The translations under genes and the position numbers were made by a program. DNA of 64,000 nt from Leptolyngbya sp. PCC 6406 (GTDB lineage: Bacteria; Cyanobacteriota; Cyanobacteriia; Phormidesmidales; Phormidesmidaceae), in the NCBI RefSeq assembly GCF_000332095.2, contig NZ_KI913949.1:971198-1035197 (forward strand), given 5' to 3'. The notes under the pieces are model-generated. The model had not been told where the DNA came from, searched no databases, and saw only the letters and a list, made by a program, of their open reading frames with translations. The first letter of the stretch is position 1. Each line of letters starts with the position of its first letter. Shown here one piece after another: positions 1 to 64,000 of this stretch.

Positions 1-3
1 CTT

Positions 4-1359
4 CTAAGAAACTTCCGGGAGCGGGGGTTTAGGGACAAGCTCGAACCCCATCTGCTGGGCTCGCTGTTTAAGGTGCTTAAGCACTCGTTGCTGATACTGC
101 TGTTCATAAGCATCAGCTCCAATATCGACATAAGCCTCGCCAGTTGACCATAACCGATAGAAGAGGCATGCCAGTTTGTGCGCAGTTGCGGTAACGGCTT
201 TCGGTGCCCCAAGGCGATTGCGAATCCGTCGATAGAACGCGCCCATAGCAGTCTGACTATGAGCCAACGATTGTGCCGCTATCCGAAACGCCTTTGCCGC
301 TCGGTTGACAACTTTACGGGTTTTGGAGCTCAAGACTTTACCCCCACTGACTCGGCTACCGGGACAGAGCCCTAACCAAGAGGCGAAGTGTTTCACCGAC
401 GGAAAGCGCCTGGGATCAAGTCCGACTTCGGAGAGAATCGTTTGCACGGTTAGCACTTCGAGACCATCAATCTGGGTGAAGTCAATGCCACAGAGGCGAT
501 AGAGATGGGAGCGCAGGTCAAACTGGGGCGCATTGCGACTGGGCTTTCGACCTTTAGGTCTTGGCGGCAACGGCGCATCCGGAGCACTCTTATCCTCAAA
601 GGTCTCCAGACAGGCTTGAATCTGGTCGTCGCACCGGGCAATTTGCTGAAGGTAGGTGTCATATAACAGCAATTCTTGCTCCAGCACAAACACGTGTTCC
701 CCCCGGTAGTCCCCCTCTAAAGCTGCCGCAATCTCGTCCGTACTGCGTTTGGTGCGTGGGTCTCGCATCGCCGCTAACTGGAGCGGGTCTCGTTGACCCG
801 CCACAATGGCGCGAATAATCTTCATGCCAGTTACCCCCGTAATGTCGCTGACCACCCGAGGTAGCTGCAGATTCATTTCCGTCAACGCCTTTTGCATCCG
901 TTGAATATGAACGCTGGCACACTCGGTCAGCCGCTCGCGCTGCCGGATATAGCTTCGTAAGACGCAGATGGCATCGTCGGGACGAAACGACGCTGCCAGT
1001 AGGCCATAACTATGCAACTGCCGCAACCACTGGCAATCTAAGACATCACTCTTTCGTCCCGGTACCGTTTTCAGATGATGCGCGTTGACCAAGCAGACCT
1101 CAAACCCTCGGATTTCTAGGATTTGAAACACCGGTATCCAATAGACTCCGGTCGATTCCATCGCGACGCTGGTGATACCACATTGTTGCAGCCAGTCCGC
1201 TAACCCATGGAGATCATTGGTAAAGCACCCAAACGGGCGGACGGGCTGCCGATCTCGCTCAGGCGGCACACTGACCCAGTGGGTATCTGCACCAATGTCA
1301 ATTCCGGCGGCGTTAGGACAGAGCTGATGCACCGAACTCTTGGTAGATGGCTGAGTCAT
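4..1359 (-). CDS. IS110-family transposase/recombinase
   Basis: This 451-residue protein is a DEDD-type recombinase that moves an IS110-family insertion sequence. The N-terminal RuvC-like domain begins with AAGIDIGADTHWVSV, which holds the first catalytic Asp, and continues with SVAMESTGVYWIPV. The C-terminal Transposase_20 region holds EVLTVQTILSEVGLD and FASWLGLCPGSRVSGGK with its conserved Ser/Gly pattern. The length is normal for the family and there is no frameshift, so the gene looks intact. It is read leftwards and its TAG stop lies four bases from the window edge, so the element's downstream end is not visible. The non-coding DNA upstream of its start is described separately. Confidence 0.95.
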   Translation of the reverse strand: MTQPSTKSSVHQLCPNAAGIDIGADTHWVSVPPERDRQPVRPFGCFTNDLHGLADWLQQCGITSVAMESTGVYWIPVFQILEIRGFEVCLVNAHHLKTVPGRKSDVLDCQWLRQLHSYGLLAASFRPDDAICVLRSYIRQRERLTECASVHIQRMQKALTEMNLQLPRVVSDITGVTGMKIIRAIVAGQRDPLQLAAMRDPRTKRSTDEIAAALEGDYRGEHVFVLEQELLLYDTYLQQIARCDDQIQACLETFEDKSAPDAPLPPRPKGRKPSRNAPQFDLRSHLYRLCGIDFTQIDGLEVLTVQTILSEVGLDPRRFPSVKHFASWLGLCPGSRVSGGKVLSSKTRKVVNRAAKAFRIAAQSLAHSQTAMGAFYRRIRNRLGAPKAVTATAHKLACLFYRLWSTGEAYVDIGADAYEQQYQQRVLKHLKQRAQQMGFELVPKPPLPEVS

Positions 1360-1901
1360 GGCAATTCTAGGAGAAGATAAGGGGCTCTAACCTGGGACGG
1401 TTGTTAGAGAGTCTTCTAAACGGGATAGCTAGGGCTTCACCAGTGTCATCACCATATATCCCAGGACCATGCTCCGTAACGGGCACTGAGGCACCAGTGG
1501 CGCTGCGGCCTTAACTGTTAGAGCTTACGATTACGATAGACCCATGCCCCTGTTTCTTCCGTGCATTACCCAACATTTTGGGTTGGGTCTGGTGCTCCGG
1601 AGGAGCAACAGCGTCGTAGGGTGGTTGCCCTTGTTACCGGACGACCCGTGATGGCGTGTATAACCTAACGGCATTCAAGAAAGGCGTTGGTGAAGCTACT
1701 CCCTGGGAGTTAGCCTGCCCGTTGGCGATGAGCCTGCCTTTGGCATAGGTTTTGGGGTAGGGGCGCGGTTTCCGCGCCCAATGTAGCGGGTTGCAGTAGC
1801 TGCCGTAGGCTGGGTCAAACGAAGTGCGACCCAGCATTAATACAAGCTTGCTGGGTCACGCTAACGCTGACTCAGCCTACAAATTCAAACTTGATGTTGC
1901 A
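1360..1901. other. IS110 upstream flank plus degenerate repeats, no gene
   Basis: No convincing coding region is present. Bases 1360 to about 1560 are the 5' flank of the IS110 recombinase. In IS110-type elements this flank can encode a structured bridge RNA, but I could not fold it. From about 1560 the DNA is a patchwork of dispersed repeats. One is a GTAGGGGCGCGG/CCGCGCCC palindrome near 1757-1785, which recurs at 30251-30324. Another is an element end running into the response-regulator stop codon. A 67-codon open frame on the minus strand here consists only of repeat sequence. Confidence 0.6.
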
Positions 1902-1904
1902 CTA
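1790..1904. repeat. Miniature element, partial copy ending on a stop codon
   Basis: Read on the minus strand, this stretch starts TAGTGCAACATCAAG and then has the core TTTGTAGGCTGAGTC…AGCGTTAGCG…ACCCAGC. It is clearly related to the copies at 51502-51635 and 61989-62131. The TAG of the element end is the stop codon of the response regulator, within a TTAG site. The distal end is not recognisable and appears truncated by other repeats. Confidence 0.6.
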
Positions 1905-2573
1905 AGATTTGAGGCGATAGCCTAGCCCATGGACCGTTTCAATAGAGATGCGCGGTGCCCCTGCTGCCCTCAGCTTGTGTCGCAGCCCCTTGATGTGGGC
2001 TTTCACCGTTTCTTCCCCAGGGGTTTCTCCTAAGGGCCACAGGGCTTCAATGATAAAAGGCCGACTCAGCACACGGCGGCCATTGCGCAACAGCAGTTCC
2101 AGAATGGCAAATTCCTTGGGGGTGAGTCGCAGGGGGTGATCTTGATAGGTGGCCTCGTAGGTGGTGGGATTGAGGCGTAGGTCTTGGTGCTGTAGCCAGG
2201 GGTTAACGCCCGACTGACCGCGCCGCAGCAAGGCCCGAATTTGGGCCAATAGTTCTGACAAGTCAAAGGGCTTCACCATATAGGCATCGGCCCCGGCATC
2301 CAGTCCTGCCACCTTATCTGTACTGGTGTCTCTGGCGGTCAACATCAGCACTGGGGATTGATAACCCTGGGTACGCAAGCGCTGGCACAACTGCATCCCA
2401 TCCATGCGGGGGAGGGTGATATCCAGCAAGGCCAGATCGTAGGGATAGGTGGCCATATTTTGCCATGCAGCCTCTCCATCAGAGGCCACATCGACGGTGT
2501 ACTGCTGGGCGATTAAGGCTTCGGCGAGGGAATCAGCCAGATATCGATCGTCTTCGACGAGTAGAATTCGCAT
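1902..2573 (-). CDS. OmpR/PhoB-family response regulator
   Basis: The protein has 223 residues, the standard size for a two-domain regulator. The receiver domain (about 1-115) has the acidic pair EDD at 7-9, the phosphoacceptor Asp51 in LALLDITLPRMDG, and the VKPFD lysine. A winged-helix DNA-binding domain follows (about 125-223) with TPKEFAILELLLRNG and VKAHIKGLRHKL, ending in the family's typical GYRL motif. It should bind DNA as a phosphorylation-dependent dimer. No histidine kinase lies nearby, so its partner is unknown. The upstream neighbour is divergent and separated by a foldback repeat. The stop codon coincides with the end of a miniature element. Confidence 0.93.
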   Translation of the reverse strand: MRILLVEDDRYLADSLAEALIAQQYTVDVASDGEAAWQNMATYPYDLALLDITLPRMDGMQLCQRLRTQGYQSPVLMLTARDTSTDKVAGLDAGADAYMVKPFDLSELLAQIRALLRRGQSGVNPWLQHQDLRLNPTTYEATYQDHPLRLTPKEFAILELLLRNGRRVLSRPFIIEALWPLGETPGEETVKAHIKGLRHKLRAAGAPRISIETVHGLGYRLKS

Positions 2574-2697
2574 GGCTTAGACCTAGGGCCGTCACGTGAG
2601 TCATTAGTCTGGGATTGTGACGCCAAAGGTACTCGGGAACTGTATCTGAGGGCACTGGACTCTGATTGGTTGGTAGCTCTCCAATGCCTTCCAGCCC

Positions 2698-2765
2698 CTA
2701 GTGTTCCGTCAGGAAAATTTTGACGGGTCTTTGACCCGTCAAAATTTTCCTGATTGCGTCACTGG
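2698..2765. repeat. Foldback element with perfect 21-bp stem
   Basis: The arms 2709-2729 and 2733-2753 are perfectly complementary around a TTT loop. The outer flanks (CTAGTGTTCCG on the left, CGTCACTGG on the right) extend the inverted repeat imperfectly. The end sequence TAGTGTTCCGTCA matches those at 44090-44203 and 39767-39794, so this is best read as a minimal member of a mobile family. It lies between two divergent genes (minus-strand regulator, plus-strand HEAT protein) and could also affect their 5' regions. Confidence 0.7.
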
Positions 2766-2825
2766 CAGTACAGTGCGTTACCATACAAGCAAGTTGGTAA
2801 ATTTTTGTAAACAAATCTGAGAGCC

Positions 2826-3497
2826 ATGAGCACCGTAGATCTAGTCCATATTGCTGCCCAGCTAGAGAGTGAGGACTCTAAAGATCGGATGCTGGCTCTA
2901 GCGAAACTGCGAAATGTGCCCTCAGCGGAGGCAGCCCCCCTGGTGAGGAAGGTTCTGAACGACACGAACTTGCAAATTCGATCTATGGCGGTCTTTGCCC
3001 TCGGCATTAAACCCGATGCCGACACGCTGGACACCCTGGTCAAGTTGGTGGAAACAGATCCCGATTACGGTATTCGGGCCGACGCTGCCGGAGCCCTAGG
3101 TTACCTGGAGGATCCCCGCGCCTTTGAAACCTTAGTGCGGGCCTTCTACGAAGATACGGATTGGCTGGTGCGCTTCAGTGCCGCCGTTTCCTTGGGCAAC
3201 CTTAAGGATCCCCGCGCCCACGATGTCTTGATCGAGGCGCTTAAAAGCCCAGAGGTGGTGATTCAGCAGGCCGCGATCGCGGCTTTGGGAGAAATTGGCG
3301 ATCTGACCGCCCTAAAAGACATCCTCAACTTTGCCCAGGCCGAAGATTGGCTGGTGCGCCAGCGCTTAGCCGAGGCGCTGGGAAACCTCCCCAGCGCCAA
3401 GAGCGAATCTGCCCTCCGGTTTCTGGAAAAAGACGGCCATTTCCAGGTCGCAGAAGCCGCCCGAATTTCCTTGCAGCGCCTGCGCGATAGTCTTTAA
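2826..3497 (+). CDS. nblB: HEAT-repeat protein, NblB/PBS-lyase-like
   Basis: The protein (223 residues) is built of repeated HEAT/PBS-lyase-like helix pairs: RSMAVFALG, RADAAGALGYLEDPRA, RFSAAVSLGNLKDPRA, QQAAIAALGEIGD and RQRLAEALGNL. This fold occurs in bilin lyases of the CpcE/F type and in NblB, which takes part in phycobilisome breakdown under starvation. The single-domain length and the repeat layout fit NblB better than CpcE or CpcF, but the family is large and the symbol is an inference. The gene is single and its stop abuts the stop of the convergent stomatin gene with no base between them. Confidence 0.7.
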   Translation: MSTVDLVHIAAQLESEDSKDRMLALAKLRNVPSAEAAPLVRKVLNDTNLQIRSMAVFALGIKPDADTLDTLVKLVETDPDYGIRADAAGALGYLEDPRAFETLVRAFYEDTDWLVRFSAAVSLGNLKDPRAHDVLIEALKSPEVVIQQAAIAALGEIGDLTALKDILNFAQAEDWLVRQRLAEALGNLPSAKSESALRFLEKDGHFQVAEAARISLQRLRDSL

Positions 3498-4451
3498 CTA
3501 ATTGCCAGCCTCGCCGACGATGGCCTTCATGCCCTCTAGGGTGGCAGGGATGGTGCGGGGATCCATGAACATGACCTTGCTACTGCCGCTGGTCCCAATT
3601 TCTTGACCCATCTGGAGGTAATTCTGGGCGAGGAGAAACTGGAGGGCAGATTCGGCCTTGGGGTCACTTTTGAGCTTGTCGGCAATGATCTGCACGGCCT
3701 CAGAGGTGGCCTGGGCCTTGAGCACCGCATCCTGACGCATCGCTTGAGCTTTGAGAACGATGGTTTTTTGTTGGGCTTCGGCGTCGAGAATAGCTGCCTT
3801 TTGACGGGCCTCCGCCGCTAGCACATCGGATTCTGCCCGACCTCGGGCGCTGTTGACCGCTGCTTCTCGCTCCCCTTCTGAGGTCAGCACCGCTGCCCGC
3901 TTGCGCCGTTCCGCTGCCATTTGCAGCTCCATGGAATCTTGCACCGCCTTGGAGGGGACAATATCCCGCAGTTCGACCCGAGTGACCTTGACGCCCCAGG
4001 GATCGGTGGAGATATCCAGTTCCCGCAGCAGCAACTCATTGATTTCAGAGCGGGCGGTAAAGGTTTGGTCCAGTTCCAATTGCCCCATCTCGGAGCGGAT
4101 TTGGGTCAGGACGAGGTTGACCATAGCGGCCTGGAGGTTTTCCACCTTGTAATAGGCTTTCTCCAAGTCAACAATACGCCAGTACACTACCGCATCCACG
4201 GAGATGGAAACGTTGTCCCGAGTAATACAGGATTGGGGGGGGATGTCTAGCACCCGCTCCCGAATGGTTTGCTTAAAGACCACCTTGTCCATCATGGGCA
4301 CGACAAAGTTAAGACCCGGTCTCAGCTTTTTCCCGTTGTACTTGCCTAGGGTTTCCACTAAGGCTTCATCGCTCTGGTTGATGATTTTGACGGAACTGGC
4401 GGCAACGGATCCACCAAAGACCAACATGAAAAGTAGAACAACTGGGTTCAT
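3498..4451 (-). CDS. SPFH/stomatin-family membrane protein (paraslipin type)
   Basis: A hydrophobic N-terminus (about 1-20) anchors the protein. It is followed by an SPFH/band-7 domain ([39 protein letters not shown]) and the typical [11 protein letters not shown]…[17 protein letters not shown] junction. A long Ala/Glu-rich coiled-coil tail comes next. These proteins oligomerise on membranes and organise microdomains or protect membrane proteins. The length (317 residues) is normal. An NfeD-like gene lies upstream on the same strand, 170 bases away; stomatin and NfeD are a classical partner pair, which supports the call. Confidence 0.92.
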
Positions 4452-4494
4452 AACAGGCTCCTGAATTGAGGAATGAACTGCACTGAGATGGGAT

Positions 4495-4624
4495 TAGGGC
4501 GTGTGGACAATTAACTCGAAAACCCTTGCGGGGTAGGCATGACCACGCTCGCCCGACTGAATCAAGCTAGGGGCTGGAACCGCCCCATAACCAGGAATCT
4601 AGCTTTGGTTGTCCACAGCCCCTA
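4495..4624. repeat. Miniature inverted-repeat element between nfeD-like and SPFH genes
   Basis: The left end reads TTAGGGCGTGTGGACAA. The right end, read on the minus strand, is CTAGGGGCTGTGGACAA, giving a good terminal inverted repeat. An internal stretch of about 58 bases (4503-4561) recurs inverted at 39699-39757. The right end supplies the TAG stop codon of the NfeD-like gene at 4622-4624. It also separates the two genes of a probable operon. Confidence 0.65.
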
Positions 4625-5047
4625 GGGTTCCAGGCTAGGTTCCGGCATGATCAGCAGGGTGTTGCCTCGACGCCCCACCACAATGACGCGCTGGCCAGTT
4701 GCGATCGCGGTGCTCAGGTCTTCACATCGAGCCTGCCAGGAGTTGCCCTCGTAGAGCACACGCCCGGTTTCCCCCGGTGCAATGGTGGTGGTGGCACGGG
4801 CTTCCGTAGAGTCCGCCAAGACATAGGGCGTGCGCTTGGAGGAAAATCGCCGCAGTCCCCATACCGTCGCGATCGAAAAGATCAGCCACAGGCCAATTTG
4901 AATGCCAAAGTTAGGTACCACTAAGGCCACGAGGGAGACCAAAAGGGCGCTCACTCCCAAAGTAGCCTCCACAAAGGCCGTAGGCAGGAATAGCTCCATC
5001 AAACAGAGCACCACCCCGGCAATAAACCAAAACATGGGGAGGCTCAT
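4622..5047 (-). CDS. NfeD-like membrane protein
   Basis: This 141-residue protein starts with two or three hydrophobic segments (MFWFIAGVVLCLMELFLP, LLVSLVALVVPNFG, LWLIFSIATVWGL). A C-terminal OB-fold-like part follows (GETGRVLYEGNSWQA, GQRVIVVGRRGNTLLI). That order is typical of the short NfeD class, which partners stomatin/SPFH proteins in the membrane; the SPFH gene follows on the same strand. The short form lacks the ClpP-like protease domain. Its stop codon lies inside the end of a miniature element. Confidence 0.85.
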   Translation of the reverse strand: MSLPMFWFIAGVVLCLMELFLPTAFVEATLGVSALLVSLVALVVPNFGIQIGLWLIFSIATVWGLRRFSSKRTPYVLADSTEARATTTIAPGETGRVLYEGNSWQARCEDLSTAIATGQRVIVVGRRGNTLLIMPEPSLEP

Positions 5048-5252
5048 AGCAGCACAGAAGGTAACACTGGGGTCATTGGGCAGCCGTCATCGCTATCTAC
5101 AGTTGCCATTCACTTCAGGATAGGGGGACAGGATTCCGTAGGGATATCAGGCGGTTAACCCAAGATCCACTAGGATTAATCTATCCTTTTTGCCTGCTGG
5201 TGCCTTGGCACTAATCAACTTGTTTTAAGGGTTGGGAAACACCAACGTCTGA

Positions 5253-7046
5253 ATGATGACCAATGCTGAGTCTGTCACGACCCGTCATGCCCCCTATTTC
5301 TGGGCCACTGGACCGGGGTGCGAGGTTCCGGCGGTGGGGCAGCGGGTGAGCAACCGCTACGAGGTCATCGCCCCTCGGATTTGGAAAGATACCCAGCCCG
5401 AGTCGCCCCCCCCCATTCCCGACTCGGTGCCCGACCGGGTGCTGCCCTATCTGCGCCTCCATCCCTATCGCCTCCATCTGCCGGGGGTCTATGACGTGGT
5501 CTCTCAAGGGGATAAAGCCCCCTGGCTACTGTTAGAAAATGCCCCCATCAATCCCCGATCGGGGAAACAGTTTCCCGGCTTGGGGGAGGTTTGGGAGCAA
5601 TCTACGGCGGTGCGGCAACTGTCTTGGCTGTGGCAGATCTGGGAATTGTGGATGCCTTTGATGGCCCAGGGGGTGGCGGCAAGTCTGCTGTTGCCCGAAA
5701 ACCTGCGGGTGGAGGGGTGGCGGCTGCGGTTGGGGGAGCTCGTGCCAGAACCGGCGACCCCCACTTTGGCGGACTTGGCGACCCGTTGGCGGGCGCTCTT
5801 GCCCCAGGCCAAACCTGCCATCGCGGAACCCTTGAGCCAGCTCTGCGAAGCCATGATCATCGGGGACTACAGTCCGGAGCAGGTCACCGTTGATCTCAAC
5901 TATCTGCTGCTAAAGGAATCGGCCCAGTCCCCCGTGCGGCTGCGGGTAGCGGGTAGCACCCACCCCGGTCCTCGGCAGGTCCGCAATGAAGACGCTTGCT
6001 ACCCCGATGGCGTCGCCCCTGAGTCCCCCATGCCCCGGATTGCCATTGTCTGTGATGGTGTCGGGGGGCATGAGGCGGGAGAAGTAGCCAGTCAATTAGT
6101 CGTGCGATCGCTGCAACTCCAACTCCAGGGTCTACTGGTGGAAACCGAGAGCCCCGAGGGGCTAGCGCCGCCCCAGGTCATTGTCCAGCAGATCGAAGCT
6201 GCCCTTCGCGTCGTGAATGATCTGGTCAATCGTCACAACGATCAGCAGAGCCGTAGTGATCGCCAGCGCATGGGTACCACCCTGGTCATGGCGGTCATGG
6301 TTCCCCAGCGGCTCCGGACAGAACAGGGCTGGCTTTCGGTGAATGAACTCTACATTGCCCACGTAGGGGACAGTCGCGCCTACTGGATAACCCCCGACTA
6401 TTGCCATCTGCTCACCATTGATGACGATATTGCAGGGCGCGAAGTCCAAGCAGGGCGGCAGTTCTACAGTACGCTGCGGGATCGCCCCGATGCTGGAGCC
6501 CTGAGTCAGGCGGTGGGCACCCGCGAGGCCGCCTACCTCCACCCCCACATTCAGCGATTTGTGGTGGATGAGGAGGGCGTGCTGCTCCTCTGTTCCGATG
6601 GCCTCAGCGATCGGGGCCGGATTGAATCGGCCTGGGCCAATTACATTGGATTAATTATTAAGGACATCATTACCCTGGAGTCAGCGGTGGCCTCCTGGGT
6701 GGAATTGGCCAACCAAAAGAATGGTCATGACAATGTGGCGGTGGTGCTGATGCACTGCAAGCAACTGCTGGCTCCGAGTTATGCCACTGCTCCTGAAGCA
6801 GAACCTGATGCCCCGGCAGATCCGGACGACCTGACGGCAGCGTCTCGTGCCCTACTCTACGGCGACGATCTAGATGTACCACCAACCCCAGAGGCGGAAC
6901 CTTTGGCCCAACCCCAAATCCCGGCCCAATGGGTCGCGATCGCGGCAGCGGGCATTTTGCTCCTAGCGGGGTTGGTGGGCTGGTGGTTAGCAGGACGCCT
7001 TGCTTCCCCCCCTGCTGAGGCTCCTCCAGAACAGATCGAAGAGTAG
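5253..7046 (+). CDS. PP2C-family Ser/Thr protein phosphatase, membrane anchored
   Basis: The protein has 597 residues. A PP2C domain (about 230-500) shows all the metal-binding motifs: RNEDACY, VCDGVGGHEAGE, GTTLVMAV, AHVGDSRAYW, LLCSDGLSDRG and GHDNVAVV. The first ~220 residues form a separate domain that I do not recognise, with LPYLRLHPYRLHLPG near its start. A Pro/Ala/Asp-rich linker is followed by one membrane span near the C-terminus (WVAIAAAGILLLAGLVGWWL). It likely dephosphorylates Ser/Thr-phosphoproteins at the membrane, opposing Hanks-type kinases. Two ATG codons (5253, 5256) are possible starts. The next gene follows after ten bases. Confidence 0.93.
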   Translation: MMTNAESVTTRHAPYFWATGPGCEVPAVGQRVSNRYEVIAPRIWKDTQPESPPPIPDSVPDRVLPYLRLHPYRLHLPGVYDVVSQGDKAPWLLLENAPINPRSGKQFPGLGEVWEQSTAVRQLSWLWQIWELWMPLMAQGVAASLLLPENLRVEGWRLRLGELVPEPATPTLADLATRWRALLPQAKPAIAEPLSQLCEAMIIGDYSPEQVTVDLNYLLLKESAQSPVRLRVAGSTHPGPRQVRNEDACYPDGVAPESPMPRIAIVCDGVGGHEAGEVASQLVVRSLQLQLQGLLVETESPEGLAPPQVIVQQIEAALRVVNDLVNRHNDQQSRSDRQRMGTTLVMAVMVPQRLRTEQGWLSVNELYIAHVGDSRAYWITPDYCHLLTIDDDIAGREVQAGRQFYSTLRDRPDAGALSQAVGTREAAYLHPHIQRFVVDEEGVLLLCSDGLSDRGRIESAWANYIGLIIKDIITLESAVASWVELANQKNGHDNVAVVLMHCKQLLAPSYATAPEAEPDAPADPDDLTAASRALLYGDDLDVPPTPEAEPLAQPQIPAQWVAIAAAGILLLAGLVGWWLAGRLASPPAEAPPEQIEE

Positions 7047-7056
7047 CGCTCTCCCT

Positions 7057-8358
7057 ATGGCCCGTCTTTCCCCAGTCTCCTCTGCCCCTGAGGCTTCTGT
7101 GCCCCACCGTGAATTTGCTTGGCCCTTTTGGCCTGCGGCACCGCTCTATCCCTACGGGCGGCGGCGCACCCTGCGAAGAGTGGTGGTTCCAGACAGAATT
7201 TGGACCTTTGATCAGTACCAGGGCATTTTTTATGTCGTGGTACCGATTCGGATGACAGTGGTGCGACTCAATGGAGGGGGATTGCTAGTGTATGCCCCAG
7301 TCGCGCCCACGCCGGAATGCGTAGCCCTAGTGCGAGACCTAGAGCAACGCTATGGGTGTGTCCGCTATATTCTCCTCACCACCACCACGGGGATTGAGCA
7401 TAAGGTTTTTGTCGGTCCCTTTGCGCGGCGGTTTCCCCAAGCCCAGGTGTATGTGGCTCCCCACCAGTGGAGCTATCCCCTGAATCTGCCCTTGAGTTGG
7501 TTGGGGTTGCCGCATCGCCGGACCCATTGGCTCCCCAGCGACAGCAGCCAGGTGCCCTTTGCCGCTGAGTTTGACTATGCTCTGCTGGGGCCGATCGCCT
7601 TGGGGTTAGGGCCTTTTGCCGAGGTTGCCCTTTTTCACCGGGAGTCACGTACGCTGCTGCTCACAGATAGTCTGGTATCAGTGCCCGCCGACCCGCCCCC
7701 AGTGTTAGCGCTGGATCCCTACCCCCTCCTATTCCATAGCCGAGATCGCGCCGATGACCCGATCCACGACAGCCCGGAGGCCCGCCGTCGGGGTTGGCAG
7801 CGTATTGCCCTATTTGCCTTCTACTTTCGCCCCAGCGCCCTGGGGGTACCGACTCTAGGGGAGGCATGGCAGGAGGCGCGTCATGCCCCCGATCGCTCCC
7901 GACGGGCCTACTTTGGCCTCTATCCCTTCCGCTGGCAACCCGATTGGCAAACGTCTTTTGAGGCACTCCATGGGGAGGGGCGGCCCTTTGTGGCCCCGGT
8001 ATTGCAAACCCTGATTTTTAACCGAGGTCCGGCCCAGGTGATGGACTGGGTGCAGCAGGTGAGCCGCTGGCAATTTGAGCGAGTAATTCCCTGTCATCTG
8101 ACAGCCCCCCTAGCTATAACACCCCTAGAATTTCAAGCCGCCTTTGGCTTTCTTGTCGAGGGGTTGGGCGACTGCAATCTGGGTAGCAATCCGGGTCCGA
8201 CCCAGGTTACAGATCTGCCCGTCCACGCTGCGGGTCAGGGTTCCCCAAAATATTCCCCGCCGCCCCTTCCCACAGCAGATTTTGCCTTCCTGCGGGAGAT
8301 TGAAACCGGACTCGTGCGCCGAGGCATTACGCCGCCGAGGCGGTCCCTGGAAGAGTAA
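7057..8358 (+). CDS. DUF4336 family protein
   Basis: I chose the ATG at 7057 because the longer open frame (from 7000) starts at a non-ATG codon inside the phosphatase gene. From 7057 the protein has 433 residues. It contains the DUF4336 pattern: WTFDQYQGIFYVVVPIRMTV, then LNGGGLLVYAPVAPT and VRYILLTTTTGIEHKVF. This fold resembles metallo-beta-lactamases with most metal ligands replaced. Its role is unknown. The ten-base spacing from the phosphatase gene suggests co-transcription. Confidence 0.85.
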   Translation: MARLSPVSSAPEASVPHREFAWPFWPAAPLYPYGRRRTLRRVVVPDRIWTFDQYQGIFYVVVPIRMTVVRLNGGGLLVYAPVAPTPECVALVRDLEQRYGCVRYILLTTTTGIEHKVFVGPFARRFPQAQVYVAPHQWSYPLNLPLSWLGLPHRRTHWLPSDSSQVPFAAEFDYALLGPIALGLGPFAEVALFHRESRTLLLTDSLVSVPADPPPVLALDPYPLLFHSRDRADDPIHDSPEARRRGWQRIALFAFYFRPSALGVPTLGEAWQEARHAPDRSRRAYFGLYPFRWQPDWQTSFEALHGEGRPFVAPVLQTLIFNRGPAQVMDWVQQVSRWQFERVIPCHLTAPLAITPLEFQAAFGFLVEGLGDCNLGSNPGPTQVTDLPVHAAGQGSPKYSPPPLPTADFAFLREIETGLVRRGITPPRRSLEE

Positions 8359-8363
8359 AAGGT

Positions 8364-8521
8364 TAGGGACTCGCAGGAAAATAACGTACCCGCTCCGCTG
8401 ATCGGGCTTTCTCCCTTCGGGAGACGCTAAAGCGAACGACTTCGCTCAGCCCTCGATCACTGAAGGTTGAGCGAAGTCGAAACCTGGCCACTGGGTACAC
8501 TATTAACCCGCAGCTCCCTTA
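8364..8521. repeat. Miniature inverted-repeat element
   Basis: The left end TTAGGGACTCGCAGG…AATAACGTACCC pairs with the right end, which on the minus strand reads TAAGGGAGCTGCGGG…AATAGTGTACCC. The inverted repeat is about 29 bases and imperfect. A single related end is at 45299-45335. The right end overlaps the stop codon of the Uma2 remnant that follows. The interior carries GCGAACGACTTCGC-type short palindromes and has no coding capacity. Confidence 0.6.
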
Positions 8522-8712
8522 GCGCTCAGCGCTAAAAATCTGCTCAACCGTCAGCGCCAGGTCTGGCCATTCAACCGAGGTGATGGTTTCCTGGGGGCCA
8601 AACACCCCTATCTCCCGATAGGTGGCCCCTTCCAGAGTCAGTACCACCACGGTTTGGGTCACGGGGTCAGCCAGCCAATACTCAACCTGAGTTCGGGTTA
8701 AGCGGCTTGAGG
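8519..8712 (-). pseudogene. Uma2/DUF820 family C-terminal remnant
   Basis: The minus strand between these points reads, without a usable start, …RTQVEYWLADPVTQTVVVL, TLEGATYREIGVFGP, QETITSVEWPDLALTVEQIFS and then stop. This matches the C-terminal third of cyanobacterial Uma2 (DUF820) proteins, a nuclease-fold family very abundant in this phylum. The N-terminal two thirds are missing and the sequence upstream does not continue the family, so it is a decayed gene. A miniature element lies at its 3' end. Confidence 0.65.
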
Positions 8713-8918
8713 GAGAGCAAAGTCAAGATTGAGCGATGGCTTCTTGGGCTGATGGCAGTAAGCAACCTGGGTTCGGGATACGCTGAAACCTGATCTTGCC
8801 CTGGCCCAATCCAAAGGTGCTAACTAGGGCAGAGACACAGCGGTCGTCAGCACCGTTTGGCACCTGCGGTGGCGAGGGGAGTTGCCCCCTGATAATAGAG
8901 GTTAAGCGGACGGCACGC
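8713..8918. other. Intergenic, no gene recognised
   Basis: Between the Uma2 remnant and the fasciclin gene I see no coding sequence. The only visible structure is a near-duplicate of about 20 bases (AACCTGAGTTCGGG at 8688-8701, AACCTGGGTTCGGG at 8764-8777). Confidence 0.4.
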
Positions 8919-9518
8919 TTATAGCGCTACATCAGGGGGTAGAAGCACTTGGTCGATGCCATGGATGACACCATTGCTAGCCAGCACATCTGCTTGGATT
9001 ACGGTGGCTTCGTCGATCATGATTTCCCCCGTAGTGTCATCCACCGTAATCGAGAGGGGGACTCCGGCGGCTGTGGGTGCTTCGCCGGAGGTGACATCTG
9101 CCGAGAGCACCTCGGCGGGCACAACATGGTAGGCCAGAATTTGGGTTAATAGGGCTTGGTTTTCCGGCAGCAGCAGTTCCTCTAGGACACCCTCTGGTAA
9201 TGCCGCAAACGCCTCGTTAGTTGGGGCAAAAACGGTGTAAGGCCCTTCACCAGCTAGGACTTCGTCTAACCCTGCGGCCTCAAGCGCGGTGACTAGTGTG
9301 CTAAAGGATTCGTCGCTGGCGGCGATATCCACAACCGTGGAACCCGTTTCCGCTGCTGTCATTTCTTCCTCAGCGGGAGCTTCCACCGTGGGGGTTTCCT
9401 CTACGGGATCTGCCGTAACATCTCCTGCATCGCCGCAGGCTCCTAGGGCAAACACTGCACCCAAGCTAACGAGGCCAATGGTGAGGGGCTTGGAAAAGTT
9501 ATGAAATGCGTTGGACAT
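8919..9518 (-). CDS. Fasciclin (FAS1) domain lipoprotein
   Basis: The 199-residue protein has a lipoprotein signal with lipobox LGAC (Cys28), then an acidic Thr/Glu/Ala-rich linker to about residue 60. A single FAS1 domain follows: FSTLVTALEAAGLDEVLAGE, YTVFAPTNEAFAALP, LAYHVVPAEVL, and VIHGIDQVLLPP at the end. FAS1 proteins are extracellular adhesion modules. The lipid anchor would place it on the outer face of the plasma membrane or at the outer membrane. It is a single gene with no obvious partner. Confidence 0.93.
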   Translation of the reverse strand: MSNAFHNFSKPLTIGLVSLGAVFALGACGDAGDVTADPVEETPTVEAPAEEEMTAAETGSTVVDIAASDESFSTLVTALEAAGLDEVLAGEGPYTVFAPTNEAFAALPEGVLEELLLPENQALLTQILAYHVVPAEVLSADVTSGEAPTAAGVPLSITVDDTTGEIMIDEATVIQADVLASNGVIHGIDQVLLPPDVAL

Positions 9519-9690
9519 GGTGCAAAGACCTCCAAAGATGAATGCGCTTTTTTAACGCTAGGAAAACGCTAACGATTCTCGCTGGGCTATACCCTCCGTC
9601 ATCGGACAGATGTGTTACAGAATACAAATAGAGCTTTAGGCAGAGATTTGCCCGCTGTCACACTAGGCGCAAGCTGAGCGCACCTCAGGT

Positions 9691-11067
9691 TCACATTTGG
9701 ACGTTTTGTTGGAGTTTCTGGAGGCTGTCGTGGATAGCGACCCAGGCGGCGCGGCAATCTTCTAGAGTCTGGAATCCAGTAATCGCGATGGCCCCGGTGG
9801 GCCGGTCCTTGACCATCGCACGATGTCGGGCCACGATCAGCACCAAGGGCTGGGGAGCGTGAACCACGAGTAGCGTGTGAATATCCGGTGTGGGCAGTTG
9901 GGCAACCAGACGACGATTGAGGTAAAAGGCGACGCGATGCCGATCGAGCAACAGATGCTTGTTTTGGCTCAGGTGCCAGCCGTTGATCAACAGCAGGCCC
10001 ATTGCGATCGCAACCTCCGCCCAGTCATGCCAGCGGGGGGACAGTCCCAAAGTTTGTACCGTCTGCACCAGCAAAACTCCCATAGCCGCGTCGTTGCCAT
10101 AGATCCGTGCCGACCCGTACAGCAGCTCGCCAAACAGCTCCATCACCTCCGTCATCAGCACCACAAACAGTAAAAAGCCCGATTGCTGAAAGAGGTCTCG
10201 ACAAAAACGCCCTACACTGCTCCAGGTCCAGCGATTGCAAAGGTGATAGCCCAAGGTTGTAGGCCGTAAGCGCACCGTGTCAGGCGGGTGGTCGCGGTAG
10301 CGTTGCATGATTTGTGCAAGGGGATGGGTGCAGGCATAGGGTCCCGTCCCCTCACTGGCGGCAATCCGAATTGGTACCCAGAAAAACTGAGCTGCCAACT
10401 GATGAGCTTGGCGCAGGGCCACCGTCAGATCGGTCTCTTCCCCCAGGAGCCAATCGGTTTGATCCCTTAGGGTCAGGGAGACCCGCCAAACCCAACCCAG
10501 ATGGGTCTGAAACGGTCCCCCTCGTGCTTCGTTGTAGGTCACCGTGATAGTAGCGATTTGGGCAGCGGTGAATTTACCTTGAATTAAGCGGTTCTGGTAG
10601 GTCTCTAGACAGTAATAGAGAGGTCGATCACCCCAGTTTGAAGCCCCATCGCCGGGGACTGGAGATAGGGCCTGATGAACCTTGGTAGTCTCTAGGGTGC
10701 CTTGCCCTGGGTCGCTTTTGCCTAGATCGCCTGCCTCTAGGTAGACCCAAGCCGCCTCGGCTCCTTGAAAATAGCGCCAACGGCTCACCCCCGCATCCAG
10801 CCCCCATACAGCCAAAAAGGCAATGAAAATCTGGCTTTCGTAGTCTTGCAGACCATACACCACGACAGAAAAGCCGCAGAATCCGAGAAAAAAGAGTCCT
10901 ACTCGGAGGGATCCATGCAGGGACTGACCGATTAGGTTGGCCCACAGCAACCACAACAGCGTTTTGTAAGCGGCTTCCCAGACTTCCTTGACTTGCACCA
11001 CTGGCCAGAGGACCGTCCGGTATCCCCAGGTGGGCTCTAGGTAATTGAGGCGACGTTTGAGACGCAT
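9691..11067 (-). CDS. Uncharacterised membrane protein
   Basis: I do not recognise this 458-residue protein. It has two to three hydrophobic segments near the N-terminus (LLWLLWANLIGQ, VGLFFLGFCGFSVVVYGL, IFIAFLAVWGLDAG), one near the middle (GFLLFVVLMTEVMELFGELL) and one at WAEVAIAMGLLLINGW. A soluble loop of about 170 residues lies between them. Near the C-terminus it reads RAMVKDRPTGAIAI, which is translated from a 35-bp palindromic repeat (9785-9819) that also occurs elsewhere in the window. The frame is long and in normal codon use, so it is probably a real gene. Function unknown. Confidence 0.75.
   Translation of the reverse strand: MRLKRRLNYLEPTWGYRTVLWPVVQVKEVWEAAYKTLLWLLWANLIGQSLHGSLRVGLFFLGFCGFSVVVYGLQDYESQIFIAFLAVWGLDAGVSRWRYFQGAEAAWVYLEAGDLGKSDPGQGTLETTKVHQALSPVPGDGASNWGDRPLYYCLETYQNRLIQGKFTAAQIATITVTYNEARGGPFQTHLGWVWRVSLTLRDQTDWLLGEETDLTVALRQAHQLAAQFFWVPIRIAASEGTGPYACTHPLAQIMQRYRDHPPDTVRLRPTTLGYHLCNRWTWSSVGRFCRDLFQQSGFLLFVVLMTEVMELFGELLYGSARIYGNDAAMGVLLVQTVQTLGLSPRWHDWAEVAIAMGLLLINGWHLSQNKHLLLDRHRVAFYLNRRLVAQLPTPDIHTLLVVHAPQPLVLIVARHRAMVKDRPTGAIAITGFQTLEDCRAAWVAIHDSLQKLQQNVQM
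9785..9819. repeat. 35-bp palindromic repeat inside a coding region
   Basis: The ends GCGATGG and CCATCGC are complementary, with inner GGCC blocks. The same 35-base layout occurs at 19166-19200 and 61495-61529, with only a few differences. Here it is read on the minus strand as AMVKDRPTGAIA within the membrane protein gene. Confidence 0.8.
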
Positions 11068-11220
11068 GGGTAGGACGGCTACTGGAAAGTAGTATAATCC
11101 GCTGCCTCAGCAGTGTAGAGCTTGAAGCAAGCAGAAAGGGTGAGCAGGGAAACAGGGGGGAAGTGGTATCCTCAAAGGAAATTTTTCCCTCTTCTATCGT
11201 CCCAAGGACAACGCATTGCT

Positions 11221-12129
11221 ATGAAACTTCTTCGCCGTTGGTTGACCTACGCCCTGGCTACCCTGCTGATGGCGATCGCGGTGGTGGCCTGCACGGGTGG
11301 CGGCGGATCCGGTACCACGATTACTGTGGGCTCTAAGGACTTCACCGAGCAGCTTGTTCTGGGGGAGATGTACGCCTTGGTGCTGGAGGAGGCGGGTTTG
11401 ACCGTAAGCCGCAGTCTAAATCTGGGGGGCACTCCGGTGGCCCAGGCCGCCCTAGAGAGTGGTGATATTGATCTCTACCCAGAATATACGGGCACAGGTC
11501 TGTTGACGGTGTTGAAGGAACCCGTCAACACGGATCCGGCGGCGGTGTACGAGACGGTATCAAGCCAGTATCTAGAGCAATTCGATCTGGTGTGGCTCGA
11601 CCCGGCTCCCATGAACAATACCCAGGCCCTAGCGATGACGCGATCGCGGGCCACGGAACTGAATATCACCACTATCTCGGACCTAGTGGCTCAGGCCAGT
11701 GCGTTGACATTGATTGGTCCCCCTGAGTTTGAGGTGCGGGAGGATGGCCTGCTGGGCTTGAAGACCACCTATGGAGATTTTGCCCTGAAGGCTTACAAGG
11801 CTGTGGATGCGGGCCTGCGCTACAAGGGCTTGGTGGATGGGGAAGCGGATGTGGTGGTGGCCTTTGGCACCGATGGGGAAATTTCCGCCTTTGACCTGGT
11901 GGTGCTGGAGGATGACAAGGGCCTGTTTCCCCCCTACCAAGTGGCTCCGGTGGTGCGTCAAGATACCCTAGAGGCCAACCCCGCGATCGCGGATGCCCTC
12001 AATGCCCTAGCGCCTCTCCTCACCGATGAGGTCATGCAGGGGCTGAACTATGCCGTCTCGGGGGAGCAGCAAGAACCTGCCGCCGTGGCCCGCACGTTTC
12101 TACAAGAGCAGGGGCTAGTCGGAGCCTAG
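11221..12129 (+). CDS. Osmoprotectant/quaternary-amine ABC transporter substrate-binding lipoprotein
   Basis: I placed the start at the ATG at 11221 because it opens a clean lipoprotein signal peptide (KLLRRWLTYALATLL… with lipobox VVAC, Cys24). The mature part belongs to the OpuAC/ProX-type II binding proteins: ITVGSKDFTEQLVLGEMYA, LNLGGTPVAQAALESGDIDLYPEYTGTG and VVAFGTDGEISAFDLVVLEDD. These bind glycine betaine, choline or related quaternary amines outside the membrane. The ATPase and permease genes follow on the same strand, making a three-gene transporter operon. Confidence 0.92.
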   Translation: MKLLRRWLTYALATLLMAIAVVACTGGGGSGTTITVGSKDFTEQLVLGEMYALVLEEAGLTVSRSLNLGGTPVAQAALESGDIDLYPEYTGTGLLTVLKEPVNTDPAAVYETVSSQYLEQFDLVWLDPAPMNNTQALAMTRSRATELNITTISDLVAQASALTLIGPPEFEVREDGLLGLKTTYGDFALKAYKAVDAGLRYKGLVDGEADVVVAFGTDGEISAFDLVVLEDDKGLFPPYQVAPVVRQDTLEANPAIADALNALAPLLTDEVMQGLNYAVSGEQQEPAAVARTFLQEQGLVGA

Positions 12130-12195
12130 GATTCTGCGAGGATCCCAGGACGATGTGCCGGGGCTGCACCCCGCCTTAGCGAAGAGCCATCCACC

Positions 12196-13161
12196 GTGGG
12201 CACGATTGAATTTCATCAAGTTTCCCTCCACTTTCCCCAGGCCCCCCGTCCAGCCGTGAAGGCTGTCAGCGTTCAGATCCAGCGGGGGGAACTGGTGGTG
12301 CTGTTGGGGCCATCGGGCTGTGGCAAGACCACCCTGCTGAAAATGGTAAATCGCCTCTACGAACCTTCGGCAGGATGGATCACCCTAGAGGGGCAAGACA
12401 TTTGCCGCCTCCCACCCACCCAACTGCGCCAAAACATCGGCTACGTGATTCAGCAGTCGGGGCTCTTTCCCCACATGACCGTGGCCCAGAATATCGCCGT
12501 GGTGCCCCGGCTCCTGGGGTGGTCTCGTCCCCGCATTCAAAGCCGGGTGGAGGCGTTGTTGGATCTGGTGAAACTGTCACCGGGGGAATTTCGCGATCGC
12601 TATCCGGCCCAACTGTCCGGTGGACAGCAGCAGCGGGTGGGCATTGCCCGTGCCCTGGCTGGCGATCCGGAATACCTCCTCATGGACGAACCCTTCGGGG
12701 CCATCGATGCCATTACCCGCAGCGCCCTCCAGGGGGAAATCCTGCGCCTCCAGCACCAGCTTCGCAAAACCATTCTGTTTGTCTCCCATGATGTCGAAGA
12801 GGCGCTGCGCTTGGCGGATCGCATCCTAGTTTTACGGCAGGGAGAAGTCGTACAGTTTGATACCCCTTTTCGTCTCCTGACCCAGCCAGCAGATCCCTTT
12901 GTCCATGATTTGCTCGGGGCCGATGACCGGGTGCGACAACTCGGGCTGCTACGGATTGCCCCCGCCATGGCTCCCTTACCCAATTCCCCGATTCGCAATG
13001 GTCAACCGACCCTCACCCCTGAGGACAGTCTCCGAGATGCCCTCTCTTTGATTTTGAAAACCGGCTTTCCTGAAATCACGGTGGTTCACAATGGCCGTCC
13101 CGTCGGCCTCTTAACCCTGGATCACATTCGCACCTCGGCCATGGGGGGAACACAGAACTGA
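12196..13161 (+). CDS. Osmoprotectant ABC transporter ATP-binding protein with CBS region
   Basis: A GTG start at 12196 gives a 321-residue ATPase. Walker A is GPSGCGKTT (38-46) and the Q-loop lies in IGYVIQQSGLFPHMTV. The signature is LSGGQQQRVGIARAL, Walker B YLLMDEPFGAID, and the H-loop FVSHDVEEALRLADR. After the nucleotide-binding domain a C-terminal extension resembles a single CBS motif (EDSLRDALSLIL…GRPVGLLTLDHIR). That is typical of OpuA/OpuC/ProV-type ATPases, where CBS modules sense ionic strength or nucleotides. Its stop overlaps the permease start. Confidence 0.93.
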   Translation: MGTIEFHQVSLHFPQAPRPAVKAVSVQIQRGELVVLLGPSGCGKTTLLKMVNRLYEPSAGWITLEGQDICRLPPTQLRQNIGYVIQQSGLFPHMTVAQNIAVVPRLLGWSRPRIQSRVEALLDLVKLSPGEFRDRYPAQLSGGQQQRVGIARALAGDPEYLLMDEPFGAIDAITRSALQGEILRLQHQLRKTILFVSHDVEEALRLADRILVLRQGEVVQFDTPFRLLTQPADPFVHDLLGADDRVRQLGLLRIAPAMAPLPNSPIRNGQPTLTPEDSLRDALSLILKTGFPEITVVHNGRPVGLLTLDHIRTSAMGGTQN

Positions 13162-13781
13162 TGGGCTATCTCCTGGGCAATCCTGAGGTGGTGCTCCCCC
13201 TGGTTTGGCAACACCTGTCTATGACCCTCACCACCCTAGGGATAGCGGTGGTGGTGTCGGTGCCCGTAACTCTGCTAGTGACGACGGTGCGGTGGCTCCA
13301 GGTGCCGATTTTGGGCTTGTTGGGGGTGCTGTACACGATTCCCAGTTTGGCGCTGATCATTTTCCTGGTGCCGTTGTTTGGACTGAATGCAACATCGGTG
13401 GTGGTGGCGATGGTGCTCTACACCCAGGTGATTTTGGTCCGTAACTTAACGGTGGGGCTAGAGGGCATTGACCCGGCGGTACTGGAGGCATCTCGGGGTA
13501 TGGGGATGGACGCTTGGCAGCGGTGGTGGTGGGTGCAGGTGCCCTTGGTATTGCCGGTGTTTCTGGCGGGGCTACGGATGGCGGCGGTGGTGTCGATTGC
13601 GATCGCAACTATTGGAGCCAAGTTCAATGCCGGAGGGTTGGGACGTCTCCTCTTTGACGGCATTCAAACCAATCGCCTCGACAAAATCTGGGCCGGTGCG
13701 ATCGCAGTGGCTATCCTAGCCCTAGGAGTCAACACCCTGTTGCTGTGGCTAGAGCATCACAGCAGACGCGATAAATTGTGA
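13161..13781 (+). CDS. Osmoprotectant ABC transporter permease
   Basis: This 206-residue, very hydrophobic protein has about six spans. The BPD-type loop reads EGIDPAVLEASRGMGMDAWQ followed by VQVPLVLPVFLAGLRMA. The size matches OpuCB/YehW-type permeases. Its ATG overlaps the last base of the ATPase stop codon, so the two are translationally coupled. Only one permease gene is present, so the transporter is probably a homodimeric channel. Confidence 0.92.
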   Translation: MGYLLGNPEVVLPLVWQHLSMTLTTLGIAVVVSVPVTLLVTTVRWLQVPILGLLGVLYTIPSLALIIFLVPLFGLNATSVVVAMVLYTQVILVRNLTVGLEGIDPAVLEASRGMGMDAWQRWWWVQVPLVLPVFLAGLRMAAVVSIAIATIGAKFNAGGLGRLLFDGIQTNRLDKIWAGAIAVAILALGVNTLLLWLEHHSRRDKL

Positions 13782-13805
13782 TGGGATGGGATGGAGCCGC
13801 TGACC

Positions 13806-14252
13806 ATGCAAATTTGGGTTGATGCCGACGCTTGCCCCCAGGTAATTAAGGAAATTCTGTTTCGAGCAGCTCGGCGAGTTGCCATCAAGACCGTTCTCGT
13901 GGCCAATCAAGAACTAAAAATTCCGGCCTCCGACTACATTGAGGCCATTCAAGTCAGGGCAGGCTTAGACGTGGCCGACAATTACATCGTCCAGCACCTC
14001 CAGCCCCAGGATTTGGTCATCACCGCCGATATTCCCTTAGCGGCAGCCGTAGTTGCAGCCGGAGGCTATGCCTTAAACCCTCGGGGCGAGTTTTACACCA
14101 CCGGTAATATTCGAGAGCGGCTGGCCCTGCGCAATTTTATGGACCAGCTACGCAGCAGTGGTGTCGAGACGGGTGGCCCCCCCGCCTTTAGTCAACGAGA
14201 TCGCGAAGCTTTCGCCAACCAACTCGATCGATTCCTGGCCAAACAAGCTTAG
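13806..14252 (+). CDS. YaiI/YqxD (DUF188) family protein
   Basis: The protein starts [18 protein letters not shown], the hallmark of the YaiI/YqxD family. This PIN-like fold has conserved Asp residues (DADACP), with further motifs [21 protein letters not shown] and NPRGEFYT. I preferred the ATG at 13806 to the one at 13791 because family members start just before the WVDADACP motif. Its biochemical role is not established. It follows the transporter operon by about 25 bases and may be co-transcribed. Confidence 0.9.
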
Positions 14253-14315
14253 GAACCCGGATCCTTTCCTGGGCAATTCTTGTGGGTCAGGCATCTTGCC
14301 TGACCATGGACAGCG

Positions 14316-14765
14316 TTACCAAGACGACCAGCGATCTAGGGCGCGTTTTCCTCCCCAGCGGTTAGCAATCTCGTCATCATAGTTATCTGCCAACTTGGTC
14401 ACCGTCGTGACCGAGTACTTCAGCTCAATCTGGTCGCAGGTGGATCCTACCAGGCTGTGCTCAAAGACAATGTCGTTTTCCGCATCTAGGGCAAAGCGGC
14501 CAAACCGCAGACCATTGTTTTCCCGCAGGAGAAAATAGGTCAGGTCTGGGTTCAAATCAACATCGGTGACCACATAGGAGCGGGTAGTGATCAGGGCGTC
14601 ATCTTCTTCCCAGGGGGTGACGCGGGTGGAGGCTACGGCTGAGCCAAAATTGATAATAAAGAGCGGCTCATCCCCAAAGGTGAGCACATTGGCCCCAAAC
14701 AGCTCATACATCCAAGGGCTGATGCGTTCGTAGCATTCTTTTTGAGCGTTGGTTTGAAATTCCAT
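14316..14765 (-). CDS. YbjN/T3SS-chaperone-like conserved protein
   Basis: This 149-residue soluble protein resembles the cyanobacterial YbjN-type family with a type III secretion chaperone-like fold: YERISPWMYELFGANVL, VTDVDLNPDLTYFLLREN, FGRFALDAENDIVFEHSLVG. These proteins are thought to be small partner-binding proteins, but no function is established. It is convergent with the YaiI-like gene and divergent from the GTPase gene. Confidence 0.75.
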   Translation of the reverse strand: MEFQTNAQKECYERISPWMYELFGANVLTFGDEPLFIINFGSAVASTRVTPWEEDDALITTRSYVVTDVDLNPDLTYFLLRENNGLRFGRFALDAENDIVFEHSLVGSTCDQIELKYSVTTVTKLADNYDDEIANRWGGKRALDRWSSW

Positions 14766-14885
14766 GAATAGGGGTGAGCGATCGCGAGCCGAACCAATTT
14801 TCGCACTTCTTCATTACCTTGAGATCATCAAGTTCATTACTTGTCTCATCCTTCTGTCTTTCGTCCCTGGGATCCTGCTGCCACC

Positions 14886-16394
14886 ATGCCCCCCTTGCCC
14901 CCGAACTCGACCAACCCACCCCAGCCCGAAATCCCGGCGACCCCTTCCCTGGCCGCAGAGTTGGAAGCAGTGGTACTGGAATTTGACGACCTTCAGGCAG
15001 AGTTGAGCTATCACCAGGCCCAGGGTACCGTGCAGGGCCTGGTAGAGCGACTGGGGCTGACCCCACGGGAGACCGCTGAGCTGGCTCCAGAGGTCTCTCG
15101 CCTGACGGGGCTGCTCGACAAACTCAACCAAACCGTGATCCACATTGCCGTCTTTGGACTGGTGGGGCGGGGTAAATCCTCGGTGTTGAACGGTCTGCTA
15201 GGGGCAGAGATATTTGCCACGGGACCAACCCATGGTGTTACCCAGGATATCGGTCAAGCCGCTTGGGAAATCAGTGAAGAAACCCTGCCGGAGGGCCAGT
15301 CAGTATGGCGGGTAGCCCTCCAGGGACAGGGGAGATCGCGGATTGAGTTGATTGATACCCCAGGGTTAGACGAGGTCCACGGTGCGGCGCGGGAGCGACT
15401 AGCTCAACAGATTGCGCGGGAGGTGGATTTAATCCTTTTTGTCGTGGCAGGGGATATTACCCGCGTGGAATATGACGCCCTAGTGGCCCTGCGTCAAGCT
15501 AGCAAGCCCATCGTGCTGGTGTTTAACAAAGTGGATCAGTATCCCGATCACGATCGCCAGACCATTTATGAAACCCTACGAGACCAGCGCCTCAAGAGCC
15601 TGATTTCCCCGGATGAAATTGTGATGACGGCGGCGGCTCCCCTCGTGGCGACAGCAACCCGAGGGGCCGATGGTCGCCTGGTCACCCGGCGACAGCGGGG
15701 TCAGCCCCAAGTCACAGACCTAAAGCTGAAAATTCTGGACATCTTGCACCAGGAGGGGCTTTCCCTAGTGGCCCTGAATACCCTGCTCTATGCCGATGAC
15801 TTGAATGAAAAGATTGTGGCGAAAAAGTTGCAAATTCGCGATCGCGCCGCTGAAGAGCTGATCTGGAGTGGGGTGATGACCAAAGCCATTGCCATTGCCC
15901 TGAATCCTGTTACAGGCATCGATATTCTCACCGGAGCTGCCATTGACGTGGCCTTAGTACTGACCCTATCGCGGCTCTATGGATTACCCATGACCCAGGT
16001 AGGGGCGATCAAACTGTTGCAGACCGTGGCCTTAGAACTAGGAGGACTATCTGTTAGCGAACTGCTGGTGACCTTTGGCCTCAGTTCCCTCAAGGGCATG
16101 CTGGGGGTAGCCACCCCAGCGACCGGAGGACTGTCCCTGCCCCCCTACCTGTCCGTTGCTGTAACCCAAGCAGCGGTAGCCGGAGTCTCAACCTACAGTA
16201 TTGGCCAAGTGACGCGGGCCTACCTGGTAAATGGGGCCACCTGGGGACCACAGGGGCCAAAAGCCGTGGTGGCCCAAATTTTAGATCGCCTAGATGAGGG
16301 CTCGATTTTGCATCGCATTAAGGGGGAACTCCAGGCCAAATTAACCCAGGCCGGACGGGTAACATCGCCCCCGGAAGACCGCCACGGAGTATGA
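14886..16394 (+). CDS. Era/dynamin-like GTPase with DUF697 domain
   Basis: The ATG at 14886 is the first ATG of the frame. The 502-residue protein has a short Pro-rich leader and a helical region. A G domain follows: G1 GLVGRGKSSVLNGL, G3 IDTPGLDEV and G4 LVFNKVDQY. After it comes a C-terminal DUF697-type segment with hydrophobic helices (IAIALNPVTGIDILTGAAID, GLSLPPYLSVAVTQAAVAG). Such proteins occur widely in cyanobacteria and are probably membrane-associated GTPases. The exact role is unknown. Confidence 0.88.
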   Translation: MPPLPPNSTNPPQPEIPATPSLAAELEAVVLEFDDLQAELSYHQAQGTVQGLVERLGLTPRETAELAPEVSRLTGLLDKLNQTVIHIAVFGLVGRGKSSVLNGLLGAEIFATGPTHGVTQDIGQAAWEISEETLPEGQSVWRVALQGQGRSRIELIDTPGLDEVHGAARERLAQQIAREVDLILFVVAGDITRVEYDALVALRQASKPIVLVFNKVDQYPDHDRQTIYETLRDQRLKSLISPDEIVMTAAAPLVATATRGADGRLVTRRQRGQPQVTDLKLKILDILHQEGLSLVALNTLLYADDLNEKIVAKKLQIRDRAAEELIWSGVMTKAIAIALNPVTGIDILTGAAIDVALVLTLSRLYGLPMTQVGAIKLLQTVALELGGLSVSELLVTFGLSSLKGMLGVATPATGGLSLPPYLSVAVTQAAVAGVSTYSIGQVTRAYLVNGATWGPQGPKAVVAQILDRLDEGSILHRIKGELQAKLTQAGRVTSPPEDRHGV

Positions 16395-16440
16395 CAAGAT
16401 GGAATTGTTACCGATTGTCTAGACCGTCCCTCGCGATCGC

Positions 16441-16869
16441 ATGGCAGCCTCCGAATTTCAATCCATCCCTGCGTATCAAAAGCTCAAGACCCTCCGTCCC
16501 CTTCTGCTCAAGCTCCACAAAGCGCTCCTCAACGTAGAGCGCGACCACTACGAGCGCATCCATGGCCCCATCACCTCCAAAGGGGAATTTTTCCAACTGG
16601 TGATTGGAGACGAATGGTTTAGCTGGTTGCGCCCCATGTCCCAGTTCATTGTGCAAATGGATGAAGTGCTGTGGTCCAAAGAACCCATCTCCCCAAACCA
16701 AATCCACACCCTGCTCTCAGAAGCGCGGGATCTCGTGCCCCCGGCAGCGGAGCAGAGTGAGGCGGCAATCCGCTACTTCCAAGCACTGCAACGGGATATC
16801 GATGTAGCGGAAATCCACGGCGAAGTCTCCACCCTCCTGCGGGCCTCTGACCCTAAGCTGGAGTCTTAA
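16441..16869 (+). CDS. Conserved cyanobacterial hypothetical protein
   Basis: This 142-residue, mostly helical soluble protein starts at ATG 16441, directly after a HIP1 octamer. Motifs include QKLKTLRPLLLKLHKALLN, GEFFQLVIGDEWFSWLRPMS and FIVQMDEVL. I have no function for it. The length, the mixed helix pattern and normal codon use argue that it is real. It follows the GTPase gene by 46 bases on the same strand. Confidence 0.7.
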   Translation: MAASEFQSIPAYQKLKTLRPLLLKLHKALLNVERDHYERIHGPITSKGEFFQLVIGDEWFSWLRPMSQFIVQMDEVLWSKEPISPNQIHTLLSEARDLVPPAAEQSEAAIRYFQALQRDIDVAEIHGEVSTLLRASDPKLES

Positions 16870-16957
16870 TATCAAGTCCGGCCCCATAACCCACAAATCT
16901 ATACCATGTCTATGCCATGGGTAGGGGCGTACTGGGCGGAGATGGCGTGGGTGTCCG

Positions 16958-18256
16958 CTAGCTCCGATGTTCTGGCTTCAGGATGAGCTGGGCGATGCGC
17001 TCGGCGGCTCCAGGTTGCCCCATACGCCGGAGTCCGTTGGCATGGATATCTTGCAATCGATCTGGATCTTGAAGGATCTGGTGCATTCGGGGGCCTAGGG
17101 CTTGGGGTGACTCAACTAAAATCACCGAGGTTCCCAAGAGTCGAGTCTGGGCTTCGGCAAATTGGGAGCTAAACTGTGGTCCTTTGCCCGGTAGGGTAAA
17201 GGCTGGTTTGCCCAGCCCAACAATCTGCTCGGTGGCGGTGCCTGCCATTGCGATCGCGCAGTCTGCGAGCTGGAGACAGTCACTGTAGGCAGTCTGAGTC
17301 AACACTAGGGTGGCCCTGCCCTGGCGGTACTGGGGCGCGGGATTCTCTGGGGTTTGGGTCCAGCCTGATTGGTGGAGAATACGGCCCAACTCATCCAGAT
17401 CGAGGGCAGAGGCAATGGCCCCGAGAAAATGGATAGGACGCGGAGCGAGGGCGGTCTGAACCCCGGCTAAGGCCGTGACGATACGGTGCCAGTTGCCATA
17501 GGCTTCGGGAGCGCGGGAACCAGGCAGGATTACCACAACGAGGGCATTCTCAGCCTGGGCAGCCAGACCAGAGCTGCGATCACTGGCCATTAGCCCATCC
17601 ATCATGGGGTTGCCCGTGTAGACATAAGGCAGTCCCGTTTGGCGGAGACGATCAGCGGTAAGGCTATCTCGCACCACCACTCCCAGACAGCGCCGTCGCC
17701 GCATCAGCCACCGCTCCCAAGGCAGATAGATCGAAGATCCGTAGCCCTCGTACCAGGGCAAGGTGGGCAACCGCTGGAGCTCATCCCGCAGGTAATATTC
17801 TGATTTGGCAGTACCGATAAACCAGTAGGGCAAGCCCCCCACCCAAGCAAATAGAAGGGGAACCAGATCCCCCACTGCCAGGATTTTGCCGCCCTGTTTG
17901 GCCCATTGCTTCATGGCTCGAATTTGGGCCAGGGTCAACTGCACTAGTCCCCCCTGTAAATCCTTAGCCAACTGCCGACTATCCATGTAAATGAATCCGC
18001 CGGAAGGTAGTTTTTTGGTGGGGCAGACGAGGGGAATGTCGTGGTGCTGAAAGGTGCTGCCCTCTCCCACTAGGGGCATGGCTGCCAACTCCATCCCTGG
18101 AGCCCGCTGTCGCAGGGCAGCAAGGATACGATTGCCGATCACGTCTTCGCCATGACCGTTACAAATGCAGAGCAGCCGTGATTGTGCCATGGCCTGTCCG
18201 TTAGACTCTCCTGTAGGAATATCGTCTTTCAGACTATCCCACTCGGGGGAGGGCAA
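16958..18256 (-). CDS. Lipid-A-disaccharide synthase-related (LpxB-like) protein
   Basis: The 432-residue protein shows a GT-B glycosyltransferase layout: LLCICNGHGEDVIGNRIL at the N-terminus, VVILPGSRAPEAY in the middle, and CAIAMAGTATEQIVGLGKPAFTLP (a donor-binding loop) near the C-terminus. This is the cyanobacterial family annotated as lipid-A-disaccharide synthase-related, distinct from true LpxB. It is probably a sugar transferase acting on a lipid acceptor; the substrate is not known. An internal ATG at 18190 (MAQSRLLCICNGHGED) is an alternative start. Confidence 0.85.
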   Translation of the reverse strand: MPSPEWDSLKDDIPTGESNGQAMAQSRLLCICNGHGEDVIGNRILAALRQRAPGMELAAMPLVGEGSTFQHHDIPLVCPTKKLPSGGFIYMDSRQLAKDLQGGLVQLTLAQIRAMKQWAKQGGKILAVGDLVPLLFAWVGGLPYWFIGTAKSEYYLRDELQRLPTLPWYEGYGSSIYLPWERWLMRRRRCLGVVVRDSLTADRLRQTGLPYVYTGNPMMDGLMASDRSSGLAAQAENALVVVILPGSRAPEAYGNWHRIVTALAGVQTALAPRPIHFLGAIASALDLDELGRILHQSGWTQTPENPAPQYRQGRATLVLTQTAYSDCLQLADCAIAMAGTATEQIVGLGKPAFTLPGKGPQFSSQFAEAQTRLLGTSVILVESPQALGPRMHQILQDPDRLQDIHANGLRRMGQPGAAERIAQLILKPEHRS

Positions 18257-18319
18257 TGGGCATTTCTCCCCAGAATCAGGGCTGGCATTATTACTGGCAT
18301 TATTAATGGTCTACAGATC

Positions 18320-18862
18320 CTAGGAGGCCGCTGACATAGGATGAGACTCTGTCGCCTCATTGCTGTCCTGTGCCGCTGTCACCTTGTCGCCGTGAACCAC
18401 TAGCACTGAGCAAGGGGCATGGTGCATGACATAGTTGCTGACGCTACCCAGCAAAAATTCACTCAACCCACTGCGGCCCCGATGGCCGACCAAAATCAGG
18501 TCTGCGCCCCAGCTTTTGGCCACATCACAGATAACTCGGCCTGGATCGCCTGCGGCTTGAGTAAACTCCGTGGAAAGACCGGCGGCTTCGGCGGCCTCCG
18601 CAGTGTGGCGGAGTTCCTCTAGCCCCTGCTGTTCGTAGGTGGACCAGCGCTGTTGGTAGGTATCCCAGGCAACACTGTCCAGAATGGGGTAGTAGGAATG
18701 GTAGGCCCGCACGGGTAGCCCTGGGCTATCGGTGTCGTAGGCAGACAACACATGAACTAGCATCAAATTGGCCTCTAGGGCTTGGGCCAGGGAAATGGCC
18801 TTTTCCGCCACCGGGGAGCGGGTAGCAGAGCGGTCTAGTGCGACTAAGATTTTGTGGTACAT
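18320..18862 (-). CDS. Universal stress protein (UspA family)
   Basis: A single Usp domain of 180 residues starts MYHKILVALDRSATRSPVAEKA. It ends with the nucleotide-binding signature DLILVGHRGRSGLSEFLLGS followed by VSNYVMHHAPCSVLVVHG. These are the G-2X-G-9X-G(S/T) residues of ATP-binding Usps. It is monocistronic by spacing. The ~420 bases upstream hold no gene and include one copy of the 35-bp palindrome. Confidence 0.93.
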   Translation of the reverse strand: MYHKILVALDRSATRSPVAEKAISLAQALEANLMLVHVLSAYDTDSPGLPVRAYHSYYPILDSVAWDTYQQRWSTYEQQGLEELRHTAEAAEAAGLSTEFTQAAGDPGRVICDVAKSWGADLILVGHRGRSGLSEFLLGSVSNYVMHHAPCSVLVVHGDKVTAAQDSNEATESHPMSAAS

Positions 18863-19280
18863 AGGGGCTCCTGAGAGGTCTCCTGAATGAACAGTGGGGC
18901 TGGGATGGCCAGAGGTGGGTCAAAGACCATCACTCCCTTAAAACTAGGGGCTGCGTTTAGCAGCAAGCCAACTTGCCGCATCTAGGCGCTGGCAGCCCTT
19001 CCGAGACTGTAGCGGGGGAGGGTTAGCACCGTAGGCAAGCGGTTTCTGTGGAACAGATGGGAGCGACCCCGATGCTCTGTATGCAGTTCTACATCAATTA
19101 TAGAAAGGCTGAGAAAGCTGGTGGTATGGGGGATACGAGCCGTAACATGGACTCGCAGGTCTGGCCCGATGGCCCCTGTGGGCCGGTCTCTGACCATCGC
19201 CGATTGTCGATAGGCACCACAGCTTGGATCATAAAAACTTGGGCCACAAAAACTTGGATCCCAAAAACAATAACCTGACG
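18863..19280. other. Intergenic region with one palindromic repeat
   Basis: This 418-base stretch separates the divergent-looking usp promoter side from the tatC 3' end. It has no supported gene. It contains the 35-bp palindrome at 19166-19200. Open frames in the stretch (for example 18982-19197, minus strand) consist partly of that repeat. Confidence 0.5.
19166..19200. repeat. 35-bp palindromic repeat, intergenic copy
   Basis: The same 35-base palindrome as at 9785-9819 and 61495-61529, here outside genes. Ends CGATGG and CCATCGC with GGCC…GGGCC inside. Confidence 0.8.
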
Positions 19281-20060
19281 TTATCGCCCCGAGAGCTTAA
19301 CCAGGCCAATGCCGCCGAAGTAGAGGAATAACACTGCGCCTCCCAGCAAGCTTTGGGTAATAGGGTCCGTGGAGGGGGTGAGCACCGCCCCTAGGATGGC
19401 GGCTCCTAGAAGCACATAGCGCCAGCTAGACACCATGGTGCTAGAGGAGACAATCCCCAGTAGGGCTAGGACGAGCTGTACCACAGGCACCTGAAATGCC
19501 AGCCCCGTACTGAACAGCAACAGCAGTACAAATTCAAAGTAGCGGTCAATAGACCAGAGCTGCTCCACCACATCTTCGCCGTAACTGATGAAGAAGTTTA
19601 GAGCAGCGGGAATCAGCGCAATATAGGCAAAGAACAGCCCGACAAAAAACAGCACCCCTGACCCCAGTACCAATGGCCCCAAGAGCCGCCGTTCCCGCCG
19701 AGTCAATCCCGGCAGGACAAACATGATCACCTGGTACAGGATTAAGGGACTGGCGATCAGTAAACCACTGTAGCCTGCCACCTTCAGGGATACGAAGAAA
19801 AATTCCCCCGGCGAGAGCTGCAAAAACTTCGCCCCCTGGGCCGGTACTTCCAGGAGTTCGACGATGCGCTTAACCTGGCTAAAGCAGGCCCCGATTGCGA
19901 TCGCGACTGCAATCAAGCTGTAGAAAATTCGCTGGCGCAGTTCGTCCAGATGGTCGAACAGGGACATTTCCACATCATCGGGAGCCTCATTTAGAAAGGT
20001 ATCCGGGTCAGCAGGATTGTCCTGGGCGGCGAGGGTATCGGATTTGGTCGAGGAGGTCAT
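19281..20060 (-). CDS. tatC: Twin-arginine translocase subunit TatC
   Basis: The 259-residue protein has the TatC pattern: [20 protein letters not shown] at the cytoplasmic entry (the signal-peptide-binding glutamate region), followed by [19 protein letters not shown] and six spans, with [17 protein letters not shown] and [13 protein letters not shown] near the end. It forms the receptor core of the Tat translocon, which moves folded proteins across thylakoid and plasma membranes. A RodZ-like gene lies upstream on the same strand. Confidence 0.96.
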
Positions 20061-20161
20061 CGCTTAGACGTGGGCTGGGTAAACATGGGGCAGTTCCATC
20101 CAGTGGTTTCATTCTAAGCAGAATAGCGGCGAAGCAGAATGGCTGGGATGATTCGGAACGG

Positions 20162-21013
20162 CTACGGCGTGAGGGTTGAGGTGGTATCGAGGGTAAAGGT
20201 TCTACGCTCGACGGTGCCGGGGGAACCCAGGGGGGCACTCTCTGAACCGTTAAAGGACAGTTGCACGGCCCCGGCATTGCCCGACATAATCACCAGTTCC
20301 GTTTTAGCCGTCCAGGTTTCCTCACTGCCAGCGGTCAAAATGCCTTCGTAGACTTCTTCTCCATCCGCCGTTACCCGCAACCACGAGTCGCCGGTAAGGG
20401 TAATTTTCACCGTGATGGGTTCAGTCAGAGGTAGGGGAGCAGGGTCAGCCTCCTTCTCGGGAAGGGTGTCGGCTGTCTCTGCGCTACTGTCCGGCTCTGT
20501 CGGGGTGTCGGAATCGGCCAGATTGAGGCGGGGACGATTACCGCCTTGACCCACAACGGCCCAGATTGCTCCCCCTGCGATCGCAAGTAGAATCAAACCG
20601 CCTATTAACCAGCCCAGCCCGGAACCAGACCAAGAACGGCGGTTGCCGGAGTCCGCCGGGGCAATCACCTTAAGCTGGTGGCGATCCTGCTGAGAGACCA
20701 CCCCATCCATACCGCCACCATTGGCCTGGGTCGGGTCCGGCAGCACCGCTACGAGGGTTGATTCAAACTGCTTGGCAATATCGCGACCCTCCAACCCTAG
20801 GGCATCGGCATAGCGACGAATAAATCCTTGAATAAAGACAGGCTCCGGCAACTCTTCCCCATCTCCCGTCTCTAGGGCTTTAAGCAAAGCAGGCCGAATA
20901 AAGATCTGGGTAGCAACCTCATCCAAAGCCCGACCCTGTTCTTTGCGAACACTCTGGAGGTAGAGACCAAGACTAGACAACTGTTCTTGCTGAGCGGCGG
21001 TTAACTTACTCAC
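20162..21013 (-). CDS. RodZ-like helix-turn-helix membrane protein
   Basis: An N-terminal Cro/C1-like HTH_25 domain (LGLYLQSVRKEQGRALDEVA, VFIQGFIRRYADALGLEG) is followed by one membrane span (GLGWLIGGLILLAIAGGAIW) and an acidic linker. A C-terminal DUF4115 domain completes it (VKITLTGDSWLRVTADGEEV, VIMSGNAGAVQLSFNG). This is the RodZ/YmfM architecture, linked in other bacteria to MreB-based cell shape. The protein has 283 residues. It precedes tatC by about 100 bases. Confidence 0.88.
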   Translation of the reverse strand: MSKLTAAQQEQLSSLGLYLQSVRKEQGRALDEVATQIFIRPALLKALETGDGEELPEPVFIQGFIRRYADALGLEGRDIAKQFESTLVAVLPDPTQANGGGMDGVVSQQDRHQLKVIAPADSGNRRSWSGSGLGWLIGGLILLAIAGGAIWAVVGQGGNRPRLNLADSDTPTEPDSSAETADTLPEKEADPAPLPLTEPITVKITLTGDSWLRVTADGEEVYEGILTAGSEETWTAKTELVIMSGNAGAVQLSFNGSESAPLGSPGTVERRTFTLDTTSTLTP

Positions 21014-22060
21014 GGTGGCCCATGGGAAGAACTGGCAAAGTTCTGTGACAAATTATCCAAAAAAAATTATCTAAAAAAATCTCAACGATGTGATGAATGA
21101 TTGTTGTTGCTTATTGTAAGGGGAAATGGGCAAGGAGAAGTGGTCTGGCCTCCCAACGCTTGACCCAGTTACCTCCCCATAGTCCCCTGCTGTGAACACA
21201 CATCTTGGCCCTCACCCCCAAGCCCTATCGGGCAGGCTAAGCCTTTCTTGAATGTCGTTAGGCTATAGAGCCCTCCTCTCCCAAAAGTGAGAGCAGAGGA
21301 GGCCGGACAAGACGTTCCGCCCCCCCTTGTATCTTATGGACAGGGCGATAGACCAACGGCATTTAAGCAAGGGGGATGTAGAGCTTGCTCTTCCCGCAGG
21401 GTAGGGAGAAGGCTGCAACGTAGTCAGGCTAGAGCTTTGCGCTGAGCCAGATTCCCTGGCGGATGGGCAGCGAAGCCTAACCCGAACTGAGGTTAAGTAT
21501 ACACATCTTGACTCTCTGGAGAGGGGACAGGGGATGTATCCAACACAGCTTATTCCTCGCTTCCCGGCTCTGCCGGGAAGCGCTCCTCCGAGGCTCCGCC
21601 TTCTAGTCCGTACCCAGCCGGAACCTAAATCCTAGGGACAACAACAGGTCAGCGGCTTGTCGATCCAGTGGATCCAATCTGTGCGCTGTGACCAACTTGC
21701 GCTTCCCTATCCTGTAGGTAGGTCACTTTCATCGTTTCGGCCACCTACGGCCATTCATGGATAGTCGTAGGGTGGGCATTGCCCACCGCTCAAACTTGCT
21801 CCCCCACCTCCAACCACCTCCCCGAACACTCAACATTCTCACATCCCCAAAAGGCATATTGGCTTTGATGCTAGCCCTGGCATAACGTAAATGTCGTACA
21901 TTCCTCCGGTCCAGGATGGTGGGCAATGGCCACCCTACAAAGAGCTTGTCCAACAAGGGTTACGGATTACTGAGGAGAAGGCTTGCTCAGTCGGAGTGGC
22001 CGAAACGGTGATTAACGCCTTGGATTTATCGCTAATTTGGTGAGCAGGGACATAACGCTA
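21014..22060. other. 1-kb repeat-rich intergenic region
   Basis: No gene is supported. The left part (about 21200-21510) shares two stretches with 54710-54800 in inverted orientation: the CCTGCCCGATAGGG…TTGGGGGTGAG block and the GCGCAAAGCTCT…CTGACTACGTTGCAG block. A strong GCTTCCCGGCTCTGCCGGGAAGC hairpin lies near 21558-21580. The right part is the inverted-repeat element 21733-22007. A 75-codon frame at 21729-21956 lies inside that element and is not a gene. Confidence 0.5.
21733..22007. repeat. Element bounded by CGTTTCGGCCAC inverted repeats
   Basis: Positions 21733-21744 (CGTTTCGGCCAC) and 21996-22007 (GTGGCCGAAACG) are perfect inverted repeats. Inside lie GTAGGGTGGGCATTGCCCACC and GGTGGGCAATGGCCACCC hairpin-forming segments. 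It looks like a non-autonomous mobile element of 275 bp without a transposase. Confidence 0.55.
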
Positions 22061-22531
22061 ATGGTAAAAGCAACCCTCTATGGTCGCGACTTTTTGCGGT
22101 GGACAGATCATCAAATTGCCTGTCTTCAGAAAGGGCAATGGGAAAACGTAGATGGAGATAATTTGGTTGAGGAACTGGGGGATTTGGGACGCAGCGAGCA
22201 GAAGGAGCTAGGCAGCTCCTTAATGGTGTTGATGATGCACCTACTCAAATGGCAATATCAGCCCGATCGTAGAACAGCCAGTTGGGAGGTTACGCTGTCG
22301 AACTGTCGCGATGGCATTCAAGACTATTTGGAAGATAGCCCCAGCCTGCAAGGCTTTCTAAACGATGCAGAATGGGTGGCAAAATATTATCGTCGCGCCC
22401 GCAGAGATGCGGCAAAAGAAACCCAGATGTCAATTGATACCTTTCCTAAGGAATGCCCCTATACTCTAGAAGATATGTTAGAAATGCAAACTGGGTTGCG
22501 CGTTAGTACAACCGACAAAACCATCGGTTAA
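22061..22531 (+). CDS. DUF29 family protein
   Basis: The ATG at 22061 opens KATLYGRDFLRWTDHQIACL, the typical DUF29 start. It continues with DNLVEELGDLGRSEQKELGS, LMMHLLKWQYQPDRRTASW and FPKECPYTLEDML. DUF29 proteins (about 150 residues) are very common, multicopy and mobile in cyanobacteria; their function is unknown. The longer frame from 22037 uses a GTG and adds eight residues that are not family-like. It sits beside the caspase/NACHT block, consistent with accessory DNA. Confidence 0.9.
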   Translation: MVKATLYGRDFLRWTDHQIACLQKGQWENVDGDNLVEELGDLGRSEQKELGSSLMVLMMHLLKWQYQPDRRTASWEVTLSNCRDGIQDYLEDSPSLQGFLNDAEWVAKYYRRARRDAAKETQMSIDTFPKECPYTLEDMLEMQTGLRVSTTDKTIG

Positions 22532-22662
22532 ATTTGTATTATGGTGGGAATCGAAGGCTTGTGCGTGTTGGGTTTCCTTCGTCAACCCAACCTACGAGGG
22601 CGAGCGCACTGCTAGTCAATTTGCATTGATTACCAAACCTGGGAGGATCATGCAAATTATTT

Positions 22663-23664
22663 TCAACCCCGTTGAATTACATTGCCGTTTCCAGTCACAT
22701 TATTGTTACCAGTAATAATTGTGCTGCTGATAGTGCTGTCTCCTATTGCGACACTCCTTTTACCTAATGTGCTGACTTGAACCTGATGAGAAGCATCTGC
22801 CTGTTGTTCCATAGCTTTCCATCCACCGACAGGCAGACCTTTGCCTCCTTGAAGTAGCGCGATACTAAATTTTTCTGTCGCCGACATTTCAAATCTAGGA
22901 GTTTGCTGTTTCCCTATAGTTGCTGCGCTTTCTGGAACGGCCTTTCCTAAATGGTTTGCCAGGTCAAACACGGTTACCTCCGTCGCTCCCGGTTGGCTAG
23001 CGGCTCCCTGCAAAGCTTCAATCAGGTGATGGGTATAGAGACTTAACGTATTGTCGGGTCGAATCCAAGATTTCTGATCTCCTCGACAAGACGTAAACAC
23101 GACTCGTCCTTCGCCCTGCGCCAGGTTATCAATCAGCCCTTTGGGATCGGCTGTAGGCACAATGCCTTTGGGTAAACGAGGTTCCGACACATTTTCTTTG
23201 GGTGAAGCCATACCGGCCGCATGGCAGCAGTCGAGGATCACGAGCAGTCGCTTGGCCGGAATTTGATGCAGGGCTTGATTGAAGGTCTCGGCGGATAGGG
23301 CCGTGTTGCGCCAGTCGTAGGAATCAAAATCGTGCGGAATGAGGTAGTAGTTACCACTGGTTGTGTCCAGCCAGCCATGACCGGAGTAATAGATAATTAC
23401 TGTGGCTTCTGAATCAGCCGTCGCTTGAGCCTTCAACCACTCTAAGCCGTCCAGGATTGCTTGGTGAGTAGCGTCCTCATCGTGAAGCAGCCTCAAATGC
23501 TGGTCATTGTCAGGGTAAGCACAGAGTTCTGGATCAACCAAGATTTGTTTCAATGCCTGCATGTCTTTCACGGTTACAGGCAAAGACGACTGCGGCTCAA
23601 CACAGTGCCCTACACCGACTAAAAGTGCATATCCATGGGCAAAGGACTCTGTCATAACCAACAT
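22663..23664 (-). CDS. Orthocaspase (caspase-like peptidase C14) with C-terminal N/G-rich motif
   Basis: The p20-like caspase domain spans about residues 8-270: GYALLVGVGHCVEPQSSLPV, then VIIYYSGHGWLD with catalytic His96, and LLVILDCCHAAGM with catalytic Cys147 in the DCCHAAG box. Both catalytic residues are present, so the enzyme should be active, probably Arg/Lys-specific like other bacterial metacaspases. After the domain, residues about 305-333 form a distinct tail with TIITGNNNVTGNGNVI. It closely resembles the N-terminal motif of the NACHT protein encoded 341 bases upstream on the same strand. Translation may begin at Met1 or Met4. I infer it is the effector of a cell-death or defence pair. 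Confidence 0.93.
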   Translation of the reverse strand: MLVMTESFAHGYALLVGVGHCVEPQSSLPVTVKDMQALKQILVDPELCAYPDNDQHLRLLHDEDATHQAILDGLEWLKAQATADSEATVIIYYSGHGWLDTTSGNYYLIPHDFDSYDWRNTALSAETFNQALHQIPAKRLLVILDCCHAAGMASPKENVSEPRLPKGIVPTADPKGLIDNLAQGEGRVVFTSCRGDQKSWIRPDNTLSLYTHHLIEALQGAASQPGATEVTVFDLANHLGKAVPESAATIGKQQTPRFEMSATEKFSIALLQGGKGLPVGGWKAMEQQADASHQVQVSTLGKRSVAIGDSTISSTIITGNNNVTGNGNVIQRG

Positions 23665-24005
23665 TATTTATTGTTGACAAGATTCACGACCCTACCGGAT
23701 CTATCATGCTAATTATATCTCAAATAGGCTAAAGTCCTTGGTCAACAAGGCTTACGTACACCAGAATCGAAAGCAGCCTTTTACAGGCTGTATAATTGAT
23801 GAAAGTTTTTCTCCGTATAAATCTTGGCTGATTCAGTGAGAATGTTCAGCATACTAAATCTTGTAAAGCTGAATTTACTTAGCCCAAGATTTCCGCTCTC
23901 AAGAAGTTCTTCTTAAAGTAGAATGATCATCTAAATTTTCATATTTTGTGGAACGATAGGTAGCCGCCGAAAGTGCTATCAGAGGCACGTTTAGCAGTTT
24001 GCATC
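23665..24005. other. AT-rich spacer between NACHT and caspase genes
   Basis: There is no open frame of note. The DNA is AT-rich compared with flanking core genes. A short hairpin (CAGCCT, loop, AGGCTG near 23772-23788) lies in the middle. The spacer is long enough for the caspase gene to have its own promoter, so the two genes may not be one transcript. Confidence 0.5.
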
Positions 24006-26510
24006 CTAGCTTAAAACTTCCTCTTCTGAAATTAAGTTGTCAGTATTGGGAAGCAAAATTTTGCTCATAAGATCTTCTGCCAAAAAGGCTTCTGTGACTG
24101 GTAGATCATTTATACAATCTGCCAGCAATCGATTTGCTGCATAATACTTATTCATGAGTTCTTTGGATTCTTCTGCTAATTCCCAACCGTGACATATATT
24201 ACGTTCTTTGCGCAAATTTTCAAGCAGTTGCTCGGCCAATGTATTTCCTTCATTATCCCACCATGCCCTCAATGTTTCTGAAGAAGTATCTTCCACACTA
24301 AGAAAACTATGCCAGAATACAAGGATCCGTTCAAATAAAGTTATTGAGACTACCTTTATACAGATTAATATCGAGCATTCTTCGGCACATTTAGCAAGTG
24401 CTTCTGTCAAGGCAGAGTATGAATGCTCAAATACGAAAAAAGGAGCGCAAAATTTTGTGAGATATGCAAAAAAACAATTCATAGAATGGTCAAGGATTAT
24501 GACTGATTCTATGAACTGGTTCTTTCTCTTGAAAGACATATAGAGGCTCAGCTGAGAAATGATCTTCACGTCCCCGATAAGACTATTGTCACAGTTGTAT
24601 ATGCAGATAAGATCTAGGCAAAATCCTCGTAGGAGAGCCTGCTGATAAATAATTGGTATATATCTTGACTTGTCTGGTACTGAGGGAGTCAGTTCAATAA
24701 TAATCTGCTGATTTTCTTGCGTCGGATCCGCGAATTCTGAATTTAGAAGGAGTGCATTTTGAACCTGCAACTGTACTTGCTCACATGAAAAAATCTCTAG
24801 GCCGAGGGAGGTAGCCTTTTCGCTAACCCAATTGAGGATTTGTTGAATGAGCTGATTGCCAGCAATCAACTCATTTGCAAGTCTATGCACCTCTAACAAT
24901 AGCTCGGCTCTATTCTGAAGCATTTCTGATGACAACAGAAAGATTTCGCGCCATCTGTAGTCCGTAATATGCCTCATTAGAGGTTGGAGGTCTGTTCCAT
25001 CGCAAAACCATCTCGCTACCAAGTATTCCTGAAATGTCAGATGTGAAAACGACCAAATTTCATGGGCGCGCGCAACTAAAATTCCATGCTGCTCTGCAAT
25101 ACTCTCTAGTACTGCTCTACTTTCCTCCTCTGAAATTTGAAGATGCTCCGAAATGTAACTACAGATTTCCGCTTCCTCAAACAGTACAAAATTTTCTGTC
25201 TGATCGAACTTACGAACCGCCAAATAGCTCAGTAGTTGCTTGCGTGAATCGAGAGATAATTGCCGATAGATCTCACTTTTGATCTCTCGACTTATTCCTC
25301 GTTTTTCGTCCCACTGTTTTAGTAGTAAATCCAATCCTTCCCGGTATAAATCAGACCTTCTCTCTGGCAAGCATTCCAAGTCTTCAAAAATCCAACACGC
25401 CAAACTTAGTAGGACTGGGGTTACGGCTAGTTCAGAAGTTTGTTGATGTTCCCTCAGCTTCTCCATGAAGTGTTCTTTTAGCGCTTTACCTTGTTCTGGT
25501 GTTTCTGCTAATGCCGTAAACCAATTCAATGCAAAGCTTTCTACCTGTTCTGGCTTAAATTCCGCTACCTCTATGGGACTGAACTGCTCCGGAATATACT
25601 CCGTTGTTTGAGTACGACAAGTCAGCACAAAGCGGTTTTTGTCGTATCGTCTTGCAAGCCTTCGCAATTCATCCTGTAATTTTTGCTGCACAGCACTGGA
25701 CACCTCATCCAGACCGTCCAACAAAACCAAGACTTTCCCTTGACTTAGGAGTTGTTTGGTTTGCTCCTCTTTGTCTAATTCAAATTCCTCGTGGATATGC
25801 TGAAATATGCTGAAATCAGTTTTATCAAGATCCCGTAGCTCAAGCAGATAGGGGATGTAGTCGTTCAGAAAAATACCTTTGGCACAGCCTACTGCTAAGT
25901 GCCTTAGAAATGTGCTTTTCCCTGAACCGGGCTTCCCTAGCACCATTAATCGAGGATAGTCCTCACTCTCGGCAACTTTTAATCCCTGTAACCGCTCCCC
26001 TCTCTTTGCAAGCCCTAGTCGGTCAAACTGTTCTCGGACATTCTGACCGTTGAGTAACCCTGGAATGTTGGTTCGATAGTCCTGCACTTCCAGAACATAA
26101 ACATCTACATAAAGCTGATCAACATCAACTTGGCGTCTATTCAGGAGTTGAATTTTTCCGAAATTTTTGAGAACTTTCTCAGATGCCCGCGATCGCACTT
26201 TCTGGATCAGTGTATCAAGTGAAATCTGTGGTCGCTGATTTAGAATACTTTGGATAAATTCAGCTTTTGCTCCATTAATAATGATGTTGCTATCACCATT
26301 AATAATGATATTTTTATCGCCCGCCAAGTTGTGGCTACCAGTGATAATCTGTGAGTCTTGAACGTCACCATCAACTTTGATAACACCATTGCCGTGAGCC
26401 AGAACTACTTGACCAGTTTGAATAGCTGTCGATATCGTATGAATGTCAGAGTCGTCAGCGTTTCCCGACAACACTCTTTGGATGGCTGCTTGAAGAGATT
26501 CTGACATCAA
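24006..26510 (-). CDS. NACHT-domain NTPase with N-terminal N/G-rich motif
   Basis: The protein has 834 residues. Residues about 1-25 are helical. Residues about 33-80 are a beta-type repeat region (GQVVLAHGNGVIKVDGDV, SQIITGSHNLAGDKNIII, NGDSNIIING). The NACHT module follows: Walker A GKPGSGKST (192-200), Walker B LVLLDGLDE (261-269), sensor-like RFVLTCRT (293-300) and the typical FSHLTFQEYLVARW in the helical part. The C-terminal third has no repeat that I recognise and is presumably the sensing part. NACHT/STAND ATPases switch from monomer to oligomer on ligand binding. The gene is more AT-rich than its neighbours, suggesting transfer. The N-terminal motif matches the caspase tail. Confidence 0.93.
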   Translation of the reverse strand: MMSESLQAAIQRVLSGNADDSDIHTISTAIQTGQVVLAHGNGVIKVDGDVQDSQIITGSHNLAGDKNIIINGDSNIIINGAKAEFIQSILNQRPQISLDTLIQKVRSRASEKVLKNFGKIQLLNRRQVDVDQLYVDVYVLEVQDYRTNIPGLLNGQNVREQFDRLGLAKRGERLQGLKVAESEDYPRLMVLGKPGSGKSTFLRHLAVGCAKGIFLNDYIPYLLELRDLDKTDFSIFQHIHEEFELDKEEQTKQLLSQGKVLVLLDGLDEVSSAVQQKLQDELRRLARRYDKNRFVLTCRTQTTEYIPEQFSPIEVAEFKPEQVESFALNWFTALAETPEQGKALKEHFMEKLREHQQTSELAVTPVLLSLACWIFEDLECLPERRSDLYREGLDLLLKQWDEKRGISREIKSEIYRQLSLDSRKQLLSYLAVRKFDQTENFVLFEEAEICSYISEHLQISEEESRAVLESIAEQHGILVARAHEIWSFSHLTFQEYLVARWFCDGTDLQPLMRHITDYRWREIFLLSSEMLQNRAELLLEVHRLANELIAGNQLIQQILNWVSEKATSLGLEIFSCEQVQLQVQNALLLNSEFADPTQENQQIIIELTPSVPDKSRYIPIIYQQALLRGFCLDLICIYNCDNSLIGDVKIISQLSLYMSFKRKNQFIESVIILDHSMNCFFAYLTKFCAPFFVFEHSYSALTEALAKCAEECSILICIKVVSITLFERILVFWHSFLSVEDTSSETLRAWWDNEGNTLAEQLLENLRKERNICHGWELAEESKELMNKYYAANRLLADCINDLPVTEAFLAEDLMSKILLPNTDNLISEEEVLS

Positions 26511-26653
26511 TTACAACTTGAGCTCAGGTATAAGTAATTAGTTGCTGTTGCATCTCGTTAAGGCTACTTCATACCACTTGTTGCAGTAGACAGTGTGAAA
26601 TAAATGTTGCCTTGTCTCATTAGTTTAGTTCAGCGCGAGACAGCGGCTAGAGT

Positions 26654-26917
26654 TTATAGTTTGTGGCGCAAGGAGTTGATTGAAGATCGTACCGTTAGCA
26701 CGAGTGTAACTGGCCCGATCGCAACCTCGACAACGCTCACCACACCAGCATCTAAGGCTTCAGACAGTTGATGCAGCTTAGCAAGGGGGCGATCGCTGAA
26801 AGGAATATCCACACTCGGCCCATAGGCGAATAGGAGAGCAGCCAAACAGCTACCCTCCCCTAGAACACTACAGATTCCAGTAATCCTTCGATAGGGATTG
26901 CCTTGGAGACAACTCAT
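26654..26917 (-). CDS. Possible small protein, unrecognised
   Basis: From the ATG at 26917 an 87-residue frame reads MSCLQGNPYRRITGICSVLG, EGSCLAALLFAYGPSVDIPF and later ALDAGVVSVVEVAIGPVTLV. The hydrophobic/charged alternation and the HIP1 octamer inside it are compatible with a real small protein. I recognise no family and the frame extends further upstream without a better start. It could equally be a chance frame. Confidence 0.3.
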   Translation of the reverse strand: MSCLQGNPYRRITGICSVLGEGSCLAALLFAYGPSVDIPFSDRPLAKLHQLSEALDAGVVSVVEVAIGPVTLVLTVRSSINSLRHKL

Positions 26918-26958
26918 GTACCTGGCAAGCCCAAGTTGTGAGTTGGGCATCTCGTACT

Positions 26959-27123
26959 TCAATGCTGAGCAGTACGGATTTGCGATCGCAACCCATCCAC
27001 ATTGGCCAAGAGATCCGCTTGGGATTGGGCTGCCTGCTCTCCCGTAGCCAACCACTTCACCTGCACCATCCCTTGGGCCGCTTCCTCATCAGCGCGACAG
27101 GTTGGCCCCAGTGTAGCGGGCAT
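26959..27123 (-). CDS. Possible 54-residue protein, unrecognised
   Basis: An ATG at 27123 opens MPATLGPTCRADEEAAQGMV, followed by QVKWLATGEQAAQSQADLLA and NVDGLRSQIRTAQH, then stop. The composition (Ala/Gln/Glu-rich helix) is protein-like and the frame lies 43 bases downstream of opcA on the same strand. No family is recognised and no clear ribosome-binding site was seen. Confidence 0.3.
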   Translation of the reverse strand: MPATLGPTCRADEEAAQGMVQVKWLATGEQAAQSQADLLANVDGLRSQIRTAQH

Positions 27124-27166
27124 TTTAAAGGGCTCCCCCAGGGATCAAGCCCGATCAGCAGGCACC

Positions 27167-28516
27167 TTATTTTTCTGCGAGTTCTTGAGGCCGCAGACGT
27201 AGCATTTGGTCCGCTGTCGCGAGACTTTCTTGATAGAGAATATCCTCACCCCAGCGCTGAAGCTGCTGCCCTAGAATCAGATCCGCCCGCTGATCCGACA
27301 TCGCACTGACCTGCTCCACCCGGCAAGACTGGGCACTGCCCCCCGCCTCCATCCGCATACAGCCCGTCGTCTCCGAGCAGAGGATTGTACAACAATCAGC
27401 ACAGAGGTTAGTTGAAGTGAGGCGAATGCCAATCAGATCCCCAATCACCTCCCCAACGTCCGCCACCGGAGTTGCCGCTAATTCCGCCTCGATTTCCAGA
27501 CCATTCATGCCTTCAAAATAAATCTTGCGGATGTCGTAATCTCCCCCTTCGTAGACATAGCGCATGGGAGTCCAGTTGAGGCGGCTAGCAAACCAGCCCA
27601 AAAACATCAGAGCTTGGGCTGCATTGCCCCGTTCATGGTCAATGCTAATGCGGTCCACATGGATCAGCGCCTCCCTCCGTTCAGGGGGATCAAAGGCTTC
27701 CGCTGTCAGCTCTTGCCAGGGGGAAAGGCGGTGCCAGTTCAGATCAGCAATGTAGGTGCCCGACTCCGTCAGTTCCTGCATTTTCAGCATTTCTGACTCC
27801 GCATCACTGAAATAACTAGAGTCCACAATGATGCAATTGCTGGTTTCCGAAAGCTGGCGAAAGAGGGACTGCTCCGGGTTTGGCGTCGCCTTCCACCAGA
27901 CAAACTTAGGTAAATCGCCAATCATCAGCGACCCCACAATGCCTGCCGCCCGTTCTAACGCTGATTTTGCTCCCCGTAGGGTGATGTATTCACAGCAAAT
28001 TAAGTTGCTGGTGTTGCGCTTTTGTACTGGGCAGTAGGCAGACACCTGGGCCGTGACGATGTCATCATGGCCAACGGTGGGGCACAGGGTAATGACCCGG
28101 CAGGGGTTGTGGGCTGAAATTGCCTCACTGAGATTAAAGCCCCGTAGATCTGGGTTGGAAATTTTCTGACGGGAGGGGGAAAGCTGGTCATATTCCTTCC
28201 GCAGACGGGCGAGAGTGTGCTCTCCGACCCGACCCGTGACCCGCAGTCCGTAGGCCATTTGGGCTTGACGTACCGCTTCCCGAGTCTCCGGCCCATGGAT
28301 GCCGTCAATCGCCCCTTTGTAAAAGCTCAGTGCTGCTAGGAGTTGCTGAAACTCCTCCGGTTCGTAGACCACAATGCTAAAGGAAGTGGCTCGGGTGGCA
28401 ACGGGGGCGGAACTGCCACCATCCTGACTGCGCCAAATATTACGGAGTTCAGCCTCGATATCGTCGATAGAGATGTCTTTAGGGCGCTGAAGCGCCACTA
28501 CTGGGGTCGTAGTCAT
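27167..28516 (-). CDS. opcA: Glucose-6-phosphate dehydrogenase assembly protein OpcA
   Basis: The ATG at 28516 opens TTTPVVALQRPKDISIDDIE, the usual cyanobacterial OpcA start. A peptidoglycan-binding-like module is embedded near residues 60-115 (FYKGAIDGIHGPETREAV, TGRVGEHTLARLRKEY), followed by the OpcA core (HNPCRVITLCPTVGHDDIVT, ISAYCPVQK-like and LICCEYITLRG, DLPKFVWWK). OpcA is a redox-responsive activator of glucose-6-phosphate dehydrogenase, under thioredoxin control. The conserved Cys residues of the core are present. The gene follows zwf on the same strand. Confidence 0.95.
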   Translation of the reverse strand: MTTTPVVALQRPKDISIDDIEAELRNIWRSQDGGSSAPVATRATSFSIVVYEPEEFQQLLAALSFYKGAIDGIHGPETREAVRQAQMAYGLRVTGRVGEHTLARLRKEYDQLSPSRQKISNPDLRGFNLSEAISAHNPCRVITLCPTVGHDDIVTAQVSAYCPVQKRNTSNLICCEYITLRGAKSALERAAGIVGSLMIGDLPKFVWWKATPNPEQSLFRQLSETSNCIIVDSSYFSDAESEMLKMQELTESGTYIADLNWHRLSPWQELTAEAFDPPERREALIHVDRISIDHERGNAAQALMFLGWFASRLNWTPMRYVYEGGDYDIRKIYFEGMNGLEIEAELAATPVADVGEVIGDLIGIRLTSTNLCADCCTILCSETTGCMRMEAGGSAQSCRVEQVSAMSDQRADLILGQQLQRWGEDILYQESLATADQMLRLRPQELAEK

Positions 28517-28629
28517 AGGAAATGGGGGGGTGTGAGGGACCGGGCGCAATCGCCCCTATGCTAGCGAAATCTACTACTCTTCAAGGTATTGAGAGATGCA
28601 CCGGGAGTCTGCTTCAGACCATAGAACTC

Positions 28630-30159
28630 CTAGAGGCGACGCCAGCGGCGGCGATCGCGGTTGAGCAACAATTCTGCTTCCACTGGCCCCCAAGTGCCCG
28701 CCTCATAGAGCGGAATCGCATCCGGTGGCGCAGGGGCATCCCAGACTTCGAGGACTGGGGTCAGCAGTCGCCATGATGCTTCCACCTCATCCCCTCGGGT
28801 AAAGAGGGTTTGATCCCCCAACATGCAGTCCACCAGCAAGCGACCATAGGCTTCGGTGCTGGGCTTGCCAAAGGCGGCATCGTAGCGAAAATCCATTGCC
28901 ACCGATCGCGTCCGTAGGGAATTTCCCGGTGTTTTCACCTCAAAGCGCATAGAAATTCCCTCATTGGGCTGAATCCGCAGCGCCAGCACATTGTGGTTCA
29001 ACTGCTTGGCCGCCGACTGGAACATCATGAAGGGAACTTCCTTAAAGTGGATGGAAATCTCCGACACCTTCTTCGGCATCCGCTTGCCCGTGCGGAGATA
29101 GAAAGGCACCCCCTTCCAGCGCCAGTTATCCACCACCAACTTCAGGGCAGCGTAGGTGGGTGTGGTGGATTCATCACTCGCCCCCTCTTCACTGCGGTAA
29201 CCGGGCACCGCCTCCCCCTTCATCCACCCCGGTGCATACTGGCCTCGGGAGGCGCAAAGGGAGAGATCGTCCAAGTCCGCCAGACGGGTCACCTGCAATA
29301 CCTTCACCTTTTCATTGCGAATGCTGTCGGCATCCAAGGAGTTGGGAGCCTCCATCGCCGTCAGGCTAAAGAGCTGCATCAGGTGATTTTGCACCATGTC
29401 CCGTAGCGCCCCAGCGGTCTCGTAGTATCCCGCTCGTCCTTCCAACCCCACCGTTTCCGATACGGTGATCTGGATATGGTCCACAAACTGGCGATTCCAC
29501 AGGGGCTCAAAGATGGCGTTGGCAAACCGAAACACCATCAGGTTCTGAACGGTTTCCTTGCCCAAGTAGTGGTCAATACGATAGATCTGCTCTTCGCGAC
29601 AGACTTTTTGGACTACTCGATTGAGGACTCGGGCTGTTGCCAAATCCTTGCCAAAGGGCTTCTCGATCACCAACCGCTGCTTGCTAGGGTCTGCCAACAT
29701 TCCCGCATCCCCCAATTGCTGGGTTGCTTCTCCAAAGAAACGGGGGGCCACAGATAGGTAAAATACTCGGTTGCCTCGGGTTCCCCGCGATTCATCCAGT
29801 TCCGACAAAAATGCCTTGAGGCGGTGGTAGCTTTCTGGCTGGTCAATGTTGCCGGAGCAGTAAAACAACCCTCGAGCAAAGTCCTGCCATACTGCTTCGT
29901 TGCCAATACCACCGCCATAGCCGTCTATCCCCTCCCGTAGGTGCTCTCGAAAAAACTCGTGGCTCCAGTCTCGGCGGGCTACCCCCACAATGGTGAGTTC
30001 CGGCGGTAGCCGCCGTTCCTGTTTCATCTGGTAAAGGGCGGGTACTAGCTTACGCTGTGTCAGGTCACCAGAGGCTCCAAAGATAATCAGAATTTGGGGC
30101 TCGGGGATCCGGTCTTGCTGGAGGCCAACGCGGAGGGGGTTGTCGATGAGGCTAACCAT
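28630..30159 (-). CDS. zwf: Glucose-6-phosphate 1-dehydrogenase
   Basis: The protein has 509 residues, the usual length. The NADP-binding motif is [18 protein letters not shown] and the active-site motif is [20 protein letters not shown] with the catalytic His and Lys. A C-terminal domain follows ([20 protein letters not shown]). The enzyme makes 6-phosphogluconolactone and NADPH in the first step of the oxidative pentose phosphate pathway, the main route of glycogen use in the dark. It lies between fbp and opcA, the conserved cyanobacterial order, so enzyme and activator are co-expressed. Confidence 0.97.
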
Positions 30160-30491
30160 GGGGGGAGGGGGTGATGGAGTGATGGAGTGGGGGAGGTGAC
30201 AGGCGTTTTAAGTTTTGAGTTTTAAGTTTTGAGTTTTGAATTAAGTGTCTCGTAGGGGCGCGGTTTCCGCGCCCAATGCAGGATGCCGTCGTAGGGGCGT
30301 GGTTTCCGCGCCCAATGCAGGATGCTCCAATAGAGAATTTCGTAGGGGCAATCCCTTGTGGTTGCCCGGTGGGCGGGTGACTGATATTGGGGAAGTGGAT
30401 GGGTGTATCCCGTAGGGGCAGGTTTAGCTCGTATTGGATGGGTCATTCAGGGATGAGCTTTCAAAACCTGCCCTGCCCTGTGGCGGATAAT
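30160..30491. repeat. Tandem repeats between fbp and zwf
   Basis: Two near-identical 35-base units lie in tandem at 30251-30285 and 30290-30324. Each contains GTAGGGGCG, TGGTTTCCGCGCCC-type palindromic sequence and CAATGCAGGATG. A third related unit lies at 1757-1790. To the left is a TTTTGAGTTTTAAG-type short tandem (30207-30240). A minus-strand frame (30222-30446) reads through these repeats (HWARKPRPY twice) and is not a gene. Confidence 0.7.
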
Positions 30492-31571
30492 CTAGGCTGT
30501 TCCTTTTGGATCCCGACGGGGGGCGGTGAGAGATTTTTGTTCGTGTATGCGCTCTTGGATAAAGGAGGTGACGAGATCGACATCCTCGCGACTGCCAATA
30601 ACTAGGGGGGTGCGCTGGTGCAGTTCACCAGGGATCACATCTAGGATCGGTTCCGTGCCCGTGCTGGCAAGGCCCCCGGCCTGTTCGATTAGGAAGGCTA
30701 GGGGGGAGGATTCGTAGAGAAGTCGTAGTTTTCCTTCTGGATTTTTCACGGTGCCAGGATAGAGAAAGACGCCGCCCTGCATTAGGATACGGTGAAAATC
30801 TCCGACTAAGGCTCCGCTGTAGCGCAGGGAGTAGCCCTCATGGCGGTGGACGTAGCGGATATAGTCTCGGATGGAGTCCTCCCACTGCCAGAAGTTGCCT
30901 TCGTTAACGCTGTAGTTGGGGCCGTGATCGGGGACGCGAATGTTTTCTGAGGCGAGAATGAATTCTCCGAGGCTGGGGTCGAGGGTGAAGGCGTGGACCC
31001 CGTGACCAATGGAGTAGACCAGAACGGTGGTGGGGCCGTAGAGAATATAGCCTGCGGCCAGTTGGTTGCGACCATTTTCTAATAGATCCGAGGCCGACTG
31101 GTCGAGATCGTCGCCGGTTTGGCGGCGAATGGCAAAGATGGAGCCGACGTTCAAATTGATGTCTACGTTGGAGGATCCATCAATAGGGTCGTAGAGTAGG
31201 GTGTAGCGCCCTATGGGGCAGTTCTCAGGGATGTAGTAGGGTTTCTCCATCTCTTCGGAGGCGAGGCGGCAGACTAGGCCACTCTGTTTGAAGACGGAGA
31301 TGAATACGTCGTTGGCGAAGATGTCCATTTTCTTAACCGCCTCTCCCTGGACGTTGGTCTGTCCAGTGAAGCCGAGGGCGTTTTCGACCAGTCCGGCACG
31401 GGAGAGGCGGCGGGCAATGAGTTTCCCAGCTAGGGCGATGCGGTTCATGAGGGTGCTGAGATCCTGGGCCTCGGGTCCGAAGCTATGGAGTTGTTGCAGG
31501 ACATGACGCGATAGGGTGGTGCAGTCCCGATCTAGGGTCTGTTCAATGGACGGTTGATAGCCGTCAGCCAT
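30492..31571 (-). CDS. fbp: Fructose-1,6-bisphosphatase class 1
   Basis: The ATG at 31571 opens [20 protein letters not shown]. The 359-residue enzyme has the metal-binding motif [19 protein letters not shown], plus [20 protein letters not shown] and GGVFLYPGT. It hydrolyses fructose 1,6-bisphosphate in gluconeogenesis and the Calvin cycle. The upstream frame to 31607 uses a non-ATG start and is not family-like. It heads the fbp-zwf-opcA order on the minus strand, with ~330 bases of repeats before zwf. Confidence 0.96.
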
Positions 31572-31783
31572 AAAATCCTCCGGCCTTTTGGCATGCGATG
31601 AACACAAGGGCAGCTTTGGCGGGAGCTACTCAACACTCAAGTGGTGTCGCCCCCATGGTAAGGAAATTGCCTTAAAAACCGGGGTAGTCTTTAGATCAGC
31701 TAAAGAAGTGGTGGGCTGAGGTGGCGTGGATCTACCCGTTGCTATGCTTGTGCGACCCTATCTCCGCGAGGGGTCTGTGGGGG

Positions 31784-32290
31784 CTACTGGAGGTGTAGTT
31801 GGCGGTATAGGTGGCTGAGTTCTGGCAGGATTAGGGCTTCCATGCCCAGACGGACGGCATTGCTAGAGCCGGGGAGGGAAAAGATTAGGGTGGAGCTGTG
31901 GGTGCCTGCGATCGCACGGGAGGCCATGGCCCGTGAGCCGATCTCTTGGTAGCTAAGGGCGCGGAACAGCTCACCAAAACCGGGCAGTTTTTTTTCTAGC
32001 ACTGTCGCGATCGCATCGTAGGTGGTATCGCGGGGGGCAATGCCCGTGCCACCGTTGATGAGGATAACTGCGATCGCGGCATCGGCACACCAGGCCAGCA
32101 CCGTGGCCCGAATGAGTTCTGGCTCATCGGGCAAAATCTGGTAGGCCACTAGCTGATGGCCTCCATCCGTCAGTTGGGTCTGTATCAACTGACCACTGCC
32201 GTCGGTTTCTGGGGTGCGGGTATCGCTGACTGTCAGTACCGCGCACCCAATGGCTAGGGGCGATGGATCGGCATGGGGGGTAGCAGCCAT
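31784..32290 (-). CDS. moaB: Molybdenum cofactor biosynthesis protein MoaB/MogA family
   Basis: I set the start at the ATG at 32290 (MAATPHADPSPLAIGCAVLT); the longer frame to 32368 overlaps psb28. Family motifs are VSDTRTPETDGSGQLIQTQL, LINGGTGIAPRDTTYDA and FSLPGSSNAVRLGMEALILP. MoaB/MogA proteins adenylylate molybdopterin before molybdenum insertion. It starts eight bases after the psb28 stop, so the two are probably co-transcribed, though their functions are unrelated. Confidence 0.92.
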   Translation of the reverse strand: MAATPHADPSPLAIGCAVLTVSDTRTPETDGSGQLIQTQLTDGGHQLVAYQILPDEPELIRATVLAWCADAAIAVILINGGTGIAPRDTTYDAIATVLEKKLPGFGELFRALSYQEIGSRAMASRAIAGTHSSTLIFSLPGSSNAVRLGMEALILPELSHLYRQLHLQ

Positions 32291-32298
32291 GGGACGGC

Positions 32299-32634
32299 CT
32301 AGCTTTTGGTAAAGCCGAGGCCATTTTCCTCGGCGTAGCGATTCATAAACCGCATAAAACGCTCCCAATCCGCCAGACTCTTAATGGAGTAGGTGGCTTC
32401 GATGCCCGCTGGTTCACCGTTGATGAATTTGCCATTGACATCGCGGGTTACCATTTCCCCCTCCTCATCCACAAGGTACATCCCTGTGACCTCGACCCCC
32501 TCATCTTGAGAGAGCGCTTTGGGATACTCAAAGTAGAAGGTGGCGGTGCCATTGCTGCCGTCCTTGGAGCGGGTCATTCGCACGTCGGGGATGACCTCTT
32601 CTACTACGCCCCGCGCAAATTCAATATGAGCCAT
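32299..32634 (-). CDS. psb28: Photosystem II assembly protein Psb28
   Basis: The 111-residue protein matches Psb28 over its length: [63 protein letters not shown] and [19 protein letters not shown]. It binds CP47 on the cytosolic side of assembling photosystem II and is not part of the mature complex. This gene by itself places the organism among oxygenic phototrophs. moaB follows immediately. Confidence 0.97.
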
Positions 32635-32790
32635 GAACCAATGTCCTACTTGTCTTTTACAAACCGTTGTCTTTTACAAAGCTTAAACTTGTAGTCTCTT
32701 ATTTTAAGCAAAAGCCAGCCCCTTTCTCAGCTTTTTCAGCATCCCATAGCAATCCCATTTTATTTCTGACATTTTATTTCTGAAGACCTT

Positions 32791-32923
32791 CGCACCAGCC
32801 CAACATTCTCCGGTCCCCTCGCCCCCTGGGAGAGGGCCAAGGCTTCGGCGTGAGCTCAGCCGAACGGTGAGGGGCCGAGTGTGCCACGATAGAACGGTTA
32901 GAGTATTTACGCCGCCCAGTACT
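32791..32923. repeat. CTAG-end miniature element, family N1, copy A
   Basis: It runs from GCACCAGCCCAACATT through GGTCCCCT and GGGAGAGGGC to GGGGCCGAGTGTGCCACGAT and ends GCCGCCCAGTAC. The same layout occurs at 39790-39934, 44325-44426, 44495-44639, 54572-54700 and 62154-62514. Copies A and E also share an internal TTCGGC…GAGCTCAGCCGAA insert. Its right end resembles the inverted end of the IS630 element at 62971. Confidence 0.75.
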
Positions 32924-33008
32924 CGTTCCTTGTTTCCCTGGGGAATCACGAGTTGAGCCCTTGAGATCTGGTCTCGGACAGTAGAGGCGCTAAGATGGGC
33001 ACGATGTT

Positions 33009-33908
33009 ATGGAGTGCCCAACCGTGGCTGCAAAGCGTAATCGCTGGCTTGTGACCGGGGTCCTCGTTGTGGCTCTGGGAGCCTTTTTGACCCTATCGAT
33101 TCTGCCTATTTTGGGCGGGCGTAATTCTCGTCCCACCAGCGCCAGCACGCCGGGTAGCACCCCCGAGGCAGTGGATATGCAGACAGAACTGGCGGATCGG
33201 GCTCGGGGATACGAATTGGTCCTAGAGCGAGAGCCCGATAATCAAACCGCCATTCTGGGGTTAGTAGAAACCCGGATCCAATTGGGCGATTTGGCGGGCG
33301 TCGTGGAGCCCCTCAGTAAGCTGGCAGATCTGAACCCCGATGTCACGGAGTACCGGGTATTGCTGGGGCAGACCAAACAAGCCCTGGGAGATTTGGAGGG
33401 AGCAGCCCAAGCCTATCGCACCGTCCTCACCAGTAGCCCAGGGGATATGAAGGCCCTTCAGGGATTGGTCAAACTATTGCTAGATCAGAACCGGCCCCAG
33501 GCGGCGGTCGGACTACTCCAGGACACGCTGAAGGCGGCAAACCCCACGGGCACTGCCACTGGGGGAAGCACTATTGATGATGTCTCAGTGCGGCTATTGT
33601 TGGCAGAGGTGTACGTCCAGGAAGAACGCTTTGACGATGCCCTCAGCCTCTATGACGAGACAATTGCGATCGCATCTGATGACTTCCGCCCCCTCCTAGC
33701 TAAAGCCCTGGTGCTGAGGAATATGGGCAACACTGGCGAGGCCGCTCCCCTGTTTCAGCAAGCAGAGGAACTGGCTCCGGCCCAGTTCAAAGATCAGGTC
33801 CGTCAACTGGCGGCGGCGAGCAGTGCGCCCAGTCCTGCTGACTCAGTACCCGCCTCAGAGACCCCGGTAACGGAGGCAGAAGGCTCGCCCCCCGCCCCAA
33901 CAGAGTGA
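33009..33908 (+). CDS. TPR-repeat protein with N-terminal membrane anchor
   Basis: The 299-residue protein begins with a membrane span (WLVTGVLVVALGAFLTLSI), then a short Ser/Pro/Thr linker. About five TPR motifs follow (RARGYELVLEREPDNQTAIL, LSKLADLNPDVTEYRVLLGQ, AYRTVLTSSPGDMKALQGL, DALSLYDETIAIASDDF). It ends in a Pro/Ser-rich tail. It is probably a membrane-attached scaffold facing the lumen or periplasm. ATG 33009 and GTG 33024 are both possible starts. I cannot name its partner. Confidence 0.85.
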   Translation: MECPTVAAKRNRWLVTGVLVVALGAFLTLSILPILGGRNSRPTSASTPGSTPEAVDMQTELADRARGYELVLEREPDNQTAILGLVETRIQLGDLAGVVEPLSKLADLNPDVTEYRVLLGQTKQALGDLEGAAQAYRTVLTSSPGDMKALQGLVKLLLDQNRPQAAVGLLQDTLKAANPTGTATGGSTIDDVSVRLLLAEVYVQEERFDDALSLYDETIAIASDDFRPLLAKALVLRNMGNTGEAAPLFQQAEELAPAQFKDQVRQLAAASSAPSPADSVPASETPVTEAEGSPPAPTE

Positions 33909-33927
33909 CATCGTAAGTTGGTTTTTT

Positions 33928-33962
33928 TTCCGGGAGGAGCAGATGCCGCTCCTCCCGGAAAG
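33928..33962. terminator. Strong hairpin after the TPR gene
   Basis: TTTCCGGGAGGAGC and GCTCCTCCCGGAAA form a 14-bp stem around AGATGCC. It lies 20 bases after the TPR stop codon. There is a T run before but not after the stem, so it is not a textbook intrinsic terminator. It could still end transcription or stabilise the mRNA 3' end. Confidence 0.5.
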
Positions 33963-34130
33963 AGAAAATATATTGTGTAAAGTTGTGAAATACACGCTTT
34001 CCCCAAAGGGGAGGGGGTATTAGGCTATTTCCCACAGAGAATGTCATCCTAACTAGACACCTCATTTAAGTGGCCTAAACGCTCCTCAGAAAAACAATCG
34101 TAGGGGGAATGACATACCGATAGAGCATTC

Positions 34131-37127
34131 ATGACCTTTTCTCAGATTTCCCCCTTACCCTCAGAGGAGTCAACCTCTGAATCCGTCTGGATAGCGCAGG
34201 AGTATCAAGCTCAGCCCCAGATATCCCGCCTATTTCACATGGCCCTTGATGCCATGCTGATTGCCGATGATCAGGGCCACTATCTGGAGGCAAACCCCGC
34301 CGCCTGTGCCCTCCTGGGGCTACCCCGCGAGCAGTTGCTGGGGCTGACCATTGCCGACTTTGCGGAACCTGGACTGGACTGGAGGGCGACTTGGCAGCAA
34401 TTTCTAGAGGCAGGGCAGGGCAGGGGGGAATTCACCCTGATTTGCCGGGATGGGGAGCGACGCGAGGTGGAATATGCCGCCACGGCGAATTTTCATCCCC
34501 ACCAGCATTTGTCGATTCTGCGGGATATCACCGAGCGCAAGCGGGCGGAGACCCAATGCCAGGTGTTGACCCAGCAGCTAGAGGAACGGGTTGCTGAGCG
34601 GACCCAAGAGTTGGTAGCCGCTGAGGCAGATCTCAAGAAACAGCAACAGTGGCTTGACAGTATTCTCAGCTCCATTCAAGGCGTTGTCTGGTCTGTCAAT
34701 CCCATCACCTCGGAAGTGGCCTATGTGAATGCAGCAGTGGCCCAGATCTATGGCTATCCGGCGGAGACGTTTTTGGCGGATCCTAGTTTCTGGTTTGGTC
34801 TCGTCCATCCCGAAGATCAGGCTCGGGTCGCCGCAGAAATCTCAGTCCGGCCTCACCCCCAACGAATGTGCTTGGAGTACAGATTGGTGCGGTCAGACGG
34901 TCAGGTGCGTTGGTTGCGAGAACAATCCAATTTGGTCAACGACGCTGCCGGAAATCCTCTGCGAATTGATGGCATCACCACCGATATTACAGACATCAAG
35001 CAGATGGAGGCGGACCTACGTCTCAATGAGGCCCGCACCCGTGCTGTGTTTCAGCAAGCAGCCATTGGCATCAATCAATCAACACTGGATGGTCGATTTA
35101 TCCAGGTGAACCAGACCTTCTGTAAGATGCTGGGCTATAGCGAAGCTGAATTACTCCAACTGCGTTACCAAGATATTACCCACCCTGAGGATGGGCCAGA
35201 AACCCACACAGACTTGCAAAAACTCTACCAGGGGCAGATTGATTCGGTAGCCATAGAAAAGCGCTATATCCGCAAGGATGGCACCCCCTTGTGGACCAGT
35301 ATGGTGCTGTCAATTTTGCGAGATGAGTCGGGGCAGCCGATTGCTGACATCGCGATGGTGCAAGATATTAGCGATCGCAAAGCCGCAGAACTAGCCCTCC
35401 AGCAAAGCGAGGCCACAAAACGAGCCATGCTAGAGGCCATTCCCGATCTTCTACTGCGGATCAATCGTCAGGGCATTCGCTTGGATTTTATGTCGGGAGG
35501 GGAAATCAAACTCTTCCCAACAGTGCAATGGGGACAACAACAGTCTATCTACGAGACCCTGCCCAAGCCCATCGCTGATCAGCGGATGTACTTTATCCAG
35601 CAAGCCTTAGATACGGGGGAACGGCAACGCTACGAACACACCATTGACGTTGACGGGGATTTTTGCCATGAAGAAACCCGCATCGTGCCCCTCAACCAGG
35701 ACGAAGTGCTGGTAATGGTGCGGGACGTGACGGATCGGGTGGTGGCGGAAAACGCACGCAAACAGATTGAGCAGGAACTAGAACGCACTAAAGCGTTTCT
35801 AGAGCAAACCAATACCCTGGCACGGGTGGGGGGCTGGGAGCTGGATTTATTGCAGCACGACGTGTCTTGGAGCCAGATGACCCGAGAAATCCATGAAGTC
35901 GAGGCCGACTTTGTCCCCACTCTGGAAACGGGGCTAAATTTTTACCGAGAGGGGGATCACCGCAACCAGATTGAAGCCGCTGTCGAACGGGCCATTCATC
36001 AGGGAAAATCTTGGGATCTAAAGCTGCAAATTGTCACCGCCAAGGGCAATGTTCGCTGGGTACGAACGATTGGTCGGCCTGATTGGGATGGGGAAACCTG
36101 CACCCGCATTTGCGGTGCATTTCAAGATATTGATGCCCAGATGCACTCGGAAATGGCCCTCCAAACCCTGACGGAGCAGCTCCAGCAGGCCCAAGGCATG
36201 GCCCAAATGGGTAACTGGTGGTTTGATCTGGCCAGGGAAGAACTTTACTGGTCTCAGGAGGTGTTTCGCATCTTTGGCCTGAGTCCCGACCAAACTCCGG
36301 TTCTTCTCAAAGATCATCCGGAACTGATCCATCCTGATGACTATGGCCGCTGGCTTCAGCATATCCGTACTGTCTGTGAGCAAGGGATATCCCAAGAGCT
36401 AGACTTTCGCATTGTTCGCAGCGATGGCGAGGTTCGCCATGTCAATGCCCGTACCGATGCCGATCGCCATGATGGGACGATGGTGTCTCCAGATAGCCCC
36501 CGATTACGGCTGTTTGGCACGATTGTGGACATCACTGAACGCAAACAGGCGGAGACCCGGCAGGCGGAGCTGTATCAGCAACTCCAGGCGGCTAATGCTG
36601 CCCTCTATCGCCTTGCCACAATTGACGGCCTGACTCAGGTCGCGAACCGCCACTATTTTGATCAGGCACTAACCCAGGAGTGGATTCGGGCAAAGCGCGA
36701 TCGCACTTCCCTGGCGCTTATTCTCTGCGATATCGATTTTTTCAAGCCCTACAATGACCACTATGGCCATCCAGCGGGGGATCGCTGCCTTCAGCAGGTG
36801 GCCCAAGGACTTCAGACGGCGGTAGGACGATCTGGAGATTTGGTGGCCCGGTATGGGGGAGAGGAGTTTGCGATTCTGTTGCCCAACACAACGGAGGCAG
36901 GGGCCATCCAGGTGGCAGAACGGATTCAGGCTGTCATTGCCCACCTAAACCTGCCCCACGGATTTTCTACCGTCAGTTCCCATATCACCCTTAGCTTGGG
37001 CATTGCCTGCCACAGGGAAGTAATGCAGGCCGCTAGCCCTGATGAGTTAGTTCAGTGGGCCGATGCCAGTCTATATCGAGCGAAGGCCCAAGGTCGAGAT
37101 CGCTACTGCCTGCATCTTTGCCCATGA
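34131..37127 (+). CDS. Multi-PAS diguanylate cyclase
   Basis: The 998-residue protein has about six PAS/PAC modules: LDAMLIADDQGHYLEANPAA, GVVWSVNPITSEVAYVNAAV, QAAIGINQSTLDGRFIQVNQ, AIPDLLLRINRQGIRLDF, NTLARVGGWELDL and QMGNWWFDLAREELYWS. Coiled-coil linkers join them (ELYQQLQAANAALYRLATID). The C-terminal GGDEF domain carries LCDIDFFKPYNDHYGHPAGD and the active GGEEF motif in ARYGGEEFAILL. It should make cyclic di-GMP in response to signals sensed by the PAS modules. No membrane span and no EAL domain are present. It is a single gene. Confidence 0.95.
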   Translation: MTFSQISPLPSEESTSESVWIAQEYQAQPQISRLFHMALDAMLIADDQGHYLEANPAACALLGLPREQLLGLTIADFAEPGLDWRATWQQFLEAGQGRGEFTLICRDGERREVEYAATANFHPHQHLSILRDITERKRAETQCQVLTQQLEERVAERTQELVAAEADLKKQQQWLDSILSSIQGVVWSVNPITSEVAYVNAAVAQIYGYPAETFLADPSFWFGLVHPEDQARVAAEISVRPHPQRMCLEYRLVRSDGQVRWLREQSNLVNDAAGNPLRIDGITTDITDIKQMEADLRLNEARTRAVFQQAAIGINQSTLDGRFIQVNQTFCKMLGYSEAELLQLRYQDITHPEDGPETHTDLQKLYQGQIDSVAIEKRYIRKDGTPLWTSMVLSILRDESGQPIADIAMVQDISDRKAAELALQQSEATKRAMLEAIPDLLLRINRQGIRLDFMSGGEIKLFPTVQWGQQQSIYETLPKPIADQRMYFIQQALDTGERQRYEHTIDVDGDFCHEETRIVPLNQDEVLVMVRDVTDRVVAENARKQIEQELERTKAFLEQTNTLARVGGWELDLLQHDVSWSQMTREIHEVEADFVPTLETGLNFYREGDHRNQIEAAVERAIHQGKSWDLKLQIVTAKGNVRWVRTIGRPDWDGETCTRICGAFQDIDAQMHSEMALQTLTEQLQQAQGMAQMGNWWFDLAREELYWSQEVFRIFGLSPDQTPVLLKDHPELIHPDDYGRWLQHIRTVCEQGISQELDFRIVRSDGEVRHVNARTDADRHDGTMVSPDSPRLRLFGTIVDITERKQAETRQAELYQQLQAANAALYRLATIDGLTQVANRHYFDQALTQEWIRAKRDRTSLALILCDIDFFKPYNDHYGHPAGDRCLQQVAQGLQTAVGRSGDLVARYGGEEFAILLPNTTEAGAIQVAERIQAVIAHLNLPHGFSTVSSHITLSLGIACHREVMQAASPDELVQWADASLYRAKAQGRDRYCLHLCP

Positions 37128-37318
37128 AATGTGTCCGCCCCTGTTGGCATAGCAGGAGTTAGTATCGTGAGGTTATTTAAAGGGCTGCAACCCACAAGGG
37201 GCTTAAGCCCCTTGTCCTAACCTGTATGGCCCCTGCTGGTATTTGGACACTCCGTCGCTGACCGTGACCAGTGCCATTGACAAGGCGGGTCTCACAGTAA
37301 ACACAAAAACTGAACTTG
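37128..37318. repeat. Short inverted-repeat segment after the cyclase
   Basis: A perfect palindrome AAGGGGCTTAAGCCCCTT (37196-37213) recurs at 49335-49352. Outside it, GTGTCCGCCCCTG near 37133 and CCCCTGCTGG…GGACAC near 37230-37248 form imperfect inverted ends. It probably is a small non-autonomous element. It may also act as a bidirectional terminator between the convergent cyclase and rpsN genes. Confidence 0.45.
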
Positions 37319-37621
37319 CTACCAGCTAGACTTCACCACACCGGGCAGAAGACCCTCATGGGCCATCTGGCGCAGTTGATTTCGGCAGAGGCCAAAGTCC
37401 CGATAGAAGCCTCGGGGGCGTCCGGTCTTCCAGCAACGGTTACGCAAGCGAGTCCGAGAGCTGCTGCGGGGCAGTTGCTGAATCTTGCGGTGGATGGTCA
37501 CCCGCTCTTGCTGGTTGCTTGCGTTGTTGAATTCCTCTAGCAGCGCTTCCCGCTTGCTAGCATACTGGGCGACCAGTTTTTCCCGCTTGCGCTCCCGCGC
37601 AACCATGCTTTTCTTAGCCAT
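37319..37621 (-). CDS. rpsN: 30S ribosomal protein S14
   Basis: The protein has 100 residues, the long zinc-free S14 type. It starts [20 protein letters not shown] and ends in the conserved [20 protein letters not shown] and [11 protein letters not shown]. It binds 16S rRNA in the head of the small subunit. It lies downstream of nth and rseP on the same strand, outside the main ribosomal protein operons, as usual in cyanobacteria. Confidence 0.97.
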
Positions 37622-37753
37622 GCAACGCCTACTGCTCTCCTAAGCCTATTTGTAACCACAGTCTTCAATGGTAACGGAAAAACTTGGAACCTGTAAAGCG
37701 CTCTGATGGACAAAACCCTGTACTTTCATCCTTCTTACTTCTGCCTTCCCCTA

Positions 37754-38428
37754 CTATGCCGAAGACCCTGGCAAGGGAAGTGGGGCCGAGGGACAAAGAT
37801 CTGCTAACTGGCAGCGATCGCAGGCAGGGTTGCGAGCCATACAGACCGCCCGACCGTGGTAAATCAGCCGAATAGACCAGTTTTCCCAATCGGGCTGGGG
37901 CAGCAGCTTCATTAAATCTCGCTCGATTTTGATCGGATCGCTATGTTGGGTGAACCCGAGGCGATTGCTAAGGCGCTTAACATGGGTATCGACCGTCACC
38001 CCAGCATTAATACCAAAGGCATGAGCCATAACCACATTGGCAGTTTTACGGGCCACCCCCGCCAAACTAATCAGATCCTCCATCCGTTGAGGCACCTCTC
38101 CCCCAAAGTCGGTGACGATTTTCTGGCAAGCGGCCTGAATATTCTTGGCCTTATTGCGATAGAAGCCCGTAGACTTGACCAGGGTTTCCAACTCCTCTAA
38201 GGGCACTGCCGCCATAGCATAGGCATCGGGACAGCGGGCAAACAGAGCGGGCGTGACCTTGTTTACCCGTGCATCTGTACACTGGGCAGAGAGAATCGTG
38301 GCGACCAGTAGTTGGACCGGAGTTTCATAGTCCAGAGAACAGGTGGCGTCAGGATAGAGCCGTTTGAGGCGGGTGAGAATCTCTAGAATGCGCTGTTTTT
38401 TAGCGGGTAGGCGACGCCGAGAGGTCAC
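37754..38428 (-). CDS. nth: Endonuclease III
   Basis: The 224-residue protein has the helix-hairpin-helix LISLAGVARKTANVVMAHAF with the catalytic Lys, and the catalytic Asp in VTVDTHVKRLSNRLG. The iron-sulfur cluster loop is C-x6-C-x2-C-x5-C in CMARNPACDRCQLADLC. It removes oxidised pyrimidines from DNA. Its start overlaps the rseP stop (ATGA-type overlap), so it is translationally coupled to the protease gene. Confidence 0.97.
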   Translation of the reverse strand: MTSRRRLPAKKQRILEILTRLKRLYPDATCSLDYETPVQLLVATILSAQCTDARVNKVTPALFARCPDAYAMAAVPLEELETLVKSTGFYRNKAKNIQAACQKIVTDFGGEVPQRMEDLISLAGVARKTANVVMAHAFGINAGVTVDTHVKRLSNRLGFTQHSDPIKIERDLMKLLPQPDWENWSIRLIYHGRAVCMARNPACDRCQLADLCPSAPLPLPGSSA

Positions 38429-39519
38429 TGAAGCCAGTCCTGAAATACCGACAGTTGGGTGGTGTCGCGCACAATCAAGAAGACCCCCAGCCCCAGCAGC
38501 AAGACGATGCCCGTCTGCATGACATTCTCCTGAAGGCGATCCGGCAGTGGCTTACCCCGAAGGGCTTCCACCAAGAGAAACGCCAACTGGCCCCCATCTA
38601 ACGCGGGCAGGGGCAGGATATTGATAATGGCGAGGTTAATACTGATGATGGCGGTGAAGGGAAAGAGACTGGCTAAGTTAGCCCTAGCCAAGCCTGCCCC
38701 CTGCTCCACAATCTTGACGGGGCCAGCCACTTGGCCCGCCATCTCTGAGAAGTTGGTGATGAGGGCTACAAAACCCTGTACGGTACGCACCAGCATGTCT
38801 TGAAATGCCTCGGCGGACAGGGAGAATACTTCCAGCACCGTGTTAGCTCGCCGGAAGGTAAACTCTCCGTTGCGCTGGAGTTGAACCCCAATAATAGGCT
38901 TACCCTCGCCGCTGATTTCTGGGACCACCGTGAGGTTCAAGGTGCGATCGCCCCGCTCTACCGTCATCTCGATGGGTTGCTCCGCGCTGGTTTGAATCAG
39001 CGTCACCAAATCCTCAACGGTGTTAGCTTCTCCTTGATCAAATCGAACCCCATTAGCCGCCACAATGACATCTCCCGATTCCAGCCCCGCGATCGCAGCA
39101 GGGGAAGTTTCCGAGAGCACTTGGGGCACCAGCACACCAGGTTCGGGCACAAAATCCTGAGGCACTCCCACCGAGGCATACTGCACCACAAACACCAGGT
39201 AGGCAAACAGCAGGTTAGCCACTACTCCGGCACTGATAACAATCGCCCGATCGAGGATGGGGCGGTTTTTCAGCAGGTTTGGATCTTGCGGGGGAATCGC
39301 GCTGTCGGGATCGTCGTCGGGAAAGCCCACAAAGCCGCCGAGGGGAATGGCGCGCAGGGCATATTCCGTCTCGGAGCCTTGGTACTTCCAGAGGATAGGA
39401 CCAAAGCCAATGGAGAACCGATTTACGTGAATGCCTTGCAGGCGGGCTGCTAAGAAGTGCCCCATTTCGTGAACGATGATCAGCAGTGCCAAAACAGAGA
39501 TCGCAGCCAGAACGGACAT
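38425..39519 (-). CDS. rseP: Site-2 intramembrane metalloprotease RseP
   Basis: The zinc motif HEMGHFLAARL is in the first span and the second metal site is NILPLPALDGGQLAFLLVE. One PDZ domain lies between (about 120-205, AGLESGDVIVAANGVRFD). The protein has 364 residues. It cleaves membrane-bound substrates such as anti-sigma factors after a first cut. The gene is upstream of nth on the same strand. Confidence 0.96.
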   Translation of the reverse strand: MSVLAAISVLALLIIVHEMGHFLAARLQGIHVNRFSIGFGPILWKYQGSETEYALRAIPLGGFVGFPDDDPDSAIPPQDPNLLKNRPILDRAIVISAGVVANLLFAYLVFVVQYASVGVPQDFVPEPGVLVPQVLSETSPAAIAGLESGDVIVAANGVRFDQGEANTVEDLVTLIQTSAEQPIEMTVERGDRTLNLTVVPEISGEGKPIIGVQLQRNGEFTFRRANTVLEVFSLSAEAFQDMLVRTVQGFVALITNFSEMAGQVAGPVKIVEQGAGLARANLASLFPFTAIISINLAIINILPLPALDGGQLAFLLVEALRGKPLPDRLQENVMQTGIVLLLGLGVFLIVRDTTQLSVFQDWLQ

Positions 39520-39698
39520 AATCCCTCAGAAGACGAGACAAATGGGTGAAGGAGACCCGATCAAATCAAGGGTCAAATTCATACGTTTTCCCATTCTATC
39601 GTTCTGCCCCGCAACCCAGGGGATTTCCGGGACTAGGGACTGGGGACAATCAAAGCCAGAGTCCTTGCTATAGAGCGGTTACAGTCCCTAGCTTGCTT

Positions 39699-39757
39699 CA
39701 GTAGGGCGGGCATGGTCATGCCTACCCCACAAGGGTTTCCTCGTTAACTGTCCACAG
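39699..39757. repeat. Inverted copy of the 4503-4561 repeat
   Basis: The segment TCAGTAGGGCGGGC…GGTCATGCC…CTACCCC…AAGGGTTT…TGTCCAC is the inverted, slightly diverged counterpart of 4503-4561. It leads directly into a 21-bp perfect hairpin and then copy B of family N1. Confidence 0.65.
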
Positions 39758-39803
39758 GCCCTGCGGTCTTAGTGTTCCGTCAGGAACACTAAGACCGCAG
39801 GGC
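39758..39803. repeat. Perfect 21-bp hairpin with TAGTGTTCC ends
   Basis: The arms 39758-39778 and 39783-39803 pair perfectly around a GTCA loop. The centre TTAGTGTTCC GTCA GGAACACTAA contains the element end TAGTGTTCCGTCA seen at 2698 and 44203. It may be a minimal foldback element inserted in the left end of the neighbouring N1 copy, whose CCGCAGGGCG is duplicated on both sides. Confidence 0.6.
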
Positions 39804-39934
39804 GTAAATCAGCCCACTATTGTCGCGTCGCCCAACATTATTTTCCGGTCCCCTCTCCCCTTGGGAGAGGGCTAGGGTGAGGGGCCGAGTGTGTCACGAT
39901 GGAACGGCCAGGGTGTTTCTGCCGCCCAGTACTA
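39790..39934. repeat. CTAG-end miniature element, family N1, copy B
   Basis: It reads ACCGCAGGGCGTAAATCAG on the left and ends GCCGCCCAGTACTAG on the right, with the family core between (CCGGTCCCCT, GGGAGAGGGCTAGGGTGAGG, CGATGGAACGGCC). The final CTAG overlaps the TAG stop codon of the metallo-hydrolase gene at 39932-39934. Confidence 0.75.
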
Positions 39935-40837
39935 GGCTACCTGAGAGATCATCCCCTCTCGGGCAAGGCGCACATTGGGAAAGCGCTGTCGGATTTCCAT
40001 TTCCATGTGGTCTAGAAAATCATCATCATGGGCAGGATTATGATGGAAAAGAATGAGTTCCTGGACTCCCGCCTCCTTAGCCAGCTCCACCCCGCTTTCC
40101 CAGGAAATATTAGCGCTGCCATTGAGATCGTGATAGGCCGTATCGGCATAGGTGCCGTCGTAGATCAGCAGATCTGCCTTTTGGGCCAAATACAGTAGGT
40201 TCTGGTCGGTGAGGGTGTGGGAGGGCTCAGTATCGGTGGCATAGACCAGGGACTGCCCCTGCCAATTGATGCGAAACCCGAGGGCACTGGTGTGGCGGTT
40301 GAGGGCGATGGTTTCGACAATCAATCCGTCCTCTAGGGTGACCACACTGCCAGCATTGATATTGTGAAAGTGCATGTCCGCCCGCATCTTCTGGAGGGGG
40401 GTGAAGAAGTTGGGTCGCAGCATCTGATCCGTAAGGGACTGCTTGATGGAGGCTCCATTGGCAGCGGGGGCTCCATAGATCTCAAAACAGTTGCCTGGAA
40501 CAAAGGCGGGCATAAAAAATGGAAACCCCTGGATACGATCCCAGTGGGTGTGGGTAAAGAAAAGATGGGCAGAGACGGTGTCTGGCTGGTGGAGTAGGTG
40601 TTTACCTAGCACCCGGAGCCCCGTACCACCATCAAAAATAAGTCGTTTGCCGCCTACAAGGGCTTCGACGCAAGCGGTATTTCCCCCGTAGCGCACGGTA
40701 TCAGAGCCCGGTGTGGGGATACTTCCTCGAACGCCCCAGAACTGCACGGTAAAGCCCAACTCGCTTTTGGCTACAGCTTGGGGTTGGGTGTGCTGGGTAG
40801 GCGCGGCTGTTAACAATGGTGAATCCGAATCTGGCAT
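39932..40837 (-). CDS. MBL-fold metallo-hydrolase
   Basis: The 301-residue protein has a disordered N-terminus, then FTVQFWGVRGSIPTPGSDTV and GGNTACVEALVGG. The zinc motif is HTHWDRIQGFPFF, with later ligands in VYATDTEPSH and LILFHHNPAHDDDFLD. This arrangement is close to PhnP/RNase Z-like phosphodiesterases. The substrate is unknown. Its TAG stop lies within the end of a miniature element. Confidence 0.88.
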   Translation of the reverse strand: MPDSDSPLLTAAPTQHTQPQAVAKSELGFTVQFWGVRGSIPTPGSDTVRYGGNTACVEALVGGKRLIFDGGTGLRVLGKHLLHQPDTVSAHLFFTHTHWDRIQGFPFFMPAFVPGNCFEIYGAPAANGASIKQSLTDQMLRPNFFTPLQKMRADMHFHNINAGSVVTLEDGLIVETIALNRHTSALGFRINWQGQSLVYATDTEPSHTLTDQNLLYLAQKADLLIYDGTYADTAYHDLNGSANISWESGVELAKEAGVQELILFHHNPAHDDDFLDHMEMEIRQRFPNVRLAREGMISQVA

Positions 40838-41183
40838 CTTGCGATTGACGGATCAAGGATGGTGGTAGATGACAAGGGACTGAGGTTTTAGCTTTTGCAA
40901 GCGTTATACCCAGAAAAACCAGGAGCACCTGAGGCCCAATGTATCTGTATATTCTGGCCTGAGTCGGGGATGTCGGGAAAGTTTAGCAAACTCCTTGGAG
41001 ATTTGTCGTCCCACAGGAGGCTGAGGAGAGTCCTCAGCGATCGCCCGTTTTCCCAGTCTGCCCCTAGGGTCTCTAGCAACCCACAAAATCCTGTCCCAGA
41101 GTATTGCTCGGTGGTGACAAATTTTGCCTCTACTTATAAAGAGGATACCCATTTAACCCTAGGGGCACACGCCGGAAGAAAGA
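40838..41183. other. Intergenic, no gene recognised
   Basis: This stretch lies between ppa and the metallo-hydrolase. Overlapping frames exist on both strands but none has a family signature or a good start. No repeat or clear hairpin was noticed. Confidence 0.4.
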
Positions 41184-41693
41184 TTACTGGTTCGCCGCAA
41201 TGCATTGCTGAACCAGGGGCATCACCTGCTCCACATCCTTCCACCCTAGAATTTCGGTCACTTTTTTCTCTAGGTTTTTGTAGGTGCGGAAAAACTCGGC
41301 GATTTCGTCTAGGCGATGGGGGGCAATGTCCTTCAGAGACTTGACCTCAGCATAGCGAGGATCTTCGGCGGGAACACAGAGAATCTTTTCATCGCGATCG
41401 CCACCGTCAATCATCTCCAACATACCGATGGGGCGGGCCGCAATCACACAGCCGGGGAAGGTGGGCTGATCCATAATCACCATGCCATCCAGGGGATCCC
41501 CATCATCTGCGAGGGTATTGGGTACAAACCCGTAGTCGTAGGGATATTGTACGGAGGCAAAGAGCACACGGTCCAAGATGAACGCCTGCATGTCTTTGTC
41601 AAACTCGTACTTGTTCTTGCTCCCGGCGGGGATTTCGATCAGCACATTGATCAGCCCTGGGTCCGGTTGCGCAGGAATGAGAGATAAATCCAC
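41184..41693 (-). CDS. ppa: Inorganic pyrophosphatase
   Basis: The 169-residue type I enzyme has [40 protein letters not shown] (the Asp cluster that binds metal) and [14 protein letters not shown]. It hydrolyses PPi to drive biosynthesis. The length is normal. Single gene. Confidence 0.97.
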
Positions 41694-41844
41694 AGTGCGT
41701 CTCCAACAATCAATAGGGTCAACGGCCCTCAGGACGAAACCCCCAGGGCACGCCCTTAGAGGCTTCGCCTAGCATTGTAGGCGAATACGCTGTCACGTCA
41801 GAACGCAGATCTGGGCAGTTGCTTGCGGAGGATTCGGTGGGTGG

Positions 41845-42030
41845 TTAGGGGCGGGGCGAGGAGAAGGGATAGGCTCCGCTGGGTGGGGTTGGTGGGGGCA
41901 CTGAGGAAAAATGGGCGATCGCCGCTAGGGGCAGAATCAAGGTCATCACTGCGACGATGGTGCCCACGATATGGGCTAGGGGATGACTGGGGGGATGCGG
42001 CGGCGGTTCAGAAGAACTGACAGAGTCCAT
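41845..42030 (-). CDS. Small single-span membrane protein
   Basis: This 61-residue protein has a Pro/Ser/Glu-rich start and one hydrophobic span ([28 protein letters not shown]), then a Pro-rich tail. The [10 protein letters not shown]…PLAAIAHYSS-like pattern resembles small conserved cyanobacterial proteins of unknown function. Small size keeps confidence moderate. Confidence 0.55.
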
Positions 42031-42162
42031 ACAAAAATGAAAAGTGACCTGAAAAAAGAAGTCAAAGGAAAGGATTATTCATTGGGACGGGGGCATGGCC
42101 TCAGGCGTCTGTACCTTTAACGCTAACAGAGCCCCCTTTAAAACTTGGTTAAACGGGCGACA

Positions 42163-42549
42163 TTACTGACCCTCATCGTCTTTTTGGAGATGATGACGAA
42201 TTTGCTGGAGTTCCGCCAGAATTTCCCGCAATAGGCTATTGGTGGCCGTCTCGGCGGCGAGATGAACCTCCAGAGTGGGGGCTAGCCCCAGCACGTCTTG
42301 GGCAAAGCGCCGTACCTCCCGCAGGTGAAACGTTAGGGGGGCATCGCGATCGCTGCGGACCTCGGGGTTGAGTTTACTGGGATTAAAGGGGGGATTGAGC
42401 AAGTCGGGGTCCGTATTGGCATAGCGATATACCGATGCCCGAGATCGGCGGAGTTGGCGCTGTACATCTTCAACCGAAAGATAGGTATCTTGGGGGAACG
42501 TCGGAGCAGCGCCATCGGTCTGCTGCAAAGGCCCAAAGTCCTCAGCCAT
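42163..42549 (-). CDS. Conserved hypothetical protein
   Basis: From the ATG at 42549 (AEDFGPLQQTDGAAPTFPQD) the protein has 128 residues. A segment YLSVEDVQRQLRRSRASVYR YAN resembles a helix-turn-helix for DNA or partner binding, and the C-terminal half is a helix-forming stretch (EILAELQQIRHHLQ). The frame continues upstream to 42807, but that part overlaps the preceding gene and is not protein-like. It may form a two-gene unit with 42674-42997. Confidence 0.6.
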   Translation of the reverse strand: MAEDFGPLQQTDGAAPTFPQDTYLSVEDVQRQLRRSRASVYRYANTDPDLLNPPFNPSKLNPEVRSDRDAPLTFHLREVRRFAQDVLGLAPTLEVHLAAETATNSLLREILAELQQIRHHLQKDDEGQ

Positions 42550-42673
42550 TGTGGAGTCATCCTGGTCGGGTATCGCATTGAGTCTATACGAGTTTAGTTG
42601 AGATCTTGGGGCTGTGGGGTGTGAAGGTTCTGGCTCCCGCAGAATGGGGGGTTGGGGGCAAATCATAGCTGTG

Positions 42674-42997
42674 CTAAGCAACGCCAGAACCCTTTTTCCC
42701 GGCGACCCGATCGCCGCCAAAGTTATCCCCCGCCCCATGCTGGTGGGTGGCGCTGTTGTCTTGGCGAATATTGACCTGAATCCCCGGCCTGCCGTCGCGC
42801 TCCTCAAAGTCGATCCCCATCTGCTTCAGGTCGCGGCGCTGGCGGACTTCAATGGGCTCGTAGCCATCCAGGAGCTGACGCAGGTTGAGGCGCAGGCGCA
42901 GCTTGCCGATGGTGACACTGGGTTCCCCCATATCCTCCAGACCCAGGAGTTCTTGGTAATCCAGGGGGGGATGGTCGGGATGGTCGGGGACGGGCAC
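42674..42997 (-). CDS. Conserved hypothetical protein, possibly truncated at the N-terminus
   Basis: A GTG at 42997 gives 107 residues: DYQELLGLEDMGEPSVTIGK, LRLRLNLRQLLDGYEPIEVR, QRRDLKQMGIDFEERDGRPG and IQVNIRQDNSATHQH. It reads as a well-ordered soluble protein that I do not recognise. The frame upstream (QATEWVPVPDHPDHPPL) runs from a stop codon without an ATG, so a GTG start or loss of the original N-terminus are both possible. Confidence 0.55.
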   Translation of the reverse strand: MPVPDHPDHPPLDYQELLGLEDMGEPSVTIGKLRLRLNLRQLLDGYEPIEVRQRRDLKQMGIDFEERDGRPGIQVNIRQDNSATHQHGAGDNFGGDRVAGKKGSGVA

Positions 42998-43459
42998 CCA
43001 CTCGGTAGCCTGTTAGCCGGGAATTTTGAATTCCCGGCGGGGTGACAGCGCTGATACCGAATTGACGTTTTTTAGCCCTCTACTCCTTGTCGAACTCAGG
43101 TTCACCAAGACACCGAAAGCTGGGATCAGCATCGGGCAAGTTGTCTCGTGGGGCTGGGAGTATAACAGTGCCGAGGCCGCAACGGCTGCCCTCCAGGGCG
43201 AAATCAGCCGCCCCGAGGGAGATATTGTCCCCCGGAAATGGCCATAGGTTGGCTCTGGGCAACGGTTCTAGAAACTTCAGCGAACCTGGACATCAATTCG
43301 CTGAGAAAGGAACAATGGGGTTATAGTGGTATCTGGATTAGGTATCGGTGGCTGAGTCTTCTCTGGTCTTTTAGAAACGCTATTCTTGCCTTTCGGGTCC
43401 GTAAGCTTACCTCCGTATTCCAAATCTCTGACATGTTCGACGACTTAATGAGGTAGGCT
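42998..43459. other. rbp upstream region
   Basis: A small hairpin CCGGGAATT TTG AATTCCCGG sits near 43018-43038. A plus-strand frame ending at 43247 has a protein-like tail (VSWGWEYNSAEAATAALQGE) but no credible start or family, and may be a decayed gene. The last ~130 bases are the 5' leader of the RNA-binding protein gene, with GAGG a few bases before its ATG. Confidence 0.4.
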
Positions 43460-43786
43460 ATGACGGTTTATGTAGGGAACCTTTCCTACAACGCAACGGA
43501 AGAGGATCTGACTGAGGTCTTCAAAGAATACGGGGCTGTTAAGCGTGTTCAAGTACCCGTTGACCGTGAGACAGGCCGCATGCGCGGCTTTGCGTTTGTG
43601 GAAATGTCTGAAGACGCCGAAGAAAATGCTGCCATTGAGGATCTCGACGGTGCAGAGTGGATGGGCCGCACCCTAAAAGTGAATAAGGCGCGCCCCCGCA
43701 CGGAACGCAAGCCCTCAGGCGGCGGACGCAGTGCCGGTGGTGGTGGCTGGAGTGGCGGCGGCGGCGGTGGCGGCGATCGCTACTAA
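43460..43786 (+). CDS. rbp: RRM-type RNA-binding protein
   Basis: A single RRM domain has RNP2 VYVGNLSYNA and RNP1 RGFAFVEM. It is followed by basic residues and a Gly-rich tail (SGGGRSAGGGGWSGGGG), 108 residues in all. Cyanobacterial Rbp proteins of this form are often cold-induced and bind mRNA, and some help target photosynthesis mRNAs to thylakoids. The S21 gene follows, as is typical, and an intrinsic terminator lies between the two. Confidence 0.95.
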   Translation: MTVYVGNLSYNATEEDLTEVFKEYGAVKRVQVPVDRETGRMRGFAFVEMSEDAEENAAIEDLDGAEWMGRTLKVNKARPRTERKPSGGGRSAGGGGWSGGGGGGGDRY

Positions 43787-43827
43787 GGCTCAAAGTCCAA
43801 CCTATACCCAAATTCCCAACCCGAAGG

Positions 43828-43860
43828 CGGGGCGGGGGAGCTATTCCCGCCCCGTTTTTT
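43828..43860 (+). terminator. Intrinsic terminator between rbp and rpsU
   Basis: CGGGGCGGG (43828-43836) pairs with CCCGCCCCG (43846-43854) and is followed directly by six T residues. It lies 42 bases after the rbp stop and 38 bases before the rpsU ATG. Read-through would give an rbp-rpsU transcript, so it may set the ratio of the two. Confidence 0.85.
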
Positions 43861-43897
43861 CGCCGCTGTACACATACGTTCCATAGGAGATAACTAC

Positions 43898-44092
43898 ATG
43901 GCCCAAGTGGTCTTAGGTGAAAATGAGCAACTTGAATCAGCCCTGCGGCGGTTCAAGCGTAAGGTGTCTAGCGCAGGCATCTTTGCTGATATGAAGAAAA
44001 ATCGGCATTTTGAAACCCCCGCCGAAAAACGGAAACGCAAGGAAATTGCCCGACATCGGCAAAAGCGTCGCTTCCGCCGTCGCCAGTCCTAG
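43898..44092 (+). CDS. rpsU: 30S ribosomal protein S21
   Basis: The 64-residue basic protein reads [20 protein letters not shown], then [20 protein letters not shown] and [20 protein letters not shown]. This is the normal S21 pattern. It aids mRNA-16S rRNA pairing at initiation. It is paired with rbp upstream. The final TAG stop (44090-44092) is also the first bases of a miniature element. Confidence 0.96.
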
Positions 44093-44203
44093 TGCTCAGT
44101 CAATTAATGATTGACGGGTGACCGAAATCCTGGAGTTGAGTTGGGGTTGAATTTTGAGGGTCTTCGACCCGTCAAAATTTTCCTGACGGAACACCAGGGG
44201 CGA
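44090..44203. repeat. Miniature element starting on the rpsU stop codon
   Basis: The left end CTAGTGCTCAGTCAA…TTGACGGG and the right end (minus strand TGGTGTTCCGTCAGG…TTGACGGGTC) are related. GGGTC TTC GACCC forms an inner hairpin. The left TAG is the stop codon of rpsU. End sequences match the foldback at 2698 and the element at 51502. Confidence 0.6.
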
Positions 44204-44324
44204 TCGTCTCTGATCGTGGAAAAGTTGAAGGGTTTGGCGGTGCAGCATAATCACCACACAGGCAACCAGACTGACATTTTCAGGGTTGCCTCTGCACCGC
44301 CCGCTGTAGCCTTCTGGTCTTTTG

Positions 44325-44426
44325 CAGAAATACTCTAACCGTTCCATAGCGGCACACCTCGGCCCCTCTCCCTAGCCCTCTCCCAGCGGGAGAGGGGACC
44401 GGAAAATGTTGGGCTGGTGCGGCAGT
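44325..44426. repeat. Family N1 miniature element, copy C
   Basis: Inverted copy with GAAATACTCTAACCGTTCC, CACACCTCGGCCCCTC, CCTCTCCC and GGACCGGAAAATGTTGGGC. It lies in a 750-base stretch between rpsU and 44844 that is made almost wholly of repeats. Confidence 0.7.
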
Positions 44427-44494
44427 GTTGTAGGGTGCATAACGCTAAGGCGTGGCTTTGCCCACGCGAGGCAATGCACCGCAGAGATGCCACA
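44427..44494. repeat. Repeat block GTGCATAACGCTAAGGCGTG
   Basis: A 60-base stretch with GTGCATAACGCTAAGGCGTG and GCCCACGCGAGGCAATG recurs at 44738-44795 with few differences. It can form a hairpin (GCGTGG…CCCACGC). Confidence 0.65.
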
Positions 44495-44639
44495 CTAGTA
44501 CTCTGCGGCGTAAATACCTTGGCCGTTCCATCGTGGCACACTCGGCCCCTCACCCTAGCCCTCTCCCAAGGGGAGAGGGGACCGGAAAAGGTTGAGCTGG
44601 CGCGACAATAGTGGACTGATTTACGCCCTGCGGTACTAG
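44495..44639. repeat. Family N1 miniature element, copy D (both ends visible)
   Basis: This is the clearest copy. The left end is CTAGTACTCTGCGGCGTAAA; the right end read inverted is CTAGTACCGCAGGGCGTAAA. CTAG is present at both borders, consistent with insertion at TA within CTAG. The right CTAG is shared with the next element (44636-44842). Confidence 0.8.
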
Positions 44640-44842
44640 TACTGGGTAGCGGAAATATCCTTGCCGTTTTCTAACGACGAGGCAGAGCTTCGGTGAGGAT
44701 TCCCAGGCAGAGCCTGGGAACCAGGAAAGAAGTTTCGTCGGGTGCATAACGCTAAGGCGTGGCTTCGCCCACGCGAAGCAATGTACCGCAGAAAGGCAAC
44801 GCCTAGGGGAAATGGGCTCAGGATTTCCGCCGCAGAGTACTA
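44636..44842. repeat. CTAG-end miniature element next to 44844 gene
   Basis: The left end is CTAGTACTGGGTAGCGGAAA; the right end inverted is CTAGTACTCTGCGGCGGAAA. Inside is one copy of the GTGCATAACGCTAAGG block and a GCTTCGGTGAG segment. Its right CTAG lies directly beside the stop codon of the gene at 44844. Confidence 0.7.
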
Positions 44843-44843
44843 G

Positions 44844-45275
44844 CTACTCTGCGGCTGCTTTGTAGGCCGCCCAGCCCCCATGGCACGAAATATCTTCCCA
44901 GCCGTAGCGCTCCACCAACGCCTGGGGATAGAGCATCGCCGTCAGCACCGTCCCATCCTCCGTCACCACATCAGCGGGGTACATGTGGGGGGGTTCATGG
45001 GCGAGTAGATACTCAAACTGGGCCGCTGTGAGTTCATATATTTCGCCGGGAATGGAAATGCCACCCTCGGCCACCTCGTAGATGGCGGGATGCCACCCGG
45101 CCTCAGCGGCATGGAGCCGATAGCGGGCCTGGGTGCGGGTAGCCCCCAGGAAGGTGGCGGATTGCAGATTGTCGTGGTCCGGCTGTCCCCGCAACGCCGA
45201 TCCGCAGATGAAAATACGGTGGGTGGTCTGGGTGCTCGTGGTATCGGGGCTGGCCTGGGTCGTGGTCTGGCTCAT
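44844..45275 (-). CDS. Gamma-glutamylcyclotransferase-like / AtzF C-terminal-like protein
   Basis: The 143-residue protein has HRIFICGSALRGQPDHDNLQ, then YRLHAAEAGWHPAIYEVAEG and GISIPGEIYELTAAQFEYLL. This is the GGCT-like fold as found in the C-terminal domain of allophanate hydrolase (AtzF). The CGSALRGQ loop and the following Glu regions fit. It lies divergent from an M20-type amidohydrolase, so both may act in catabolism of ureido or carbamoyl compounds. The exact reaction is not certain. Confidence 0.75.
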   Translation of the reverse strand: MSQTTTQASPDTTSTQTTHRIFICGSALRGQPDHDNLQSATFLGATRTQARYRLHAAEAGWHPAIYEVAEGGISIPGEIYELTAAQFEYLLAHEPPHMYPADVVTEDGTVLTAMLYPQALVERYGWEDISCHGGWAAYKAAAE

Positions 45276-45298
45276 CGGTAGACAACTCCAAAAATGAG

Positions 45299-45335
45299 AT
45301 TAGGGATTCGCAGGAAAATAACCTACCGGCTGATC
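45299..45335. repeat. Single element end related to 8364
   Basis: TTAGGGATTCGCAGG and AAATAACCTACC match the left end of the element at 8364-8521. It sits between the divergent genes at 45275 and 45493. No matching second end was found. Confidence 0.5.
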
Positions 45336-45492
45336 CCTCAATGGGCAAATGGTGTCCCCTAAAACACCAAGGTTCTCCATCAACCCTGTAGATTGTATAC
45401 AGAATACAAGCATCTTTGAGGGTAACGTCCGATACCGTCGGATTCCACGACCCATCCCACCCTTATAGACTGCGCTCAACCTAGGACTGTCC

Positions 45493-46779
45493 ATGGTTAC
45501 CCTGCTTTCCCAGCCCTCTCGATTGACCCTCAACGGCGATCGCCTCAATCAGCGCATCGAAATCCTCGCTAATCTAGGCCGTCAATCATCGGGCTATATC
45601 CGTCGCCTCGCCTTCACCCCCGAAGACCTCCAGGCCCGTCAGCAGGTGCAGACCTGGATGGCGCAAGCGGGGATGACAGTGCGGATCGACGCGGCGGGCA
45701 ATATCATTGGGCGCTACCCCGGTCAGGTGCAGGATGCTCCCGCCCTAGCCACGGGCTCCCACATTGACACGGTGCCCTCTGGAGGGCGCTTTGACGGCGT
45801 GCTGGGGGTGCTGGCGGGCATTGAGGCCATCGCTGCCCTCCAAGAGCGGCACCTGCGCCTGCGCCATCCCCTAGAGGTGATCGTTTTCACCGACGAGGAA
45901 AGTACCATGATCGGCTGTCAGGCCATGGCGGGCACTGTCCAGGCGCGGGCTGCTGACTACCATCCTGCCGATGGCACCACTCTGGAATCTTGCCTGGAGC
46001 GGGTCGGGGGCAACTGGGATGAGATTGCCACGGCCCTGCGATCGCGGTCGGATCTTGCCGCCTTTGTAGAACTCCATGTGGAGCAGGGGGCAGTGTTGGA
46101 ACATCAGCAGCGCAGCATTGGTGTGGTCGAAGGGGTGGTGGGCATTCGCCGCTGGGCTCTGAGCCTGACCGGGGAGGCGAACCATGCGGGTACGACGCCG
46201 ATGGATCTGCGCCATGATGCCCTAGTAGCCGCCGCTGAAATCACCCTGGCGGTGCGGAGGATCGCCCTCCAGCAACCCGGTAATCCCGTGGCCACGGTGG
46301 GCTATCTGAATGTCTTGCCCAATGCGGTCAATATTGTGCCGGGGCGGGTAGATCTGTCGGTAGATATGCGGGATCTTTCCTGCAACTGTCTCCACACGAT
46401 GGAGCAGCGGTTGAAACAGGAGGCTCAGGGCATCGCCGCCACCCATGGAGTGGCCATCACCTTCAAGCCCCTCCTCTGTGTGGAACCGACCCCAGCGGCT
46501 CCAGGGATTCAAGGTGCGATCGCAACTGTCTGCGATGAACTGGGCCTGAGCCACTGTTCTCTCCCCAGCCGCGCCGGACACGATGCCCTGGAAATTGGCC
46601 GTATCACCGACATGGGCATGATTTTTGTCCCCAGTCAGGCGGGCATCAGCCACTCCCAAGCGGAATACACCTCCCCGGAGCAATGCACCCAGGGGGCCAC
46701 GGTGCTGCTCCACACCTTTCTCAAGCTAGACACTGCTTACCCCACGGATAATGCCGAAAGGGTGAAGAGTGAAGAGTGA
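45493..46779 (+). CDS. Zn-dependent M20 amidohydrolase (carbamoylase/allantoate amidohydrolase type)
   Basis: The 428-residue enzyme has the hydantoinase/carbamoylase pattern: ATGSHIDTVPSGGRFDGVLG (metal-binding His and Asp), VIVFTDEESTMIGCQAMAG (catalytic Glu), ELHVEQGAVLE and LPSRAGHDALEIGRI, with SGGRFDG and FVPSQAGISHSQ. It hydrolyses N-carbamoyl or ureido bonds; N-carbamoyl-L-amino acids and allantoate are candidates. The C-terminus (ERVKSEE) is encoded by the first units of a heptamer tandem repeat, so the stop codon lies in the repeat. Confidence 0.93.
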   Translation: MVTLLSQPSRLTLNGDRLNQRIEILANLGRQSSGYIRRLAFTPEDLQARQQVQTWMAQAGMTVRIDAAGNIIGRYPGQVQDAPALATGSHIDTVPSGGRFDGVLGVLAGIEAIAALQERHLRLRHPLEVIVFTDEESTMIGCQAMAGTVQARAADYHPADGTTLESCLERVGGNWDEIATALRSRSDLAAFVELHVEQGAVLEHQQRSIGVVEGVVGIRRWALSLTGEANHAGTTPMDLRHDALVAAAEITLAVRRIALQQPGNPVATVGYLNVLPNAVNIVPGRVDLSVDMRDLSCNCLHTMEQRLKQEAQGIAATHGVAITFKPLLCVEPTPAAPGIQGAIATVCDELGLSHCSLPSRAGHDALEIGRITDMGMIFVPSQAGISHSQAEYTSPEQCTQGATVLLHTFLKLDTAYPTDNAERVKSEE

Positions 46780-46843
46780 AGGGTGAAGAGTGAAGGGTGA
46801 AGGGTGAAGGGTGAAGGGTGAAGGGTGAAGGGTGAAGGGTGAC
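46760..46843. repeat. Heptanucleotide tandem repeat (12 units)
   Basis: Twelve units of GGGTGAA or GAGTGAA run in tandem and end GGGTGAC. The first units encode the last residues and stop of the amidohydrolase. Such short tandem heptamers (STRR type) are known from filamentous cyanobacteria. A second short tandem of AAAATTCAAA type follows at about 46876-46907. Confidence 0.9.
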
Positions 46844-46919
46844 ACGACAGGCAAGGGATTGCCCCTACGTGATCAATTCAAAACTCAAAATTCAAAATTC
46901 AAAACTCTCTGCCACCCCC

Positions 46920-47732
46920 TCACCCCCCTCCCCTCCGCAAGTCCTCCAACCCTGCAAAGTCATACTGCGCTGGGTCCGCCAAGTGGGACGGCACCAAATT
47001 TTGCAAACTGCGAAATAGGGACTCAATGCGCCCAGGGGATTCCCGCTCCCAGGTCGCCAGCATCTCCTTGATCCGCACCCGCTCCAGGTTGGTCTGGGAG
47101 CCACAGAGATTGCAGGGAATGATGGGAAACTGGCGCTGGCGGGCATAGCGGGCAATCATCTGCTCAGAGCAATAGGCGAGGGGCCGAATCACAATATGGC
47201 GATGGTCATCCGTCAGATACTTGGGCGGCATCGCCTTCAGCTTCGCCCCGTGAAATAGGTTGAGAAATAGGGTTTCTACAATGTCATCCCGGTGGTGGCC
47301 GAGGGCAATCTTGGTGACGCCTTCCTCCTCCGCCACCCGGTACAACACCCCCCGCCGCAACCGTGAGCAGAGGCTGCACATTGTCTTGCCTTCAGGAATC
47401 ACGCGCTTGACGGTGCTGTAGGTATCCTGCTCCACAATGCGGTAGGGCACTCCCAAGGCTGTCAAATAGTCCGGCAACACCTGGGTCGGAAATCCGGGCT
47501 GCTTTTGGTCCAGGTTCACCGCGAGCAGCTCAAAGGGTACCGGAGCATTGCGCTGGAGGCTGATCAGCATATCCAGCAGCGTGTAGGAATCTTTGCCCCC
47601 CGACAGGCAGACCATGATGCGATCGCCCGCCCCAATCATGGCGTAATCGTGGATGGCCTTGCCCACCTGATTACGGAGCCGAGCCTGGAGCTTCTTAAAC
47701 GTACTAGACGCGGGGATTGCAGTGGAAACCAT
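46920..47732 (-). CDS. ttcA: tRNA 2-thiocytidine biosynthesis protein TtcA
   Basis: The 270-residue protein has the PP-loop [16 protein letters not shown] and two CxxC motifs, [12 protein letters not shown] and [12 protein letters not shown]. Conserved [16 protein letters not shown] and [15 protein letters not shown] lie between. TtcA uses an iron-sulfur cluster to put sulfur on cytidine 32 of some tRNAs. The call is supported by all motifs. Single gene, convergent with the amidohydrolase. Confidence 0.95.
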
Positions 47733-47846
47733 GGGCCGATTACTTTCTGGAGTGGAGAGAAATGCTGGATACTCACAATCTACATGATGGTCAGAATCGG
47801 CAAATGATAGTCTAGGAAGGCTGCATGTTTCCGGCCCATAGCGTTG

Positions 47847-48440
47847 ATGATTGACCCTGTTCTACTGGAATCCTTGGTTTGGACCGATTACCGTCTGGCG
47901 GTCCTGTTCTCAGTCCTCATGCCGCTGGTGCTACTGACTTGGGCCTTTATCCGTAAATCTGAAGCCCTGCACCTGTTGCTCACGATCTACTGGAAGGTTG
48001 CCAGTCTGCTGATGATCACGGTGTATCTGATGATCGGCGGCTTTGGGATCGGCTTCATCACCGCCTTAATGGCGCGCATTCTCATCCCCATGACCCTCTG
48101 GTTCTGGGATGATCTCAATGAAGAGATCCGAGAACAGCCCCAAAGTATCCTCCGGTTTGTCTTTGTTTCCTGGCGCTGGGCCGTGACAATCTACCATGGC
48201 CTAGGTGCGATCGCGCTTTTACTCTTCATCCCCTGCGCCTTTTCCACCGAGCTGTTCGGTAGCAGTCGCTGCCAAGCCTGGATTCAGCCCAACTTCCTCT
48301 ACAAAGCGCAGTTCCACGATGGAGACCCCAATGGCTTTTTAGGCTTCTTCGGCATCCTTGGCCTAGTCATTTATATGATTGCCCTGGGCTACTTTGTAAT
48401 TGTGCGCTTAGGTCGCCAAGGCCGCTCCGCTATGAACTAG
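47847..48440 (+). CDS. DUF3177 family membrane protein
   Basis: The ATG at 47847 is chosen because the codon before it is TTG. The 197-residue protein has about five hydrophobic segments: [73 protein letters not shown] and [20 protein letters not shown]. It contains conserved [10 protein letters not shown]. The family is conserved in cyanobacteria with no known function. The next gene follows after 11 bases. Confidence 0.85.
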
Positions 48441-48451
48441 GTGCTTCACCC

Positions 48452-48754
48452 ATGACCTCCCCCCTCCCCATTCAACGCCTCGAAGCCTATAGCCAGCAGT
48501 ATCCCCAAGAGGTGCTGTTAGTGAATGCCACCATTGGCGCAGACGCGGATCAGGTGGTCATTTTCCGGGGATTTTCCAGTTCTCTCATGCGGCCCACCGC
48601 CTTTGATCCCGAGGTACCAGTGTTACCCGAGGAGGCCACCATCACCAGCCTCGATCGCCTCCAAGGCCCCTACACCCCTGACAATCCCCAGTATTTAGAA
48701 CGTGCTATTTCCTGGCTCACCTTCGCCACCCGTCTCACGGATCTCGGTCTGTAG
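48452..48754 (+). CDS. DUF7734-like conserved cyanobacterial/plastid protein
   Basis: The 100-residue protein reads RLEAYSQQYPQEVLLVNATI, then DQVVIFRGFSSSLMRPTAFD PEVP and GPYTPDNPQYLERAISW. The GFSSSLMRPTAFDP block is a strong conserved core, also known to me from plastid-targeted plant proteins. No function is established. It is probably co-transcribed with the DUF3177 gene. Confidence 0.75.
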   Translation: MTSPLPIQRLEAYSQQYPQEVLLVNATIGADADQVVIFRGFSSSLMRPTAFDPEVPVLPEEATITSLDRLQGPYTPDNPQYLERAISWLTFATRLTDLGL

Positions 48755-48876
48755 ATCCCCAACCGTCCCTACGGTTCTTCCTTGCCATCGCCTGCATTGG
48801 GCGCGGTGCTCGTAGCCCCTACGGGCTTACAGGGTCTCCCCCTAGAAAGCTTGCTGAATCCAGTTGTGAACCCACT

Positions 48877-49293
48877 ATGGCCCCAGCAGATGACTGTGCT
48901 GACTTGAGAGGTAGCCCCCGTGCCCTCGTTACCACCTTTATGGACCAGGTGCAGAGGTTGCGTCAGACTGCCACCCAGCCCAATCCCGATGGTCGATCGC
49001 TCCAGGAGCAGTTTCTTGCCCTGCAACAATCGGCCCAGCAGGGAATTTTGCAGATGACTCCCCGCCACCAGGAGGGGTTACCACCTCAGTCGGTGGTGGC
49101 CTACCAGACGGAAATCAGTCGCGCCCTACGGTTACTGGGGATGGATATTACCTTTATGCAGGCGGCACGGCAGTCCTTGACCGGGCAAAAGCGTCAAGCC
49201 CAAATGGGCGATCGCCTGGAACGCCTTTTGAACTATGGGGAAGGGCTATTGGCTTCCCTGAGCGATGATGCCGTTGGGACTGATGGGAACTAG
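48877..49293 (+). CDS. Small helical protein, possibly PatD family
   Basis: The 138-residue helical protein has FMDQVQRLRQTATQP, then VVAYQTEISRALRLLGMDIT and FMQAARQSLTGQKRQAQMGD with RLERLLNYGEGLLASL. The YQTEI…RLLGMDITFMQAARQ block is reminiscent of the heterocyst-frequency protein PatD family, which also occurs in non-heterocystous strains. I am not certain of this assignment. Confidence 0.6.
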   Translation: MAPADDCADLRGSPRALVTTFMDQVQRLRQTATQPNPDGRSLQEQFLALQQSAQQGILQMTPRHQEGLPPQSVVAYQTEISRALRLLGMDITFMQAARQSLTGQKRQAQMGDRLERLLNYGEGLLASLSDDAVGTDGN

Positions 49294-49302
49294 TGGGTCA
49301 TT

Positions 49303-49408
49303 TATAGCGGTTCTCACTCGGGTTAAGTACAGGCAAGGGGCTTAAGCCCCTTGTTCCCCGAATTGCCATCAAGTTGAGCTGTACCTCATCCATTAGGGAA
49401 CCGCTATA
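49303..49408. repeat. Miniature element with TATAGCGGTTC ends
   Basis: The left end TATAGCGGTTCTC and right end GGGAACCGCTATA form a 13-base inverted repeat with one mismatch. TA borders fit a Tc1/IS630-type target duplication. The palindrome AAGGGGCTTAAGCCCCTT lies inside, as at 37196. It ends two bases from the ureD stop codon. Confidence 0.7.
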
Positions 49409-49409
49409 T

Positions 49410-50315
49410 TTAACGCTGCCAGACCCGAGGCAAGATCGGATCTTGGCCGCCGTGGGTGTGGCGGATCTGGACCCAGACGGCCTCAAACCAGCGGCGTACC
49501 TCGCTGGTGCTGTGGCCCCGATAGCGACACACTAGCCCTGCTTGCAAGCGGCTTACCCCGGCTTCGCCTCGGTTTTGGGTTGTGGTCTGCCAGAGGTCGC
49601 GGATGTGGTTAACGAATTCTCGCTCTACTGGGCTACCGACCCAGGCGAGGGTCGCCACCACGGGACAGCCCGCTAGGGCATGGGGGCTGTGCCAACGGGT
49701 TTCATTGGCGATGAACCTTTGGGGATCAACCCACAGGGGTTTTTCGTCTTGCCAGATCTCAAAGCGCGATCGCACTTCTCCCGCTACAAACCGCTCTCCC
49801 CGAGCCGTGCGTCCCAACCGCAGGATATCCCAGCCCAGCCAATGGGCTTGAGGGGCCAACTCCACCCGCCAGGTCTGGTGATAGCACGCCCCCTCAAACA
49901 GGATAGATTCCTGGGGCAGCCACTCTAGTCGGGCTCCCTCGCCCACTCGGACTATCCCCGTTACCTGGGCTGGTCGTTGGTGAGGCTGGTCGTTGTAGAC
50001 TTTGGCCGCCGCTGCCGTTGTAATGAGGGCCTGGGTCTGGGGCTCTAACGTCAGGTCATAGGCCAAACGGTCACCTCCCACCATGCCCCCCGCCGTATGG
50101 ATCAGGATGGTGTGGCAACGGCGATTTGCTTCCGGGTAGAAGGGACGCTGCACCTTAAGGGGGGCCTGGGTCTGCACCAGGGGCACCGTTTTGTCTCCCT
50201 GACGGCGATAGGTGAGGGTGGCCCGTCCCTGCCAAGCGCGACCCCCACTTACCGGAGAGCGGATTTCAGCGGAGACAGGGATTGAAACTGAGGCTGACGA
50301 TTCAATCGACGGCAC
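49410..50315 (-). CDS. ureD: Urease accessory protein UreD
   Basis: The 301-residue protein has the UreD/UreH pattern: TILIHTAGGMVGGDRLAYDL, ALITTAAAAKVYNDQP, EWLPQESILFEGACYHQTWR and GWDILRLGRTARGERF. With UreF and UreG it loads nickel into urease. No urease structural or other accessory gene lies in the window; in many cyanobacteria ure genes are scattered, so this is not a sign of decay. Confidence 0.95.
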   Translation of the reverse strand: MPSIESSASVSIPVSAEIRSPVSGGRAWQGRATLTYRRQGDKTVPLVQTQAPLKVQRPFYPEANRRCHTILIHTAGGMVGGDRLAYDLTLEPQTQALITTAAAAKVYNDQPHQRPAQVTGIVRVGEGARLEWLPQESILFEGACYHQTWRVELAPQAHWLGWDILRLGRTARGERFVAGEVRSRFEIWQDEKPLWVDPQRFIANETRWHSPHALAGCPVVATLAWVGSPVEREFVNHIRDLWQTTTQNRGEAGVSRLQAGLVCRYRGHSTSEVRRWFEAVWVQIRHTHGGQDPILPRVWQR

Positions 50316-50557
50316 AAATACTCCCTAACATGATGTCTGGTTGATTGCGTACAATTCTGCAAAGGACGCAAAGCCCTGCGCCCCTATCCATGAGCTAGAT
50401 TTGTGGGGTATCAACGTAAGCCGAGACAATATTGGTTCCGAGGAATTCAGGAGTCAGAATCCAGTACTCTCCTAGATGCTGACTCCTAACTCCTAACTCC
50501 TCCCCAAGAGAGTTGTCCCGCTTTGAGTTGATACCCCAAGGCTCTACCCCCAAGGCT

Positions 50558-50755
50558 CTACATATTGGCCCGAGCATCCTTGACGGCAGCGTAGAAAAAG
50601 ACGCCAGTCATGGGGATGCTGAGGGCAAGAACAATGCTGGTGGGTAGGTTGCCCCAGTCAGGTTGGCCAGAGGAGAGCTCAAAGATGGAGCCCACTGCCG
50701 CGATCGCAGCGACACAGGAACCCAATAGAAATAACCCGCTCTTTGGTGTCCACAC
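50558..50755 (-). CDS. Small two-span membrane protein
   Basis: This 65-residue protein has two hydrophobic segments (LFLLGSCVAAIAAVGSIFEL and IVLALSIPMTGVFFYAAVKD) separated by a polar loop SSGQPDWGNLPT. It resembles small conserved cyanobacterial membrane proteins without known role. A HIP1-like octamer lies in it. It is divergent from nothing obvious and stands alone. Confidence 0.6.
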   Translation of the reverse strand: MWTPKSGLFLLGSCVAAIAAVGSIFELSSGQPDWGNLPTSIVLALSIPMTGVFFYAAVKDARANM

Positions 50756-50863
50756 AGTGTTTAGCCTCTACCCAGATCTTGATGCAATAGTGACACAGCC
50801 GGGACGTGGCTACAACCTAAGTAGCGGTGATGGGGCCAGGGTGGAAATTTTCTTTGCCCGTCC

Positions 50864-51430
50864 CTAACTGTGGACGAGCTTTACGTCCTTCGCGGAAAAC
50901 CCTTGCTTTTGGAGGGCTTGGTTCATGGCCAACTGGTTGGTAACCCGATCCACAAACATGACCCCAGCGAGGTGATCCATTTCGTGGAGAATGCAGCGGG
51001 CCAGAAGATCATCGGCGGCGAGTTTCTGGGGTCGTCCGTTTTCGTCCTTGTAGCTGACCTCAATGGCGACGGGGCGCACCACATCCAGATACACACCAGG
51101 AATGCTTAGGCAGCCTTCTTCTCCGGTGCAGAGTTTTTGACTGGTGCGGAGAACCTTGGGGTTGATCAAGATTAAGGGTAGGGCGGCAGGATTATCCGGT
51201 TCTAGATCAATGACAATCACCTGCTTGTTTACCCCCACTTGGGGTGCGGCAAGGCCAATGCCGTCGGAACTGTACATGGTTTGCAGCATTTCCCGAGCCA
51301 ACTGACGGATTTCATCGTCCACCTTAGCCACCCGTTTTGCGGGCTGACGGAGGACACGATCGCCCAGGGTATGGATCTTTAGGGGCGGCGTTTTCAGCTT
51401 TTTCTTGTCTACCTGGGTGGCGGTGGTCAT
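50864..51430 (-). CDS. def: Peptide deformylase
   Basis: The 188-residue type 1B-like enzyme has all three motifs: GIGLAAPQVGVNKQVIV, EEGCLSIPGVYLD with the metal-binding Cys, and CILHEMDHLAGVMFVDR with HExxH. It removes the formyl group from new proteins. A basic stretch at the start (QVDKKKLKTPPLKIHTLG) is common in cyanobacterial homologues. Confidence 0.96.
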   Translation of the reverse strand: MTTATQVDKKKLKTPPLKIHTLGDRVLRQPAKRVAKVDDEIRQLAREMLQTMYSSDGIGLAAPQVGVNKQVIVIDLEPDNPAALPLILINPKVLRTSQKLCTGEEGCLSIPGVYLDVVRPVAIEVSYKDENGRPQKLAADDLLARCILHEMDHLAGVMFVDRVTNQLAMNQALQKQGFSAKDVKLVHS

Positions 51431-51501
51431 AGGACATCAATGGCGTGAACAGTGGTGGGGAATTTAAAACCCCTAGGCTTCAAATTCTTGCAAATCTTAC
51501 C

Positions 51502-51635
51502 TAGTGCTCAGTCAAGCTTCAATTTGTAGGTTGGGTGCAGCGCTAGCGGAACCCAACATAGCCTACCGCTGTTGGGTGACCCTTCGTTTCACCCAACCTA
51601 CAAGTACTCTAATCTTTAGTCTTGACGCTGCACTA
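51502..51635. repeat. Miniature element (GTAGGTTGGGTG core), copy 1, on the cobA stop
   Basis: The left end TAGTGCTCAGTCAAG and right end (inverted) TAGTGCAGCGTCAAG pair well, and both borders are CTAG. The core GTAGGTTGGGTG…AGCGCTAGCGG…CACCCAACCTAC can form a long hairpin. The right TAG is the stop codon of cobA. Confidence 0.75.
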
Positions 51636-52511
51636 GTCCATCCTAGCAATGGGAGATGCGTCCTTGGTTAATCCCGGCGTTAAGGATGGGCCAGTTAAAG
51701 CCTTGGCAATCCAGGGGAGAGGGGTGTGGGCGGGTTGGCTTTGCGCCAGCAGGGGGCGTAGGTTGACTACGGTACCAATCACCGCGATCGCGGGGGCGGC
51801 GAATCCCGTTGCCACCATTTCTGAGAGGACTGTACCTAGGGTCGCCACCAAGGTTTCCTGTTCGGGGCGAGTGCCCCAGCGAATCAGGGCCACGGGGGTA
51901 TCGGTGGCGAGATCTGCCTGGGTCAGGGCAGTGACAATATTGGTTAGGTTATGGATGCCCATATAGATCACAATGGTTTCCGACCCGCGCGCGATCGCGG
52001 CCCAATCTACCTGAGGCCGATACTTACCCACCGACTCGTGACCCGTAACAAAGGTGACGGAGGAACTGTAGTCCCGATGGGTGAGGGGAATCCCGGCATA
52101 AGCGGGCACCGCCACACCAGCGGTGATGCCAGGAACAACTTCCACTGCAATCCCCGCCTCCACCAAACCCAGCATTTCCTCTCCCCCGCGCCCAAAAACA
52201 AAGGGATCGCCGCCCTTCAGACGCACCACGATGGCATGGTGTTGGGCCTGGTGCACTAGCAAGGCCGTGATCTCTTCCTGCTTGAGGGAATGGTACCCTC
52301 GGCGCTTCCCTGCTGAGATCATCTCGGCTTGGGGATTCACCATGGCCAGAACAGGAGCGCTCACTAAGGCGTCATAGACCACCACATCAGCCCGCTCTAA
52401 CAAATCTCGGCCCTTGAGGGTCATTAACCCCGGATCCCCCGGTCCTGCCCCCACCAGATATACCGTGCCTAAGTTCCGCTTTTCCCCTGGCGGCCTTGCT
52501 CCATGCGTCAT
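51633..52511 (-). CDS. cobA: Uroporphyrinogen-III C-methyltransferase
   Basis: The 292-residue SUMT-type methylase has VYLVGAGPGDPGLMTLKG, the KRRGYHSLKQEEI block, VVRLKGGDPFVFGRGGEE and VVPGITAGVAVPAYAGIPLT. It methylates uroporphyrinogen III to precorrin-2, the branch point to siroheme and cobalamin. sirB lies 18 bases upstream on the same strand, so the two early steps are co-expressed. Its stop codon overlaps a miniature element. Confidence 0.96.
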   Translation of the reverse strand: MTHGARPPGEKRNLGTVYLVGAGPGDPGLMTLKGRDLLERADVVVYDALVSAPVLAMVNPQAEMISAGKRRGYHSLKQEEITALLVHQAQHHAIVVRLKGGDPFVFGRGGEEMLGLVEAGIAVEVVPGITAGVAVPAYAGIPLTHRDYSSSVTFVTGHESVGKYRPQVDWAAIARGSETIVIYMGIHNLTNIVTALTQADLATDTPVALIRWGTRPEQETLVATLGTVLSEMVATGFAAPAIAVIGTVVNLRPLLAQSQPAHTPLPWIAKALTGPSLTPGLTKDASPIARMD

Positions 52512-52529
52512 TCTATGTCTCCCTCGGCG

Positions 52530-53468
52530 TTAGGCCGTTATACCATTTCCCAGCAGCACTGGGCTGATATTATTGCCCTGCTCCAAAGGGGGAGGAGCCG
52601 TCAAGGCCACATCACTCACCACCCGCGCCAGATCGGCACTGCTACCCAAGGGGGGCAGCAAACGGAAACGCACACGGGGAAAACGCTCTGCCAAGGCTTC
52701 GGTCTGTTGGGTAATGCTGTCGGTAATGCCCCCAGCAAACAAAAAATAGGGCGCGATCGCAATACGCTGATGCCCCGCCTGAATCAAATGGATCACCTGC
52801 TCCTCTAGCCCCGGTGCCACCGCCCAAAACGCGATCGCGGCCCCCAACTTAGCAGCGGTACGCTCCAGCAGACGGTTACTGCCCGGTCGGCGGCTACCGT
52901 GGGCCACCAGTAACCGAGTCTCGACAGTGGTGCGGGCAAGACGACTAGCCAGAAACGCCTGGAGCCCTTGATAGCCCCCCAAATGATCCGTCATGTGAAC
53001 CTGCATATCAGCAGGCAAATGGATCTGAGCTTGGGCCAGTTCGGAGGGTACATCCTCAACCACATGGACCCCCCGCAATAGAAACAACGGAACCACCACT
53101 AACTGCCGTACCCCTAGAGCCGCCGCCCGGTGTCCAAAAATGGCAATTTGCTCTGCCAAGGGCACTGCCGCCGTTTCCAGGGTAGCGGTACCCACAAGGG
53201 GCATCGGGTGCTGCCGTCCATCGTCCTCCGAGACCAGAAGCTCTGATTCGGGAGGTAGTGGAAAGCGTCGAGGGCCACCACCCGGACTAGCCCTGGGCCA
53301 CCGCGACAGCATTCCCTCCGGATGTTCTGGGCGCATGGGCTGCCCCTGGCGTCCCACCCAGGCCGGATCAGCCAATTGCTGTCGCACCGTTTGGGCCAAG
53401 CGCATCAGGGACTTACGATGGCGGGGATCGGTGCTGCCGTGGGCAACGAGTAGGTAGGCGGTGGACAT
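52530..53468 (-). CDS. sirB: Sirohydrochlorin chelatase, two CbiX domains
   Basis: The ATG at 53468 opens STAYLLVAHGSTDPRHRKSL, the catalytic-His region of CbiX/SirB; the longer frame is not family-like. A second domain repeats LLVAHGSRRPGSNRLLERTA and IAIAPYFLFAGGITDSI. The 312-residue, two-domain form is the cyanobacterial type. It inserts iron (or cobalt) into sirohydrochlorin. cobA follows after 18 bases. Confidence 0.93.
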   Translation of the reverse strand: MSTAYLLVAHGSTDPRHRKSLMRLAQTVRQQLADPAWVGRQGQPMRPEHPEGMLSRWPRASPGGGPRRFPLPPESELLVSEDDGRQHPMPLVGTATLETAAVPLAEQIAIFGHRAAALGVRQLVVVPLFLLRGVHVVEDVPSELAQAQIHLPADMQVHMTDHLGGYQGLQAFLASRLARTTVETRLLVAHGSRRPGSNRLLERTAAKLGAAIAFWAVAPGLEEQVIHLIQAGHQRIAIAPYFLFAGGITDSITQQTEALAERFPRVRFRLLPPLGSSADLARVVSDVALTAPPPLEQGNNISPVLLGNGITA

Positions 53469-53671
53469 AAAAACCATCCTGGACGACAGCGGACTAAACT
53501 CCGGTGACAGGACGCAAACAGAAATACTCTCAGGGGGCAATTGCCCCACCTCTCAAGAACGGCTAGCAAGTAATGAAATTATAGGAATCCCCCAACGCCG
53601 TCGCTGTATCAAGGACTTCACGCCGGAGCAAAGGGTCGTAACAAGCTATACCTTGTCAGTCAAGGCGTTAG

Positions 53672-54052
53672 TCAAGGCAGTTGCCGAGCACTCAGGGGAA
53701 TAAAGCGCCCCACAATTCCCAAGGTCTTGACCTCATAGCTCGGCAGAAAGTCGAGGCCCGGTACCCCCAGAGACGTGCGATAAATACTACAGACCCACAG
53801 GTTCAGGCGCTCTGTCCGATTACGAATCAAGGTGGGAATCTGGGGCTGTCCCAAGGCAATCACCTCGGCGCATTGTCCCTGAAGCACCTCTGCTACGGCT
53901 CCTGGCAAATCATCACAGAGTGTTTCATTGAGATAAAGAGATGCTTGCTCCGTGGCATAGGCTTGATAGGCGATAGGGGTGGGATTGGTGGCTACAAGCC
54001 CACCAACTACTGCTCCCAGTATCAAAAATCCAATGACGGTTGAGACTTTCAT
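53672..54052 (-). CDS. DUF4359 family protein
   Basis: The 126-residue protein has an N-terminal signal or anchor (VSTVIGFLILGAVVGGLVAT) followed by NPTPIAYQAYATEQASLYLN and IPTLIRNRTERLNLWVCSIY, with SYEVKTLGIVGRFIPL at the end. This is the DUF4359 pattern. It should lie outside the cytoplasm. Function unknown. Confidence 0.8.
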   Translation of the reverse strand: MKVSTVIGFLILGAVVGGLVATNPTPIAYQAYATEQASLYLNETLCDDLPGAVAEVLQGQCAEVIALGQPQIPTLIRNRTERLNLWVCSIYRTSLGVPGLDFLPSYEVKTLGIVGRFIPLSARQLP

Positions 54053-54262
54053 ATCCGTTTCTGTCGCAACTCCATGGGTGTTAATGAGCAGGCACGATTA
54101 GGACTCTCAACGGGTATGGGGCTCATTGTAGAGGGCGAACCCCCAAACTGGGGGCCAAAAGTGGGGAGGTGTTACGGGGCAGGGCGGGTTTTGATGTAGA
54201 AATCAATTCGATAGCAACAGATCAAAACTCGGTGCTAAAATGGGGACCGTGCAGAAATGCAT

Positions 54263-54337
54263 GGCGAGCGTAGCCAAGGGGTTAAGGCAGTGGATTGTGG
54301 TTCCGCCATTCGTGGGTTCGAATCCCATCGTTCGCCC
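54263..54337 (+). tRNA. tRNA-His (GTG)
   Basis: A full cloverleaf can be drawn. The acceptor arms GGCGAGC and GTTCGCC pair, with C as discriminator. The anticodon stem GTGGA/TCCGC holds loop TTGTGGT with anticodon GTG, and the T arm is GTGGG TTCGAAT CCCAT. The CCA end is not encoded. The anticodon and the C73 discriminator both fit histidine. Confidence 0.95.
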
Positions 54338-54571
54338 TAGTTTCAAGACAACAACAAAGTCCCATCTGTATTGGGGTAGATAGGGGTGAGCGCTGCTCGA
54401 CCTTGCAGGGGTGCCTTAAAGGGGTGTTGGAATTTTGCGATGCCCCCCTTACCAGCTAGGCAAGCGGCTGAATCCTGCTGAATCCTATGGCGCTAGCAGG
54501 CGCTAGCATTGGATGGGTCTAATATCAATTTTTATTGAAAGACGATACCATTCCAATCTCGACTGCCGTCA

Positions 54572-54700
54572 CTAGTGCTCTGCGGCTTAAATGCCCTAAC
54601 TGTTCTATCGTGGTACACCTCGGCCCCTCACCATTCGGCTGAGCTCACGCCGAAGTCTCACGCCGAGGCCCTAGCCCTCTCCCAAGGGGCTACGGTCTAG
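54572..54700. repeat. Family N1 miniature element, copy E
   Basis: Inverted copy starting CTAGTGCTCTGCGGCTTAAA and carrying CACACCTCGG-like GTACACCTCGGCCCCTCACC, the GAGCTCAGCC-type insert shared with copy A (read inverted), and CCCTAGCCCTCTCCCAAGGG. It ends near a CTAG at 54697-54700. Confidence 0.7.
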
Positions 54701-54828
54701 GTGTACTCGTCTCAACTCAAGCGCAAAGCTCTGGCCTGACTACGTTGCAGTCCTGCCCGATAGGGATTGGGGGTGAGAGCCGAGATGGGTATTAGCAGTA
54801 ACCTTCCCTCATAAGTCGAAACAAAAAC

Positions 54829-54844
54829 ATCAATCACTATTGAT
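54829..54844 (+). promoter_or_regulatory. ArsR/SmtB-type operator upstream of acr3
   Basis: The 16-base sequence is ATCAA, six bases (TCACTA), TTGAT: a perfect dyad 62 bases before the acr3 ATG. ATCAA-N6-TTGAT-like dyads are bound by ArsR/SmtB metal-responsive repressors. No arsR gene is next to acr3 here, so the regulator would act in trans. Confidence 0.65.
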
Positions 54845-54906
54845 ATGATTAAGGGGTTCGCCGCTGACTGTGCCTGCGGCGGTGCCCCTTGCTAAAGGAT
54901 TGACCT

Positions 54907-56052
54907 ATGACTTCTCCCGAGAATTTCCCGGCTGGACCAGCCCAGGGGGGACTGAGCTTTTTTGAGCGCTATCTAACGGTATGGGTGGTGCTGTGTATTG
55001 GGGCGGGAATTGTCTTGGGGCGGGTGTTCCCCGATCTGGCGATCGCACTGGATGCCATGGCCATACATCAGGTGTCGGTGCCCATTGCCATCTGTCTCTT
55101 TTTCATGATGTACCCAATCATGGTGAAAATTGACTTTGGCCAAGCCAAGCGCGCGGTCCAGACCCCCAAGCCGGTACTCCTCACCCTCGTAGTGAACTGG
55201 CTGATCAAACCCTTTACCATGGTGTTCATTGCCCAAGCCTTTTTGGGGGGGCTATTTCTGCCCTGGATTCAGGGTACAGAACTGCTTCGAGGCGGGGAGA
55301 TCGCCCTAGCGGATTCCTATATTGCGGGGGCAATTTTGCTGGGTATTGCCCCTTGCACGGCGATGGTATTGATGTGGGGGTATCTTTCCTTCAGCAACCA
55401 GGGACTTACCCTGGTAATGGTGGCGATTAACTCCCTGGCTATGCTTTTTCTTTATGCTCCCCTGGGGCAATGGCTGCTGGCGGCGAATAACCTAGCGGTG
55501 CCCTATGGGACAATTTTGCTTTCGGTACTGATTTATGTCGGCTTGCCCCTGTTGGCGGGGGCGGTGTCGCGAACGTGGATTTTGCGTCACAAGGGACGAG
55601 CTTGGTTCAATGAGGTGTTTTTGAAATACCTCAGTCCTATATCGGTGGTGGCGCTGCTGATGACCCTATTGCTGCTGTTCGCCTTTAAGGGAGAAGTTAT
55701 TGTCCAGAATCCTTTCCACATTCTGCTGATCGCGGTGCCCCTATTTATTCAGACCACGCTGATTTTTTTGCTGACTTATGTCGCAGCCCAAAAGCTGGGC
55801 TTGGCCTATGAGGATGCTGCCCCAGCGGCACTGATCGGGGCCAGCAACCACTTTGAAGTTGCGATCGCAACAGCAGTAACCCTGTTTGGCCTCAACTCCG
55901 GCGCAGCCCTGGCCACCGTAGTCGGGGTATTGATTGAGGTGCCGGTCATGCTGGCACTAGTTGAGGTCTGCAAGGGTACCGCCTTCTGGTTTCCTCGGGA
56001 ACCCGAGAAAGCTACCCTCTCCGATCCCCGCTGTCTACGGGTAGATCTCTAG
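54907..56052 (+). CDS. acr3: Arsenite efflux permease ACR3 family
   Basis: The 381-residue protein has ten predicted spans. It carries ACR3 signatures: [33 protein letters not shown] (the essential Cys), [17 protein letters not shown] and [20 protein letters not shown] with its conserved Asn-His-Phe-Glu. It exports arsenite from the cell using the proton gradient. The gene stands behind an ArsR-type operator. Confidence 0.95.
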
Positions 56053-56102
56053 CTCAAGAGATCCAGATCGGAGAGGGTGCGGTCAAGTTATGACCCTCGC
56101 AG

Positions 56103-57122
56103 TTAGCGACGCTTCAGCATGGCCCCTCCTACTAGCAGCGCCCCAATCCCGAGGAGAGTTCCAGGTTCCGGAACTGGCTGTGGATCCATCCCCCCATGAT
56201 CACCACCGCCAATAGGGTCTTCGCCATCAATAGGGTCTTCGCCATCAATAGGGTCTTCGCCATCAATAGGGTCTTCGCCATCAATGGGGTCTTCGCCATC
56301 AATGGGGTCTTCGCCATCAATGGGGTCTTCGCCATCATCGGGAATCCCTAAATCACTAAAGGCTGTGACCCCATCCCATCCAATGGCCTCGGCACTGAGG
56401 GCTTGGGTGAGATCTAGGTTGAACACTACCCGATAGTCAAACGGGGAAGAGACAGAGGTGTCCGTCTGGGTCATCCGCGTACGATCGACACGAAGGGGAG
56501 AAAAGAAGGAATTGCCAAAAAAGGCAATACTATCGTTCATCATTTCTAAACCCGTAAGCAGCTCTAAGCCGGTGGGGCGAACGGTATTGGTTTGCCCATT
56601 TGAGGTCTGCGAGCGAATATAGGTTCCAATACCGGGAATGCCATCCCCAGTCGTCGGGTCCAATTTCAGCAAGACACTAGCAGGAGCCCCCCCGCCGGGA
56701 CCATAGCTTGATAGCCAGCCTCCCTGAGTAAAGCGAGTAAAACCTTGCCCACTGGGAGTGCCCCCATCGATCGTAAAAGCAGCATACAAATTGTCAGTCC
56801 CATCCCAAACAATGCCAATACCTCGGGCATCCGCAGGGGAGGTATCATAGTCTGCCCGAACCCAATTCCTAACACCATTCGTAAAACTTGCCAGGATTGG
56901 ATCTTGGTTATTAGCAGAGGCTTGACGAGTGCCGATGTAGATCGTGGTGTCACCAAAGGTAATTGCTGCCGCACCACTGGCTATGATCTCGGATTCAGTG
57001 GCACCGAGACCAAATTGTGCTGGACTACTGTTAATAGCACTGAGAGAAAATGCATCACTGGGCAGTGCGTGCAGAACAGATAGTGTTGAGGCAATTAGGG
57101 TAACCGTTGCAAGATGCTTCAT
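56103..57122 (-). CDS. PEP-CTERM sorting-domain protein with DGEDPI repeats
   Basis: The 339-residue protein has a signal peptide (KHLATVTLIASTLSVLHAL), a domain of ~240 residues that I do not recognise, and seven tandem DGEDPI hexapeptides (about 265-306). A PEP-CTERM tail follows: VPEPGTLLGIGALLVGGAML then KRR. PEP-CTERM proteins are exported and processed by exosortase, often for the cell surface or matrix. The acidic repeats are encoded by nearly identical 18-base units, showing recent expansion. No exosortase lies in the window. Confidence 0.9.
   Translation of the reverse strand: MKHLATVTLIASTLSVLHALPSDAFSLSAINSSPAQFGLGATESEIIASGAAAITFGDTTIYIGTRQASANNQDPILASFTNGVRNWVRADYDTSPADARGIGIVWDGTDNLYAAFTIDGGTPSGQGFTRFTQGGWLSSYGPGGGAPASVLLKLDPTTGDGIPGIGTYIRSQTSNGQTNTVRPTGLELLTGLEMMNDSIAFFGNSFFSPLRVDRTRMTQTDTSVSSPFDYRVVFNLDLTQALSAEAIGWDGVTAFSDLGIPDDGEDPIDGEDPIDGEDPIDGEDPIDGEDPIDGEDPIDGEDPIGGGDHGGMDPQPVPEPGTLLGIGALLVGGAMLKRR
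56211..56336. repeat. 18-bp tandem repeat (7 units) coding DGEDPI
   Basis: Seven 18-base units lie in tandem within the PEP-CTERM gene. Four units have AATAGGGTCT and three have AATGGGGTCT, in two uninterrupted blocks. This suggests stepwise unit duplication and a length that may vary between strains. Confidence 0.93.
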
Positions 57123-58349
57123 ATTGGAAATCCTCCTAAGTACAAACGGAATAGACGCTTCATCACGAATAATGATTCAGGAAATTTCCGCTAGATTTTC
57201 ACTTGCGTTGCCATAGACCACCGTGTTTTCGACGGCAAGCTAGTCATTGGCTAGCATTGGCTAGTAACTTGCTAATGACTAAATTAAGTGAAATCACCGA
57301 GGCAAAATCATAAGCCTTGATTCTCTGTCAAAAAGTTGATTGGAATGACAACTTGGAAAATACATGCCCATAGAACGGACGTTTCACCTAGTCAAGGTAG
57401 GACAAAATAGGGTTCTGAGGGTATCAATTTGGGTGTCGCGGTACTGGGGATTACACGGTAGACAAAGCTATTTTCCTTTAATACTGGGCAAGTTCCCATT
57501 CAATATGCTGGGGATACTGTTCGATCTATCCTGGCGTCATCACACTTCCATGGCAGGACAATTCATTGTGTAGAAGCTTAACATGGCTATTCCGCAGAGC
57601 GTCCCCAGCAAGTTCGCGTAAATGTTGATGTAGCAAATTATTCTCTAGCAGAACCAAGAATGCTTGGACATAGCTTATTTCATGATCACGACAGTAGCCG
57701 TACCCCCCTGGGTGCAAGGATTTATTCCTACAAAGGTGTATTGCATGATTTCAGTATGACAAGGATGGCGTGGTGGATTACCAGCCTTATATTGGGGAGA
57801 AGTATTGGAATTTTTTATCAATCCAAGTACTTAAGAAGTGCTTAAACTCAAGATTTCCACTGGACCCTCTTGCCTTTGGTTTGGGATAATTCTGGTTGAC
57901 TGCCCAAAATCTTGAACCTCTCGTCTCAGACCAAAAGCCTACAGTGAAGGATTTGGCTGTCTACCAGGGAATCGCTCAGATAATGATCGGCTTTAGCAGT
58001 AGCAATCAACAATTCAGTTCCGAAGAGGGGTAGGGCTGAGAGGAATGCGGAGAAATTCACTGGGGCCAGGAATTGACGAGTACATCTAGGCAGGAGCCTT
58101 CGTGAGGCGAGGAATCTCTTGGCCTCCTTCTGCCTTTCTGCGCTAGAGGCATGGGAGAGTACCCGTTCTTGTGAACCTCCGCCAAGATCTGCGCTGTGTC
58201 ACCCGGCCTCTAAATTCCAGCGTTATGGGGACGACCCCCGCGATACACTGGTGAAGCTGAAAAATCTGCGCTACACAGACTCGTCTGGGGCTTGCACCCC
58301 TTCACTGCCGCAGATTTTCCGTGACCTAGGGTATCTAAACTAAGAGGCT
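57123..58349. other. 1.2-kb region without recognised genes
   Basis: I see no supported coding region. The DNA is more AT-rich than its neighbours up to about 57900. Near 57241-57270 the words TAGTCATTGGCTAGCATTGGCTAG form a short direct repeat. A minus-strand frame at 57526-57717 has a protein-like stretch (AFLVLLENNLLHQHLRELAG) but no family. The last 270 bases before glyS could contain a leader or non-coding RNA; TCTGCGCTACACAGA- and TCTGCGCTGTGTCAC-type words repeat there. Confidence 0.4.
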
Positions 58350-60506
58350 ATGGCGACATTTTTATTGGAGGTGGGGACAGAAGAACTGCCCGCCAGCTTT
58401 GTAGAGTCTGCGTTGGCCCAGTGGCGCGATCGCATTCCCGTCGATCTTCAGGAGGCATTTCTTGGGGCCGAGGCCATCGACTACTACGCCACCCCCCGCC
58501 GCTTAGCTCTTGTGATCCAGGGGTTGCCCCAGCAGCAGCCCGACCGCCAGGAAGAAGCCAAAGGCCCCTCCGCCCAAGCTGCCTTCAAAAACGGTGAGCC
58601 CACGAAAGCTGCCCTCGGGTTTGCCCGCTCGAAGGGGGTAGATGTGGATGCCCTAGAAATTCGCGACACCGACAAAGGAGCCTTTGTCTTTGTCAATCAC
58701 CGTATCCCCGGACGGGCCACCACCGAGATTTTGGCGGAACTGGTGCCCCAGTGGGTACTGGGGCTAGAGGGCAAGCGCTTTATGCGTTGGGGGGACGGCG
58801 ACCTGCGGTTTCCCCGCCCCATTCGCTGGTTGGTGACCCTCCTAGACGACACCTTAATTCCCCTCACGTTGGAGAATGGTTCCGAGCGGTGTAGCAGCGA
58901 TCGCAGATCCTTTGGCCACCGCGTCCTGCATCCAGAACCCCTGACCCTGAGTCGTGCCAGTGGCTATCAGGAAACCTTGGCTGCTGCCTTTGTGGATGTG
59001 GATCCCAGCCGTCGCCAAACCACAATTCAGGCGCAGATTCTCGCTGCCGCTGCTTCAGTGCAGGGCCACGCCCAAGTGTCGCCGGAGTTGCTGGCGGAGG
59101 TGACTAACCTAGTGGAATGGCCGACGGCGGTGGTGGGGGCATTTGACCCCGAGTTTCTGGAATTGCCGCCAGAGGTGGCGGTGATGGAAATGGAGAGCCA
59201 TCAGCGCTATTTCCCCCTACGTCGGGGGGAAGACAGCCCGGAGCTGTTGCCCTATTTCATCACGATTTCCAATGGTGACCCCGCCAAGTCGGCCCTGATT
59301 GCCGAGGGCAATGGCCGAGTGATTCGGGCGCGGCTGGCGGATGGCAAGTTTTTCTTTAATGCCGATCGCGCTCAGCCCCTAGATGCCTTTTTGTCGAAGC
59401 TGGAAACCGTCACCTTTGAGGAAAGTCTGGGGTCGATGGCGGCAAAGGTGGTGCGGCTGACCGCGATCGCGGATCGCATTGCCACCCAGCTTCAGGTTGG
59501 TGACGATATTCGCTCCCAGATTCAGCGGGCTGCCCACCTGTGCAAGGCGGATCTAGTGACCCAAATGGTAGGGGAATTTCCTGAACTCCAGGGGGTGATG
59601 GGGGAAAAATATGCCCGTCATAGCGGTGAGGCGGAGGCAGTTGCGATCGCAATTACTGAGCATTACCTGCCCAAGGGGGCGGGAGATCGCCTGCCCCAGA
59701 GCTTGGTGGGTCAGGTGGTGGGTATCGCCGACCGCCTGGATAGCCTAGTGGGGATTTTCAGCCTGGGGCGGATTCCCTCCGGCTCCTCTGATCCTTTTGC
59801 TTTGCGCCGTGCCGCCAATGCCATTCTCCACATCACCTGGGCTGCCAATCTGGATCTGGATTTAGCGGCCCTATTAGAGCAGGTGGTAACGGACTTTGAG
59901 GCCAATCCTGAGGTGACGGTGACCGATGGGGAGATACTGCGGTCTCAACTGCGAGACTTTTTCCTCCAGCGTTTTCAAACGTTGCTCCAGGACGACTATG
60001 GTGTGGACTACGACTTGGTGAACGCAGTGCTGGGGGATGGCGATGGAGACTATGCTGCCCGCGTTCTAGCCCATCCCCTAGATGGTCGCGATCGCGCCCT
60101 GTATTTGCAGCAGATCCGCCAAGACGGCACCCTCGATACCATCTATGCCACGGTGAACCGCGCCGCCCGCCTTGCCCGCCAAGGAGATCTGGATCCCATC
60201 GTTCTTGATCCAGAGGGGGTAGTGGATGCCAGCCGCTTCCAGCAAGATTCGGAAAAGGCGTTCCTAGCAGCATTAACGACCCTGCTGCCCCAAACCCAAG
60301 CCGCCCAAGCGAACCGCGATTACCGTCAACTGGTCTCGGGGTTGGCCCAAGCCGCCACTGTTGTCAGTCGCTTCTTCGACGGCCCCGACAGTGTCTTGGT
60401 AATGGACGAAAACCCTGCCATCCAGCGCAACCGCCTCAATCTCTTGGGCTTGCTGCGAAACCACGCACGGGTACTAGCGGACTTTGGCGCAATCGTGAAG
60501 GCATAG
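58350..60506 (+). CDS. glyS: Glycyl-tRNA synthetase beta subunit
   Basis: The 718-residue protein starts [20 protein letters not shown], the GlyS hallmark. It continues with [20 protein letters not shown], the HD-type segment [20 protein letters not shown] and [25 protein letters not shown]. It ends in a DALR-like anticodon domain ([19 protein letters not shown]). It works with GlyQ (not in the window) in the alpha2beta2 enzyme. murD follows after 85 bases on the same strand. Confidence 0.97.
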
Positions 60507-60591
60507 ATTCGAGTAGAAACAGGATTCGAGTAGAAATAGGATTCGAGTAGAAACAGGGTTTGCGCAGGAACAGAAATCGAGCAGGAAAGGG

Positions 60592-61989
60592 ATGGTAAGC
60601 CGACAGTCTTGCATGTTGAAAAACGCCCATGTGATTGGCTTGGGAAAATCGGGGATCGCCGCTGCCCACCTGCTGGTGCAGGACGGCTGGCGGGTGGTGA
60701 TCAGCGATCGCAATCCCGCCCCCGACCTCCCGGAGGCCATCGCCGCCTTGGAAGCAGCGGGGATCACAGTGCAACTGGGCCACAGTTTCACCCTCGCTGA
60801 CGCCGCCAATCTGGTGGTGGTCAGTCCCGGTGTGCCCTGGGATTTACCGGCCCTAGTGGCGGCCCGCGACCAGGCTTGGGAGGTGATTGGTGAGGCGGAA
60901 CTGGCTTGGCGGGCGCTGAAGGATCGCCCTTGGGTTGGTATCACTGGCACCAACGGTAAAACCACCACCACCGCCCTCACCGCTGCTATTTTCCAAGCGG
61001 CGGGACGCCAAGCTCCTGCCTGTGGCAACATCGGCTATGCCGCCTGTGATCTAGCCCTGGCCCAGCCGATGCCGGACTGGGTAATTGCGGAACTGAGCAG
61101 CTATCAAATTGAGGCCAGCTCCACCCTGGCCCCCCGCATTGGTCTCTGGACCACCTTCACCCCCGACCACCTGGCCCGCCACCACACGCTGGAAAATTAC
61201 TTCTCCATCAAGGCCAGTCTCCTACATCGTTCCGATCAAGTGGTGCTGAATGGGGACGATCCCTATTTGCGCGCCCATGCCCCCCACCATTTTCCCGATG
61301 CCCACTGGACTAGCATCGGGGGCCGAACTGCGATCGCGCCCCTTACCCCCTACGCCTACATCGAGGAGGGCTGGGTCCACGTAGAAGGCCGGCGGATTTT
61401 GGCAGCAGCAGACCTCAGGATGGGGGGAGATCACAATCGGCAGAACCTATTACTGGCAGTGGCAGCAGCCTGTTTGGCAGGTTTGGAGCCTAGTGCGATG
61501 GCCCCTTTGGGCCGGTCTCTGACCATCGCAACAGGAGTCGCCCAGTTCCCCGGCGTTCCCCATCGCTTAGAAACGGTGTTGACTTGGCGCGGCATCACCT
61601 TCATCAATGACAGCAAAGCCACCAACTATGACGCCGCCGAAGTGGGCCTCACCTCAGTCCCGGCCCCAACCATTCTCATTGCTGGAGGCGAAGCTAAGGA
61701 AGGTAATGACACCGCCTGGATTCGTGCCATCCACCAGCGAGCAGCCCAAGTGCTACTCATTGGCAGCGCCGCCCATGCCTTTGCCCAGCGCCTCCATGAG
61801 AGCGGCTATCGCGCCTACGACATTGTGGAAACCCTGGAGCAGGCGGTGACCCGCAGCGCTGAAATCGCCCCTAATCTGAAGGTGAAATCAGTCCTGCTGT
61901 CTCCCGCCTGCGCCAGCTTTGACCAATACCCCAATTTTGAAGTCCGAGGAGATCACTTCCGCCAGCTTTGTCAGGCATTATTGCCCTAG
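60592..61989 (+). CDS. murD: UDP-N-acetylmuramoylalanine-D-glutamate ligase
   Basis: The N-terminal domain starts [20 protein letters not shown], the ATP loop is [17 protein letters not shown], and [17 protein letters not shown] and [20 protein letters not shown] are conserved. The 465-residue enzyme adds D-glutamate in peptidoglycan synthesis. ATG 60613 is an equally good start. Between AGLEPSA and FPGVPHRLE it has about nine residues more than usual ([16 protein letters not shown] region). They are encoded by a 35-bp palindromic repeat read in frame. The gene ends at a CTAG next to repeat elements. Confidence 0.96.
61495..61529. repeat. 35-bp palindromic repeat inserted in murD
   Basis: Same palindrome as at 9785-9819 and 19166-19200. 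Here it is translated as [12 protein letters not shown], without a stop and without a frame change, in the loop before the FPGVPHRLE motif. Confidence 0.85.
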
Positions 61990-62131
61990 TACACCTAGTA
62001 GTCTGTCAAACCTAATTTTGTAGGTTGGGTGCAGCGCTAGCGGAACCCAACATGGCCCACTGTTGTTGGGTGACCCTTCGTTTTACCCAACCTACGCAAA
62101 CTCACAAAGGTAAAGTTGACAGACTACTAGG
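61986..62131. repeat. Miniature element (GTAGGTTGGGTG core), copy 2
   Basis: TAGTCTGTCAAA and (inverted) TAGTCTGTCAAC are the ends, each bordered by CTAG, which reads as a 4-bp duplication. The core GTAGGTTGGGTGCAGCGC… matches 51523-51602 closely. The murD stop TAG is at a CTAG nine bases before it. Confidence 0.75.
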
Positions 62132-62153
62132 CCGAAATAGGTGTACTATTCTG

Positions 62154-62514
62154 CCGCACCAGCCCAACATTTTCCAGTCCCCTCTCCCCCTGGGCTACTG
62201 TGTATACATAACTCCTGAAACTCTTGCGGCCAGGGCTTTCCCTCATCCCCCAGCCCCTTCTCCCAGGAGGCTATTTTGCATACACAATCGATCTCTGGCT
62301 CGTTTTCTCAAAATCTTGATGCTCTAGAACCTTGATTTCTCGTTGCCAGTTCTCAATAGACTGGGTTTATTGAGAACTGACTGATGCCTGAAATAGGCAC
62401 TAGGCAACGGTTTCAAGACTTGTGTGTACACAGTAGCCCCCTGGGAGAGGGCTAGGGTGAGGGGCCGAGTGTGCCACGATGGAACGGCCAGGGTATTTCT
62501 GCCGCCCAGTACTA
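62154..62514. repeat. Family N1 miniature element, copy F, split by an insertion
   Basis: The left part (GCACCAGCCCAACATTTTCC, CCCCTCTCCCCCTGGG) and right part (CCCCCTGGGAGAGGGC, GGGGCCGAGTGTGCC, GCCGCCCAGTACTAG) together make one normal N1 copy. They are separated by the 242-bp element at 62195-62436. Confidence 0.8.
62195..62436. mobile_element. 242-bp non-autonomous element with 9-bp target duplication
   Basis: The left end CTACTGTGTATACATAACTC and right end (inverted) CTACTGTGTACACACAAGTC match at 17 of 20 positions. CCCCCTGGG flanks both sides (62186-62194 and 62437-62445). The ends ACACAAGT and the 9-base duplication recall IS4-family elements of the IS50 group. No transposase is encoded, and the parent element is not in the window. 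Confidence 0.85.
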
Positions 62515-62660
62515 GTTCAACACTAAGGATTGTGGATTTAATAAAGCCGAACGCTTGCGTAGGATGTGTATAGCCTGCGGCATGGCTGCGCTAAAGCGGC
62601 AGCGTAACGCATCGACTTCAAGGGTTGTGATGCGTTACGGCTAAGGTTAGTCATGGCAGC

Positions 62661-62897
62661 TTATGACTCGGCTAAAGACTCAGCAAACTGCTGGCGAATT
62701 GCCTCTTTACCGGGATAGGGAACAGTAGCAGGTAGTACCCCGCGAAACTGGCTTAGTCGTTGTTGTTTGACGGGACGCAATCGCAGTTCATTGCCCTCTA
62801 AACTGAATGCCAGTTCATCCCCTTCCCGCAGGTTTAGTCGCTGCCAAATTTCTAGGGGAATTGTGATCTGTCGATCGCCCATTACTTGTATATTCAT
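62661..62897 (-). CDS. AbrB/MazE-type DNA-binding antitoxin
   Basis: From the ATG at 62897 the 78-residue protein reads NIQVMGDRQITIPLEIWQRL, then NLREGDELAFSLEGNELRLR PVKQ: the SpoVT-AbrB swapped-hairpin fold. A C-terminal tail (PYPGKEAIRQQFAESLAES) would bind a toxin partner. Such proteins normally pair with a PIN-domain toxin, but no toxin frame overlaps or follows it here, so it may be solitary. The longer frame to 62951 is not family-like. Confidence 0.8.
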   Translation of the reverse strand: MNIQVMGDRQITIPLEIWQRLNLREGDELAFSLEGNELRLRPVKQQRLSQFRGVLPATVPYPGKEAIRQQFAESLAES

Positions 62898-63033
62898 GGT
62901 TTTCGCCCTCCTTGAGTGGACTATTCCAATTCTGCCATAAGCATTTGACACTCAGCTTGGAGGGGAATACCTAGTACTGGGTGGCTGAAATGACCTTACC
63001 ATTGAGAGGTAGGGTAAAGAGGACTTTTCTACA

Positions 63034-63537
63034 ATGGCTAGACTGACTGCCGCCAGGCTCACTTTGAGCGAAACGGAGCGGAGCGACTTAGAGCAATTGA
63101 TTCGACGTCAGCGGACGTCACAGCAGCTCGCTTTGCGCGCCAAGATTATCCTCACAGCTGATGAGGGCAAAGGCCATGGCGAAATCGCCCGAGACTTGGG
63201 GGTCAGCAAAGAGATGAGTCGCCGCTGGCGGGGGCGTTGGCTGGAGTTGAGTCAACAACAGGTCGCTGTGGAAGAGCGCCTACAGGATGTCCCTCGTCCC
63301 GGGGCTCCGGCTACCTTTAGCCTCGAACAAATCACGCAACTCTATGCCCTAGCTTGTGCACCGCCCGAGCAGTATGGCCGCCCCATCAGTCATTGGACCC
63401 CTGGAGAACTGGCCGATGAACTGAGCAAGCAGGGAATTGTCGAGAGTATCAGTCCCCGTCATGTGGGCCGACTGTTGGCCGAGGCTGACCTCAAACCCCA
63501 CCAGAGCCGTTACTGGCTCTCCCCCCCCCGACCCTAA
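63034..63537 (+). CDS. IS630-family transposase, first frame (helix-turn-helix part)
   Basis: The 167-residue frame is a two-part HTH region: LTLSETERSDLEQLIRRQRT, AKIILTADEGKGHGEIARDL with GVSKEMSRRWRGRWLE, and PISHWTPGELADELSKQG with SPRHVGRLLAEADLKPHQSR. It ends just after a run of nine C bases (63521-63529). The catalytic part continues in the +1 frame. It is either a programmed frameshift or a one-base C insertion relative to an eight-C in-frame form. Confidence 0.88.
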   Translation: MARLTAARLTLSETERSDLEQLIRRQRTSQQLALRAKIILTADEGKGHGEIARDLGVSKEMSRRWRGRWLELSQQQVAVEERLQDVPRPGAPATFSLEQITQLYALACAPPEQYGRPISHWTPGELADELSKQGIVESISPRHVGRLLAEADLKPHQSRYWLSPPRP

Positions 63538-64000
63538 CTTCGAGGACAAAGTCAAAGACATTTGCCAGGTCTACGAACAGGCTGCCACTCGTGCCGAACA
63601 CGGCGAGCTGACCTTCAGCCTGGATGAGATGACGGGAATCCAGGCTCTGGAACGGACGATGCCTGACATCGCCATGAAGCCGGGACGCTGTACCCGCATT
63701 GAGTTTGAGTATATTCGCCATGGCACTCAAACCCTGATTGCCTCATTCAATGTCGCTACCGGACAGGTGGATCAGGCCACCGTGGGAGACACCCGCACCG
63801 AGCAAGACCTCGAGAGTCACCTCAGAGCCTTACTGGCCCAAGTTCCAGATGCCTCCAAGATTCATCTGGTCATGGATTGCCTCAACACTCATCAATCGGA
63901 ATCTCTCGTCCGACTGGTGGCGGAACGCGAGGAAAAACCGATTCATCTGGGCCAGAAAGGGAAGACGGGCATTCTCCTGTCTATGGCGACCCGAGCGGCG
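63530..64000 (+). CDS. IS630-family transposase, second frame (DDE part), incomplete
   Basis: In the frame one base on from the first, the protein continues DPNFEDKVKDICQVYEQA, then ELTFSLDEMTGIQALERTMP (first catalytic Asp region) and KIHLVMDCLNTHQSESLVRL (second Asp, HLVMDxxxxH-type motif). The third acidic residue lies beyond the window. The frame is open to base 64000. Confidence 0.85.

Follow-up and report, generated by a model that had tools for sequence, protein, structure and literature searches.

A caspase-like protease and a neighbouring NACHT ATPase of Leptolyngbya sp. PCC 6406 share an EAD10-type beta motif that may couple sensor to effector

Introduction

How does a bacterial sensor find the protease that it commands? 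The question is raised by a locus within the 64,000-nucleotide stretch of Leptolyngbya sp. PCC 6406 DNA analysed here (the window), where a caspase-like protease and a NACHT ATPase are encoded side by side and carry a similar short segment, the first at its end and the second near its start. Shared tags as such are already known, as effector-associated domains (EADs) and as BASS motifs, and the principle is not new. VMAP/iSTAND ternary systems, with their MoxR-vWA-VMAP core, are the original home of EADs; Bell proteins defined BASS, and the effector of the HET-S/NWD2 type is a pore former. The BASS amyloid-signalling pairs are reportedly the subject of Dyrka et al. 2020 (JMB). In such pairs a short common motif is found at the N-terminus of an NLR and at the C-terminus of an effector encoded by a neighbouring gene, in filamentous bacteria including cyanobacteria, and CHAT and TIR effectors have already been reported for them (PMC7889193). 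For EAD10, a mixed alpha+beta architecture has been described, with one copy on the core pairing with another on the effector (Kaur 2020, PMC7159879). EADs and bacterial amyloid signalling motifs are not equated in either paper.

Results

A caspase and a NACHT ATPase in a low-GC island

Both genes lie on the minus strand, 341 bases apart with the NACHT gene upstream, as a first-pass annotation of the sequence had read (Table 1). A profile search matched Peptidase_C14 to the caspase domain (E=8e-22), H96 and C147 are invariant across 16-17 caspase homologues, and AlphaFold2 predicted a confident core whose best Foldseek matches were MALT1, metacaspases and caspases. Judged by sequence and model, the protein is a caspase (C14) protease with a His/Cys dyad, and its catalytic residues are intact. 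The closest NCBIfam caspase model, that of the EACC1-associated caspases (NF047832), scored 109 bits over residues 13-243, below its curated cut-off of 140, and no EACC1-type gene was recognised beside the window caspase; membership in that group was rejected. The 834-aa protein gave NACHT (E=4e-20) and NCH2 (E=6.5e-16) matches in a profile search, and Walker A (GKPGSGKST) and Walker B (VLVLLDGLDE) motifs were read in its sequence. Comparison with homologues places the likely starts at ATG 23655 (caspase) and ATG 26507 (NACHT), each a few bases inside the listed ORF.

Table 1. Features of the caspase/NACHT locus, in window coordinates
Feature	Position	Strand	Basis
Low-GC island holding the caspase/NACHT pair, downstream of zwf-opcA	22501..26600	.	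GC, synteny in relatives
Caspase-like (C14) protease, 333 aa	22663..23664	-	Peptidase_C14 profile
Caspase domain, residues 11-266; catalytic residues His96 and Cys147	22867..23634	-	Peptidase_C14 match, homologue conservation
C-terminal type-A beta motif of the caspase, residues 299-333, TLGKRSVAIGDSTISSTIITGNNNVTGNGNVIQRG	22666..22770	-	Sensor profile, shuffles
NACHT STAND ATPase (sensor), 834 aa	24006..26510	-	NACHT and NCH2 profiles, Walker motifs
EAD10-type module at the NACHT N-terminus, residues 3-95, with a type-A beta motif between the second and third of its helices	26226..26504	-	EAD10-type profiles, AlphaFold2 helices
NACHT type-A beta motif, residues 37-80, with duplicated NIIINGD unit	26271..26402	-	Caspase-tail profile, shuffles
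NACHT ATPase domain, residues 188-332	25515..25949	-	NACHT profile
NCH2 (NACHT C-terminal helical domain 2), residues 740-820	24051..24293	-	NCH2 profile

No other 4-kb stretch of the window has a GC content as low as that of the island holding the pair (43%, against a mean of 55.4%, sd 3.4). Seven relatives keep zwf-opcA, and no caspase/NACHT homologues were found past opcA on their contigs, which reach 0.4-8.8 kb beyond it; the island seems to have been acquired by horizontal transfer. The nearby genes checked include tatC, a RodZ-type gene, DUF29, opcA, zwf and FBPase. MoxR, vWA and VMAP were absent among them, and membership in a VMAP/iSTAND ternary system was rejected on the absence of these core genes. 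Neither phage genes nor other defence genes were recognised next to the pair.

The two proteins share a homologous motif

The caspase tail reads S314-x-I-I-T-G319-x-x-N322-x-x-G325-x-x-N328-x-I330-x-x-G333 and the NACHT N-terminus reads S53-x-I-I-T-G58-x-x-N61-x-x-G64-x-x-N67-x-I69-x-x-G72, and the two align free of gaps. The additional NIIINGD unit of the NACHT motif is an imperfect 24-base tandem copy, absent from the homologues examined. Within the 5.8 Mb genome the pattern [IV][IV]TGxxNxxGxxN[IV][IV] matches the caspase and NACHT genes only, and among 385 other cyanobacterial genomes it occurs at one further place, which is another caspase tail adjoining a gene with an N-terminal motif; the pattern was derived from the pair itself, so only its rarity is informative. 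For cross-searches, both profiles were built without the window proteins. That of 44 sensor modules from other genomes placed the caspase tail second among the 242 ORFs of the window, behind the NACHT protein (iE 4.7e-4; next ORF 0.11), while that of seven caspase tails from other genomes ranked NACHT residues 31-76 second, behind the caspase (iE 5.3e-6; next 0.24). Comparing the sensor-module profile directly with the caspase-tail profile gave a probability of 94.6% (E=7e-8), and none of 5000 composition-preserving shuffles matched the real score in either direction. The spaced motif seen at first reading thus holds up, with significant profile similarity both ways: the two motifs are homologous.

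Pfam EAD10 (PF19954) scored 13.9-18.7 bits on the window NACHT N-terminus, under its cut-off of 24.1; modules 31-50% identical to this one exceed the cut-off, and an iterated profile of the EAD10-type family matched it at 1e-18. On these matches the N-terminal module is assigned to the EAD10 family, a known effector-associated domain made of helices and a beta motif, with helices predicted by AlphaFold2 at residues 4-14, 20-31 and 81-91. Pfam EAD10 also matches caspase tails, at positions ~36-76 of 77 only; four caspases clear its cut-off (41.3, 40.9, 27.5 and 26.0 bits), and others fall short. The window tail, where the beta half only is present, is under the cut-off, and homologous tails pass. 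Because the caspase tails match these positions alone, the beta half and not the helices is the common part. The motif had been thought possibly new: on the sensor side it falls within a known Pfam family. RHIM-like cores had also been brought up for comparison, and RHIM identity was rejected: the core G-phi-Q-phi-G (G-[IV]-Q-[IV]-G) is missing from the window, where the motifs read S-x-I-I-T-G, and a close form, G-phi-[H/Q]-phi-G-D, occurs only in the type-B motif described below (middle residue H in 10, Q in 7 and L in 1). The beta motif by itself had no confident AlphaFold2 fold on the caspase and NACHT sides alike (caspase tail pLDDT <50). This would fit a templated motif, but an ordinary disordered linker or an alignment of too little depth would fit as well.

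Distribution and exchange of the motif

In a census by profile and pattern searches, motif matches (E<=0.01) were found in 20 of 194 genomes of the class, 10 of which hold at least two matches in different genes within 10 kb. The profile search of the 5.8 Mb genome itself returned three places, namely the caspase, the NACHT gene and one adjoining another STAND sensor, which bears a related N-terminal motif. The motif is swapped on both sides. CHAT and TIR proteins bear the same motifs, CHAT proteases with the motif alone adjoin EAD10 proteins, and a type-A motif ends small helical-bundle proteins that adjoin sensors in other genomes (L160, L164). Nostoc flagelliforme encodes a single fusion protein, caspase-A-B-EAD10-GUN4, and in Lyngbya HA4199 a single A+B caspase is surrounded by at least eight EAD10-type proteins. 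NACHTs that share the core of the window protein (38-41% identity), among them another one of the PCC 6406 genome, begin with an unrelated segment that reads as helix-turn-helix, and the close NACHT homologues examined in relatives as possible motif carriers have a different N-terminus; the EAD10-type module is therefore a swappable cassette.

Motif types co-vary between sensor and caspase

Caspase tails were typed A ('GDRSVAIGG..S.IVTGDGN'), B ('GKYNVNIG...IHIGD.IY') or, where both are carried, A+B, by profiles that left out their own locus; the window tail scores 17.6 bits as type A versus -0.2 as type B. In a small set of loci from cyanobacterial genomes, with sensor labels assigned by reading, tail type agrees with the motif type of a neighbouring sensor at all 14 related loci whose neighbour could be read (7 of them A-bearing and 7 B-only; Fisher p=6e-4, 2e-3 with near-copies collapsed), and permutation of loci on raw alignment scores gave p=6e-4. 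On the caspase tree there are four changes of tail type, the sensor type switching along each time; fully independent contrasts on well-supported branches number only three, all concordant (sign test p=0.25). The caspases of L125 and L106 are 95.1% identical over residues 1-265 (92.6% when all aligned residues ahead of the tail are counted). One carries an A tail beside a neighbour of type A, the other a B tail beside one of type B; L125 additionally has a type-B protein nearby. An EAD10-type gene lies near none of 5 same-family caspases that are tail-less by profile scoring, versus 14 of 15 (p=4e-4). No motif of the A/B kind was found in further caspases (Accumulibacter, Aminicenantes and others), which were for this reason left out of the type counts. 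A change of effector motif accompanying a change of partner appears to have occurred in two Pseudanabaena-type genomes.

Discussion

Profiles, shuffles and type co-variation strongly support the proposal of the first-pass annotation that sensor and effector are paired by matching motifs, and the co-variation of the tags in related bacteria suggests that the shared tag is the means by which the sensor recruits the protease. With a probability of roughly 70%, we read the locus as a horizontally acquired, immune-type module of two genes in which NACHT recruits the caspase via motif-motif assembly. The NACHT protein would be sensor and switch, and the caspase the effector. A trigger would make the NACHT ATPase oligomerise, as we infer from STAND proteins in general, and so gather the N-terminal EAD10-type modules; the exposed beta motifs could then nucleate a homotypic beta assembly that draws in the caspase through the same motif on its tail, which is otherwise disordered. 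The clustered caspases would be activated by proximity, and their proteolysis would lead to dormancy or death of the cell.

An amyloid-like assembly of the motifs is plausible. To the strict version, in which the motif forms a cross-beta fibre that propagates itself in the manner of HET-S/NWD2 and BASS and the NACHT motif templates the caspase tail, we give slightly less than even odds. The layout equals that of BASS pairs (PMC7889193), where the NLR bears the motif N-terminally and the effector next to it C-terminally, the motif regions alone are predicted to be unstructured, and the small helical-bundle proteins ending in a type-A motif recall Bell proteins; the window effector, unlike these, is a C14 caspase. 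The comparison with BASS was made by layout and one peptide: a BASS3 amyloid peptide beats 99.5% of its own shuffles on the type-B profile, which contains G-phi-[H/Q]-phi-G-D, but the match rests on ~8 residues and is suggestive only. Sigma and archaeal BASS3-like peptides scored like their shuffles on this profile. Layout and proposed templating logic are also those of HET-S/NWD2 and RHIM amyloid signalling, whereas here a protease takes the place of the pore former, and the core IITG of the window motif lacks the RHIM glutamine.

Two motif copies might instead form a small finite beta sandwich or solenoid, an ordinary folded adaptor of the classical EAD-EAD kind with no amyloid, an option that we hold possible while leaning against it. 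The mixed fold and core-effector pairing described for EAD10 speak for such an adaptor, as do the predicted helices flanking the NACHT motif. However, the model of the motif itself is unconfident, and caspases, small CHAT proteins and some nSTAND1 sensors carry the beta half without helices; the complete EAD10 fold is therefore unneeded on either side. The window resembles EAD10-coupled conflict systems (Kaur et al. 2020, 2021; PF19954) in its EAD10-type NACHT N-terminus and in the related segment on the effector encoded next door, copies within a locus resembling each other. It differs in that the sensor is a NACHT, in that no MoxR/vWA/VMAP partner was recognised nearby, and in a caspase with the beta half only, the last of these suggesting that it is the beta motif that does the work.

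It is unlikely that the pair serves developmental or stress-induced cell death or proteolysis rather than defence. Cyanobacterial caspase homologues are discussed in connection with programmed cell death (PMC7475262), and the surroundings of the pair are free of recognised phage or defence genes; against this stand the low-GC island, not found beside zwf-opcA in relatives, the patchy distribution, and the proven antiphage role of other bacterial NACHTs (PMC12169576). The latter likewise combine a NACHT ATPase with a C-terminal helical domain, but in this locus the effector role falls to a separate caspase, apparently recruited by its motif. That the motif, rich in G, N, S and T, is a general low-complexity cyanobacterial linker of merely compositional resemblance is highly improbable and was rejected, given the shuffles, its rarity in the class and in its own genome, its clustering in adjacent gene pairs and the matching of types.

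In the two-gene module that we favour, the presumed outcome of caspase action is death or shutdown of the infected cell. The literatures on EADs and on bacterial amyloid signalling motifs describe sensor-effector coupling in different terms, and because effectors keep only the motif, our results suggest EAD10 as their meeting point. More tentatively, EAD10 could at heart be an amyloid-type signalling motif, with types A and B as an interchangeable address code, by which one protease with one or both addresses would serve a battery of sensors and a change of address would accompany a change of partner. The natural tail swaps are ready-made constructs for asking whether a short motif is enough to assign a protease to its sensor, and they bear, too, on the possible existence of a caspase-recruiting, inflammasome-like platform in cyanobacteria.

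A motif shared by the caspase and the NACHT ATPase

A gap-free alignment of the caspase and the NACHT ATPase gave the common pattern S-x-I-I-T-G-x-x-N-x-x-G-x-x-N-x-I-x-x-G, matched in the 5.8 Mb genome by these two genes only and in 385 other genomes at one place, also a caspase tail, adjoining a gene with an N-terminal motif. The first-pass annotation had proposed such a shared motif, and profiles built with the window proteins held out bore it out: 44 sensor modules retrieved the caspase tail at iE 4.7e-4, against 0.11 for the runner-up ORF, and seven caspase tails retrieved the NACHT at iE 5.3e-6, against 0.24, while none of 5000 shuffles equalled the real score with either profile. Profile-profile comparison of sensor modules and caspase tails gave 94.6% (E=7e-8). 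The shared motif is real. In the NACHT motif an imperfect 24-base tandem repeat supplies an additional NIIINGD unit, which none of the examined homologues shows.

His96 and Cys147 of the caspase are intact, and Foldseek grouped its core with MALT1, metacaspases and caspases. The pair is flanked by a DUF29 gene on one side and opcA-zwf on the other, within the 4 kb of lowest GC in the window (43% versus 55.4%). The zwf-opcA order is kept in seven relatives, where no homologues of the pair were found in the readable 0.4-8.8 kb downstream of opcA. Because of both observations, the pair looks horizontally acquired.

Features carrying the motifs, and related loci
Locus	Position	Product	Motif and context
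Window	22663-23664 (-)	C14 caspase, 333 aa	Downstream gene, 341 bases from NACHT gene
Window	24006-26510 (-)	NACHT ATPase, 834 aa	Upstream gene; C-terminal domain NCH2
Window	26280-26330	24-base tandem repeat	In NACHT motif
L097 (Nostoc flagelliforme)	9989-13141	Fusion, 1050 aa	Caspase, type-A motif, type-B motif, EAD10, GUN4
L129 (PCC 6406, G000:C1:3924000-3943000)	9370-14014	Small helical protein, then 1248-aa nSTAND1-WD40 protein	Related motif in helical-protein gene, which has an in-frame stop
L112	9006-9740	Small CHAT protease (236-244 aa)	N-terminal type B; adjoins EAD10 protein
L117	7414-8124; 9516-10235	Small CHAT proteases (236-244 aa)	N-terminal type B; adjoin EAD10 protein
L121	9033-9854	273 aa, hydrophobic, possibly membrane-spanning stretches	C-terminal type B
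L160	7758-8279	Helical protein	Type A at or near end; adjoins TIR-NB-ARC-TPR protein with weak related motif
L161	8027-8689	Helical protein	Type A at or near end
L164	7574-8056	Helical protein	Type A at or near end; near 709-aa protein with N-terminal motif
L043	9308-10282	Close relative of type-B caspases	Diverged tail

The effector motif as the beta half of EAD10

Judged by sequence, residues 3-95 of the NACHT form a module of the EAD10 family, which itself scores below the Pfam cut-off while its close relatives score above it. Pfam EAD10 matches caspase tails of other genomes at positions ~36-76 only (four above cut-off), so the caspase effector appears to retain only the beta half. This half also stands alone in small CHAT protease genes adjoining EAD10 proteins in two genomes and in one putative membrane protein (L121), for which no EAD10 partner was found within about 9 kb. 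A related motif without helices opens some nSTAND1 sensors, one of them encoded at another site of the PCC 6406 genome. The L129 nSTAND1-WD40 protein bears GTVNSSTLISGDGNTVYVIHQG at its N-terminus, making a second motif pair in this genome. AlphaFold2, run on shallow alignments, predicted for the NACHT an unstructured motif flanked by helices (4-14, 20-31 and 81-91), and for the caspase a tail unstructured from residue 276 on. Both here and in related genomes, NACHTs that share this core (38-41% identity, counted from about residue 95 onward) have an unrelated N-terminus, read as a helix-turn-helix, so the EAD10-type module is a cassette that was gained or swapped in.

Tail type and neighbour type agree

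Relatives carry two beta-motif types, A (GDRSVAIGG...S.IVTGDGN) and B (GKYNVNIG...IHIGD.IY). Typed with profiles that excluded their own locus, caspase tails were clearly A, B, or A then B. Wherever the neighbour could be read, its type was that of the tail: 14 of 14 loci, 7 of them A-bearing and 7 B-only (p=6e-4; 2e-3 once near-copies were merged). Permuting partners between loci gave p=6e-4. Along the caspase tree, tails switch type four times, the neighbour switching along each time, although only three of these contrasts are fully independent, a number too small to reach significance by itself. Loci L125 and L106 provide the clearest contrast. Their caspases show 95.1% identity in the first 265 residues (92.6% for everything before the tail): one is A-tailed beside an A-type protein, the other B-tailed beside a B-type protein. 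In Lyngbya HA4199 a single A+B caspase lies amid at least eight EAD10-type proteins representing both types. An EAD10-type neighbour accompanied 14 of 15 motif-bearing caspases versus none of five motif-less ones of the same family (p=4e-4). The L043 caspase, without an EAD10-type neighbour, has a diverged tail (SGDRNDVIFSQSGTINI), possibly a third motif type.

Nature of the assembly and proposed mechanism

Coupling through EADs (PMC7159879, PMC8195603) and BASS pairs (PMC7889193) are already known, and type A or B may already be among the BASS motif families (JMB 2020). The available text of the two EAD papers does not discuss amyloid for EAD10. Our literature search found no C14 caspase in such a motif pair, no EAD10 reduced to a beta motif on effectors, and no two matching motif types, tandem tails or natural tail swaps.

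The motifs may assemble as amyloid. In favour, the pair is laid out like BASS pairs (PMC7889193), small helical-bundle proteins beside sensors (L160, L164) end in type-A motifs and, like the helical protein of L161, are reminiscent of Bell proteins, and type B has a RHIM-like G-phi-[H/Q]-phi-G-D and a weak BASS3 match; the window motif, however, lacks the RHIM core.

With or without amyloid, the pair probably works from sensor to caspase: once triggered, NACHT oligomerisation would gather the motifs into a cluster, which would capture the caspase tail and activate the protease by proximity, and the outcome would be cell death or growth stop.
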